From positions 1-37,426 of the forward strand of contig JASJCU010000015.1 in the NCBI GenBank assembly GCA_030065815.1: a stretch of 37,426 bases of DNA. Reading direction: 5' to 3'. The DNA is from Gammaproteobacteria bacterium. GTDB lineage: Bacteria; Pseudomonadota; Gammaproteobacteria; Chromatiales; Chromatiaceae. The position numbers and the translations under genes are program-made. Positions 1-37,426 of the stretch are shown one piece after another. How positions within the stretch are numbered: the stretch's first letter is position 1; the number at the start of each line of letters is the position of its first letter. Under the pieces are notes generated by a model that was not told the DNA's origin, did not search any database, and saw only the letters and a list, made by a program, of their open reading frames with translations.

Positions 1-368
1 AAGGCCTGCTCGCTGTCGATCGGTCCGACGCCGTTGCCGACGGCCGCGCCCTCTGCCTGCAGCCGGGTCTCGGCCGCCCGGAGCCGCGCATCGAGGTCCG
101 GGTAACGGCGGTAGAGCCGCCGGATCTTCTGGTAGCGGCGCACGATATCGCTGCGCAGCGTGACCCGCAGCTCGCGCGACAACGGCACCCCTTGCACCTG
201 GTCGAGCGCGTCGCTGATGCGGCCGATGCCCGCCGCGAGCCGCTGCACGCGCGTCCGCACCACGGCCTGGTGGGCCTGGTAGTGCTTGACCACGGCGGCC
301 ATCAACAGCGTCGCAGTCACCAGTCCCAGCACCGCGAGCCACACGCCCCATTCGTCCAACGTCGCCAC
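1..368 (-). CDS. Membrane-anchored coiled-coil protein, 3' part missing
   Basis: The reading frame is open from a GTG at 368 to the window edge, giving about 122 residues, so the C-terminus lies outside the window. The GTG is chosen because GGGGAG stands about six bases upstream; a TTG three codons later is the alternative. A single hydrophobic helix (about residues 7-26) is followed by a charged, Arg/Gln/Leu-rich helical stretch that looks like a coiled coil. This suggests a protein anchored in the inner membrane by its N-terminus with a helical soluble region. I do not recognise the family and assign no function. It is transcribed away from the small protein at 549. Confidence 0.6.
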   Translation of the reverse strand, partial: MATLDEWGVWLAVLGLVTATLLMAAVVKHYQAHQAVVRTRVQRLAAGIGRISDALDQVQGVPLSRELRVTLRSDIVRRYQKIRRLYRRYPDLDARLRAAETRLQAEGAAVGNGVGPIDSEQA

Positions 369-480
369 CGATCTCCCCGTCGCCCAGGTCCCAGAGTCAC
401 CTCGATGGATGCAGCGGCGGCGGCGCGCAAAACCTGACCCCGGGCGCCGTTGCGGGCTGTCAGTCGCCTTTACACCGCGC

Positions 481-548
481 CCGAACGGCGCGCCTTGTAA
501 ATCGGTAAATTATTGATTTAGTGATATTATTTTCCCAGGGCACGAAAA
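481..548. promoter_or_regulatory. AT-rich divergent upstream region
   Basis: In an otherwise very GC-rich window this short stretch is mostly A/T (around 495-535) and lies between two divergent genes. That is the composition expected of a promoter. I could not fit a convincing -35/-10 pair with normal spacing. The AGGG at 538-541 is a plausible ribosome binding site for the ATG at 549. Confidence 0.35.
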
Positions 549-833
549 ATGCGTAGACCCATGGACAGGGTCGAACCCGACAAGACGATGACGACGACAG
601 AGCGACATACGATGCCTGGCGGCCTGCTGGCCGGCCTCGCCACCGCCGCACCTGCGCATGCCGCCGAGGTCGAAGGCGACCTCAGCGTCAATGCCGCGGC
701 GCTGCTGGTCGTGCTCGGCATCTGGGCGCTGGCCATGGGCGTACGCAACCTGCGCGCGATGCGCTACAAGCCGCTGGTGCCGCAGCGTCGGCCACAGCAG
801 GACGCACCCGAAGCGCTCGGCGACGTCGACTGA
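549..833 (+). CDS. Small single-helix membrane protein, unknown function
   Basis: Encodes up to 94 residues. The ATG at 549 is preferred because of the AGGG eight bases upstream, but in-frame ATGs at 561, 588 and 612 are possible. From the last of these the protein would begin with a short hydrophobic, Ala-rich segment ending in an Ala-His-Ala cleavage-like site. One clear transmembrane helix follows (about residues 48-66, rich in Ala, Leu, Val and Trp), then a basic and Pro/Gln-rich tail. No recognised domain. The AT-rich upstream region and positive-inside charge pattern support a real gene, but short length and ambiguous start limit confidence. Confidence 0.5.
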   Translation: MRRPMDRVEPDKTMTTTERHTMPGGLLAGLATAAPAHAAEVEGDLSVNAAALLVVLGIWALAMGVRNLRAMRYKPLVPQRRPQQDAPEALGDVD

Positions 834-958
834 GGCATCGGCCACGCGCGCCACGCCGCGGCGCCTCCACCGCACCCGGCGGCGCATTCCCTCGACGCCG
901 ATCAACCGCTACCCTTGCTGTCACGACTGGGTTTGCCACTGCGAGACGCACCGCCACC

Positions 959-1363
959 GTGGAACTGCTCGTTTACGCCGTGCTCGGCCTCGGGGCCACC
1001 TGGATCCTGTACATCGGCTACATGAACGTGGCCACGCGTGCCGCGGAAGGCCGCTCGGCGGCACCGCTGAGCGCCGTGTTCCCGGAGATCGGCAAGGTCG
1101 GCAAGGCGCTGGTGTACTGCTACAGCCCAATGTGCGGCCCGTGCCGACCGATGTCGCGCGAGGTCGACAGCCTGATCGACGACGGCGCACCGGTGTACAA
1201 GCTGGACATCAGTGAACACCCGGAGACCAGCCGCGAGCTCGGCATCCGCGCGACGCCTACACTGGTGCTGGTCGAAAACGGCAGCATCGCGCGCATGGTC
1301 CTGGGCGTGAAGATGGCGGAATTCATGCGCGACCTGCTCGGCGACCAACGGACCGCGTCATGA
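959..1363 (+). CDS. Membrane-anchored thioredoxin-fold protein
   Basis: A 134-residue protein with an N-terminal membrane helix (residues 3-22) and a thioredoxin domain with the active-site motif CGPC at residues 59-62. A cis-proline-type TPT motif (RATPTLV) lies further on, as in thioredoxins. It likely performs thiol-disulfide exchange at the inner membrane; whether the domain faces cytoplasm or periplasm cannot be told. The start is a GTG at 959. The acyltransferase begins 40 bases downstream on the same strand, so the two may be cotranscribed. Substrate unknown. Confidence 0.85.
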   Translation: MELLVYAVLGLGATWILYIGYMNVATRAAEGRSAAPLSAVFPEIGKVGKALVYCYSPMCGPCRPMSREVDSLIDDGAPVYKLDISEHPETSRELGIRATPTLVLVENGSIARMVLGVKMAEFMRDLLGDQRTAS

Positions 1364-1403
1364 ACGGTGGCCTAAGCCGCACGCGGCGACGCGAGACGCG
1401 CGC

Positions 1404-2150
1404 ATGATCCGTAGCGTGGCCCGCGCCCTGTGGCTGCTGCTCGGCTGGATCGAACTGATCCTGTCGACGCTGCTGCTGTACCTGCTGAGCTTCCTGCCGG
1501 CGACGCTGCGCGGTGACTGGTACCGCGGCCTGTTTCATTTCTGGAGCGGTACCTGGGTGCATGCACTCGGCGTCGACCTGAAACTGCACCATAAGAACAC
1601 CCGCCCGCTACCGCCGCGCTACATCATGGTCGCCAACCACCCGTCGTCGTTCGAGGACGCCGGGATACCGTCGCTGTTCGACGTCGACAGCCTGGCCAAG
1701 GAGGAGGTCCGCGACTGGTTCCTGGTCGGTCGCATCGGCGCCGCCGCCGGCACGATCTTCGTCAAGCGCGAGTCACGCGACTCGCGTGCCGCGGCAGCCG
1801 ATCAGATCCGTGCCCACCTGGCCGCCGGACGCAGCGTCGCGCTCTATCCGGAGGGCGGGATCAAGGGCCCGCGCCTGCAGCCGTCGTTCCGCTATGGGGC
1901 CTTCGCGATATCGCTGGAGACCGGAATCCCGATCGTGCCGGTGTATCTGCACTACGAGGCGCTGCACGATTTCCACTGGGGCCGGCACTCGCTGATCGAC
2001 AACATGCGCAACATCATGACGGCGCGCAACAACCGCGCGAACTACTACCTGTTCGACGCGATCGACCCGACGCAGTTCGACGACAAGGTGAGCTACTGCG
2101 AACACGTGTACAGTCTCTATCTCGACTGGCAGCAACGTTACCTCGACTGA
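1404..2150 (+). CDS. Lysophospholipid acyltransferase (PlsC family)
   Basis: A 248-residue membrane-associated acyltransferase of the 1-acyl-glycerol-3-phosphate acyltransferase superfamily, which transfers an acyl chain to a lysophospholipid or related acceptor. A hydrophobic N-terminal segment (residues 10-31) is followed by motif I, NHPSSFED (residues 78-85), and motif III, YPEGGIKGP (148-156). The catalytic HX4D box has Glu84 at the position of the usual Asp, with Asp85 next to it. Length fits the family. The ATG at 1404 follows the thioredoxin-fold gene closely, and the NTF2-like gene follows 16 bases after the stop. The acceptor could be lysophosphatidate or an ornithine-lipid precursor; sequence alone does not decide. 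Confidence 0.88.
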   Translation: MIRSVARALWLLLGWIELILSTLLLYLLSFLPATLRGDWYRGLFHFWSGTWVHALGVDLKLHHKNTRPLPPRYIMVANHPSSFEDAGIPSLFDVDSLAKEEVRDWFLVGRIGAAAGTIFVKRESRDSRAAAADQIRAHLAAGRSVALYPEGGIKGPRLQPSFRYGAFAISLETGIPIVPVYLHYEALHDFHWGRHSLIDNMRNIMTARNNRANYYLFDAIDPTQFDDKVSYCEHVYSLYLDWQQRYLD

Positions 2151-2166
2151 TCCCGAACACACCGCC

Positions 2167-2580
2167 ATGGCCTTTCCCGAACCGACCGCCGCCGAACAGG
2201 CCTTCTACGACGCGTTCCGCGCGCTCGACCTCAGCGCGATGCAGACGGTCTGGGCAGACTCAGCCGAGATCAGCTGCGTACATCCGGGCGGTCAGCTGCT
2301 GCGCGGAACCGGCGACGTCCTCGCGAGCTGGAGGGAGATCTTCGAGGACGCCAGCCCACCGCGCGTCGACTACCGCCTGGTGCAGGCCAGCCGCGATCAG
2401 CGCCTCGCGGTGCATACCGTCGAGGAACGTGTTCTCAGCGGCGGCGGGCGCCGCGCCGTCGTCGTCGCGACCAACGTCTACGTGCTGGGCGACGGCGGCT
2501 GGTCGATGCTCGCGCACCACGCGTCGCTGCCACTGGTCGAGAGGCCGCGGTCGCCGCAAGCCGAGCGCCCACTGCACTGA
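2167..2580 (+). CDS. NTF2-like / SnoaL-fold protein
   Basis: A 137-residue cytosolic protein with the pattern of the SnoaL/DUF4440 branch of the NTF2-like superfamily. An N-terminal helical segment (AEQAFYDAFRALDL) is followed by a WADSAEISCVHPGG strand-turn, then RGTGDVLASW and an alternating beta C-terminal half ending in WSMLAHHAS. These folds are used as small enzymes, isomerases or ligand-binding domains, so family membership does not give a reaction. It starts 16 bases after the acyltransferase stop and is probably in the same transcript. ATG start at 2167. Confidence 0.8.
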   Translation: MAFPEPTAAEQAFYDAFRALDLSAMQTVWADSAEISCVHPGGQLLRGTGDVLASWREIFEDASPPRVDYRLVQASRDQRLAVHTVEERVLSGGGRRAVVVATNVYVLGDGGWSMLAHHASLPLVERPRSPQAERPLH

Positions 2581-2672
2581 GCCGACAGGCGCAGCAGCGG
2601 CCGCCCGGTCGCTGCCGCCGCCGGGCGGCGCCGCGTCACGATTCCGCGCGACCGGCCGGCGCCTGCAGGGCT

Positions 2673-3185
2673 TCACGGGAACGCCGGTATCTGCGCGTCC
2701 TGTCCCTTGGCCCGGGCCTCGGGGTGATGGGCCGTGATCAGCTCACGGATCTCGCGTACGCGCCGCACCGGCACGTCGACCATCAGCAGTATCTCACCGC
2801 GATCGATCGCCGGTTGGAAACGCTTCAGCCGCGAGTTGGGGATGCTGATGGCGATCATGCCCGAGATCCACGAGCCGATCGCCGCGCACACGACAGCGAG
2901 CACGAGGATCCCGCCCATGCCGATGGCCTGGCCGATCTGCGGGAAGAACGACAGCGCGACGCCGGCGAACGCACCGGTGATCCCGCCGGCGACGAGCCCG
3001 AGCCCGATGCCGTGCAACAGGTCCGAGCGCTGCAGCAGGTTGGCGACGTGCAGCGAACCCAGGTTGACGCCGTCTTTGGCCAGGAAATGGATGTGCGGGT
3101 CGTCGATCTTGGCCAGCAGCAGTTCTTTCTCGATCGTCTCTGCCGACGTCACGTCGGGCAGCACGAAGTACAAGCGTCTGCGCAT
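2673..3185 (-). CDS. DUF1269-type inner-membrane protein
   Basis: A 170-residue protein that begins with a ferredoxin-like soluble segment (RRRLYFVLPDV, with a downstream HIHFLAKD), followed by two hydrophobic, glycine-rich membrane segments (about residues 58-82 and 90-115). The C-terminal soluble part contains ILLMVDVP. This layout matches the DUF1269 family of uncharacterised membrane proteins, common in sulfur-oxidising and other gammaproteobacteria. The ATG at 3185 is supported by AGGAGAG about six bases upstream. It diverges from the lipase-like gene; a strong palindrome lies between them. Confidence 0.75.
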   Translation of the reverse strand: MRRRLYFVLPDVTSAETIEKELLLAKIDDPHIHFLAKDGVNLGSLHVANLLQRSDLLHGIGLGLVAGGITGAFAGVALSFFPQIGQAIGMGGILVLAVVCAAIGSWISGMIAISIPNSRLKRFQPAIDRGEILLMVDVPVRRVREIRELITAHHPEARAKGQDAQIPAFP

Positions 3186-3251
3186 CTCTGACTCTCCTGT
3201 GCGTCGGCGATTGCCGGGGACGCATCCCCATCGCCGTCACGCCGAGTATAG

Positions 3252-3290
3252 AAAGCCCTACGCATACGGTAGGGCTTTATAAGTTTTTTT
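3252..3290 (+). terminator. Perfect 10-bp stem-loop followed by seven T
   Basis: Bases 3252-3261 (AAAGCCCTAC) pair perfectly with 3269-3278 around a 7-base loop. A T7 run lies at 3284-3290 on the + strand, five bases after the stem. This has the form of an intrinsic terminator for + strand transcripts, yet it stands between divergent genes, upstream of the lipase-like gene. It could be an attenuator in that gene's leader, or a protein-binding palindrome for the divergent promoters. Confidence 0.55.
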
Positions 3291-3378
3291 GAACTGGCGG
3301 CGGAAAAACCCGACCATAAAGGGGTTCCTGATTATCGGGCTTTATGCAGTAAGTGCTTCGTGCACGAGGAAACAGGCA

Positions 3379-4230
3379 ATGAAGAAGTGGTTGTTGTTGG
3401 CTTTCCTTCTCGCCCTGATCACGCAGCGCGCGGCGACCGCCGACGTGCTGGTGCTGGTACATGGCTACCTCGGGACCGCGCACAGCTGGGCCGAGGCCGG
3501 CGTCATGGCGCGCCTCCACCAACGCGGCTATCGCCATGCCGGCAATCTCGGTTACGGCGCCGCCGGCGTGGTCGTGCAACCTGTCGCCAAGGCACCGCCG
3601 GACAAGCCGATGTACACGGTCAATCTGCCATCGCAGGCGCCGATAGTCGTCCAGGCCGACTGGCTGGCCGCCCAGCTGCGCGAGGTCGGCCGACGCCATC
3701 CCAAGGCGGCGATAGCGCTCGCCGCGCACTCGGCCGGCGGCGTCGCCGCGCGCATGGCGCTGGTCCGCCACGGCGCGCTCGGCGTCGACCACCTGATCAC
3801 GATTGCGACCCCGCACTTCGGCACCGGGCGCGCCGTGCAGGCGCTCGACGCGACCAGCGGCGGCGGCCTGTTCGCGCCGATCAAGCGCTGGCTGGTGCGC
3901 CGCACGACCGGCGATGCGGTCTACGCGACGGTCGCGCAGAGTCGCGGCGTGCTCGTCGACCTGACCCCGCCGGCACCGGGCAACCTGCTGTTCTGGTTGA
4001 ATCGGCAACCGCACCCACCGATCCGCTACACCAGCATCATGCGCATCGGCACCTTCTACATGCCGGGCGACCAGGTGGTCCCGCCGCTGAGCCAGGACCT
4101 AAATCGCGCGCCGGCGCTGGCCGGCCGGGTAAAGACCTACTCGATGGCCCAGGGGCACCTGTTGACGCCACGGGACGGCGACCTGATCGGCAACCTGCTG
4201 GCAGCGCGACCCGCCGCGGCGACGCCGTAG
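3379..4230 (+). CDS. Exported alpha/beta hydrolase, lipase-like
   Basis: A 283-residue alpha/beta-hydrolase with an N-terminal signal peptide (about residues 1-21, Lys-Lys then a Leu-rich core ending Ala-Thr-Ala), so probably periplasmic or secreted. An HGYLG oxyanion-hole segment (28-32) and a nucleophile elbow AHSAG around Ser118 are visible; a downstream Asp in PGDQVVPP and His in AQGHLLTP complete a plausible triad. It would hydrolyse an ester or thioester; the substrate is unknown. The ATG at 3379 is chosen over an upstream TTG at 3289 because GAGGA lies eight bases before it and it starts exactly at the signal peptide. Confidence 0.82.
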   Translation: MKKWLLLAFLLALITQRAATADVLVLVHGYLGTAHSWAEAGVMARLHQRGYRHAGNLGYGAAGVVVQPVAKAPPDKPMYTVNLPSQAPIVVQADWLAAQLREVGRRHPKAAIALAAHSAGGVAARMALVRHGALGVDHLITIATPHFGTGRAVQALDATSGGGLFAPIKRWLVRRTTGDAVYATVAQSRGVLVDLTPPAPGNLLFWLNRQPHPPIRYTSIMRIGTFYMPGDQVVPPLSQDLNRAPALAGRVKTYSMAQGHLLTPRDGDLIGNLLAARPAAATP

Positions 4231-4589
4231 TCCGGCTGTCGGCGGGCGTCGGCCTGGTCTAGGCTTCGCCCATGCCCGCGGCATCAGGCCGGCCGCCGGC
4301 TGCGGACCTGTGGCCACGCAGACGACACACCGGCGCGGCGGCGTCGGTCGATGTCACGGCACCGGGCGTTTCTTTGCCGCGGTCGCGCGCCCCGATGCCT
4401 GCGCCGCGTTTGCAGTACCGGTCGCGGGTGGAGCCGTCGCTGCGCGCCTGCGGTGCGCCCGACGGCCGTGGCAAGAACGGCATGTCACGCCACGCCGGGT
4501 CGTGGCAGGCACGCGCCATGGGCAGCCGATCCGCGGTAATGTTGGCGCGGCGACTGCCGACAACAACCGCATGACGCGAGGAACGGCGA
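4231..4589. other. Gap without a convincing gene
   Basis: About 360 bases between the hydrolase and the next + strand gene. Open frames here are Arg/Ala/Pro-rich, overlap each other on both strands and resemble no family, as expected of random frames at high GC. A weak GAGGA at 4578-4582 serves the next gene. I see no RNA gene or convincing promoter. Confidence 0.5.
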
Positions 4590-5045
4590 ATGCAGGAATT
4601 CGATATCTACTTTCGCGGTGAGATCGTTCCGGATGCCGACCCGGCCACGGTGCGCCGCGAGGTCGCGAGGCTGTTCAAGGTCCAGGAAGACGCCGTCGAC
4701 CGCCTGTTCGACGGCCAGCCGGTGCGGGTCAAGAAGGCGATCGACGTCGACACCGCGAGCCGTTACCGGGCGTTGTTCCGCGACGCCGGCGCGCTGCTGC
4801 AGATCGTGCCGAGCGGTGAACCGGCGCCGCCCGCGGTCACGCCGCCGGCGAGCGACGACGCCGGCATGAGCCTGGCCGAGCCCGGTGCAATCATCGACCA
4901 CACGCCACCGCCACCGCCCGCCGAGATCGACACCAGCGCGCTGAGCGCGCTACCGCCGAACAGCGGCAGCCTCGAAGACTGCAAGGTCGACAAGGCGCCC
5001 CGCCCGATCCCCGACATCAGCCACCTGCAGATCGTCGACAGCTGA
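4590..5045 (+). CDS. Conserved hypothetical with RNA-polymerase-like small N-terminal module
   Basis: A 151-residue cytosolic protein. Residues 1-70 form a small alpha/beta module (FDIYFRGEIVPD, then ARLFKVQ and DRLFDGQPVRVKKAID) that I associate with a short domain recurring in uncharacterised proteobacterial proteins. The C-terminal half is Pro/Ala-rich, probably disordered, and ends in a short conserved-looking segment (PRPIPDISHLQIVD). ATG at 4590 with GAGGA seven bases upstream. It converges with the DUF3108 gene, which ends ten bases away. No function can be assigned. Confidence 0.7.
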   Translation: MQEFDIYFRGEIVPDADPATVRREVARLFKVQEDAVDRLFDGQPVRVKKAIDVDTASRYRALFRDAGALLQIVPSGEPAPPAVTPPASDDAGMSLAEPGAIIDHTPPPPPAEIDTSALSALPPNSGSLEDCKVDKAPRPIPDISHLQIVDS

Positions 5046-5055
5046 CAGCCGCCGC

Positions 5056-5865
5056 TCACCTGGCCAGGGCGATACGCTGCAGCGCCTGCGGCGTCGTCAG
5101 CTCGGCGCGGAAGCGGCCGATCGCGTGGCGCACGTCGATGCGCAGCGGTACGTGGTCGCGGTCGCGGCTGAGCCACAGATAGGCGGGCCGGTGCGCGGTC
5201 TGCTCGCGGCCGCGTGCATCGGTCTCGCTGGCATCCAGGCGCAGCTTCCACGCCGGCACCGCGACACCGCCCAGGCGCAGCGTCGTCGACCGCTCGACAC
5301 TGACCCGGTAGTGGATCCGGTCCTTGCCGTCGGTGACCGGCACGTCGAACGCCGCACCGTCTGCCAGCGCCTGACGGCGCAGGTGCTGCAACAGGCCGAG
5401 ACGATCGAACAGGGGCTGCAGAACGGCGGGCGCTGCCGAGCCACCTTGCTGCAGCGTTTGTACGGCCTGGCGCGCCGCGGCGTCTGACATATCGTAGCGG
5501 CGCATGTCGCTGGCCGCGTCGCGAACGTACACGCGGTGCTTCTCGCGGCGCGTCTTTTCGTAGGCCTCGAAACCGCGCAGGTGTCCGGTCTGCGGATCCG
5601 ACCATGAGCGGAAGCGATAGCGGATCGGGTACAGCGATTCGACGGTCGGGTAGTGCTCCGAGCTGGCGCGCAGGTCGATCTCGGCGGCCGGCGGCGCCGC
5701 GGCGCGCAGGGTCACGTCGGCGATCGGCATGTCGTTGCCGAGCGAGAACACGCCGCGGTACACGACCTGGAACACCAGATCCTGCGCTGCAGCGACTACC
5801 GGCGAAGCGGCCAACAGGCAGCACAATGCGGCGCATAGTAGCGGCCGGACGGTAGGGGTCTTCAT
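5056..5865 (-). CDS. DUF3108 family periplasmic protein
   Basis: A 269-residue protein with a signal peptide (about residues 1-27, Leu/Ala core ending AAA). The body has the features of DUF3108: an N-terminal beta strand (VFQVVYRGVFSLG), an ESLYPIRYRFRSW region, then EAYEKTRREKHRVY, and a C-terminal half with VPAWKLRLDAS and LWLSRDRDHVPLRIDV. Family members are periplasmic or envelope proteins of unresolved function, thought to resemble lipoprotein-localisation folds. ATG at 5865. An AT-rich stretch (5940-6010) upstream probably contains divergent promoters shared with the gene at 6023. Confidence 0.78.
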   Translation of the reverse strand: MKTPTVRPLLCAALCCLLAASPVVAAAQDLVFQVVYRGVFSLGNDMPIADVTLRAAAPPAAEIDLRASSEHYPTVESLYPIRYRFRSWSDPQTGHLRGFEAYEKTRREKHRVYVRDAASDMRRYDMSDAAARQAVQTLQQGGSAAPAVLQPLFDRLGLLQHLRRQALADGAAFDVPVTDGKDRIHYRVSVERSTTLRLGGVAVPAWKLRLDASETDARGREQTAHRPAYLWLSRDRDHVPLRIDVRHAIGRFRAELTTPQALQRIALAR

Positions 5866-6022
5866 CGGTGCGGACAGCGGTCTCTGGTGCGGTCGATCAT
5901 CGGCGCGGTGTTAGGTCGTGCGGAGGCCGCATAGTTCCTTGGCATGTGCATTGCTTCACATTATACGCAAGACCGAATTTGGTGCTAATTCGCCAAAATA
6001 TTGACGATTTCGGGACGGGAAC

Positions 6023-6367
6023 GTGACGAACCCGGTGACAAGCGACAAATTATCGACACATCTCGGCGTCAAAGAACGAAATCTTGACGCCGCGGGTGGC
6101 GACCGGAAGGCCACGGGCACGCGCCAGGACACGGCGCTCGAGACCCCGGAGCGCGCGAACCAGGCCGACATCGGCGTGGCCAGCGAGCGACTCGCGCAGC
6201 AGCGCGCCGACATCGACAACGGCCGCATCCGGTCGGCACAGCAGGCGCGCGCCCAGCTCGCGCAGCTGCAGATCGACGTGGCGCGCGATCCGCGCGGCGT
6301 GCTCGGCGCGTTCGCCCGGCTGAGCCCCGAAGGCGTCACGGCAGCGATCGCCGAACCCAGCGGTTAG
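6023..6367 (+). CDS. Small Gln/Ala-rich helical protein, unknown
   Basis: A 114-residue soluble protein starting at a GTG (GGGA lies seven bases upstream). It is hydrophilic, with a disordered, charged N-terminal half and a helical Gln/Ala/Arg-rich middle (SERLAQQRADID through AQLAQLQID) ending near LGAFARLSPEG. No transmembrane segment and no recognised domain. AT-rich DNA precedes it and a strong terminator follows, so it appears to be a single-gene transcript. The overall look is that of a small anti-sigma-like or regulatory protein, but that is only an impression. Confidence 0.6.
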   Translation: MTNPVTSDKLSTHLGVKERNLDAAGGDRKATGTRQDTALETPERANQADIGVASERLAQQRADIDNGRIRSAQQARAQLAQLQIDVARDPRGVLGAFARLSPEGVTAAIAEPSG

Positions 6368-6387
6368 GCGCAACGATTCTCGGCACA

Positions 6388-6446
6388 GGCGAGATCTCAA
6401 TCTCGCCATTCAACCCGGCCTCGCATGCGAAGCCGGGTTTTTCTTT
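6388..6446 (+). terminator. Tandem stem-loops ending in a T-rich tract
   Basis: Two hairpins follow the gene at 6023. The first has perfect 7-base arms (6388-6394 and 6401-6407). The second has perfect 8-base arms AACCCGGC (6412-6419) and GCCGGGTT (6432-6439), with an inner palindrome TCGCATGCGA in its loop, followed by TTTTTCTTTT. The second is a textbook Rho-independent terminator on the + strand. Confidence 0.85.
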
Positions 6447-6497
6447 TCTGCGCCGTCGGCAATTGCAATTCGCCGGTCGCGACAGGACACTTCGGCG

Positions 6498-6644
6498 ATG
6501 CGTACGATCTACCTGACGCTCGGTTTCTTCATGTTGCTCGGTATCGGTGCCGCGTGCCGCACGCCACCGCTGGTCGCCGACGACTGCACCACCGATCCGC
6601 GTGGCGTCGAGTGCCGGGCTGCCGCGCCACAGGACCGTGACTGA
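6498..6644 (+). CDS. Small putative lipoprotein, 48 residues
   Basis: An ATG at 6498 opens a 48-residue frame: a short hydrophobic N-terminus (TIYLTLGFFMLLGIGAAC) with Cys20 in a lipobox-like position (Gly at -3 is not ideal), then a polar tail with Cys30 and Cys39. It could be a lipoprotein or an exported Cys-containing peptide. Its stop overlaps the proposed GTG start of the next gene (GTGACTGA), a sign of translational coupling. It follows the terminator at 6446, so it probably begins a new transcript. No family recognised. Confidence 0.5.
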   Translation: MRTIYLTLGFFMLLGIGAACRTPPLVADDCTTDPRGVECRAAAPQDRD

Positions 6645-7167
6645 CGACACGCCGGTCACACTGCCGGCGGTGCATTTCGCCGAGCTGGCCGACGCCGGGC
6701 GCGCGAATCGCCGGCTGCTGGCCGCGTTCGAACGCGAGAAAGACGCCGACCACGTGCGTCGCACGCACCAGTTCCACGGCCGCTTCGAGAACACCTACAT
6801 CGACGCCCGCTACCTGCCCGAACTGGCGCCGGTCACGGCACTGGCGCTGCGCACCGCGACCGCCATCCTGCACACGGCGGCGCTGCGCCACGGTTTCTGG
6901 TTCAACGAGATGCAACCCGGGCAATGCACGTCGCTGCACAGCCACGAGGAACTCGACGAGGCGCTGTCGGCCGTCTATTACGTCACGGCGCCGCGACACA
7001 GCGGCAGGCTGATCCTACATGATGACCCGGCGCAGATCGTCGTGACGCCGCGCGCCGGACTGCTGGTCGCGTTCCCACCCGACCTGCCGCACGAGGTCGA
7101 GGTCAACGAGGGCATGGCGACACGCCTGTCGGTCGCATTCAATTTCGGTCCGCGGACGACCGCCTGA
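6637..7167 (+). CDS. Putative 2OG-Fe(II) oxygenase-like protein
   Basis: A 176-residue cupin-like protein. The segment LHSHEELDEALSAVYYV (residues 100-116), followed by SGRLILHD, a Gly-Leu-Leu-Val-Ala-Phe-Pro strand, His152 and Arg163 in TRLSVAFNF, matches the putative 2OG-Fe(II) oxygenase family. His101 or His103 with Asp107 and His152 could bind iron, and Arg163 could bind the 2-oxoglutarate carboxylate. Such proteins hydroxylate proteins or small molecules; the substrate is unknown. The GTG at 6637 overlaps the lipoprotein stop; an upstream ATG at 6547 is possible but lies inside that gene. Its 3' end overlaps the convergent gene by 29 bases. Confidence 0.72.
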   Translation: MTDDTPVTLPAVHFAELADAGRANRRLLAAFEREKDADHVRRTHQFHGRFENTYIDARYLPELAPVTALALRTATAILHTAALRHGFWFNEMQPGQCTSLHSHEELDEALSAVYYVTAPRHSGRLILHDDPAQIVVTPRAGLLVAFPPDLPHEVEVNEGMATRLSVAFNFGPRTTA

Positions 7168-7537
7168 CGGTCGAGGTCTCGAGGCGCTCGGTCTCGGCGA
7201 GCACGATGCGCCGACCCTCGGTCGTGACGAAGACACGATCGCCGATGTCGCCGCGCGCGGCCTGGTATTCGGCGGAGCGGCCGCTGCTGGCGTCGACGAC
7301 GCGAATGTAGATCACCTCGCTGCTGTCGCGCCAGTGATCGTAGAGCAGCAGCGCCGACGCCAGCAGCATCAGCGTCAGCGCGCCGATCGCCAGGCCCTTC
7401 AGCGGCCAGCGGCGTTGCGGCGCCGGGTTGATCAGGCGCGGCTCGGCGCCGCCGGTCGTTGACCGCGGACGACGCGTGCGCCAGATCAACGCAACCACAA
7501 GGATGACGCCGATTGTGAACAGAACTTTTCCGATCAT
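7139..7537 (-). CDS. Two-helix membrane protein, unknown
   Basis: A 132-residue protein with two hydrophobic helices (about residues 3-19 and 46-66) separated by a basic Pro-rich loop, and a C-terminal soluble domain containing SEVIYIRVVDA and RIVLAETERLE. It resembles no family I can name. ATG at 7537. It converges with, and slightly overlaps, the oxygenase-like gene. Confidence 0.6.
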   Translation of the reverse strand: MIGKVLFTIGVILVVALIWRTRRPRSTTGGAEPRLINPAPQRRWPLKGLAIGALTLMLLASALLLYDHWRDSSEVIYIRVVDASSGRSAEYQAARGDIGDRVFVTTEGRRIVLAETERLETSTVRRSSADRN

Positions 7538-7625
7538 GCGGCCATCTTACCCCGTAACCGCGGCCAGCCCCGGCACGCCGTTTTCGTTATCATGACAGCC
7601 ATGTCCCGGACCGGTAGCTGAGTTG

Positions 7626-8288
7626 ATGAAACACACCTTGGCAGCAGCGCTGTTGCTCGCCGCAGCAGGCCTGCCGGCGACGGCGAGTGCGCAGGATATC
7701 GCGGTAAAGATCACCCCACAGCTCGACGGCGTCGACGTCGTGCACGACGGCCGGCCACTGCGCATCCAGCGCAACCAGGACCAGGACAACACCATCCACC
7801 CTGCGTTCGCAAAGACCTCGCGACGCTGCCCACCGTTCTGTGTGCAGCCGGCGCGCATGCCCGACGGCGTCGCGACAATCGGCGAGATCGAGATGCTCGA
7901 CTACCTGCAGCGCGCAGCCGCCGGCGACCGCTCGATACTGGTCATCGACTCGCGCGGCCCCGACTGGCTCGAGCGCGGCACGATCCCGGGTTCGGTCAAC
8001 CTGCACTACAAGCAGCTCAGCCGCAAGGCGGCGTCGGAGAGCGACATCGCCAAGATTCTGATCGACCGCTTCGACGTCGAGCGGTCGGACGAGCTCTGGG
8101 ACTTCCGCTTCGCGAAGACCCTGGTGCTGTTCTGTAATGGACCCTGGTGCGGACAGTCGCCGACCAACATCAAGGCCCTGCTGCGACTCGGCTATCCGCC
8201 GTCCAAGCTGAAGTGGTACCGCGGCGGTATGCAGTCGTGGGAGGCCGTCGGCCTGACCACCGTCGTCCCCAACGAGGAGGCCCGCTGA
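7626..8288 (+). CDS. Periplasmic rhodanese-domain protein
   Basis: A 220-residue protein with a signal peptide (residues 1-22, ending ATASA) and a C-terminal rhodanese domain (about 85-212): VIDSRGPDWLERGTIPGSVN, then the active-site loop starting at Cys170 (CNGPWCGQS) with a second cysteine at 175. Rhodaneses carry sulfane sulfur as a persulfide on the loop cysteine. Two further cysteines (68 and 72, CPPFC) lie in the linker and might form a disulfide or take part in persulfide relay. ATG at 7626 is preferred to TTG at 7623. It ends five bases before the ankyrin lipoprotein, so the two are very likely cotranscribed. In a sulfur oxidiser a role in periplasmic sulfur transfer is reasonable but inferred. 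Confidence 0.85.
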   Translation: MKHTLAAALLLAAAGLPATASAQDIAVKITPQLDGVDVVHDGRPLRIQRNQDQDNTIHPAFAKTSRRCPPFCVQPARMPDGVATIGEIEMLDYLQRAAAGDRSILVIDSRGPDWLERGTIPGSVNLHYKQLSRKAASESDIAKILIDRFDVERSDELWDFRFAKTLVLFCNGPWCGQSPTNIKALLRLGYPPSKLKWYRGGMQSWEAVGLTTVVPNEEAR

Positions 8289-8293
8289 GCGCA

Positions 8294-8941
8294 ATGCGCA
8301 CGATGCCCCGATTCACGACCCTGCTGCTCGCCGCCGTCGTCGCCGTGCTGGCCGGATGCAGCGAGCCCGACCGGCCCTCGGTCACGCTGTACCTCGCCGT
8401 GCAGCGCGGCGACCTCGACCAGCTCGAGCGCCACATCTACTGGCAGACCGACATCAATGCGATGCTGCCGAACGGCCAGTACCCGCTGCAGGTCGCCGCG
8501 CGCAAGGGTCGCATCATCATGGTCAAGACGCTGCTCAAGCACGGCGCCGAGATCGACCGCCGCAACGCCGACGGCGACAGTGCGCTCGACCTGGCGATTC
8601 TCGCCGGTCGCACGCAGATCGCCGAGATCCTGATCGCCAACGGCGCCGAACTGGATGCCTCGGCGCTGCTGATCAAGGCCGCCGAGACCGGGGTCACCGA
8701 TCGCGACACGGTGCGTTTCCTGCTCGAACGCGGCGCCGATACCGAGCAGCGCAGCACCAGCGGCGACACGCCGCTGCTGATCGCGATCAGCCAGGACAAC
8801 CACCGTCTGGCGACCCACCTGGTCAATGCCGGCGCCGACGTCGACGCCAAGACGGCCGACGGCGAATCGGCGCTGACCCGCGCGCGCGGGCGCAACGCGA
8901 CCGAACTGGTCAGCCTGCTCGAGCGCTTCGGCGCCCAGTAA
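8294..8941 (+). CDS. Ankyrin-repeat lipoprotein
   Basis: A 215-residue protein with a lipoprotein signal (Leu-Ala-Gly-Cys, cysteine about residue 22) and about five ankyrin repeats covering the rest. Typical segments are YPLQVAARKGRIIMVKTLL, SALDLAILAGRTQIAEILI and TPLLIAISQDN. It is likely anchored to the membrane facing the periplasm and acts as a protein-binding scaffold. The ATG at 8294 is chosen because the lipobox follows at the right distance; a longer in-frame extension runs back into the rhodanese gene and is rejected. The five-base spacing suggests it partners the rhodanese. Confidence 0.85.
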   Translation: MRTMPRFTTLLLAAVVAVLAGCSEPDRPSVTLYLAVQRGDLDQLERHIYWQTDINAMLPNGQYPLQVAARKGRIIMVKTLLKHGAEIDRRNADGDSALDLAILAGRTQIAEILIANGAELDASALLIKAAETGVTDRDTVRFLLERGADTEQRSTSGDTPLLIAISQDNHRLATHLVNAGADVDAKTADGESALTRARGRNATELVSLLERFGAQ

Positions 8942-9071
8942 CCAGCCTTCACGTCCGGGGCGTCGACCGACTGCCGCGGATGACAGTGGTGGCGCGTTCT
9001 TGCTATCGTCGCGCGCCACCGGACCGGCGCGTCGCCGCAGCAGCGCCCGCACAACAACACGGAGCGACCCC

Positions 9072-9356
9072 ATGGCCAGCACGCCTGATGAACTGACGAT
9101 CAACTACAGCGAGGGCGGGATCGACATCGTCAAGGAACTCGACAAAGAGGTCCTCTCCAAAGGCGCATGGACGACGATCCTGTTCCGCTACCAGGATTGG
9201 GAGCCGCGCAAGGAGGCGTACAGCAAGGACAAGTACTCGATCCGCCGCTACCAGAAGCGCAACGGCGAATACCAGCAGAAGTCGAAGTTCAACATCTCGA
9301 GCCCGGACCAGGCGAAGCAGCTGATCGCCGCGCTGACCAAGTGGATCGACGATTGA
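9072..9356 (+). CDS. Conserved small protein, PC4/YdbC-like pattern
   Basis: A 94-residue soluble protein. The segments DKYSIRRYQKRNGEYQQKS and FNISSPDQAKQLIAALTKW resemble the curved sheet plus helix of PC4/YdbC-type single-strand nucleic-acid binders, but the similarity is in pattern only. ATG at 9072 with GGAG nine bases upstream. High charge (many Lys and Asp) and no membrane segment. It converges with the helix-hairpin-helix gene across a 70-base GC-rich gap. A DNA or RNA-binding role is a guess. Confidence 0.65.
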   Translation: MASTPDELTINYSEGGIDIVKELDKEVLSKGAWTTILFRYQDWEPRKEAYSKDKYSIRRYQKRNGEYQQKSKFNISSPDQAKQLIAALTKWIDD

Positions 9357-9427
9357 CGCGCGCCGCGTAGCCCGGCGCGCGGGCGCAGCCGCGGCGCGCC
9401 CACGCCGCGGGCCGCAAAGCCCCTGAA

Positions 9428-10129
9428 CTAGTCGTCACGCGCCGCGATCAATGCCCGGGCCTGTGGAATCCACTCCTCGCGCTCTATCCGACCCTTGAAG
9501 CGCAGCTGGTCGTTGACCCAGGCCACGTTCTCCGGCGACCAGGACGCGATCTGTTCGAAACGGCGGATACCCAGGCCATCGAGGATGCCCGCGATCTTCG
9601 GGCCGATACCCCTGATCTGCTGCAGGTCGTCCGGCGCCACCGAGCCGTCATCGGCCGGCGGTGCCGCGACATCGTCGACAGCCCCGGCGTCGCCACCCAT
9701 CGCCGCGGCGGCCTCGGCGGCGGCCGCGGAGACCTTGGCGATCGGCTGGCTGGCCGGCGCCGCGCCCGGCGACGCCCCGGTGGCCGGTGTCGCCGCCGCT
9801 GCGAGCTGTTCGCGACAGGCGTCGAGTTCGTCCTGCAACGCGGCCCGCGCCGCGCTGTCGCCCGCGTCGCCCGGCAGCATCCCACCCTCGAGTTCGGCAA
9901 CCCGGTCGCCGAGCTTCTTGAGCTCGGCCTCGGCATGACCGCGGGCGTTGACCGCGGCGTCGACCTCCCCGCGCAGTTGACGGGCATCCGCCTCGGCGCT
10001 GTTGAGGCGCAGCTGCAGCGACGAGCGTGCGCTGTTCGCGGCCAGTCGTGTCAGGTACCAGCCGAGGATCAGGCCGAGCAGACCGGCGATCAGCAGCAGG
10101 ATGAAGATTTGGGTGATCAGGTACGTCAT
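9428..10129 (-). CDS. Membrane-anchored helix-hairpin-helix protein
   Basis: A 233-residue protein with three parts: an N-terminal membrane helix (residues 5-27), a coiled coil (about 35-105, heptad-like with a Cys at about 111), and an Ala/Pro linker leading to a C-terminal helix-hairpin-helix domain (LQQIRGIGPKIAGILDGLGI, then FEQIASWSPENVAWVNDQL and RIEREEWIPQA). The C-terminal domain type is widespread in proteobacteria, sometimes labelled flap-endonuclease-like; here no nuclease residues are visible. ATG at 10129. It follows the OmpA/BON gene by 16 bases, so the two form an envelope-linked pair. Confidence 0.75.
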   Translation of the reverse strand: MTYLITQIFILLLIAGLLGLILGWYLTRLAANSARSSLQLRLNSAEADARQLRGEVDAAVNARGHAEAELKKLGDRVAELEGGMLPGDAGDSAARAALQDELDACREQLAAAATPATGASPGAAPASQPIAKVSAAAAEAAAAMGGDAGAVDDVAAPPADDGSVAPDDLQQIRGIGPKIAGILDGLGIRRFEQIASWSPENVAWVNDQLRFKGRIEREEWIPQARALIAARDD

Positions 10130-10145
10130 TTCCCGCTCCGCGGTG

Positions 10146-10910
10146 TCACTGAATGGGCAATACGTCGAAGGTGATGCGACGATTTGCGGCCCGGCCCTCC
10201 GGCGTGGCATTGCTGGCGATCGGCTGGCTATCGCCATAGGCGATGATCTGCATTCGCCGTGGATCGATGCCGGCGAGGTAGAAGAAGCGCTCGACCGCCT
10301 CGGCGCGCGCCTGACTGAGGCGCAGGTTGAATTCGCGGTCGCCGCTGCCGTCGGTGTGGCCACCGATCACCAGGCGCGTCGCCGGGCATTGAAAGGCGAC
10401 TGCCGCGAGATCGTTGAGGACCGGGTAACTCTCGATCATCGGCGACGCGCCGCCGCTCTCGAAGCGGATCGCGCTGACCGACGCCAGCCGCGCCATCGTG
10501 CGCTGGCAGCTGCCGGCATCCATCGGGTTGGAGAGGTCGCCGCCGAGCCTGACGATGCGCCGGGTATCGAAGCGCGCGTTGAGCGGGTCGTTGGCATCGA
10601 GCATCGAGGCCCGACGCACGACGGCATCGGCGTCGACGCTGCGCACGCCCCAGACGTCGGCGGCGATGCCGGCGACGTAATCCGGCGCGAAACGACGCGG
10701 CAGTTCGCCGCTGAGACGGACGTCGCGGCCGTCCGGCGCGATCTCCAGACCGCTGATTGCATGCGCCGCCAGCGCCTGCCCGACGCGCTCGGCGAGATCG
10801 TTCTCGATCGCGTCGTGGCGTGTCGCCACGGTGATCCAGGTGAGCAGCAACAGGCTCGCGATGCCGACCAGGATGGCCGTACTCCTCGACACGTCAGTCT
10901 CCCCCGTCAA
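10146..10910 (-). CDS. OmpA/BON-domain envelope protein
   Basis: A 254-residue protein with one N-terminal transmembrane helix (about residues 11-29), a BON-like domain (about 38-105, with GLEIAPDGRDVRLSGELP), and a C-terminal OmpA peptidoglycan-binding domain. In the latter, IGGHTDGSGDREFNLRLSQA and ANRRITFDV are the characteristic segments. The likely role is to link the inner membrane to peptidoglycan. Start: an in-frame ATG at 10910; a start a few codons later (at the SRST segment) is possible. It is the first gene of a two-gene unit with the helix-hairpin-helix protein. Confidence 0.82.
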   Translation of the reverse strand: MTGETDVSRSTAILVGIASLLLLTWITVATRHDAIENDLAERVGQALAAHAISGLEIAPDGRDVRLSGELPRRFAPDYVAGIAADVWGVRSVDADAVVRRASMLDANDPLNARFDTRRIVRLGGDLSNPMDAGSCQRTMARLASVSAIRFESGGASPMIESYPVLNDLAAVAFQCPATRLVIGGHTDGSGDREFNLRLSQARAEAVERFFYLAGIDPRRMQIIAYGDSQPIASNATPEGRAANRRITFDVLPIQ

Positions 10911-11060
10911 GCGTCATTCGCATGTTTGTCGTTGTTGTCGCCCGGCGCACCCGCATGCGGCAGGCACCCGACTCGGCGTGTCGCTAATTTACCGCATTTC
11001 GCGACCGATGTTGCGGCTATTGTCGAACCTGCGCGGCGTGCCGCAGACCCGCCGGGACCG

Positions 11061-12497
11061 TCACAAACCGAGCTGCGCGGGCCAGTCGATCAGCGCGTCG
11101 ACGACGGCGCGCTGCGCCGGCGTCAGCGACAGGTCGACAGCCAGGCGCGACAGCTGCCGACGGTAGTCGTCGAGCACGATGGACGCGCCGGCGCCGGGCT
11201 CGGTCAGGCGCCGGCGGCGGTACGCCTCCCAGCGCTGGCGCTCATCGCCGCCGAGCGAGTCCGGCCAGTTGCGCGCGCGGTAGCGAAACAGCAGTTCGCC
11301 GAGCTTGGGCGCGTCGAACGCCGGGTGCAGTTCGGCGAGCTCTGCCGGCGCGCTGCGTCTGACCTGCTCGCAACGGCGCCGATCGTCATCGCCGAGAAAG
11401 CCGCCATAGAGGTCGCGATCCGGATCCGCCTGCGGCGGGAACGCGTCGCGGTCGTCGAACACCGCGGCGACCTTGTCGGCCAGTCCGGTCGCGCCACGCA
11501 GCGCGTCGAGGTGACGCTGCTCGGCGTCCGCGTCCATCGCCCAGCGCTCGCGGGCCGCGTCGGTCAACGTGCCCAGCGGCACGATCACCGGGCTGCGGTT
11601 GACGTGCACGACCTTGAGCGGGATGCGTTCGACACCGTCGGGCAGGTCGGCCGTCGCGGTGTACAGGCGCGCGCGGATCTGGTCGGCCGACAGTGTCAGC
11701 AGCGGCGTCGGGTCGCTGCGCAGATCGTAGACGATCACACCGTTGCGGTTGACCGGGTGCATCGCCAGCGGCACGACCGCGGCGATGCAGCCGAGGCGCG
11801 CCGGATAGCGCGCCGACACGTGCAGCACCGGCCTGCCGGCACGCACATTCAGCTGCGCCGCGAGCTTGCGCTTGTCGCGGTTGTGGAGCGCGAAATCGAA
11901 CAGCTTGGGCTGGCGCTCGCGGATCAGGCGCGCGATCGCGATCGTCGCACGCACGTCGACCAGCGCGTCGTGGGCGCCGCTGTGCTCGATGCCATTGGCC
12001 GCGGTCAGGTCCTCGAGGCGGAAACTGCTGACGCCCGGTTCGCGCTCCGGCCACTCGATGCCGTCGGGACGCAACGCACGGGTCAGGCGCACGACGTCGA
12101 TCATGTCCCAGCGCGAGTTGCCGTTCTGCCACTCGCGCGCGTACGGATCGTAGAAGTTCCGGTACAGCCCGTAGCGCGTGATCTCGTCGTCGAAGCGCAG
12201 CGAGTTGTAGCCCAGGGCACAGGTCCCGGGACGCGCCAGCTCGTCGTGGATGAAGCGGAAGAAATCGGCCTCCGGCGCACCCTTGTCGCGGGCCAGCTGC
12301 GGCGTGATGCCGGTGACCAGGCAGGCCTCGGGCTGCGGCAGGAAATCGTCGGCCGGGCGCGCGTAGACGACCAGTGGCTCGCCGATCGGGTTGAAGTCGA
12401 GATCGGTGCGTTGGCCGGCGAACTGCGCCGCTCGATCGACCGCGGGCTGTGCCCCCCAGGTCTCGTAGTCGTGCCAGTAGAACGACGCTGCCGTCAT
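11061..12497 (-). CDS. sbcB: Exodeoxyribonuclease I
   Basis: A 478-residue protein, close to the length of E. coli ExoI (475). It degrades single-stranded DNA 3' to 5' in repair and recombination. The exonuclease domain begins with HDYETWG (Asp and Glu of the DEDD set), followed by CALGYNSLRFDDEITRYG and SGAHDALVDVRAT carrying the later acidic residues. The SH3-like and C-terminal domains follow (LHVNRSP-type segment, then FRYRARNWPDSL, which is typical of ExoI). The ATG at 12497 overlaps the stop of tsaB by four bases, so translation is coupled. Confidence 0.95.
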   Translation of the reverse strand: MTAASFYWHDYETWGAQPAVDRAAQFAGQRTDLDFNPIGEPLVVYARPADDFLPQPEACLVTGITPQLARDKGAPEADFFRFIHDELARPGTCALGYNSLRFDDEITRYGLYRNFYDPYAREWQNGNSRWDMIDVVRLTRALRPDGIEWPEREPGVSSFRLEDLTAANGIEHSGAHDALVDVRATIAIARLIRERQPKLFDFALHNRDKRKLAAQLNVRAGRPVLHVSARYPARLGCIAAVVPLAMHPVNRNGVIVYDLRSDPTPLLTLSADQIRARLYTATADLPDGVERIPLKVVHVNRSPVIVPLGTLTDAARERWAMDADAEQRHLDALRGATGLADKVAAVFDDRDAFPPQADPDRDLYGGFLGDDDRRRCEQVRRSAPAELAELHPAFDAPKLGELLFRYRARNWPDSLGGDERQRWEAYRRRRLTEPGAGASIVLDDYRRQLSRLAVDLSLTPAQRAVVDALIDWPAQLGL

Positions 12498-13171
12498 GCC
12501 TTGGCCCAGGCGACGTCGTCGCGCAGGTAGACCGGCAGCGCCCGTTCGGCGTCGACGGCACGGCCCTCGGCGAACAACACGCCGCCGAGCCGGGCCACGG
12601 CAGCGGCGTGTACCATCGCGTCGGCGAGCGGCGGCTCGGCGGTCGGGCAGCGTGCGGCCAGCGCTGCCGCGTAGGTCTTCCAGCCACTGCCGGCGCCGCG
12701 CCAGCCGGCGCCGTCGGGCAGCGCGACGGCGTCGGCCGCGGCGACCGATTCGTCGCCGACCGGGCGCATGATGCCGCCGGCGTCGCTGCGAAACGCACCC
12801 CAGTACACCTCCCCCATGCGCGCGTCGAACGCGCTCAGCACCGCGCCGCTGCCGACACCGTCGAGACAGCCCTGGGCGAGCGCGTGCAGGCTCGACACCG
12901 GCACCACCGGCAGACCGCTGCCGAATGCCGCACCCTGGACCACCGACGCCGCGATACGCAGCCCGGTGAAGGCCCCGGGGCCGCGCGCGAAGGCCAGTGC
13001 ATCGAGCGCCGTCAGCGCGAGGCCGGCGTCGGCCAGCAAGCCGTCCATCATCGGCAGGATCAGTTCGCTGTGGCGGCGCGGCGCCAGCGCGAAGCGCTCG
13101 GCGATCTCGCCGTCGATCGCCAGCGCCGCCGAGCACGCGTCCTCGGTGGTGTCGATCGCCAGCAGCTTCAC
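12494..13171 (-). CDS. tsaB: tRNA threonylcarbamoyladenosine protein TsaB
   Basis: A 225-residue member of the ASKHA-fold family that acts with TsaD and TsaE to make the t6A37 modification of ANN-decoding tRNAs. N-terminal LLAIDTTEDACSAAL, the conserved HSELILPMMDGLL helix and GPGAFTGLRIAASVVQG identify it. The GTG at 13171 starts exactly at the expected N-terminus. It ends inside the sbcB start codon (ATGA overlap), a coupled pair. Confidence 0.95.
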   Translation of the reverse strand: MKLLAIDTTEDACSAALAIDGEIAERFALAPRRHSELILPMMDGLLADAGLALTALDALAFARGPGAFTGLRIAASVVQGAAFGSGLPVVPVSSLHALAQGCLDGVGSGAVLSAFDARMGEVYWGAFRSDAGGIMRPVGDESVAAADAVALPDGAGWRGAGSGWKTYAAALAARCPTAEPPLADAMVHAAAVARLGGVLFAEGRAVDAERALPVYLRDDVAWAKA

Positions 13172-13217
13172 GCCGGCCCCAGGCCGCGGGCCGCGGGCGT
13201 TGCAGCGCACGGCACGT

Positions 13218-14201
13218 TCAGGAACCGTCGGCCAGCAGCACGGTCGACCCCGTGGTCCGACGGCCCTCGAGGTCGCGGTGGGCCTGTGCGGTATCCGCCA
13301 GCGCATAGGTCTGGTTGATCTGGATGTGCAACAGCCCGTCGCTGATCGCGCCGAACAGTTTGGCGGCGCCGTCGTCGAGCAGCGCGCGGGTCGCGATGTG
13401 CGTCGCCAGCGTCGGCCGGGTCACGTACAGCGAGCCCTTCGGCGCGAGGATCGCCGGGCTGAAAGGTTCGACCGGGCCGGACGCGTTGCCGTAGCTGACC
13501 ATGACGCCGAACGGCCGCAATGAATCCAGCGACGCCATGAAGGTCGCCTTGCCGACGGAATCGTAGGCCGCGGCGACGCCGGCGCCGCCGGTGATCTCGC
13601 GCACCCGCGCCGGGATGTCCTGGTCGCGGTAGAGGATCGTATGGTCGCAACCATTGGCCCGCGCGAGTTCGGCCTTCTCCGCCGAGCCGACGCAGCCGAT
13701 CACGGTCGCGCCGAGGTGTTTCGCCCACTGGCACAGCAGTGAGCCGACGCCACCAGCCGCGGCATAGACCAGGATGCTGTCACCCGGCTGCACCGGGTAG
13801 GAGCGGAACAACAGGTATTGTGCCGTCAGGCCCTTGAGCATGACCGCGGCGGCCTGGCGGTCGCTGATCGTCTCCGGCAGCGCGACCAGCTTGTCGGCCG
13901 CGATCAGGCGCGCCTCGGCATAGCCGCCTTGGCACATCGGATAGGCGACACGGTCGCCGACGGCGAAACGCTCGACGCCCTCGCCGACCGCTTCCACCGT
14001 ACCCGCCGCCTCCATGCCGAGCACCGCCGGCAGGTCGCCCGCCGGGTACAGGCCGTCGCGCTGGTAGACGTCGATGTAGTTGAGACCGCACGCAGTCTGG
14101 CGCAGCCGCACCTCGCCGGGACCCGGCTCGCCGACGTCGATCGCATCCCAGCGCAGTTGTTCGGCCCCGCCGTGGGCGTGAATCCGGATTGCGTGCGTCA
14201 T
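13218..14201 (-). CDS. Zinc-independent NAD(P)H:quinone oxidoreductase (MDR family)
   Basis: A 327-residue medium-chain dehydrogenase/reductase of the quinone oxidoreductase type. It has the N-terminal GroES-like fold with CGLNYIDVYQRDGLYP, the nucleotide-binding glycine motif AAAGGVGSLLCQWAKHLGA, and the C-terminal GKATFMASLDSLRPFG; cysteines for structural zinc are absent. It transfers hydride from NAD(P)H to quinones or enones. ATG at 14201. It diverges from sor across a 192-base intergenic region. A redox link to sulfur oxidation is possible but unproven. Confidence 0.9.
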   Translation of the reverse strand: MTHAIRIHAHGGAEQLRWDAIDVGEPGPGEVRLRQTACGLNYIDVYQRDGLYPAGDLPAVLGMEAAGTVEAVGEGVERFAVGDRVAYPMCQGGYAEARLIAADKLVALPETISDRQAAAVMLKGLTAQYLLFRSYPVQPGDSILVYAAAGGVGSLLCQWAKHLGATVIGCVGSAEKAELARANGCDHTILYRDQDIPARVREITGGAGVAAAYDSVGKATFMASLDSLRPFGVMVSYGNASGPVEPFSPAILAPKGSLYVTRPTLATHIATRALLDDGAAKLFGAISDGLLHIQINQTYALADTAQAHRDLEGRRTTGSTVLLADGS

Positions 14202-14393
14202 GGTTGTCCCCCGCGAAGCAGACGCCGATTTTCGGTGCCCGCGACGGTGAGCACAAGCCGGAAACGCGTCGCCCGCACAATTGTCACGGGCATTGGCGGG
14301 CGTTTTGCGGCAACCTTGGAGGCCGATGACAGACATTGCCATCGACCGAACACCGCCCAACAAGCCAAGTCTGTGACGAGGACCCTTTCAACG

Positions 14394-15335
14394 ATGGACG
14401 TCAAAGCCCTGTTCGATGCCGAGCCGACGTCGCCGCTGTACGTGGCGATCAACAAGGTGCTGGTGCGTAACGACCCCAACCTGCTGCGAATGATGAAAGA
14501 GGCGAGCAGCAAGATGTGCCTGGCCACCGCGCTGACCCCCGGATTTCGTGGTTTCGACCTGATGCGCCAGCGCGGCACCTGCCCGATGGGCATGCGCTGG
14601 GCGGCCAGCTCCGACATGTCGAACGAGCTGTCTCATATCTGGATCGACCAGTTCACGTACTGGGACACGATCGACGCGCACGAGAACTTCCACGAGACCT
14701 TCGAGGACGTCGTCGTCGACTCGTGCGCCAAGTGCGGCGGCATGCTGCTCGACGGCCCGGAGGAACCAGTCTACCGGATAGTCAAGAGCGACCTGCCGAA
14801 GCTGATCTCGAAGAACCAGATGATGAAGCTCGGCTTCGACAACAACGGCAACACCGACGGCTACGCGATGGACTCCGGCGAGACCGTGACCGTGCAGGCC
14901 GTGCACCACGTCAAACCGGGCAAGGAGGCGGAGTTCGAGGAGGGCGAGATCCAGACCATGGAGCTGCTCAAGGAGACCGCCGGTGTCATCGGCTACCAGA
15001 TCCTCAAACGGGTCGGCCTGTCGACGCTGGGCAGCGGCCACGCGACGGTCGAGTCGATGATGGAGGACATGAAGGACAGCTCGGGCAGCAAGCTGCAGCG
15101 CGCAGCCGAGGTCTGGGAGGGCTACACGATACCCGCCGAGTACCTGACCATGGTCGAGTTCGAGGACCTGCAATCGGCCCAGGGCGGCATGCCGCACGTC
15201 AACGTCAAGCCCGAGATCCTGTTCGTACACGGCATGAAGGTGCTCAACAACTGCCTGACGATACCCACCGTGCGCATCTCCGACAGCATGTTCCGCGAAC
15301 ACAGCTACCGCGAGATCCTGCAGGGCAAGAAATGA
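14394..15335 (+). CDS. sor: Sulfur oxygenase reductase
   Basis: A 313-residue protein recognisable as SOR, a cytoplasmic enzyme that disproportionates elemental sulfur with O2 to sulfite, thiosulfate and sulfide without external cofactors. All key residues of the Acidianus ambivalens enzyme are present with a constant offset of about 10: iron ligands His96, His100 (HENFH) and Glu124 (GPEEPVY); the persulfide cysteine Cys42 (KMCLATA) and the CxxC pair Cys111/Cys114. YVAIN near the N-terminus, PGFRGF, and PGKEAEFEEG are further family signatures. ATG at 14394; a GTG seven codons upstream is possible. The enzyme normally forms a 24-subunit hollow sphere. Its gene diverges from the quinone oxidoreductase and ends near a GC-rich stem-loop. 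Confidence 0.95.
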   Translation: MDVKALFDAEPTSPLYVAINKVLVRNDPNLLRMMKEASSKMCLATALTPGFRGFDLMRQRGTCPMGMRWAASSDMSNELSHIWIDQFTYWDTIDAHENFHETFEDVVVDSCAKCGGMLLDGPEEPVYRIVKSDLPKLISKNQMMKLGFDNNGNTDGYAMDSGETVTVQAVHHVKPGKEAEFEEGEIQTMELLKETAGVIGYQILKRVGLSTLGSGHATVESMMEDMKDSSGSKLQRAAEVWEGYTIPAEYLTMVEFEDLQSAQGGMPHVNVKPEILFVHGMKVLNNCLTIPTVRISDSMFREHSYREILQGKK

Positions 15336-15340
15336 CGGGG

Positions 15341-15366
15341 CGCGCGCCGGTCGCGGCCGGCGCGCG
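15341..15366. terminator. GC-rich 10-bp stem-loop between convergent genes
   Basis: CGCGCGCCGG (15341-15350) pairs perfectly with 15357-15366 around a 6-base loop, six bases after the sor stop and just downstream of the convergent cyclase stop. There is no T tract, so it is more likely a 3'-end stabiliser or Rho-assisted bidirectional terminator than an intrinsic one. Confidence 0.5.
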
Positions 15367-15377
15367 GGCCGGCAGTG

Positions 15378-16364
15378 TCAGAACAGCTGGACGCTGCCGC
15401 TTTCGTCATGCGCCGGCTCGTCGATGTCGGCGAAATTCACGACCTGGTTGCGGCCACTGTCCTTGGCGAAGTACAGCGCCTGGTCGGCGCGGTCGATCAA
15501 CGTGGTCGGCAGCACCCCGCTGCCGCACCCGACATAGCCGACACTGACGGTCACGCGACCGACGCCGGGGAAGTCGTAGCCCTCGACCAGCTTGCGAAAG
15601 CGCTCGAGCGCGATCCGTCCGGAATCGCCATCGGCACCGGACAGCAGCACGAGAAACTCCTCGCCGCCGAAGCGAAACAGGTCGTCTGTGTAGCGGAACG
15701 CGCGCTCCATCAGGTGGGCGAAATGGATCAGCACCTCGTCACCGTAGAGGTGTCCGAACGTGTCGTTGATCTTCTTGAAGCGATCGATGTCGAGCACCGC
15801 CAGCACCAGCTCGGTACCACCACCGGCGGTGCTGCGCTGCACGGCCAGTTCGAACAGCGACGCGAAGGTCTGCCGGTTGAGCAGGCCGGTCAGCGAGTCC
15901 CGCTCACGGCTGTCCATCAGCCTGATCAGGTTGCCGTAGACCTCGACAACCTGCATCAGCTTGGAGCGCACCCAGGGATCGATCGGGACATCGTCGAGCA
16001 CGACCAGGCGCAGCGGACCGATGTCGCCGGACACCGGCACGACGACCTGGCCGACACCACGCCCTTCGCAATCCACCGCGCTCGGCCGCAGGCTGGCGAT
16101 GAAGCCGGCAACGTCGTCGATGCACTCGCGCCGGTCGACGCGGTGACCGGTCTCGTCGAAGCGCCGCACGCTGACGTCCTCGGCAGCGATCTCGCCGCCA
16201 CCCATCGCCATCGGCCGGTGACCGTAGACCTCGAGCACAGCGACGTCGACACCGGGGCACAGGGCACGCAGCGTGTGGGTCAGCGCGCGGGTCAGCGAGA
16301 CGCCGTCGCGCTCGCGGCTCAGGCCGATCACCGCGCTGAGTTGTTCGAATCCGTCGTTGTTCAT
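15378..16364 (-). CDS. Diguanylate cyclase with N-terminal sensor-like domain
   Basis: A 328-residue cytosolic protein. The N-terminal half (about 1-150) looks like a GAF-type sensory domain without recognised ligand residues. The C-terminal GGDEF domain (about 153-320) has the intact active-site GGEEF (233-237) and the inhibitory I-site RYTD (224-227) exactly five residues before it. It should make cyclic di-GMP and be feedback inhibited by it. ATG at 16364. It is divergent from the SulP transporter, so the 170-base region between them may regulate both. Confidence 0.92.
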   Translation of the reverse strand: MNNDGFEQLSAVIGLSRERDGVSLTRALTHTLRALCPGVDVAVLEVYGHRPMAMGGGEIAAEDVSVRRFDETGHRVDRRECIDDVAGFIASLRPSAVDCEGRGVGQVVVPVSGDIGPLRLVVLDDVPIDPWVRSKLMQVVEVYGNLIRLMDSRERDSLTGLLNRQTFASLFELAVQRSTAGGGTELVLAVLDIDRFKKINDTFGHLYGDEVLIHFAHLMERAFRYTDDLFRFGGEEFLVLLSGADGDSGRIALERFRKLVEGYDFPGVGRVTVSVGYVGCGSGVLPTTLIDRADQALYFAKDSGRNQVVNFADIDEPAHDESGSVQLF

Positions 16365-16435
16365 CGCCCCCCTCGACGCTTATCGGCGCCGATGCCGGGG
16401 CCTTGACCGGCGGGCGCGTGCGGTGGGCGGCGTGC

Positions 16436-16477
16436 ATCATCGACGATGATCAATGAATGCAATCGAAACTATCATCT
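16436..16477. promoter_or_regulatory. Operator-like palindrome and AACTATCATCT element upstream of sulP
   Basis: A near-perfect palindrome ATCATCG-a-CGATGAT (16436-16450) is followed at 16467-16477 by AACTATCATCT. The latter matches AACTATTATCT (30057-30067) upstream of the RuBisCO operon at 10 of 11 positions. Both sit in intergenic DNA that is A/T-rich against the local background. They are candidates for binding by CbbR or another LysR regulator, though no promoter can be placed with confidence. Confidence 0.35.
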
Positions 16478-16537
16478 TTTCATGGGGCCGCGGGCCACTT
16501 ATAAAGGTGCATTGGCAGTCTTCACGGGCGACACGGC

Positions 16538-18223
16538 ATGCGCGTGCTGAACGAGATTCGTTTCGACAACCTGCGCGGCGACCTGTTCGGCGGCGTCACT
16601 GCGGCGATAATCGCGCTGCCGATGGCACTCGCATTCGGTGTCGCGTCCGGCGCCGGGCCGGCCGCCGGCCTGTACGGCGCCGTGCTGGTCGGCCTGTTCG
16701 CGGCACTGTTCGGCGGCACGCCGACGCTGATCTCCGAACCGACCGGGCCGATGACCGTGGTCATGACGGCGGTCATCGCCAACCTGATCGCCGCAAATCC
16801 GGAACAGGGCATGGCGATGGCGTTCACGGTCGTCATGATGGCCGGGGTGTTCCAGATCCTGTTCGGCGCGCTGAAGCTGGGCCACTACGTGACCATGATG
16901 CCGTACACGGTGATCTCCGGCTTCATGACCGGCATCGGCATCATCCTGATCGTGTTGCAGCTCGGCCCGTTTCTCGGTCACGCGACGCCGGCCGGCGGCG
17001 TCATCGGCTCGCTGCAGTCGCTGCCGGCACTGATCGCCGACATCCAACCGGCCGAGACCGCGCTCGCGGTGTTCACGTTCGGCCTGATCGTCGCGTTCCC
17101 GAAGCGCCTGCAACGCCTGCTGCCGCCGCAGCTGATCGCGTTGGTGGCCGGCTCGCTGGTGTCGGTATTCCTGTTCTCGGAGCTGGACATCCGCCGCATC
17201 GGCGAGATTCCGACCGGCCTGCCGGCGCTGCAGCTGCCAGTCTTCACCGCTGCCGAGTGGCAGCTGATGGTCGTCGACGCCGCGGTGCTGGCGATGCTCG
17301 GCAGCATCGATGCGCTGCTGACGTCGGTAATCGCGGAAAACCTGACGCGCAAGGAGCACAGTGCCAACAAGGAGCTGTTCGGCCAGGGCGTCGGCAACCT
17401 CGCGTCGGGCCTGTTCGGCGGTATTCCCGGCGCCGGCGCGACGATGGGCACCGTGGTCAATATCCAGACCGGTGGGCGCAGCGCGCTGTCCGGCCTGACC
17501 CGCGCACTGCTGCTGATGGTGGTTGTGCTGTGGGCCGCCGAGCTGACGGCCAATATCCCGCTCGCCGTGCTCGCCGGCATCGCGCTCAAGGTCGGCGTCG
17601 ACATCATCGACTGGTCGTTCCTCAAGCGCGCCCACCGCGTGTCGCCGAAGGCGGCGCTGATCATGTACGGCGTCATCGCACTGACGGTGTTCGTCGACCT
17701 GATCACCGCGGTCGCGCTCGGCGTATTCATCGCCAACGTGCTGACCATCGAGCGCATGGTCAAGCTGCAGAGCGAGTCGGTGAAGGCCATCACCGGGCCG
17801 GGCGAGTGCGCCAAGCTGACCCAGGACGAGCAGACGCTGCTGGAACGCGCCCAGGGCCGGATCCTGGTGTTCCGGCTCGGTGGACCGCTGATCTTCGGCG
17901 TCGCCAAGGCGATATCGCGCCAGCACGCGGTGCTCGACGAGCACCAGGTCCTGGTCCTCGATTTCAGCGACGTCCCGGTGCTCGGCGTGTCGTCGTCGCT
18001 GGCGATCGAGCAGATCGTGCTCAACGACTTGCAGCAGAGCCGCCCGGTATTCATCGCCGGCGCCAAGGGCGAGGTGCGCAAGCGCCTCGCGACGCTCGGC
18101 GTGATCGATCGCCTGCCGGCGGAACAGGTCGTCGACAGCCGCCAGGAGGCATTGCAGGCCGCCAGCGACCTGCTCGACAGGGCGCCCGCGCAAGACGCCC
18201 CGACCGGGCCCGCAACGGCCTGA
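16538..18223 (+). CDS. SulP-family anion transporter with STAS domain, candidate bicarbonate transporter
   Basis: A 561-residue inner-membrane transporter. It has the SLC26/SulP core (about residues 15-420, 12-14 membrane segments; GLYGAVLVGLFAALFGG and ISEPTGPMTVVMTAVI near the start, the Gly-rich GNLASGLFGGIPGAGATMGT mid-protein) and a C-terminal cytoplasmic STAS domain (about 440-550, ILVFRLGGPLIFGVAKAI). SulP proteins move sulfate or bicarbonate; BicA-type members import bicarbonate with sodium. Its location next to csoS1D and the carboxysome island makes bicarbonate the likelier substrate, but sulfate remains possible. ATG at 16538. Confidence 0.88.
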   Translation: MRVLNEIRFDNLRGDLFGGVTAAIIALPMALAFGVASGAGPAAGLYGAVLVGLFAALFGGTPTLISEPTGPMTVVMTAVIANLIAANPEQGMAMAFTVVMMAGVFQILFGALKLGHYVTMMPYTVISGFMTGIGIILIVLQLGPFLGHATPAGGVIGSLQSLPALIADIQPAETALAVFTFGLIVAFPKRLQRLLPPQLIALVAGSLVSVFLFSELDIRRIGEIPTGLPALQLPVFTAAEWQLMVVDAAVLAMLGSIDALLTSVIAENLTRKEHSANKELFGQGVGNLASGLFGGIPGAGATMGTVVNIQTGGRSALSGLTRALLLMVVVLWAAELTANIPLAVLAGIALKVGVDIIDWSFLKRAHRVSPKAALIMYGVIALTVFVDLITAVALGVFIANVLTIERMVKLQSESVKAITGPGECAKLTQDEQTLLERAQGRILVFRLGGPLIFGVAKAISRQHAVLDEHQVLVLDFSDVPVLGVSSSLAIEQIVLNDLQQSRPVFIAGAKGEVRKRLATLGVIDRLPAEQVVDSRQEALQAASDLLDRAPAQDAPTGPATA

Positions 18224-18719
18224 ACGCGGCGCCGATGAGTCACCCAGCGACTACCCGCCGCCGAGCCCGCCAGGTCCGCGCCGCCACCGGCCAGGCGCAG
18301 CCGCCCCGCGCGAACACGGCCCGGCACGCCAGCGGTGTCGCGACGCCGTCGCGCAGGTCGATCACATCCCCTGTAGTGCGGCCACCCAGCTGCCTGGATG
18401 GCCGCCGGATCCGGTACAATGAACCACGGCAACACGGCAGTTTCGAGTTGCGTGGTCGTCGGTCGACGCCGACCGGGCACTGTCGCCGGATGGCTCGCGA
18501 GCCGGCCGTCCTCGGCGGACGTCTGTTTGGCGCGCGCCCGGCCCCGCGCACTGATGCGCCCGCCGGCGACTTCGCCTTTCCCCGTCGTGCGCCACGCCCG
18601 ACCATGACGACGACCACTCCGCCACTCGCGCGACCTGTACCGCACCGACCGGGCGCGTTGCCGATGCGGTCCGAGCGCACTGCGCCGCACGGCGGCCGCG
18701 GGCACTGCGGCGAAAGCGG
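18224..18719. other. Gap of 0.5 kb without a convincing gene; hairpin and TACAAT-like element
   Basis: Open frames in all directions are Arg/Pro/Ser-rich and match nothing, so I take it as noncoding. It contains an imperfect hairpin (GGCCACCCAG at 18380-18389 with CTGGATGGCC at 18394-18403, one G-T pair), the palindrome CCGGATCCGG at 18405-18414, and TACAAT at 18415-18420. This could be a promoter region for csoS1D, a long leader, or an unrecognised small RNA. Confidence 0.4.
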
Positions 18720-19334
18720 ATGATCAAGCTCAGGACCTACGTCTACATCGACTCGCTGCAACCGCAGCTCGCCGCGTATATGGCGACGGTGTCGCAGGGC
18801 TTCCTGCCGGTGCCCGGCGATGCGTGCCTGTGGGTCGAGGTGTCACCGGGCATGGCGGTCCATCGCCTGACCGACATCGCGTTGAAGGCGACGCGCGTGC
18901 ATCTCGCCCAACAGGTCGTCGAGCGCGCCTACGGCTCGATGGTCATCCACCAGCGCGACCAGAGCGACGTGCGCGAGGCCGGCCGGATCGTGCTGTCGAA
19001 CATGAGTGCGTCGCTCGAAGACCGCCAGACCTGTCGCATCGCGTGGCAGGAGGTGATCCGCGGCATGACGCCCGACCACACCGTGTTGATCAACCGCCAG
19101 GACCGGCGCGGCTCGATGATCCTGCCCGGTCAGAGCATGTTCATCCTCGAGACCGAGCCCGCGGGCTACATCGTCTATGCCGCGAACCAGGCCGAGAAGG
19201 CCGCCAACATCACATTGATCGACGTCCGCGCGGTCGGCGCGTTCGGCCGCCTGATCCTGTCGGGCCGCGAAGGCGATGTCGACGAGGCCGCCGCCGCTGC
19301 CATCGCGGCGGCCGAGAACCCGTCGGGCACCTGA
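18720..19334 (+). CDS. csoS1D: Tandem-BMC carboxysome shell protein CsoS1D
   Basis: A 204-residue protein with two fused BMC domains; the family forms pseudohexameric trimers that stack and have a gated central pore, thought to pass large metabolites such as RuBP or 3-PGA through the alpha-carboxysome shell. It closely follows the cyanobacterial sequence: [36 protein letters not shown] (30s-49), DHTVLINRQ, and [12 protein letters not shown] with [17 protein letters not shown] near the C-terminus. It lacks the roughly 50-residue N-terminal extension of the Prochlorococcus protein. ATG at 18720. The Nudix gene follows 15 bases after its stop. Confidence 0.93.
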
Positions 19335-19349
19335 CCGGGAGCCGCTGCC

Positions 19350-19904
19350 GTGCATCGCCGCGAACTCCTCAGCCTGCTCGATCGACACGTCACCCGGTTC
19401 ATGGAAGAGGCCGCGTTCGTCGCCCGCGCACGGCGCTTCGTCGAGGATTATGCCGATTGCTTCGATCGCAAACTGCTGCCGGGACACGTGACCGGCTCGG
19501 CCTGGGTCGTGAATCCGGCGCGCGACCGCGTGCTTCTGTTACATCATCGCAAACACGACCAGTGGTTCCAGCCCGGCGGCCATGCCGACGGCGATGCCGA
19601 CATCCTGCGGGTCGCACTGCGCGAGACATCCGAGGAAACGGGTCTCGATCCGTCACACGTCCGCCTCGTCGACGGCGGCGTGTTCGACGTCGACATCCAT
19701 ACGATACCGGCGAGCGTGCGTGGGCCGCAGCACAGCCACATCGACATCCGCTTCCTCGTCGAGATGGATGACGATATCGCGATACCGGGCAACGACGAGT
19801 CCCATCAGGTACTGTGGGTGCCGCTCAGCCAGGCCTCGCGTTTCAACAACAACCGCTCGACCTATCGCATGATCGAGAAGACGCGGCGTCTGCGCGCCGC
19901 CTGA
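19350..19904 (+). CDS. Nudix hydrolase
   Basis: A 184-residue Nudix protein. The Nudix helix is readable (GGHADGDADILRVALRETSEETGL region, about residues 76-99): the REUxEExGU part is intact, giving metal-binding glutamates, but the first Glu of Gx5Ex7 is Ala. Members hydrolyse nucleoside-diphosphate-linked compounds or sugar phosphates; the substrate is not readable. The GTG at 19350 with GGGAG upstream sits 15 bases after csoS1D, suggesting cotranscription with a carboxysome gene. A metabolite-repair function near RuBisCO would be an appealing inference. It converges with cbbR across 37 bases. Confidence 0.88.
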   Translation: MHRRELLSLLDRHVTRFMEEAAFVARARRFVEDYADCFDRKLLPGHVTGSAWVVNPARDRVLLLHHRKHDQWFQPGGHADGDADILRVALRETSEETGLDPSHVRLVDGGVFDVDIHTIPASVRGPQHSHIDIRFLVEMDDDIAIPGNDESHQVLWVPLSQASRFNNNRSTYRMIEKTRRLRAA

Positions 19905-19941
19905 GTGCGGCCCGACTGGCGCCGCAGGGCCGTCGCGCGAC

Positions 19942-20988
19942 CTACGGCGCCTTCTTCTTCGGCGCGCGCCGCGACTTCTTCGTCGACTTCAGGTGCCTGC
20001 TCAGCTTCGGCCAGACGGTCTGCATGCGCGCCCGCATCTTCGGTTCGATCTCCAGCGCGAACTCGAGGAACGCCTGGGCGACCAGCGACAGCTCCTTGTT
20101 GCTCGGGTGCACGATGAACCACTGCCGCATGATCGGGAAGTCCTCGACATCGAGGATCGCAACCGGACCTTCCGGGCCTTCGAGGGTCAGCGTGTGCAGC
20201 GACAGCACCGACAGGCCGAGGCCGCCGACGATCGCGTGCTTGATCGCCTCGTTGCTGCCGAGTTCCATGCGCACGTTCGGTCGCAGGCCGAACTGCTCGA
20301 AGCGCTTGAGCGTCGCGTTGCGGATACCGGAACCGGGCTCGCGCAGGATGAACGGCTCTTCGACGATGCGCGACAGCGGGATGTTCTTCTTGCCGACCAG
20401 CGGATGGTCGCGCGGCGCCATCACGACCAGCGGGTTGGGCGCAAACGGAAACGACTTGACATCGACCTGATCCGACGGCGCCTGCCCCATGATGAACAGG
20501 TCGTCTTCGCTGGCGCGGATGCGTTCGATGATGCGGTCCCGGTTCGAGACCTTCAGCGCCACCTCGATGCCCGGGTAGAGCTGGCAGAACTCGCCCAGGA
20601 TCTCCGGTGCGAAATACTTCGCCGTGGTCACGGCACCCAGCCGCAGCCGACCGCGCTTGATGCCCTTCAGGTCGGCCATCTTCATTTCGAGGTTGGCCAG
20701 GGTCTCGAAGATCCGGCGGCATGACTCGTAGAGCTCCAGGCCGGCCTCGGTCGGCCGCACGTTGCGCCCGATGTGTTCGAACAGCGGCAGGCCGACGGCA
20801 TCGGCGAGCTTCTTGATCTGCATCGACACGGTGGGCTGGGTCAGGAACAGCTCTTCGGCTGCTCGCGTGAAGCTGCCGAGGCGAACGATCGCCTCGAACA
20901 CCTGCAGCTGACGCAGGGTTGCATGCCGGATCAGGTGGTCCGGTATGGCCGTCGGGATGTTCTGACCTTTGTCGCGGAACGTGGGCAT
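19942..20988 (-). CDS. cbbR: LysR-type regulator of CO2 fixation (CbbR)
   Basis: A 348-residue LysR-family regulator. An N-terminal winged helix-turn-helix (about residues 22-82: LRQLQVFEAIVRLGSFTRAA, QPTVSMQIKKLADAVGLPLF) is followed by a periplasmic-binding-like effector domain (KYFAPEILGEFCQLYPGIEV, and EPFILREPGSGIRNATLK). The C-terminus has a Lys/Arg-rich tail. CbbR proteins activate cbb/cso operons in response to metabolites such as RuBP or NADPH. Here it is the last gene of the - strand cluster, 130 bases after mcdB, rather than divergent from cbbL as is usual. ATG at 20988. Assignment as CbbR rests on family look plus context. Confidence 0.9.
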   Translation of the reverse strand: MPTFRDKGQNIPTAIPDHLIRHATLRQLQVFEAIVRLGSFTRAAEELFLTQPTVSMQIKKLADAVGLPLFEHIGRNVRPTEAGLELYESCRRIFETLANLEMKMADLKGIKRGRLRLGAVTTAKYFAPEILGEFCQLYPGIEVALKVSNRDRIIERIRASEDDLFIMGQAPSDQVDVKSFPFAPNPLVVMAPRDHPLVGKKNIPLSRIVEEPFILREPGSGIRNATLKRFEQFGLRPNVRMELGSNEAIKHAIVGGLGLSVLSLHTLTLEGPEGPVAILDVEDFPIMRQWFIVHPSNKELSLVAQAFLEFALEIEPKMRARMQTVWPKLSRHLKSTKKSRRAPKKKAP

Positions 20989-21122
20989 GTCGCGTCCTTA
21001 TCTGCTGCCGCCGTGCACCCGGCCGACGCCCTGGGCCACCGTCAGCCGCCAGGCGTGCCCGCGCCGCGCCGCCGATCCGCAGCGGCCCGCCGAAGGCGCC
21101 CGGGCGACCCGTGCGGCGCCAC

Positions 21123-21395
21123 TCAATCGGGCCAGATCCGACCCGCCGACTGGTAGGCGTCGCCCGGCGCAGCGCCGGTGGCTGCCGGCCTGTTGCGCGT
21201 CGCTGTCGCCGGCTTCGGCTTCCGCTTCGGCTTCGCCGGCGCACGCGGCTGCGGCTTGGCCGGCGGCGCGGCCGTTTCGGGCTGCGCCGTCGACGGCTGC
21301 GGCTTGGCCGGCGTCGACGCCGGTCGCGATGCACCCGCCTTGGTCTTGCGGATGGAGGCGACGAGCTTGTCGCCGGTCTTGTCCCTGGTGGTCAT
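21123..21395 (-). CDS. mcdB: Carboxysome positioning protein McdB (alpha type)
   Basis: A 90-residue, strongly basic, Lys/Ala/Pro-rich protein that is probably disordered (repeated PAKPKRKPK-like segments), ending in the aromatic peptide GRIWPD. Small disordered proteins with a conserved C-terminal Trp motif are the alpha-carboxysome McdB partners of the ParA-like McdA: they link carboxysomes to McdA gradients on the nucleoid. Its ATG overlaps the mcdA stop by four bases (21392-21395). Sequence conservation in this family is low, so context carries much of the weight. Confidence 0.8.
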   Translation of the reverse strand: MTTRDKTGDKLVASIRKTKAGASRPASTPAKPQPSTAQPETAAPPAKPQPRAPAKPKRKPKPATATRNRPAATGAAPGDAYQSAGRIWPD

Positions 21396-22018
21396 AAATT
21401 GACGACCTCCTCGATCAGTTGCTGGATTTCTTCGGCAGCGGCCTCACCGCGCTTGCCCTGGTCCAGTACCGTGCGCCCCTCGAGGACACTGCTGCGGTAG
21501 GCCATGCGCCGGCGGATCGCCGTCTGCGCCGCCGGCAGGCTCAGCTCGGCGAGCGCCTGGCGCATCAGCTGCGACAGCTTGGTGCGTGGTTCGAGCTGGT
21601 TGATCACGAGCATGGCCTGCAGCCCCGGATTGCGTTCACGGGCATCAGCGATCTTGTCTTCGATGTGGACGGTCGCCCAGATGTCGAGCGGCGATGGCTG
21701 GACCGGGATCAGCGCCAGGTCACTGATCGCCAGTGCCTCACCGGTCTGCGCGGCGTGCACCGACGGCGGGCAATCGACGACGACATAACGGTATTCGCCG
21801 CTGACCCGGTTCACGGCGTCGGCGACATCGTCGACGGCATCGGCGACGCTGACGGCGTCATCGCTGTCGGACAGGGTCCGCCACTGCAGCGACGAGCGCT
21901 GCGGATCGGCATCCAGGATCAGCGTGGGTGCCCGCGCAGCCAATGCGCTGGCCAGGTTGACGCACAACGTGGTCTTGCCGGCGCCGCCCTTGTTGCCAAC
22001 CAGTGCGATGACGGGCAT
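21392..22018 (-). CDS. mcdA: Carboxysome positioning ATPase McdA (ParA family)
   Basis: A 208-residue ParA/MinD-type ATPase. It has a deviant Walker A (KGGAGKTT from residue 10, with signature Lys10), Walker A' DADPQ, Walker B YVVVDCPP, and the TALIPVQPSPLD-like switch region (LALIPVQPSPLDIW). The compact size, lack of an N-terminal DNA-binding domain and adjacent McdB match alpha-carboxysome McdA, which binds DNA nonspecifically and distributes carboxysomes along the nucleoid. ATG at 22018, nine bases after acRAF; coupled with mcdB. Confidence 0.92.
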   Translation of the reverse strand: MPVIALVGNKGGAGKTTLCVNLASALAARAPTLILDADPQRSSLQWRTLSDSDDAVSVADAVDDVADAVNRVSGEYRYVVVDCPPSVHAAQTGEALAISDLALIPVQPSPLDIWATVHIEDKIADARERNPGLQAMLVINQLEPRTKLSQLMRQALAELSLPAAQTAIRRRMAYRSSVLEGRTVLDQGKRGEAAAEEIQQLIEEVVNL

Positions 22019-22027
22019 CGCGCAGGC

Positions 22028-22291
22028 TCAATCGGCGTCGGTCTTGGAGCGGACCTCGTCGAGCAGCTCGGCGAACCGGCGCTGCTTGGCCGCGAGTGCT
22101 TCGGCGCCCTCGTCGGCGTGAATCGTGACGTTCACATAGTCGCGGCCGAACCCCATGTCCGGATACAGGCCTTCACGCTCGGAGAGCTCGGCGGCGCTGT
22201 CGAGAAAATCCCGCAACTCGGTGTAGTTGGCGAACTCGTAGCGGCGCTCGAGCCGTACCGGTCGCGGTCTTTCCTGCCACTGCTGACTCAT
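22028..22291 (-). CDS. Alpha-carboxysome RuBisCO assembly factor (acRAF)
   Basis: An 87-residue protein of the pterin-4a-carbinolamine dehydratase fold (RYEFANYTELRDFLDSAAELSEREGLYPDMG, then VNVTIHAD and FAELLDEV). The catalytic His pair of true dehydratases is missing: LYPDMG stands where HHPE-type residues belong, as in the acRAF group. acRAF binds RuBisCO large-subunit dimers and helps assembly of form IA holoenzyme. ATG at 22291, three bases after the ferritin-like gene. A PCD-like gene at this place in cso loci is a known arrangement. Confidence 0.88.
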   Translation of the reverse strand: MSQQWQERPRPVRLERRYEFANYTELRDFLDSAAELSEREGLYPDMGFGRDYVNVTIHADEGAEALAAKQRRFAELLDEVRSKTDAD

Positions 22292-22294
22292 AAT

Positions 22295-22813
22295 CTATCT
22301 CCGTCGTTGGCGGGACCCGTCGGTCGCCGTGCCTTGGCGCAGCCCGAACCGCCGACCCACTGCGTCACCCTCGAGCTGCTGGAGTTCCCGCATCCAGCGC
22401 GTCAGTTCCTGCGCATGCGCCTGCTCCTCGTCGAGCAGCGCCTCGAAGAACAGGCGATCGTCGTGGCTGCCGACACGTGCGCTGTGCTGCGCAGCGTCAT
22501 GATAGAGCTGCACCAGCTCGAGCTCAAAGGCGTGGTCGTGCTCGAGCAGCGATGCCAGATCGTCGCCGATGCGTACCGGCCGCAGTTGCGAGGCACCCGG
22601 CGCCACGCCGAGCGCGAGCATGCGACCGATGATCCGCTCGGCATGCTGCATCTCTTCCTGCGATTCCTCGCGGAATCGCTTGGCCGGCTCGTCCAGCCCC
22701 CAGGTCGCGACGAGCCGCGCCTGGGTGCTGTAGAGCTGTACCGCAGAGAGTTCCATGCTGAGCGCACGACCCAGGTATCCGAGGATCCTGTGATCGCCAC
22801 GGTTCGCCGGCAT
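22295..22813 (-). CDS. bfr: Bacterioferritin-like protein of the carboxysome operon
   Basis: A 172-residue ferritin-like four-helix protein. Di-iron ligands match bacterioferritin with an offset of +3: Glu21, Glu54, His57 (EEMQHAE), a mid-protein Glu in FELELVQLY, and the late EEQAH. Met55 occupies the heme-ligand position of E. coli Bfr (Met52). It may store or handle iron or oxygen near carboxysomes; such a gene is commonly found after csoS1 in cso operons, but its function there is not settled. The C-terminal tail is Arg/Gln-rich and longer than usual (about 20 residues). ATG at 22813. Confidence 0.85.
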   Translation of the reverse strand: MPANRGDHRILGYLGRALSMELSAVQLYSTQARLVATWGLDEPAKRFREESQEEMQHAERIIGRMLALGVAPGASQLRPVRIGDDLASLLEHDHAFELELVQLYHDAAQHSARVGSHDDRLFFEALLDEEQAHAQELTRWMRELQQLEGDAVGRRFGLRQGTATDGSRQRRR

Positions 22814-22846
22814 CTGACCGCCTTACTCGCTACCTGAATATCGTGT

Positions 22847-23158
22847 TCAGGCTGCGGCTTTCGAATCGCCGCCAGTCGGCAGGACCGGCTCCACCTCGCG
22901 GTGCGGACGCGCGATGATGTGCGCGGCAACCAGGCCGTCACCGACACGCTCGCAGGCGTCGGCGCCGGCGCGGACGGCCGCGTTGACGGCGCCGGTCTCA
23001 CCGCGCACCAGCACGGTGACGTAACCGCCGCCGACGAACTCGCGACCGATCAGGCGGACTTCGGCCGCCTTGGTCATGGCGTCTGCCGCCTCGATTGCAG
23101 GCACCAGACCGCGGGTCTCGATCATACCCAGCGCAATACCGTAGTTTTCGTTTGCCAT
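22847..23158 (-). CDS. csoS1: Carboxysome shell hexamer protein CsoS1 with C-terminal extension
   Basis: A 103-residue single BMC-domain protein forming hexamers that tile the shell facets. GIALGMIETRGLVPAIEAAD, FVGGGYVTVLVRGETGAV and AAHIIARPHREVEP are standard. It differs from the other csoS1 copy at seven of the first 93 residues, mostly at the N-terminus, and has a 10-residue tail (after EPVL) as in CsoS1B of Halothiobacillus neapolitanus, so this is probably the B-type paralogue. ATG at 23158; the bacterioferritin-like gene follows 33 bases on. Confidence 0.95.
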   Translation of the reverse strand: MANENYGIALGMIETRGLVPAIEAADAMTKAAEVRLIGREFVGGGYVTVLVRGETGAVNAAVRAGADACERVGDGLVAAHIIARPHREVEPVLPTGGDSKAAA

Positions 23159-23227
23159 CGTTGATTCTCCGTTATCGAAGTAAGGGGTCAGTCATCAAGC
23201 AGCCGCGACCATTCGCGACCGCCACTC

Positions 23228-23518
23228 TCATTTGTTGCCGAGTACCGGCTCAACCTCACGGTGGGGACGCGCAATGATGTGCGCCGCCACCAGTCCGTCA
23301 CCGACACGTTCACAGGCATCCGCGCCCGCACGCACGGCGGCGTTCACGGCACCGGTCTCGCCGCGCACCATCACCGTGACATAGCCGCCACCGACGAACT
23401 CGCGGCTGATCAGGTGGACCTCCGCTGCCTTGGTCATGGCATCCGCGGCTTCGATAGCCGGAACCAGTCCGCGCGTCTCGATCATACCCAGTGCGATGCC
23501 GTTGATATCAGTTGCCAT
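23228..23518 (-). CDS. csoS1: Carboxysome shell hexamer protein CsoS1
   Basis: A 96-residue single BMC-domain protein, the first of two csoS1 copies in transcription order and probably the major shell hexamer (CsoS1A/C-like). All BMC signatures are present, with VGGGYVTVMVRGE lining the pore-proximal strand. Near identity with the copy at 22847 suggests recent duplication or gene conversion. ATG at 23518 with GGGAG nine bases upstream. A small inverted repeat (CGCGA-ccat-TCGCG, 23204-23217) and 69 bases separate it from the second copy. Confidence 0.95.
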   Translation of the reverse strand: MATDINGIALGMIETRGLVPAIEAADAMTKAAEVHLISREFVGGGYVTVMVRGETGAVNAAVRAGADACERVGDGLVAAHIIARPHREVEPVLGNK

Positions 23519-23531
23519 GGTCGTGTCTCCC

Positions 23532-23551
23532 AGTGACTCAAATAGTGACTC
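23532..23551 (-). repeat. Direct repeat AGTGACTC in the csoS1 leader
   Basis: AGTGACTC occurs at 23532-23539 and again at 23544-23551, 12 bases apart, in the 57-base gap before csoS1. It may be chance or a control element for the highly expressed shell gene. Confidence 0.4.
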
Positions 23552-23575
23552 GATTGTCAGTTAAACCTTCAGTTC

Positions 23576-23863
23576 TCACGCCGATGCGCTGGCAGCAGCG
23601 GGTTGCGGCGGGTCGTCTTGCGGGGGCCAATAATCGATGATCCCGCACACCGTGAGGTCGGTCAGGACCTCGAAACTCTCGGCCGCGTAGCGCGCCGCAG
23701 AACCGCTCGCGGTGAATACCCAGTTGCCCGGGTTGACGCCGACCGGATCGACGGCCACCTGCAGCTTGCCGCTCGCGTTTCTCAGCACCCGCAGGCTCGA
23801 ATGCCGCAGCCCTTCGATGCGCTGCGTGCAGACCAGCGTGCCTTCGACCTGGAAGATCTCCAT
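23576..23863 (-). CDS. csoS4B: Carboxysome vertex pentamer protein CsoS4B
   Basis: A 95-residue bacterial microcompartment vertex protein; the family forms pentamers capping the 12 vertices of the shell. N-terminal IFQVEGTLVCTQRIEGL, the GVNPGNWVF turn and a DLTVCGIIDYWPP C-terminal strand identify it. A 14-residue Pro/Ala/Ser tail follows the domain. Its ATG shares one base with the csoS4A stop (TGATG), so the two vertex proteins are translationally coupled. Confidence 0.94.
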   Translation of the reverse strand: MEIFQVEGTLVCTQRIEGLRHSSLRVLRNASGKLQVAVDPVGVNPGNWVFTASGSAARYAAESFEVLTDLTVCGIIDYWPPQDDPPQPAAASASA

Positions 23864-24210
23864 CAGCCCGCCCCGCCCGTCTGATCGCCCGGCCCACTCG
23901 CGGCGTCGCCAGCGGCTGTATCGCCGGCACTGTCTTCGGTCGGCGCTGTCGTATCGTCGCCGGCGCCTTCCGGCGGCCAGTGGTCGATGATGCCGACGAT
24001 CGTCAGGTCGCTCGGGTAGCCCTTGCTGCCGGCCGCCTCGCGCGCCGCCGAGCTGCCGACGCAGATCACCCAGTCGCCCGGCTTCGCCCCGACGGCATCG
24101 ACAGCGACAAGCTTCGCCGACCCGTCGATGACCACCTGCAGGTGCTTGTGCTCCATCAGCGCAATGCGGTTGGTCGCAACCAGTGGGCGCTCTACCTGGC
24201 AGATCTTCAT
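23863..24210 (-). CDS. csoS4A: Carboxysome vertex pentamer protein CsoS4A with acidic tail
   Basis: A 115-residue vertex protein; residues 1-80 are the normal domain (KICQVERPLVATNRIALMEH, GAKPGDWVICVGSSAARE, DLTIVGIIDHWPP). Residues 81-115 form a 35-residue low-complexity tail rich in Gly, Asp, Ala and Thr that the ~83-residue family members lack; it should be disordered and, if outward-facing, exposed at vertices. Its ATG overlaps the csoSCA stop by one base (TGATG), as does csoS4B with it, giving three coupled genes. Confidence 0.93.
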   Translation of the reverse strand: MKICQVERPLVATNRIALMEHKHLQVVIDGSAKLVAVDAVGAKPGDWVICVGSSAAREAAGSKGYPSDLTIVGIIDHWPPEGAGDDTTAPTEDSAGDTAAGDAASGPGDQTGGAG

Positions 24211-25721
24211 CAGTGCGCCCCCGCGAATTCGTTGGCCATCACCGAGCAGTCGACGACCTCGATCGGCCCGCTGCCGGTGCAGTCCCTGACCACCTGCATC
24301 ACGTGCAGCAGTCCACGTTCGAAGACCTTGGCGTAGCGTGCGGCCACCGCTGCGGCGACATGCCGGCAGCGCTCGACGGCGCGCTCGCGCGCGCCCGGCA
24401 CCTGGCCGTGGTAATCGAAGCGGACCACGACCGGGATCGGCAGCCCGTGGGCGGCGTTGAGGCCGGAAAAAATCTTGATGCCGACGTCCATGTCCTTGGT
24501 CGCTTCTTCGACCGTGTTTAGGTACGCGAAATACATCAGGTTGCGCAGCTGGACCTCCTCGAAGCCGATGCCGGCACCGATGAAGCGTTCGGCGTGACCG
24601 ATGTCGGCATAGTGCGAACCGTGGAACGTCCTGACATAGGCGATCTGCGACAGGTTGTTGTGCAGCAGCCGCGCGACGAAGCGCTGCATGCCGTCGGCGG
24701 CATCATCTACCGCAGCGGCGACGCTGCGCTCGATCGCGGCCTGCGCGTCGGCCGGCGCCAGGTTCGCCGTCTCGCCGAACAACCCCAGACTGTCGATGTG
24801 TGTGTCGAGGTCGATCCGGCCCTGGCCGTCCGGCATGTGCACACGGATCGAATCGGTGTCGGTGTCCATGCCGATCAGCAACAGGTCGATCGACGCGCCG
24901 CAGCAAAAGCTGTTCTCTATCGCCTCGCGGAATCCTTCGAGGCGCTTCAGGCCCTCGGATGCGGCCAACCGGGTATCCGAACCGTGCGCGGCGCAGCCCT
25001 GGTGCTCCGGGTCGACCGAACTGAAGTGGTAGACGACGACCTTGAGGTAGCGCGTCGGCGCATCGGCCAGGTTGGGACGGCCTTCGCGGTAGCGCAACAT
25101 CTCGACCTCGACCCACTTCTGGATGCTGTCCTCGACGTCGAAGGTCGCACCGGCATAGGACTTGCGCCGCACATGGTCCTGCGGCAGGCGCAATACATAG
25201 CGGATCACGTGCGCCAGTCGGCCATCGGCGCACGGCGAGATGTCGAGGGTGTGGAATCCGCAGCCCTGCAGGAACGCCGCGAAGTCCTCGGCGCTGTCTG
25301 CGACCAGCGGGTCGTCGCTGAAGAACGCGTCGCAGTAGCGACGATAGGTCTCGAACACACACCACGCGAACAGCCGCTTCATGTCGAGCTGGCAGATCCA
25401 CGCGTCGGCGAGGATCTCCGGCGGCAGTTCGAAGCCCAGTTCCTGCCTGGCCGTCTGCTGCGCCCGCTGCTCGAAGTCGGTCTCGTGCTGGTAGGCGGAG
25501 ATCTGCTTGAGCACCGGCGTGATCCTGTCGAACGCCTGCTTGACGCCGTCCTCGTAGCGGAATAGGCGCTCGTTCTCGCGGCTGTCGACCAGCGGATGCA
25601 CGCCGCCGGCGTGGCGCGCGGCGCGCGGCGGCGCCGACCCGACGCCGCCCGGGCGGCGCATCGGCGCACGACCGGCGTCGCGGTCGGGTCGTCGGGTGCG
25701 ATTGGCGTTGGCGCGTTGCAT
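24210..25721 (-). CDS. csoSCA: Carboxysomal carbonic anhydrase CsoSCA
   Basis: A 503-residue beta-type carbonic anhydrase (also called csoS3) that converts bicarbonate to CO2 inside the carboxysome for RuBisCO. Zinc ligands and the Asp/Arg dyad fit the H. neapolitanus enzyme: Cys164, Asp166 and Arg168 (PCADGRLAH), His232 (VYHFSSVD) and Cys243 (QGCAAHG). The N-terminal 40 residues are basic and disordered, expected to bind RuBisCO or CsoS2, followed by a helical domain. The C-terminal degenerate domain lacks the ligands. ATG at 25721, 29 bases after csoS2. Confidence 0.96.
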   Translation of the reverse strand: MQRANANRTRRPDRDAGRAPMRRPGGVGSAPPRAARHAGGVHPLVDSRENERLFRYEDGVKQAFDRITPVLKQISAYQHETDFEQRAQQTARQELGFELPPEILADAWICQLDMKRLFAWCVFETYRRYCDAFFSDDPLVADSAEDFAAFLQGCGFHTLDISPCADGRLAHVIRYVLRLPQDHVRRKSYAGATFDVEDSIQKWVEVEMLRYREGRPNLADAPTRYLKVVVYHFSSVDPEHQGCAAHGSDTRLAASEGLKRLEGFREAIENSFCCGASIDLLLIGMDTDTDSIRVHMPDGQGRIDLDTHIDSLGLFGETANLAPADAQAAIERSVAAAVDDAADGMQRFVARLLHNNLSQIAYVRTFHGSHYADIGHAERFIGAGIGFEEVQLRNLMYFAYLNTVEEATKDMDVGIKIFSGLNAAHGLPIPVVVRFDYHGQVPGARERAVERCRHVAAAVAARYAKVFERGLLHVMQVVRDCTGSGPIEVVDCSVMANEFAGAH

Positions 25722-25750
25722 GTCGTTCAGATCCGCCTATCGGTGAGCGC

Positions 25751-28060
25751 CTAGCCGCGCGCTCCGCCGCTGTAGGTGATCAGCGAGCCGGCCTCGGTGT
25801 TGCCGCTGCTGCCCGTGACCTTGCTGACCGGGTCGGGCATCGCGTCGTTGCGCGGCTCGAGCCTGCGGAATTCCATCGCGCTCATCGGCCCGCCGCGCTG
25901 CGTCGGGTTGCGCCGCGTCGCCGAGCTGCCCTCGGTGCCGGTGACATGATCGCCACGGTCCCAATCGTCGCCGGTGATGCGCGGTCCCGCGTCCATGCCC
26001 TCGCCGGTGATCCGCGACGCCACGCGGCCCTGGATCTCGGGGCGTACGTCAGGCACGGCCGGGGCCGCGTCGGCGGCCGCGCCGAAGCGCTTTTCCTCGG
26101 TGCCCGTCACCTTGCCGGCGGCCATGCCGAACGGCCCGGTGATGTGGCCCTGCTCGTAACGCGACCCGGTGACGGCCAGCGTCTGGCGCTGTCCTTCGGT
26201 CGCATGCGCCGGCGGCTCGACACTGAAGTCACCCCACGGCACATTGCCGAGCGGTTGCGGGAAGTCGGCGCTCCCGGGTTCCGCCGGCGTCGCTGCGCAG
26301 GCGTCCGCCACCTGGTCGGCACCGACGTAAGGCGTGCCGCTGACGGTCTCGCAGGCCCCCTTGTCGGCACCGGTCATCTTGCCACCGACCCCGGGCTGCA
26401 GACCGGTCATCGGCATGCCGGCCTGGCGTGGGCTGGGCCGCGTGCGCTGTTGCACCTCCTGCAGCTGCGGTGACTCGCAATACGCGGCGGCCTGATCGAG
26501 ACCGGCGTACGGGGTGCCCGTGATCGCCTTGCAGGTGCCCGGCTCGTCGCCGGTGACGCGTTCCGAACGCCCGGTCATCGTGCCGGTCACGTCCTTGCCG
26601 CCCGAGGTGCTCGAGACCCCGACCTTCTGGTCCTGCGGGGCCGGCGTGGCGCTGCAGAAATCGTTGAACTGCTCGCGGCCGATGTAGTCGTCGCCGGTGA
26701 CGTTGCGGCAGCTGCCGGCCTCGTCGCCGGTCATGCTCTGACGGCGACCGACCATGGTGCCGGTGACCGCGCCACCGCGCAGCGTCGCGCTGGCACCGAC
26801 CTTGTGCGGCGCGTTGCCGATGTCACTGGGGCGGGTGTACTGGGTCCCGGTGGTCGCGCGGTCCGCTCCGGCCTCGTCACCGGTCACCTTGGCCGAGCGG
26901 CCGACGTTGCTGCCGGTCACGGCCTTGCCCTTCGTCGTCTCGACCCGTGTGACCTTGGCCGGGTTCGGCTCCGGCTTGGTGCCGCAGAAGGCCTGGGTCT
27001 GGTCCGGGCTGACGTAGTCGTTGCCGGTGATGCGCTTGCAGGTCCCGGGCTCGTCGCCGGTCACCTTGCCGCTGCGGCCGACCTCGTTGCCGGTCACGGT
27101 GTTGTCGCGGCCGGTGCGGCTGGTGCCCACCCGCAGCGGCGTTCGCGCCGGTTCGGTCTGGCAGAAGCTGCGAAACAGGTCGGCACCCAGGTACTCGGTG
27201 CCGGTGACCGCACGACAGGTGCTCGGCTCGTCGCCGGTGACCGACGGGCTGCGCCCGACCATCGTGCCGGTCACGGCCTGGCCGTGGCTGGTCTCGCTGA
27301 CGCCGACCTTCCACGGCTGATCCTGGGCCGCGCCCTGCTCGCTGTCTTTCGGCCGCTGCCGGCGCTTGCCGCTGCAGTCGCCGCATTGCTGCGTGCTGCG
27401 CGACTTGCCGTTGCGGCTGCGCAGTTCGCGCAGTTCGCGCGCCAGCTCACGGCTGGTCAACCCGGGATTGGCGGCGCGTGCGGTCTGCGCGGCGCTGACG
27501 CCGCCGCCGTTGACGCCGGCCTTGCCGCGCGTCGACTGCGCCTGGCGCCTTGCCAGCGCGGCCGCCCGGGTCGGGTTGCTGTGCGCCGCGCTGCGCCGCG
27601 TGCCGGCCTTCGCCCGCGCGGCACGCACGCTGCGCTGCGGCGTACTCGGCGTTGCCTCGTCGTCGCGCTTGCGGCCCTTGCAGCCGCAACCGCAGTCGCC
27701 GTCCTCGTTGACCTCCGGGGCCGCGGCGGTGGCCATCGCGGCCGCCTTGCGCGCCTTCGGCCCGCCGGTCGTCGTGCGATCGGTGCTGGTGTCGGCGCGC
27801 TTGCCCTGCACCGACATCGCCTTGCGGCGGGCCAGCGCCACAGCGCGCGAACTGCCACCGGACTGGGTCGACGAGGCGACGTAACGGGCACGCGGCCGGG
27901 CCGGCGCGGCGGCCGCAACCGCCGCCGTGGCGGTCGGCTTGGTTTCCGTGTCGGCGCGGGTGCGCTCCGGGCTGTTGCCCGACGTCGCGCCCTTGCCGGC
28001 GGTCGACATGGCCTTGCGTCTCGCCAGCGCGAGCGCCCTGGTGCTTTGGCTCTGTGCCAT
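25751..28060 (-). CDS. csoS2: Carboxysome scaffold protein CsoS2
   Basis: A 769-residue intrinsically disordered scaffold that bridges RuBisCO and shell. The N-terminal region carries four RuBisCO-binding repeats (about residues 6-24, 70-88, 164-182 and 203-219; ALARRKAMS-type, the last degenerate). Residues 251-591 hold six middle repeats built on VTGxxxGRSxxVTGDE and TGxxYxG. The C-terminal region (about 598-769) ends in the conserved shell-binding peptide. Cysteine clusters occur at 123-127 (CGCGC) and 226-229 (CGDC). ATG at 28060; pI should be high. H. neapolitanus makes a short form by -1 frameshifting; I could not see a clear slippery heptamer here. Confidence 0.96.
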   Translation of the reverse strand: MAQSQSTRALALARRKAMSTAGKGATSGNSPERTRADTETKPTATAAVAAAAPARPRARYVASSTQSGGSSRAVALARRKAMSVQGKRADTSTDRTTTGGPKARKAAAMATAAAPEVNEDGDCGCGCKGRKRDDEATPSTPQRSVRAARAKAGTRRSAAHSNPTRAAALARRQAQSTRGKAGVNGGGVSAAQTARAANPGLTSRELARELRELRSRNGKSRSTQQCGDCSGKRRQRPKDSEQGAAQDQPWKVGVSETSHGQAVTGTMVGRSPSVTGDEPSTCRAVTGTEYLGADLFRSFCQTEPARTPLRVGTSRTGRDNTVTGNEVGRSGKVTGDEPGTCKRITGNDYVSPDQTQAFCGTKPEPNPAKVTRVETTKGKAVTGSNVGRSAKVTGDEAGADRATTGTQYTRPSDIGNAPHKVGASATLRGGAVTGTMVGRRQSMTGDEAGSCRNVTGDDYIGREQFNDFCSATPAPQDQKVGVSSTSGGKDVTGTMTGRSERVTGDEPGTCKAITGTPYAGLDQAAAYCESPQLQEVQQRTRPSPRQAGMPMTGLQPGVGGKMTGADKGACETVSGTPYVGADQVADACAATPAEPGSADFPQPLGNVPWGDFSVEPPAHATEGQRQTLAVTGSRYEQGHITGPFGMAAGKVTGTEEKRFGAAADAAPAVPDVRPEIQGRVASRITGEGMDAGPRITGDDWDRGDHVTGTEGSSATRRNPTQRGGPMSAMEFRRLEPRNDAMPDPVSKVTGSSGNTEAGSLITYSGGARG
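26288..27310 (-). repeat. csoS2: Six CsoS2 middle repeats
   Basis: Each repeat of about 50-60 residues contains two or three VTG triplets; five of six have paired cysteines (a GTC-type and a FC-type). The third repeat (residues 370-418) is shorter and has neither Cys. The sixth (about 540-590) is more diverged in its first half. The third-repeat deviation is seen in the translated sequence. Confidence 0.9.
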
Positions 28061-28096
28061 CGTTTTCCCCGTTATTGTCGTCTCAACCCGTCAGGT

Positions 28097-28122
28097 GCCG
28101 GCGCGCGTGCGCCGCCGCCGGC
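28097..28122 (-). promoter_or_regulatory. Stem-loop downstream of cbbS
   Basis: GCCGGCG (28097-28103) pairs perfectly with 28116-28122. An alternative inner stem is GGCGC/GCGCC around GCGT. It starts two bases after the cbbS stop in the 64-base gap before csoS2. It lacks a T tract, so it more likely protects the cbbLS mRNA 3' end or lowers readthrough than acts as a full terminator. Confidence 0.5.
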
Positions 28123-28124
28123 GA

Positions 28125-28469
28125 TCAGCCGCGGCCTTCGTAGACCACGAAGCACACACCCTGGCTCTGGGTGTAGTTGTCGTAGCCGATCAGGCGGACG
28201 TGATGATCCGGGTAGGTACGACGGCACGACTCCAGCTCGCCGATGATGTTGTTCATGTCCTTCTCGCCGAAGAACGGCAGCTTCCACATCGTCCAGTAGT
28301 GGTCCATCGAGCGGCTCGGGTGCTCGTGCTCGATGGCCGGGGTCAGACCCTGTGCGATCAGGTAGGCGATCTGGTCGTAGACCTCTTCCTGGCTCATCTT
28401 GGGCAGGAAACCGAAGGTCTCCAGCGTCTGTGCGGTCTGGTAGTCACCCGTTTGGGAACCGTTTGCCAT
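28125..28469 (-). CDS. cbbS: RuBisCO small subunit, form IA
   Basis: A 114-residue small subunit; eight copies cap the L8S8 enzyme. ETFGFLPKMSQEEVYDQIAYLI and HYWTMWKLPFFGEKDM, with ARRTYPDH-type ESCRRTYPDHHVRLIGYDN, are family signatures. ATG at 28469; the gap from cbbL is 53 bases. A stem-loop follows its stop. Confidence 0.98.
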   Translation of the reverse strand: MANGSQTGDYQTAQTLETFGFLPKMSQEEVYDQIAYLIAQGLTPAIEHEHPSRSMDHYWTMWKLPFFGEKDMNNIIGELESCRRTYPDHHVRLIGYDNYTQSQGVCFVVYEGRG

Positions 28470-28515
28470 TGCTTATTCCTCTCTAACCGTACTCAAGGGT
28501 TGGTCGACAGCTCGC

Positions 28516-28532
28516 CGTCGGCTCAGCCGACG
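28516..28532 (-). promoter_or_regulatory. Stem-loop over the cbbL stop codon
   Basis: CGTCGGCT (28516-28523) is followed by one base and AGCCGACG (28525-28532). In RNA it folds as a stem of six to seven pairs with the UGA stop codon (28523-28525) at the loop. It could stabilise the cbbL message 5' of the cut or pause ribosomes at the end. Confidence 0.45.
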
Positions 28533-29938
28533 TCCAGCTTGTCAACGGTCTCGAATTCGAACTTGATCTCTTTCCAGGTCTCCATCGCGATCGCCAGCTC
28601 CGGGCTGTTCTTCGCCGCCTCGGTCAGGATGTCGCGCGCCTCTTTCTCGATCTCGCGACCCTCGTTGCGGGCCTTGACCGATGCCTCGAGCGCGACCCGG
28701 TTGGCGGCGGCGCCAGCGGCGTTGCCCCACGGGTGACCCTGGGTACCACCGCCGAACTGCAGCATCGAGTCGTCGCCGAAGATCGTGACCAGCGCCGGCA
28801 TGTGCCAGACGTGGATACCACCGGAAGCGACCGCGAACACGCCGGGCAGCGAGCCCCAGTCCTGGTCGAAGAACACACCGCGCGAGCGGTCTTCGGGAAC
28901 GAACGATTCACGCAGCTGATCGACGAAGCCGAGCGTCGACTGACGGTCGCCCTCGAGCTTGCCGACGACCGTACCGGTGTGCAGGTGGTCGCCGCCCGAC
29001 AGGCGCAGGCACTTGGCCAGCACGCGGAAATGGATGCCGTGCTTCGGATGGCGATCGATGACGGCGTGCATCGCGCGGTGGATATGCAGCAGCATGCCGT
29101 TCTCGCGGCACCAGTTGGCGAGACCGGTGTTGGCCGTGAAGCCACCGGTCAGGAAGTCGTGCATCATGATCGGCGAGCCGACTTCCTTGGCGAACTCGGC
29201 GCGCTTGTACATCTCTTCCGGCGTCGCAGCGGTGACGTTCAGGTAGTGGCCCTTGCGCTCACCGGTCTCCTGCTCGGCCTTCTGGATGGCCTCACCGACG
29301 AACTCGAAGCGGTCACGCCAGCGCATGAACGGCTGCGAGTTGACGTTCTCGTCGTCCTTGGTCATATCCAGGCCGCCGCGCAGACACTCGTAAACGGCGC
29401 GGCCGTAGTTCTTCGCCGACAGGCCGAGCTTCGGCTTGATCGTCGCGCCGAGCATCGGGCGACCGTACTTGGCCAGGCGGTCGCGCTCGACCTGGATACC
29501 GGCCGGCGGGCCGCCGCAGGTCTTGATGTAGGCGATCGGGAAGCGGATGTCTTCCAGGCGCAGATGCTTGAGCGCCTTGAAGCCGAACACGTTGCCGACC
29601 AGCGAGGTCAGCACGTTGACCACCGAACCTTCTTCGAACAGGTCGATGGGATAGGCGACGAAGGCGTAGAACGACTCCGGGTCGCCGGGCACGTCTTCGA
29701 TGCGATAGGCGCGGCCCTTGTAGTATTCGAGATCGGTCAGCAGTTCTGACCACACGGTGCTCCACGTGCCGGTCGAGGATTCGGCAGCCACAGCGGCGGC
29801 GACCTCTTCCCGCGGCACCTCCGGTTGCCCCGTGACCTTGAAGCACGCGAGCAAGTCGGTATCGAGCGGCACATAGTCCGGAGTCCAGTACATGTCGCGG
29901 TATTCTTTTACGCCCGCGTCATACGCTTTAGATGCCAT
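28523..29938 (-). CDS. cbbL: RuBisCO large subunit, form IA
   Basis: A 471-residue catalytic subunit of ribulose-1,5-bisphosphate carboxylase that fixes CO2 to 3-phosphoglycerate. Active-site features include [29 protein letters not shown] (catalytic Lys), [15 protein letters not shown] with the carbamylated Lys and metal-binding acids, [12 protein letters not shown], the loop-6 VVGKLEGDR, and the [12 protein letters not shown] phosphate site. The sequence is close to the Halothiobacillus carboxysomal protein. The ATG at 29938 is chosen over a TTG two codons upstream because AGGAG lies before it at proper spacing. First gene of the cso operon. Confidence 0.98.
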
Positions 29939-30290
29939 GGTCAACTCCTGTTCGGTTGCTGGATCGGCAGTGATGCATTGGTTGGCTAACTGAGTGACGG
30001 AAGCATAGGTAGCCCCACCCGTTCTCTACAAATCAATCCTGTCTCTTGTATAGATCAACTATTATCTATGTATAGTGCGGCCGCCCCGGACGCTCGTCAA
30101 GCCCCGCGCGGCGCGCATTCGCCCGGCGCTCGGCGGCTGCCCGATGCGACCGCCGACGGGGCCGGTGGGCGCGTGCCGGATCCCTCCGGAAGGGCCCGGC
30201 GCAGCGGCGCTGCGGGTCACGCGACGACCGGCCGACGGCGCGGCGACGCCATGCTTGCCGGACCGGCGCGCAGGCACGATCGCCGGCCGG
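29939..30290 (-). promoter_or_regulatory. cso operon upstream region with CbbR-like inverted repeat
   Basis: A 350-base gap between the PII-like gene and cbbL. Near its centre, A/T-rich DNA (30030-30075) carries ATAGAT (30050-30055) and ATCTAT (30064-30069) as an inverted repeat around eight bases, consistent with a LysR-type operator. TTGATT and TACCTA lie further along in the direction of cbbL but the spacing (about 19) is loose, so no promoter is claimed. The AGGAG of cbbL is at the near end. Bases 30076-30290 are GC-rich with no convincing gene. Confidence 0.55.
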
Positions 30291-30617
30291 TCATTGGCGG
30301 AACTTGACCAGCCGCGTCACCTGGATGTCGGAAATGAACACGACGCCGGAGTGCTCGTTGTAGAACGGCGCAAAGCCTTGCAGGATTGGTTCTACGAGTT
30401 CTTCGGGGACCGCCGCAATGATCATTATCAATACGTCGTCCTCGTTGAACATCAGGTGCCCTTCGTGGAACCCGTGGCTGCCCTTGCCCGAGAGATTGTT
30501 GACAATCGTGTAGCCCTTGACGCCGGCCCGGTCGAGCAGGTCCGTGGCAAAGGTCCGGTGTTCACCGCCGAGAACGATCTCGAGTTTTTTCAACGGGTTG
30601 AGGTTCAGGTCTTTCAT
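30291..30617 (-). CDS. PII-like signalling protein of the DIC-uptake operon
   Basis: A 108-residue PII-fold protein of the carboxysome/DIC-associated PII-like group (as studied in Thiomonas), not GlnB/GlnK. KKLEIVLGGEHRTFATDLLDRAGVKGYTIVNN is the first beta-alpha-beta unit; the short T-loop segment GKGSHGFHEGHLMFNEDD carries no uridylylation Tyr, and FISDIQVTRLVKF closes the fold. Such trimeric sensors bind adenine nucleotides and bicarbonate and are thought to tune transport. Its ATG overlaps the dabA stop by four bases (30614-30617), so it is made together with DabA. Confidence 0.88.
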   Translation of the reverse strand: MKDLNLNPLKKLEIVLGGEHRTFATDLLDRAGVKGYTIVNNLSGKGSHGFHEGHLMFNEDDVLIMIIAAVPEELVEPILQGFAPFYNEHSGVVFISDIQVTRLVKFRQ

Positions 30618-33600
30618 ATCGCACCGATTCGTTTCAGTTCTTCGTCAGCACCGAAGCCGGCCTTGGACTGACTGTGCCATTCGCCGGCGGCAAAAATGTG
30701 TACCAGGGAGGTCTCCGGATCCAGCACGATCATGCGGATCCAGCCGTTGCGAACCAGGCGCTTGACGGCGACGACACCCTCCACGGCCCGGCGCGCGTGC
30801 TCGAACGGCGCCTCGATCAGCGTGATCAGCCGCATCGGCTGGTGGAACGGTTCGCCCTTGTTGAGCACGGTCTGGGCCGGCAGGCCGGTGCGCAGATCAC
30901 CGAGATTGCCGGTCATGACGCCGAAGCGACCGGCGACATTGTGATAGACCTTGCTGCCGCTGCCGAAACGCTCGTTGTCGGTCGTCGAGAAGTAGTGCTC
31001 CATGTTGATCCACTGACCGACGACCAGCGGGCCGGTCAGGATGTTGTCCAACAGGCGCAGCTTGCTGTCGACGCGGTAGTCGTACGAGTGCAGGAAGGCA
31101 CGGCCGTCGAGCGCGAACTGCTCGGTCAGCGCACGCCGCCCGATGACGAAGTAGGCATTGCGCGACAGGCCCCATTCCGGTCGCACCTGCGACCAGTCCA
31201 TCGCGTTGCGCCGGGCGCCGAAGTACGCTGCGGCGGCATCCAGCGGTTGCTGGTCGATCGTCAGCGTCGGCACGCGCTCCTGCGCACACAGGCGCGCGGC
31301 GGCGATCAGGCCGGTCTTCAGCCTGTCGAGGTAGACCAGGTGCGACGGCGGCAACAGCTCGAGGTCGACCAGCGTGATGTCGTCGGTGGTCGTGTCGTGC
31401 AGCGCCGGTACGAACCAGACATCGTCGGCAATCGCGATGCCCTGCGTGGCCAGGCGCCGCCGCACCTGCGGCTTGTTCGCCATCTGCGCGAGCACGCGGG
31501 CACTGACCAGCCCGTGGTTGCCACCGCAGGCGCCGCAGTCCAGCGCCGACTCGAACGGGTTGTTCTCCGACGTGCTGCCGTGACCGACCAGCAGCACGAA
31601 GCGCGAGAAGTCGCCGGTCAGGCCGATCGACTGCAGGGCCTGGCTGACGAAGCGCGTCTGCTCGTCGAGCGAGAAGCCGATCCGCCCGAGACGTTCGAGC
31701 TGCAGCTGCGCGAACGCGGGGTTGATCCGGTACTCGGTGCGCAGGCGTTCGACAAAGGCCTGTTCGGCCTTGCGGTCGAGGCCGGGGAGCAACTGCGACG
31801 CGGCGTTGTCCGGCTGGTGACCCATCGCCGCTTCGCGCAACGCGCGCACCATGTCGTCGGTAACGTGTTCCGGCGCGAGCTTGAACTCGTGTTCGATGGC
31901 CTTCGCGATCACCGCACGCTGCACCGCGCGGACGACGGAATCGGCCTGCTCGCGACTGAGCTTGTCGAGCAGCAGGTGGGTCGACGGTTTGCCCTGGCGC
32001 AGCTGCCTGCGCCAGCGATTGTAGCTGCGCGGCGCCAGCGTCTTGCCGATCATGTCGAAACCGAACAGCAGGCCGATGGCCTCGACGGTCACGAACGGTG
32101 TCAGCACCGATTCCTTGAGTTCGTGCGTGACCTTCTCCAGCGCCGTCAGCGCCTCGCCGGTCGGCACCGACGCGGTCATCTCGAGGACCAGGTTCTTCGG
32201 CGTCAGCAGCACCGGACAGAGGTGGGTCTCGCTGCCCTTGCCGAGCTCGATGAAGCTGACCGGCACGCCGAAGAATCCGGCGATGCCGTAGGTCTGGTAG
32301 TCGCCGACGCCCTCGAGGTGCCGGCGGATACGCTCGGAGCGGGTGTCGATACAGAACAACGCCTGCACGAACGGCCGCTTGTCGCGCGCCTGCACCGGCG
32401 CGAGGCTGACATTCTCGAGCAGCCGGGTGATCGCGGCCGCCTCCATCGCACGCAGCCACAACATGCCCTCGTGGCGCTCGAACGCGTCCAGCGTGTCGAG
32501 CAGATCATCCAGTTGCGCGGGTGACAAGGCGCGCAGTGCCGCCGTGTCGCCGGTCAGCTGTCGCAGGCGCTGCACCTGGCGGCTGGCCTGATCGGCGACC
32601 TTGGCCGGCAGGTAGGCATCGAACACGCCGCGGATAGCGCTGTCGCGGCCGCGCGCCAGGGCCTGCTCGATGCGCCGCGCCATCGCCGGCAGCACGCCGC
32701 CGCTGTACAGCTCGTGGCGCAGGAACATCTCCCCGGTGCGGGTCTCGATCTGCGCCGACAACGCCGGCACGGAGCGCGGCAGGTCCTTCGGCCCACGCTC
32801 GCTGAGCAGCGCGAGCGCCAATGTCAGGCGTACCGCGAGGTAGTCGACGAGGTCGGCCGGATACAGGCGGCCCCAGGCGTACTGCGGCGCGCTCGCCCGC
32901 CAGCGGACGAAGCCCGCCCAACCATGCAGCCGCGCCAGTTCGCGCGTGAAATAGGCGACCCACTGCGCCTCCGGGATCTGCAGCACCTCGAGCACGTGTA
33001 CGATCACGGCCTCCGGGCAGTCGTCGTTGGACAGCAGCCGCTTGACGTGCAGTCCGCGCAGGCTCAGGCGCGCATCGCGCCGGGCGAGTGCGCGCCAGGC
33101 ATTGAAGAAGCCCTGTTCGCGGCCCGGCATACCCCAGACGGACTGTCCCTCGTCGAAGAAATCCAGGCAGCTCTTGATGACGAGCTCGTCGAGTTCCTGG
33201 CCGATCTTGGTGCCGTAGAGGCTGTCGGCGGCCTCGTACAGCGGACGGCCATGCGACAGCTCGGCATGCAGGCGACCGGCAACGCGCGGCATGGCGTCGG
33301 CGGCGTCCGGGCGCTCGCCGTGCAGCGCCGCGTGCACGGCATCGCCGCGCGCCAGACCGCCACCGGGTACGCCATCAGCGGCATCGGCCGGGGCCGTGAG
33401 CAGCGCCATCAGGCGGGCCTGCAGATCGATCCCCGGCGCGCCCGGCCGGTCGGCGAGGAAACGCGCGACGCCGGCGGCCAGCGTGTCGACGTCGACGCTG
33501 CCGTCGCGCAGGTAGTCCTGGTAGACGCGGCGGGTCAGGAAAGTACGCGCGCGGAACAGGCGCTGGCCGGCCTCCACCGCGTCGGCGAACGGCAGGTCCT

Positions 33601-33721
33601 CGAGGCCGTGCAGCGGGTTGTGGTGAATGAACGAGCGCATCGGCCAGAAGTACGGGATCGGCTCGCCGGCGGTGTAGACCATCGCGCGGATGCGCAGTTT
33701 TTCGCCGAGCGAGATGCTCAC
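30614..33721 (-). CDS. dabA: DAB system zinc subunit DabA (DUF2309)
   Basis: A 1035-residue cytoplasmic protein, the long version of the family; it resembles a divergent beta-carbonic anhydrase and, with DabB, makes an energy-coupled CO2-to-bicarbonate accumulator. Predicted zinc/active residues: Cys457 and Asp459 (FCIDTRSE), His714 (LVGHGSTSE) and Cys729 (DCGACGGNHG), the His-Cys spacing of 15 matching DabA. IHHNPLHGL near the N-terminus is also conserved. The GTG at 33721 overlaps the upstream gene stop (GTGA), and the true N-terminus (ISLGEKLRIRAMV) lies right there. Confidence 0.94.
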   Translation of the reverse strand: MSISLGEKLRIRAMVYTAGEPIPYFWPMRSFIHHNPLHGLEDLPFADAVEAGQRLFRARTFLTRRVYQDYLRDGSVDVDTLAAGVARFLADRPGAPGIDLQARLMALLTAPADAADGVPGGGLARGDAVHAALHGERPDAADAMPRVAGRLHAELSHGRPLYEAADSLYGTKIGQELDELVIKSCLDFFDEGQSVWGMPGREQGFFNAWRALARRDARLSLRGLHVKRLLSNDDCPEAVIVHVLEVLQIPEAQWVAYFTRELARLHGWAGFVRWRASAPQYAWGRLYPADLVDYLAVRLTLALALLSERGPKDLPRSVPALSAQIETRTGEMFLRHELYSGGVLPAMARRIEQALARGRDSAIRGVFDAYLPAKVADQASRQVQRLRQLTGDTAALRALSPAQLDDLLDTLDAFERHEGMLWLRAMEAAAITRLLENVSLAPVQARDKRPFVQALFCIDTRSERIRRHLEGVGDYQTYGIAGFFGVPVSFIELGKGSETHLCPVLLTPKNLVLEMTASVPTGEALTALEKVTHELKESVLTPFVTVEAIGLLFGFDMIGKTLAPRSYNRWRRQLRQGKPSTHLLLDKLSREQADSVVRAVQRAVIAKAIEHEFKLAPEHVTDDMVRALREAAMGHQPDNAASQLLPGLDRKAEQAFVERLRTEYRINPAFAQLQLERLGRIGFSLDEQTRFVSQALQSIGLTGDFSRFVLLVGHGSTSENNPFESALDCGACGGNHGLVSARVLAQMANKPQVRRRLATQGIAIADDVWFVPALHDTTTDDITLVDLELLPPSHLVYLDRLKTGLIAAARLCAQERVPTLTIDQQPLDAAAAYFGARRNAMDWSQVRPEWGLSRNAYFVIGRRALTEQFALDGRAFLHSYDYRVDSKLRLLDNILTGPLVVGQWINMEHYFSTTDNERFGSGSKVYHNVAGRFGVMTGNLGDLRTGLPAQTVLNKGEPFHQPMRLITLIEAPFEHARRAVEGVVAVKRLVRNGWIRMIVLDPETSLVHIFAAGEWHSQSKAGFGADEELKRIGAI

Positions 33722-34476
33722 AGCTGCCACCCGATCGATACGACACCGGCAACGACCAATGCGCCGAGCAGTGCGGAATAGGACCAGGTCGCGGCGCGGC
33801 CCAGATCGCCGCCGCCATGCGCGTCGGCCGTGCCGACGATGAGCCCCTGCAGCAGGCGTGCACCGGCCCAGGTCCACAGCAGCCAGACCAGCAGCATGCC
33901 GACAGCGGTCGCCGGGCTGCCCGGGACGATCGCGATCGTCATGCCGAGCATCGACGCGAACGCCGGGAACAGCGGCGTCGCGACCACGGCCAGCACGACC
34001 AGCACCAGGATCGCCGAGAAGCGCGGCAGCGACTGCGCCAGTCCGCCGTAGACTCCCGTGTAGGCCGCGCCAAAGCGCCGCTCGAGACAGGCGCCGAGCT
34101 GCGCCAGCAGCAGCAGCGGCAGGCTGAAACCGAGCGCATACAGCGCGACGACGGCGTGATCCCGTCCGGCCCACAGCGCAATCCACAGCAGCGCCCACGA
34201 CGACGTCGCGATGAAACCAGACCAGCCGCCGAGGTCGCGCATCGCCAGCGCGCGCAGCGCGTACAGCGCCGCCGTCAGCGTCGCCCACGGCAGGACGAGA
34301 TCGGGCAGCGGCTGCGACGTCGTCGCGAGCAGCGCCAGGCCGACCTGGGGCCAGACCAGTAGCAGCAGGCCGCGCAGCCAGACATGGGTAACGCGCGCAA
34401 GCAGCGCGTTGAACAGCATGCTCAACGGGAACAACGGCAGGAACAGCGCGGCGAGCAACCAGATCAGCGGCGTCAT
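33718..34476 (-). CDS. Eight-helix membrane protein between dabB and dabA
   Basis: A 252-residue, very hydrophobic protein with about eight membrane helices. The stretch YGGLAQSLPRFSAILVLVVL followed by a helix with a TPLFPAF turn resembles the GLA...P...(L)P..F segment of NuoM/MrpD proton-antiporter-like subunits, so it may be a shortened, degenerate relative of that fold. It begins two bases after the dabB stop and overlaps dabA by four bases, so all three should be made in similar amounts. Possibly a third component of the DAB complex; I do not know a named family for it. ATG at 34476. Confidence 0.75.
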   Translation of the reverse strand: MTPLIWLLAALFLPLFPLSMLFNALLARVTHVWLRGLLLLVWPQVGLALLATTSQPLPDLVLPWATLTAALYALRALAMRDLGGWSGFIATSSWALLWIALWAGRDHAVVALYALGFSLPLLLLAQLGACLERRFGAAYTGVYGGLAQSLPRFSAILVLVVLAVVATPLFPAFASMLGMTIAIVPGSPATAVGMLLVWLLWTWAGARLLQGLIVGTADAHGGGDLGRAATWSYSALLGALVVAGVVSIGWQL

Positions 34477-34477
34477 G

Positions 34478-36163
34478 TCAGACCCACCGCAACCAGACGT
34501 TCAGGCGCGTCGCCGTCGCCGTCACGATGTTGGAGAGGCGGCCGTAGATCTCGTTGAAATAGAACTCGCGCGAGACCAGCGCGTAGAAGTGCTCCCAGAT
34601 GCGCCGTGGGTAGGCATCCCGGCTCAGGCCGTAGCGCTCGGCGTAGTAGGTGACGAACCAGCCGAATACGACGATCACGGTCAGTAGCACGACCAGCACG
34701 TCGAACCAGAACAGGTCGATGCCGGCAGCCGCGTAGATCTTCTGGCCGAACGTCGGGTCCGGGTACAGGAACCCGTCCAGGGCGTGGCTGATCAGCGTAT
34801 AGCCGACGACGACGATGATGAACGAGAACACGACCAGCGACACCAGGCGCAGCAGGTTGTCGCTGCGCAGGCGGTAGGTCGCGAAGATAAGCTGTGCGCC
34901 AGTGACCCAGCCGAAGAACAACAGCACGATGGCGCCCTGTTTCTGAAAGTAGTCCTGAGCAACGATCCAGTGCGCGAGCGCCAGCACCAGGACCGGGACG
35001 ATCAATGTCATCGCGGCCATGACCAGCAACGGTTGCTGGCGCCGGACCGGTTTGCGCTCGACGATGAAGGTGTACAGGTCGTCCTTGGGCACGCCGTCGT
35101 TGTGGCGGGCCTCGTTGATGACGCCACCTGCGCCGAGGAACAGGGTGCCCTTGAACAGGCCGTGGGCGATCAGGTGATAGACGGCCAGCGAGAACGCACC
35201 GACGCCGCACTCCATGATCATGAAGCCCATCTGGCCCATCGTCGAGTAGCCGAGCGACTTCTTGATGTCGTTCTGCGACAGCATCAGCACCGAGCCGATC
35301 ACCGCGGTCACGAGGCCGACCAGGAATATCCAGTGCAGCACGTCGCCGGTATTCGCATACAGCGGCGCGAAGCGGTTGATCAGGAAACCGCCGGCGTTGA
35401 CGATACCCGCGTGCATCAGTGCCGAGACCGGCGTCGGCCCGTCCATCGTGTATGGCAGCCAGGTGTGCAGGATGAACTGCGCCGAACGTGCGAACGCCGC
35501 GAACGCGATCAGTCCGCCGACCACCTCGAGCAACGGCAGGCCCAGGACCTCGTGGGCATGCGGGTCGACGGTGAGTTGCGCGAAGATCTCCGCCAGTGAC
35601 CAGGTGCCGTAGGCGTCGAACAGCAGCACCGCGGCCAGCAGCAGCGGCAGGTCACCGATGCGGTACGTGAACAGCGTCCAGAACGCGTAGCGGTAAGCCG
35701 AATGGCTGCGCGTATCCTGCCCGAGCAGGAAGTACAGCAACACGCCGATCAGGTGCCAGACGACGACCAACGTGATCAGGTCGCCGGCGCTCACCATGAC
35801 CAGCAGCGCCGCGGTCATCAGGTCGAGCAGCACGAAGAAGCGTGCATACCCCGACTCCTCGGCCATGTAGCGCACCGAGTAGACGTGCACGACCAGGCTG
35901 ATGCCGGCAATCACGAACGCCATCAGCGTGCTCAGCGGGTCGAACAGCAGGATGCCCCACGACCCGGCCAGCGCCACCGCATCGGTCGCATGCCCGACCA
36001 GTGCGGCAGCGAGCAGGCCGACGCTGAGTACGAAGGTGGCGATCGCGGCGGCGACGCTGATGTCCGCGACCCGCCGCCCGAGGCGTGCCGCCAGGACGTG
36101 CGTCAGCAGCGCCGACAGCAGCGGCAGTGCGACCAGCAGCGTGACCAGCCAGGCCGGCGCCAC
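34478..36163 (-). CDS. dabB: DAB system membrane subunit DabB (NuoL/Mrp-like)
   Basis: A 561-residue protein of about 13-14 helices related to NuoL, MrpA and NdhF, thought to couple cation flow to DabA's vectorial hydration of CO2. SAQFILHTWLPYTMDGPTPV, SALMHAGIVNAGGFLI and HLIAHGLFKGTLFLGAGG are the antiporter-core segments; the first two positions before SAQ are Ala-Arg where NuoL has a functional Lys (Lys229 in E. coli). GTG start at 36163. First gene of a four-gene unit dabB-membrane protein-dabA-PII-like. Confidence 0.93.
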   Translation of the reverse strand: MAPAWLVTLLVALPLLSALLTHVLAARLGRRVADISVAAAIATFVLSVGLLAAALVGHATDAVALAGSWGILLFDPLSTLMAFVIAGISLVVHVYSVRYMAEESGYARFFVLLDLMTAALLVMVSAGDLITLVVVWHLIGVLLYFLLGQDTRSHSAYRYAFWTLFTYRIGDLPLLLAAVLLFDAYGTWSLAEIFAQLTVDPHAHEVLGLPLLEVVGGLIAFAAFARSAQFILHTWLPYTMDGPTPVSALMHAGIVNAGGFLINRFAPLYANTGDVLHWIFLVGLVTAVIGSVLMLSQNDIKKSLGYSTMGQMGFMIMECGVGAFSLAVYHLIAHGLFKGTLFLGAGGVINEARHNDGVPKDDLYTFIVERKPVRRQQPLLVMAAMTLIVPVLVLALAHWIVAQDYFQKQGAIVLLFFGWVTGAQLIFATYRLRSDNLLRLVSLVVFSFIIVVVGYTLISHALDGFLYPDPTFGQKIYAAAGIDLFWFDVLVVLLTVIVVFGWFVTYYAERYGLSRDAYPRRIWEHFYALVSREFYFNEIYGRLSNIVTATATRLNVWLRWV

Positions 36164-36427
36164 GGCCTACCCGCGCCCCCGGGCCGCGACACCCGTTCGG
36201 GACGGAGCGCGACGCCGGCCCGGTACCGCGCCCGCTGCGGGGCTGTGCGGAGGCAGAGTTCTGTTCATGCGTTCCGTCGATGACGCGGCGCGGATTACAC
36301 CGGTGCAGAGTCTAAGCGGCGGTCAGCCCAGAAAGGATCGATAATTCAAATCCAAACGATTGATAATCGACTATGTGTACGCGACCCCGGCGGCCGCGCT
36401 GGCGACCAGCGCGCGGCGGCACGCCAC
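36164..36427 (-). promoter_or_regulatory. dab operon upstream region with palindrome
   Basis: A 264-base gap between dabB and the TlpA-like gene. A perfect small palindrome CGATT-gat-AATCG lies at 36357-36369 in A/T-rich DNA (36335-36380), followed by ACTATGTGTAC. The CTATGTRTA core recurs at 30066-30074 upstream of the cso operon. It is a candidate operator, with no promoter placed. Confidence 0.4.
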
Positions 36428-36985
36428 CTACAGCAGGCCCTCGATCAGCGCCTCGACCTCGGGGTGGTCGAACTCGCGCCCCCCGATCGCGCGGAAGCGG
36501 ATATTGCCGGCCGTATCGAGCAGATAGGTGGTCGGCAGGCCCATGACCCCGAGCTGCTCCGCGACCCGGCTCTCGCGATCGAACAACATCGGGAACGTCA
36601 GATCGACGTCGAGTCGCCCGGTGAACTCGAACACCAGGTCCGGGTCCTCGAACTGGTTGACCGCGACGACGACGAGGCCGCGCTCCCGGTACTTGTCATA
36701 CAAGCGCTGCAGCGACGGCATCTCGCGCACGCACGGCGGGCACCAGGTCGCCCAAAAGTTGAGCATGACGACCCTGCCGCGAAAGTCGCTGAGCCTGTGC
36801 ACCGCATCATCGATGTCGCGCAGCTCGAAGTCTCTCACCGGCTGCGGCGGCGTCACCGGCGTCATCTCGTGCCCCAGCTCCGCTGCGCCGATCGCGGCCG
36901 GCGCCAGCAGCAGCCACAGCAGCGCGGCGCCCAGCGCCTCATTCAGGTGCCGGCGCACACTCGAGATCCGGCAACAGTTGCTCAT
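36428..36985 (-). CDS. TlpA-like periplasmic thioredoxin
   Basis: A 185-residue protein with an N-terminal signal anchor (about residues 17-35, ending Ile-Gly-Ala-Ala) and a TlpA/ResA-type thioredoxin domain with WCPPC (Cys82, Cys85), FELRDIDDAVHRLSDFRG and GLPTTYLLDTAGNIR. It probably reduces periplasmic disulfides, for instance in cytochrome maturation. The ATG at 36985 is preferred for its GAGGGA ribosome site; a GTG at 36958 would shorten the n-region. The start lies inside the upstream gene, which overlaps by 47 bases. Confidence 0.85.
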   Translation of the reverse strand: MSNCCRISSVRRHLNEALGAALLWLLLAPAAIGAAELGHEMTPVTPPQPVRDFELRDIDDAVHRLSDFRGRVVMLNFWATWCPPCVREMPSLQRLYDKYRERGLVVVAVNQFEDPDLVFEFTGRLDVDLTFPMLFDRESRVAEQLGVMGLPTTYLLDTAGNIRFRAIGGREFDHPEVEALIEGLL

Positions 36986-37426
36986 AACGCTGTCCCTCAA
37001 CATTCCACACCACCTTGAGTCCGAGCCGGCTGCCATGCGGCTCCGGCATCGTCGTGAATCCCTGGATCCAGTCGCCAACGCCGAAGGTCGGCGCGTCGGC
37101 CAGCATCGTCCAGCTGAAGCGGACCCCCATCGCATGCCATTCGCGCAACCACTCGCTCTTGGTCTTGATCGGGTGTTCGACGCCGTCGGCGTCGACATAG
37201 CGCCACTCGGCGACGCGGTACGCGATCGGCCCGGTCGACGTGTTGCGCACGATCGTCCCGAATACGCAGCCCGTCGCCACGGCCTCGATGACGCTGTCCG
37301 GCAGGCCGCGCCGTGCATAGCTGGCCCGGACGAAGTCCGGCGGCACCTGCAGCAGCTCGATCGCGAAGCCGTGGCCGGCGAACCGCCAGCTGCGCAGGCC
37401 GGTCGCGGCATCGGTCGACGTCGCAA
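36939..37426 (-). CDS. Hypothetical protein, 5' part missing
   Basis: The frame is open to the window edge (about 161 residues visible), and the stretch before the GTG at 37346 reads as coherent protein (GHGFAIELLQVPPDFVRASY), so the true start is probably outside. The visible part has segments VFGTIVRNTSTGPIAYRV and EWRYVDADGVEHPIKTKSEW, which are beta-rich and suggest a compact soluble domain. I do not recognise the family. It overlaps and precedes the TlpA-like gene, so the two are linked. Confidence 0.7.
   Translation of the reverse strand, partial: ATSTDAATGLRSWRFAGHGFAIELLQVPPDFVRASYARRGLPDSVIEAVATGCVFGTIVRNTSTGPIAYRVAEWRYVDADGVEHPIKTKSEWLREWHAMGVRFSWTMLADAPTFGVGDWIQGFTTMPEPHGSRLGLKVVWNVEGQRYEQLLPDLECAPAPE

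Follow-up and report, generated by a model that had tools for sequence, protein, structure and literature searches.

A DAB1 Cassette with a Half-NuoM Protein as Probable Third Subunit and an Adjoining CPII Gene Upstream of an Alpha-Carboxysome Operon

In this study, a stretch of 37,426 nucleotides from a Chromatiaceae genome (GCA_030065815.1), hereafter the window, was analyzed. Four genes at 30291..36163 form a DAB1 cassette. This system has already been described, and its gene order, including the PII gene, is in print (PMC4633670, PMC5700660, PMC13144422). Two points are new here: the third subunit is half of a NuoM-type protein without the proton relay, and the distribution of CPII follows DAB1. 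The four genes probably encode a one-way CO2 hydratase driven by the proton motive force, with the half-NuoM protein as third subunit and CPII as a dedicated sensor. DAB complexes, often described as DabA/DabB, are used for synthetic CO2-concentrating mechanisms. If DAB1 needs a third subunit and possesses a dedicated bicarbonate and energy sensor, constructs without either would misbehave.

Gene Layout

The four genes of the first-pass annotation were all present, at the coordinates given and on the minus strand. dabB1 (34478..36163, GTG start) encodes a NuoL-type proton-channel subunit of 561 aa with PF00361 and PF00662. The middle subunit gene (33718..34476, ATG start, 252 aa) encodes a protein that corresponds to the C-terminal half (TM7–14) of NuoM-type subunits and lacks their proton-relay residues, as assigned by model, structure alignment, profile, tree, and residue counts. 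dabA1 (30614..33721, GTG start) encodes the beta-CA-like cytoplasmic subunit of 1035 aa (PF10070, 842.6 bits). The CPII (PII-like) gene (30291..30617, ATG start) encodes 108 aa with PF00543.

Downstream of the cassette is an alpha-carboxysome operon, the genes of which were assigned by Pfam. The first of these, cbbL (28523..29944, minus strand), lies outside the cassette and starts 346 bases past the CPII gene on the same strand. Downstream follow cbbS (28125-28469), csoS2 (25751-28060), and csoSCA (24210-25721), and then two EutN/CcmL-type genes (csoS4), two BMC shell genes, one ferritin-like gene, and one ParA-type gene. Apart from the cso operon, a 204-aa BMC-domain protein, which we take to be possibly a CsoS1D-type shell protein, is encoded on the plus strand at 18720-19334. 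The promoter and terminator scan of 29850-30420 gave no match, and neither did the Rfam scan of the whole window. The source assembly (3.9 Mb, 172 contigs, the window being one contig) contained a single DabA match.

The junctions between the genes had been given as two to four bases. They are short; the actual values are a 1-base gap between dabB1 and the middle gene, a 4-base overlap (GTGA) between the middle gene and dabA1, and a 4-base overlap (ATGA) between dabA1 and the CPII gene. Among 36 homologous loci, with start codons chosen mechanically, the values +1, −4, and −4 were found in 27/36, 27/36, and 27/35 loci, the last count covering those with the dabA 3′ end. Among the best 80 of 89 named-genome loci, a set that overlaps in part with the 36, they were found in 49/79 (loci with a measured dabB junction), 56/80, and 62/70 (loci with CPII in reach). 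Short gene overlaps are common in bacterial operons. Therefore, the evidence lies in the conservation of the junctions across genera and not in their presence in one genome. The fixed stoichiometry that had been read from the short junctions does not follow from the junctions alone.

Distribution of the Cassette

DabA was found in 83 of the 369 genomes of a class sample, and 98 regions around these genes were fetched. Wherever the contig allows, the gene for a DabA scoring above 900 bits against that of the window was preceded by dabB and the short middle gene and followed by CPII. The next best full DabA (562 bits, L032) had neither the middle gene nor CPII, and the other DabA regions fetched contained no CPII and no short middle gene. 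L023 and the pair L093/L094 were interrupted by contig ends.

Two loci deviated from the compact layout. In L051 (L051:3206-4447), from a relative of the window's family, 914 bases separate dabA and CPII, and the ORF in this gap appeared DUF3800-like by eye. In L074 (L074:4244-7609), dabA is fused in frame to CPII, and some 54 residues at the DabA C terminus are lost; the contig L121 has an identical length. The fusion is either real or an assembly artefact. A real fusion would argue strongly for partnership. It was not used as evidence because it comes from a single low-coverage MAG (2x in the contig name) and lacks those DabA residues.

Genome-wide, strong matches to the middle gene were found in 36/369 genomes and to CPII in 37/369. 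The genomes were the same except for G196, which had a strong match to CPII only and in which dabA1 begins at the contig edge. The remaining 332 of the 369 genomes had no strong match to either protein. The 20 other matches of the middle-protein profile (E 1.4e-7 to 9.8e-4) were long antiporter-type frames. Two further CPII matches were only 27–29% identical, and G290 carried a 27-residue fragment of a second CPII at a contig edge. The searches for DabA, the middle protein, and CPII appear to share one draw of 369 genomes, as judged by the same size and handles.

Named genomes were scanned with the middle protein, and the best 80 of 89 matching loci were taken. In these, dabA followed the middle gene in 80/80 loci, and CPII followed dabA in all 70 loci with enough contig; the remaining 10 end in or just past dabA. 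The best 80 of 89 include loci from Thioalkalivibrio, Halothiobacillus, Guyparkeria, Nitrococcus, Nitrosomonas, Nitrobacter, and Thiomonas. The scan overlaps the class sample, and it is biased to close relatives because it uses one peptide pattern. The locus of Nitrosomonas eutropha Nm 57 (L159:8663-16028) has two tandem dabA-CPII pairs behind one dabB and one middle gene, as if the pair had been duplicated as a unit.

The DAB1 cassette is widespread and near-invariant. A survey had been proposed in which sporadic occurrence of the middle and PII-like genes would speak against a function in DAB, and such occurrence is excluded. Since both genes stand at every checkable DAB1-type locus and are absent from the other DabA regions fetched, their reading as a subunit and a dedicated regulator is good.

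The pairwise-identity matrices of 69 cassettes were correlated, with values of 0.90 for dabB and the middle gene, 0.92 for dabA and the middle gene, 0.95 for dabB and dabA, 0.77 for dabA and CPII, and 0.74 for the middle gene and CPII, although shared ancestry alone would give such values. The correlation between dabA1 and cbbL was still 0.51 (n = 18). CPII was the most conserved of the four proteins, with a mean pairwise identity of 0.79 compared with 0.43 for the middle protein (69 cassettes). Covariation between the proteins, calculated from 103 loci (82 after removal of near-duplicates, effective number 54), gave no interface, and one middle-protein column dominated the top pairs.

CPII and Its Partner

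The PII-like protein matched Thiomonas CPII (5d4n_A) with an E-value of 7.1e-51 and SbtB with only 5.6e-5. By its sequence, it is identified as CPII. Thiomonas CPII reportedly binds bicarbonate and adenine nucleotide, with bicarbonate-enhanced ADP binding (work ascribed to Wheatley, 2016). Its published name stands for "carboxysome-associated PII".

CPII might regulate the carboxysome or CO2-fixation genes and lie beside dabA1 only as DAB1 and the carboxysome are often neighbours. The position of cbbL shortly after the CPII gene on the same strand of the window is consistent with this explanation. So is the presence of CsoSCA in 34 of the 37 DAB1 genomes, many of which have the two clusters within about 15 kb. 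However, CsoSCA was found in 69/369 genomes, and the 35 of them without DAB1, some of which are incomplete drafts (e.g., G370 at 75% and G113 at 81%), had no strong CPII match in any case (0/35). CPII was also kept in G077, G082, and G196, the three DAB1 genomes in which CsoSCA was not matched. The clusters lie apart in four genomes, namely G275 (0.42 Mb), G280 (0.13 Mb), G390 (1.4 Mb, on its single contig), and G158 (different contigs), and in each of these the only CPII match adjoins dabA1. CsoSCA was present in 5 of the 46 DabA genomes without DAB1. The results showed that CPII goes with DAB1 rather than with the carboxysome. The carboxysome as the target of CPII is therefore unlikely, and control of DAB1 by CPII is likely. 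The DAB1-specific distribution makes the target of CPII regulation directly testable.

Published rescue experiments bear on the role of CPII. dabAB1 together with one interstitial gene, assigned to the mrpA family, rescued CA-free E. coli without the other seven operon genes (2020, PMC7714395). CPII is therefore not essential for DAB1 activity. A construct named "DabA1/B1" failed to rescue an E. coli can deletion, in a text that is silent on the middle gene at this point (2025, PMC12859837). Since host, vector, and tags differ, the contrast between the two studies is only suggestive. The first-pass annotation regarded PII control of DAB as not established. This agrees with the literature found, in which the portions consulted held no report of PII control of DAB or of CPII bound to DAB1; that one DabA clade carries a PII gene at its 3′ end has been on record since 2017 (PMC5700660). 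The proposal of the first-pass annotation that the middle and PII-like proteins could be subunits or regulators of DAB was reasonable. The proposal held for the linkage at all checkable DAB1 loci and for the middle protein as a NuoM-type half subunit, and it must be qualified for CPII, which is dispensable for basal activity in E. coli (PMC7714395). The system itself is the known DAB1 with CPII.

Both proteins could also be assembly or expression helpers, or hitch-hikers outside the working complex. DAB2 works as a two-subunit complex (PMC13144422), and no complex containing the middle protein was found described in the portions of the literature consulted. This explanation is doubtful, since both genes stand at every checkable DAB1 locus across Gamma-, Beta-, and Alphaproteobacteria with conserved junctions, beyond what hitch-hiking would lead one to expect. 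An assembly-only role for the two proteins is possible.

The Middle Protein

The middle protein had no Pfam match and, when used alone, no sequence match in the PDB. The NCBIfam NuoM model matched it weakly (E 0.01). Among eight genomes searched with the NCBI NuoM model, the middle protein was reached in 2 of 5 DAB1 genomes (G060, E 6.5e-6; G155, E 1.9e-5). An AlphaFold2 model built from 77 sequences had a pLDDT of 94.2 and a pTM of 0.92. In the predicted structure, about eight segments cross the membrane and two of these are broken, in line with the eight helices given by the first-pass annotation. The top Foldseek matches were ND4/NuoM chains (7ar9_M, E 5.2e-7, TM 0.86 on the query). With VIA-align, residues 1-252 were aligned to residues 195-459 of the ND4/NuoM chain 7qsd_M (Z 29.2, rmsd 2.5) and to residues 223-487 of E. 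coli NuoM (3rko_C; Z 25.2, rmsd 2.4). All of the 50 VIA-align matches listed (Z 23.0-29.2) were subunits of complex I, Mrp, or formate hydrogenlyase. The protein is not a complete NuoM subunit of 14 TM helices, as its 252 aa match E. coli NuoM at 223-487 only. It starts at NuoM TM7; TM1-6 are thus missing.

The profile of the 77 middle proteins matched mycobacterial NuoM with an E-value of 2e-5. In a profile comparison with 12 NuoM-type neighbours of DabA, the probability was 90 with an E-value of 1.7e-6, and reversed-sequence controls gave probabilities of 0.2 and 0.1. A tree calculated from 186 columns included 17 of the 77 middle proteins, which fell inside the NuoM-type set with a support of 99.4/100. 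An origin as a duplicated DabB fragment was rejected, since the profile probability was 0.6 with DabB1 compared with 90 with the NuoM-type proteins and the tree placement was NuoM-type. Supports for placement within the NuoM-type set were only 0/39 to 68.6/71. It is therefore a guess that the middle gene descends from the NuoM gene that precedes dabA in clade C loci. When the HMM of the middle protein was iterated, it drifted to DabB and other antiporter subunits (166 hits), so counts were taken from non-iterated models only.

The proton relay is lost in the middle proteins. In complex I work, its positions are a Lys in TM7, a Lys in TM8, two His, and a Glu in TM12. In all 77 middle proteins, the TM7 Lys column holds F or L, the TM8 Lys column holds Q, L, V, F, A, I, or M with no Lys left, both His columns hold neutral residues, and the TM12 Glu column holds M or L. 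A further conserved NuoM Lys is lost in 76/77, with R in one. The TM7 Lys column was a gap in the first merged alignment; the second alignment places F12 there without a gap. All six positions are intact in the 12 full-length NuoM-type proteins whose genes precede dabA at other loci (12/12). From fold, profile, tree, and relay columns, the middle protein is the C-terminal half (TM7-14) of a NuoM-type subunit, without the proton relay. The NuoM-half fold and the absence of the relay Lys, His, and Glu in 77/77 point to a proton-inert structural subunit.

The number of membrane subunits has been proposed to set the number of ions (PMC5700660). If the middle protein had kept its proton conduction, DAB1 would move one more proton per CO2. 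This would accord with the homology of the protein to the proton-pumping NuoM family and with the key residues kept by its full-length relatives at other DabA loci, but is highly improbable for a protein that lacks TM1-6 and, in all 77 homologues, the relay.

No source was found that calls the middle protein half of NuoM; this is a weak negative, as the hits were covered in part. A natural half-NuoM without a relay offers a test object for how antiporter-like subunits act at their mutual interface in complex I.

DabA1 and DabB1

The nearest PDB sequence to DabB1 was NdhF1 (6hum_F), and DabB2 (9rd0_B) was also matched. As expected of a DAB1-type CO2 hydratase, a NuoL-type DabB is encoded adjacent to the dabA cassette genes. 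K301, K302, H330, H334, K338, R168, and D171 of DabB1 were kept in 40/40 sequences. On the DabB1 face that would receive the middle protein, with H137, R168, D171, and R226, two columns were compared with NdhF1: the column of the NdhF1 TM5 Glu holds H in 28/40, and that of the TM7 Lys holds R in 34/40 and K in 6.

DabA1 was aligned to DabA2 (9rd0_A). The zinc ligands and the Asp-Arg dyad of DabA2 map to C457, D459, R461, H714, and C729 of DabA1, and the finger glutamate 444 maps to E547; these DabA2 residues are named in PMC13144422. All six residues were identical in 61/61 DabA1 homologues. DabA1 is about 87 residues longer than DabA2, directly after the finger helix. The predicted DabA1 structure had a pLDDT of 77, with a poor finger region. 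In Foldseek, this model gave no match below E 0.001. The best match was the carboxysomal beta-CA 8thm (E 2.6e-3, low TM), and DAB2 was absent among the 50 matches listed (library up to April 2026).

Proposed Mechanism

In the reading of the cassette as a proton-driven hydratase with a third subunit and a sensor, the zinc-bearing, beta-CA-like DabA1 would sit on the NuoL-type proton channel of DabB1 and insert a finger helix carrying E547. Proton flow through DabB1 would drive the hydration of CO2, and the bicarbonate formed would feed the carboxysome encoded next to the cassette. This one-way, proton-driven hydration is carried over by analogy from DAB2, and the conserved residues are its support here. 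The middle protein would be a constitutive third subunit, docked on the DabB1 surface that corresponds to the contact of NuoL with NuoM, a site argued from complex I only. There it would seal or stabilize the DabB1 face rather than conduct protons. CPII would act as a sensor dedicated to DAB1, reading bicarbonate and adenine nucleotide, and would throttle the pump at a full bicarbonate pool or at low energy, in a manner similar to the action of SbtB on SbtA. This sensing step also draws on the reported biochemistry of CPII. In E. coli, uptake by SbtA is abolished when SbtB is co-expressed (PMC8438413).

A tentative extension is that DAB1 is PII-gated. The half-NuoM protein, without its proton relay, would stand in for NuoM at the lateral proton-exchange face of DabB1 and would be the switch or docking element by which CPII, sensing bicarbonate and ADP or AMP, turns proton-driven CO2 hydration on or off, and DAB2, which lacks both proteins, would be the ungated form. 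If so, CPII would be a DAB1-dedicated sensor and its name would be tied to the wrong partner.

Comparison with Known Systems

The cassette is closest to DAB1 of H. neapolitanus, which is likewise part of a carboxysome locus and agrees with it in both gene content and gene order, with Hneap_0907 (DabA1), Hneap_0908 (membrane protein), Hneap_0909 (DabB1), and a PII/SbtB homologue (PMC4633670, PMC13144422). A 2015 paper gave this order as nuoL, transmembrane hypothetical, DUF2309, and PII/SbtB and speculated on physical interaction (PMC4633670). DAB1 was called a three-subunit DAC in 2026, with hneap_0908 as a small hypothetical membrane protein (PMC13144422). The description of DabAB as a two-subunit system, adopted in the first-pass annotation, fits DAB2 only. 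H. neapolitanus has DAB1 at the opposite side of its cso operon, whereas the cassette here lies upstream of cbbL (PMC4633670, PMC12918739).

A 2017 paper divided DabA operons into three clades, of which one carries PII at its 3′ end and another includes SulP and NuoM (PMC5700660). In the nuoL-ybcC clade B, as here, DabA is downstream of the NuoL homologue and the PII gene is at the 3′ end; the clade description in that paper mentions neither the short middle gene nor its NuoM origin. The clade C clusters (SulP, NuoM, DabA, NuoL, NuoM, NuoM) also have a NuoM-type gene directly upstream of dabA. Unlike here, their NuoM-type proteins are full-length with relay residues, and no CPII was found in the region. 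In L195:1325-12539, and also in L194, this order combines a DabA of 1123 aa with four antiporter-type subunits of full length. A 353-aa protein encoded at L195:12912-13970 on the minus strand weakly matched the CsoSCA catalytic domain (26.1 bits); this genome (G015) is otherwise without a CsoSCA match.

DAB2 (DabA2/DabB2; 9rd0, 9rd8, and 9rd9) shares the zinc site, the Asp-Arg dyad, the finger Glu, and the NuoL-type channel with the cassette here. It has two subunits and no CPII, unlike the four-gene DAB1 cassette. In the cyanobacterial SbtA-SbtB system, a PII-like protein is likewise encoded with a DIC uptake system, and CPII and SbtB are distantly similar (E 6e-5). The PII-like gene of that system stands beside sbtA; here, its neighbours are dabA1 and cbbL. 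The cyanobacterial pump is the SbtA bicarbonate transporter, whereas the pump here is the DabA/DabB CO2 hydratase.
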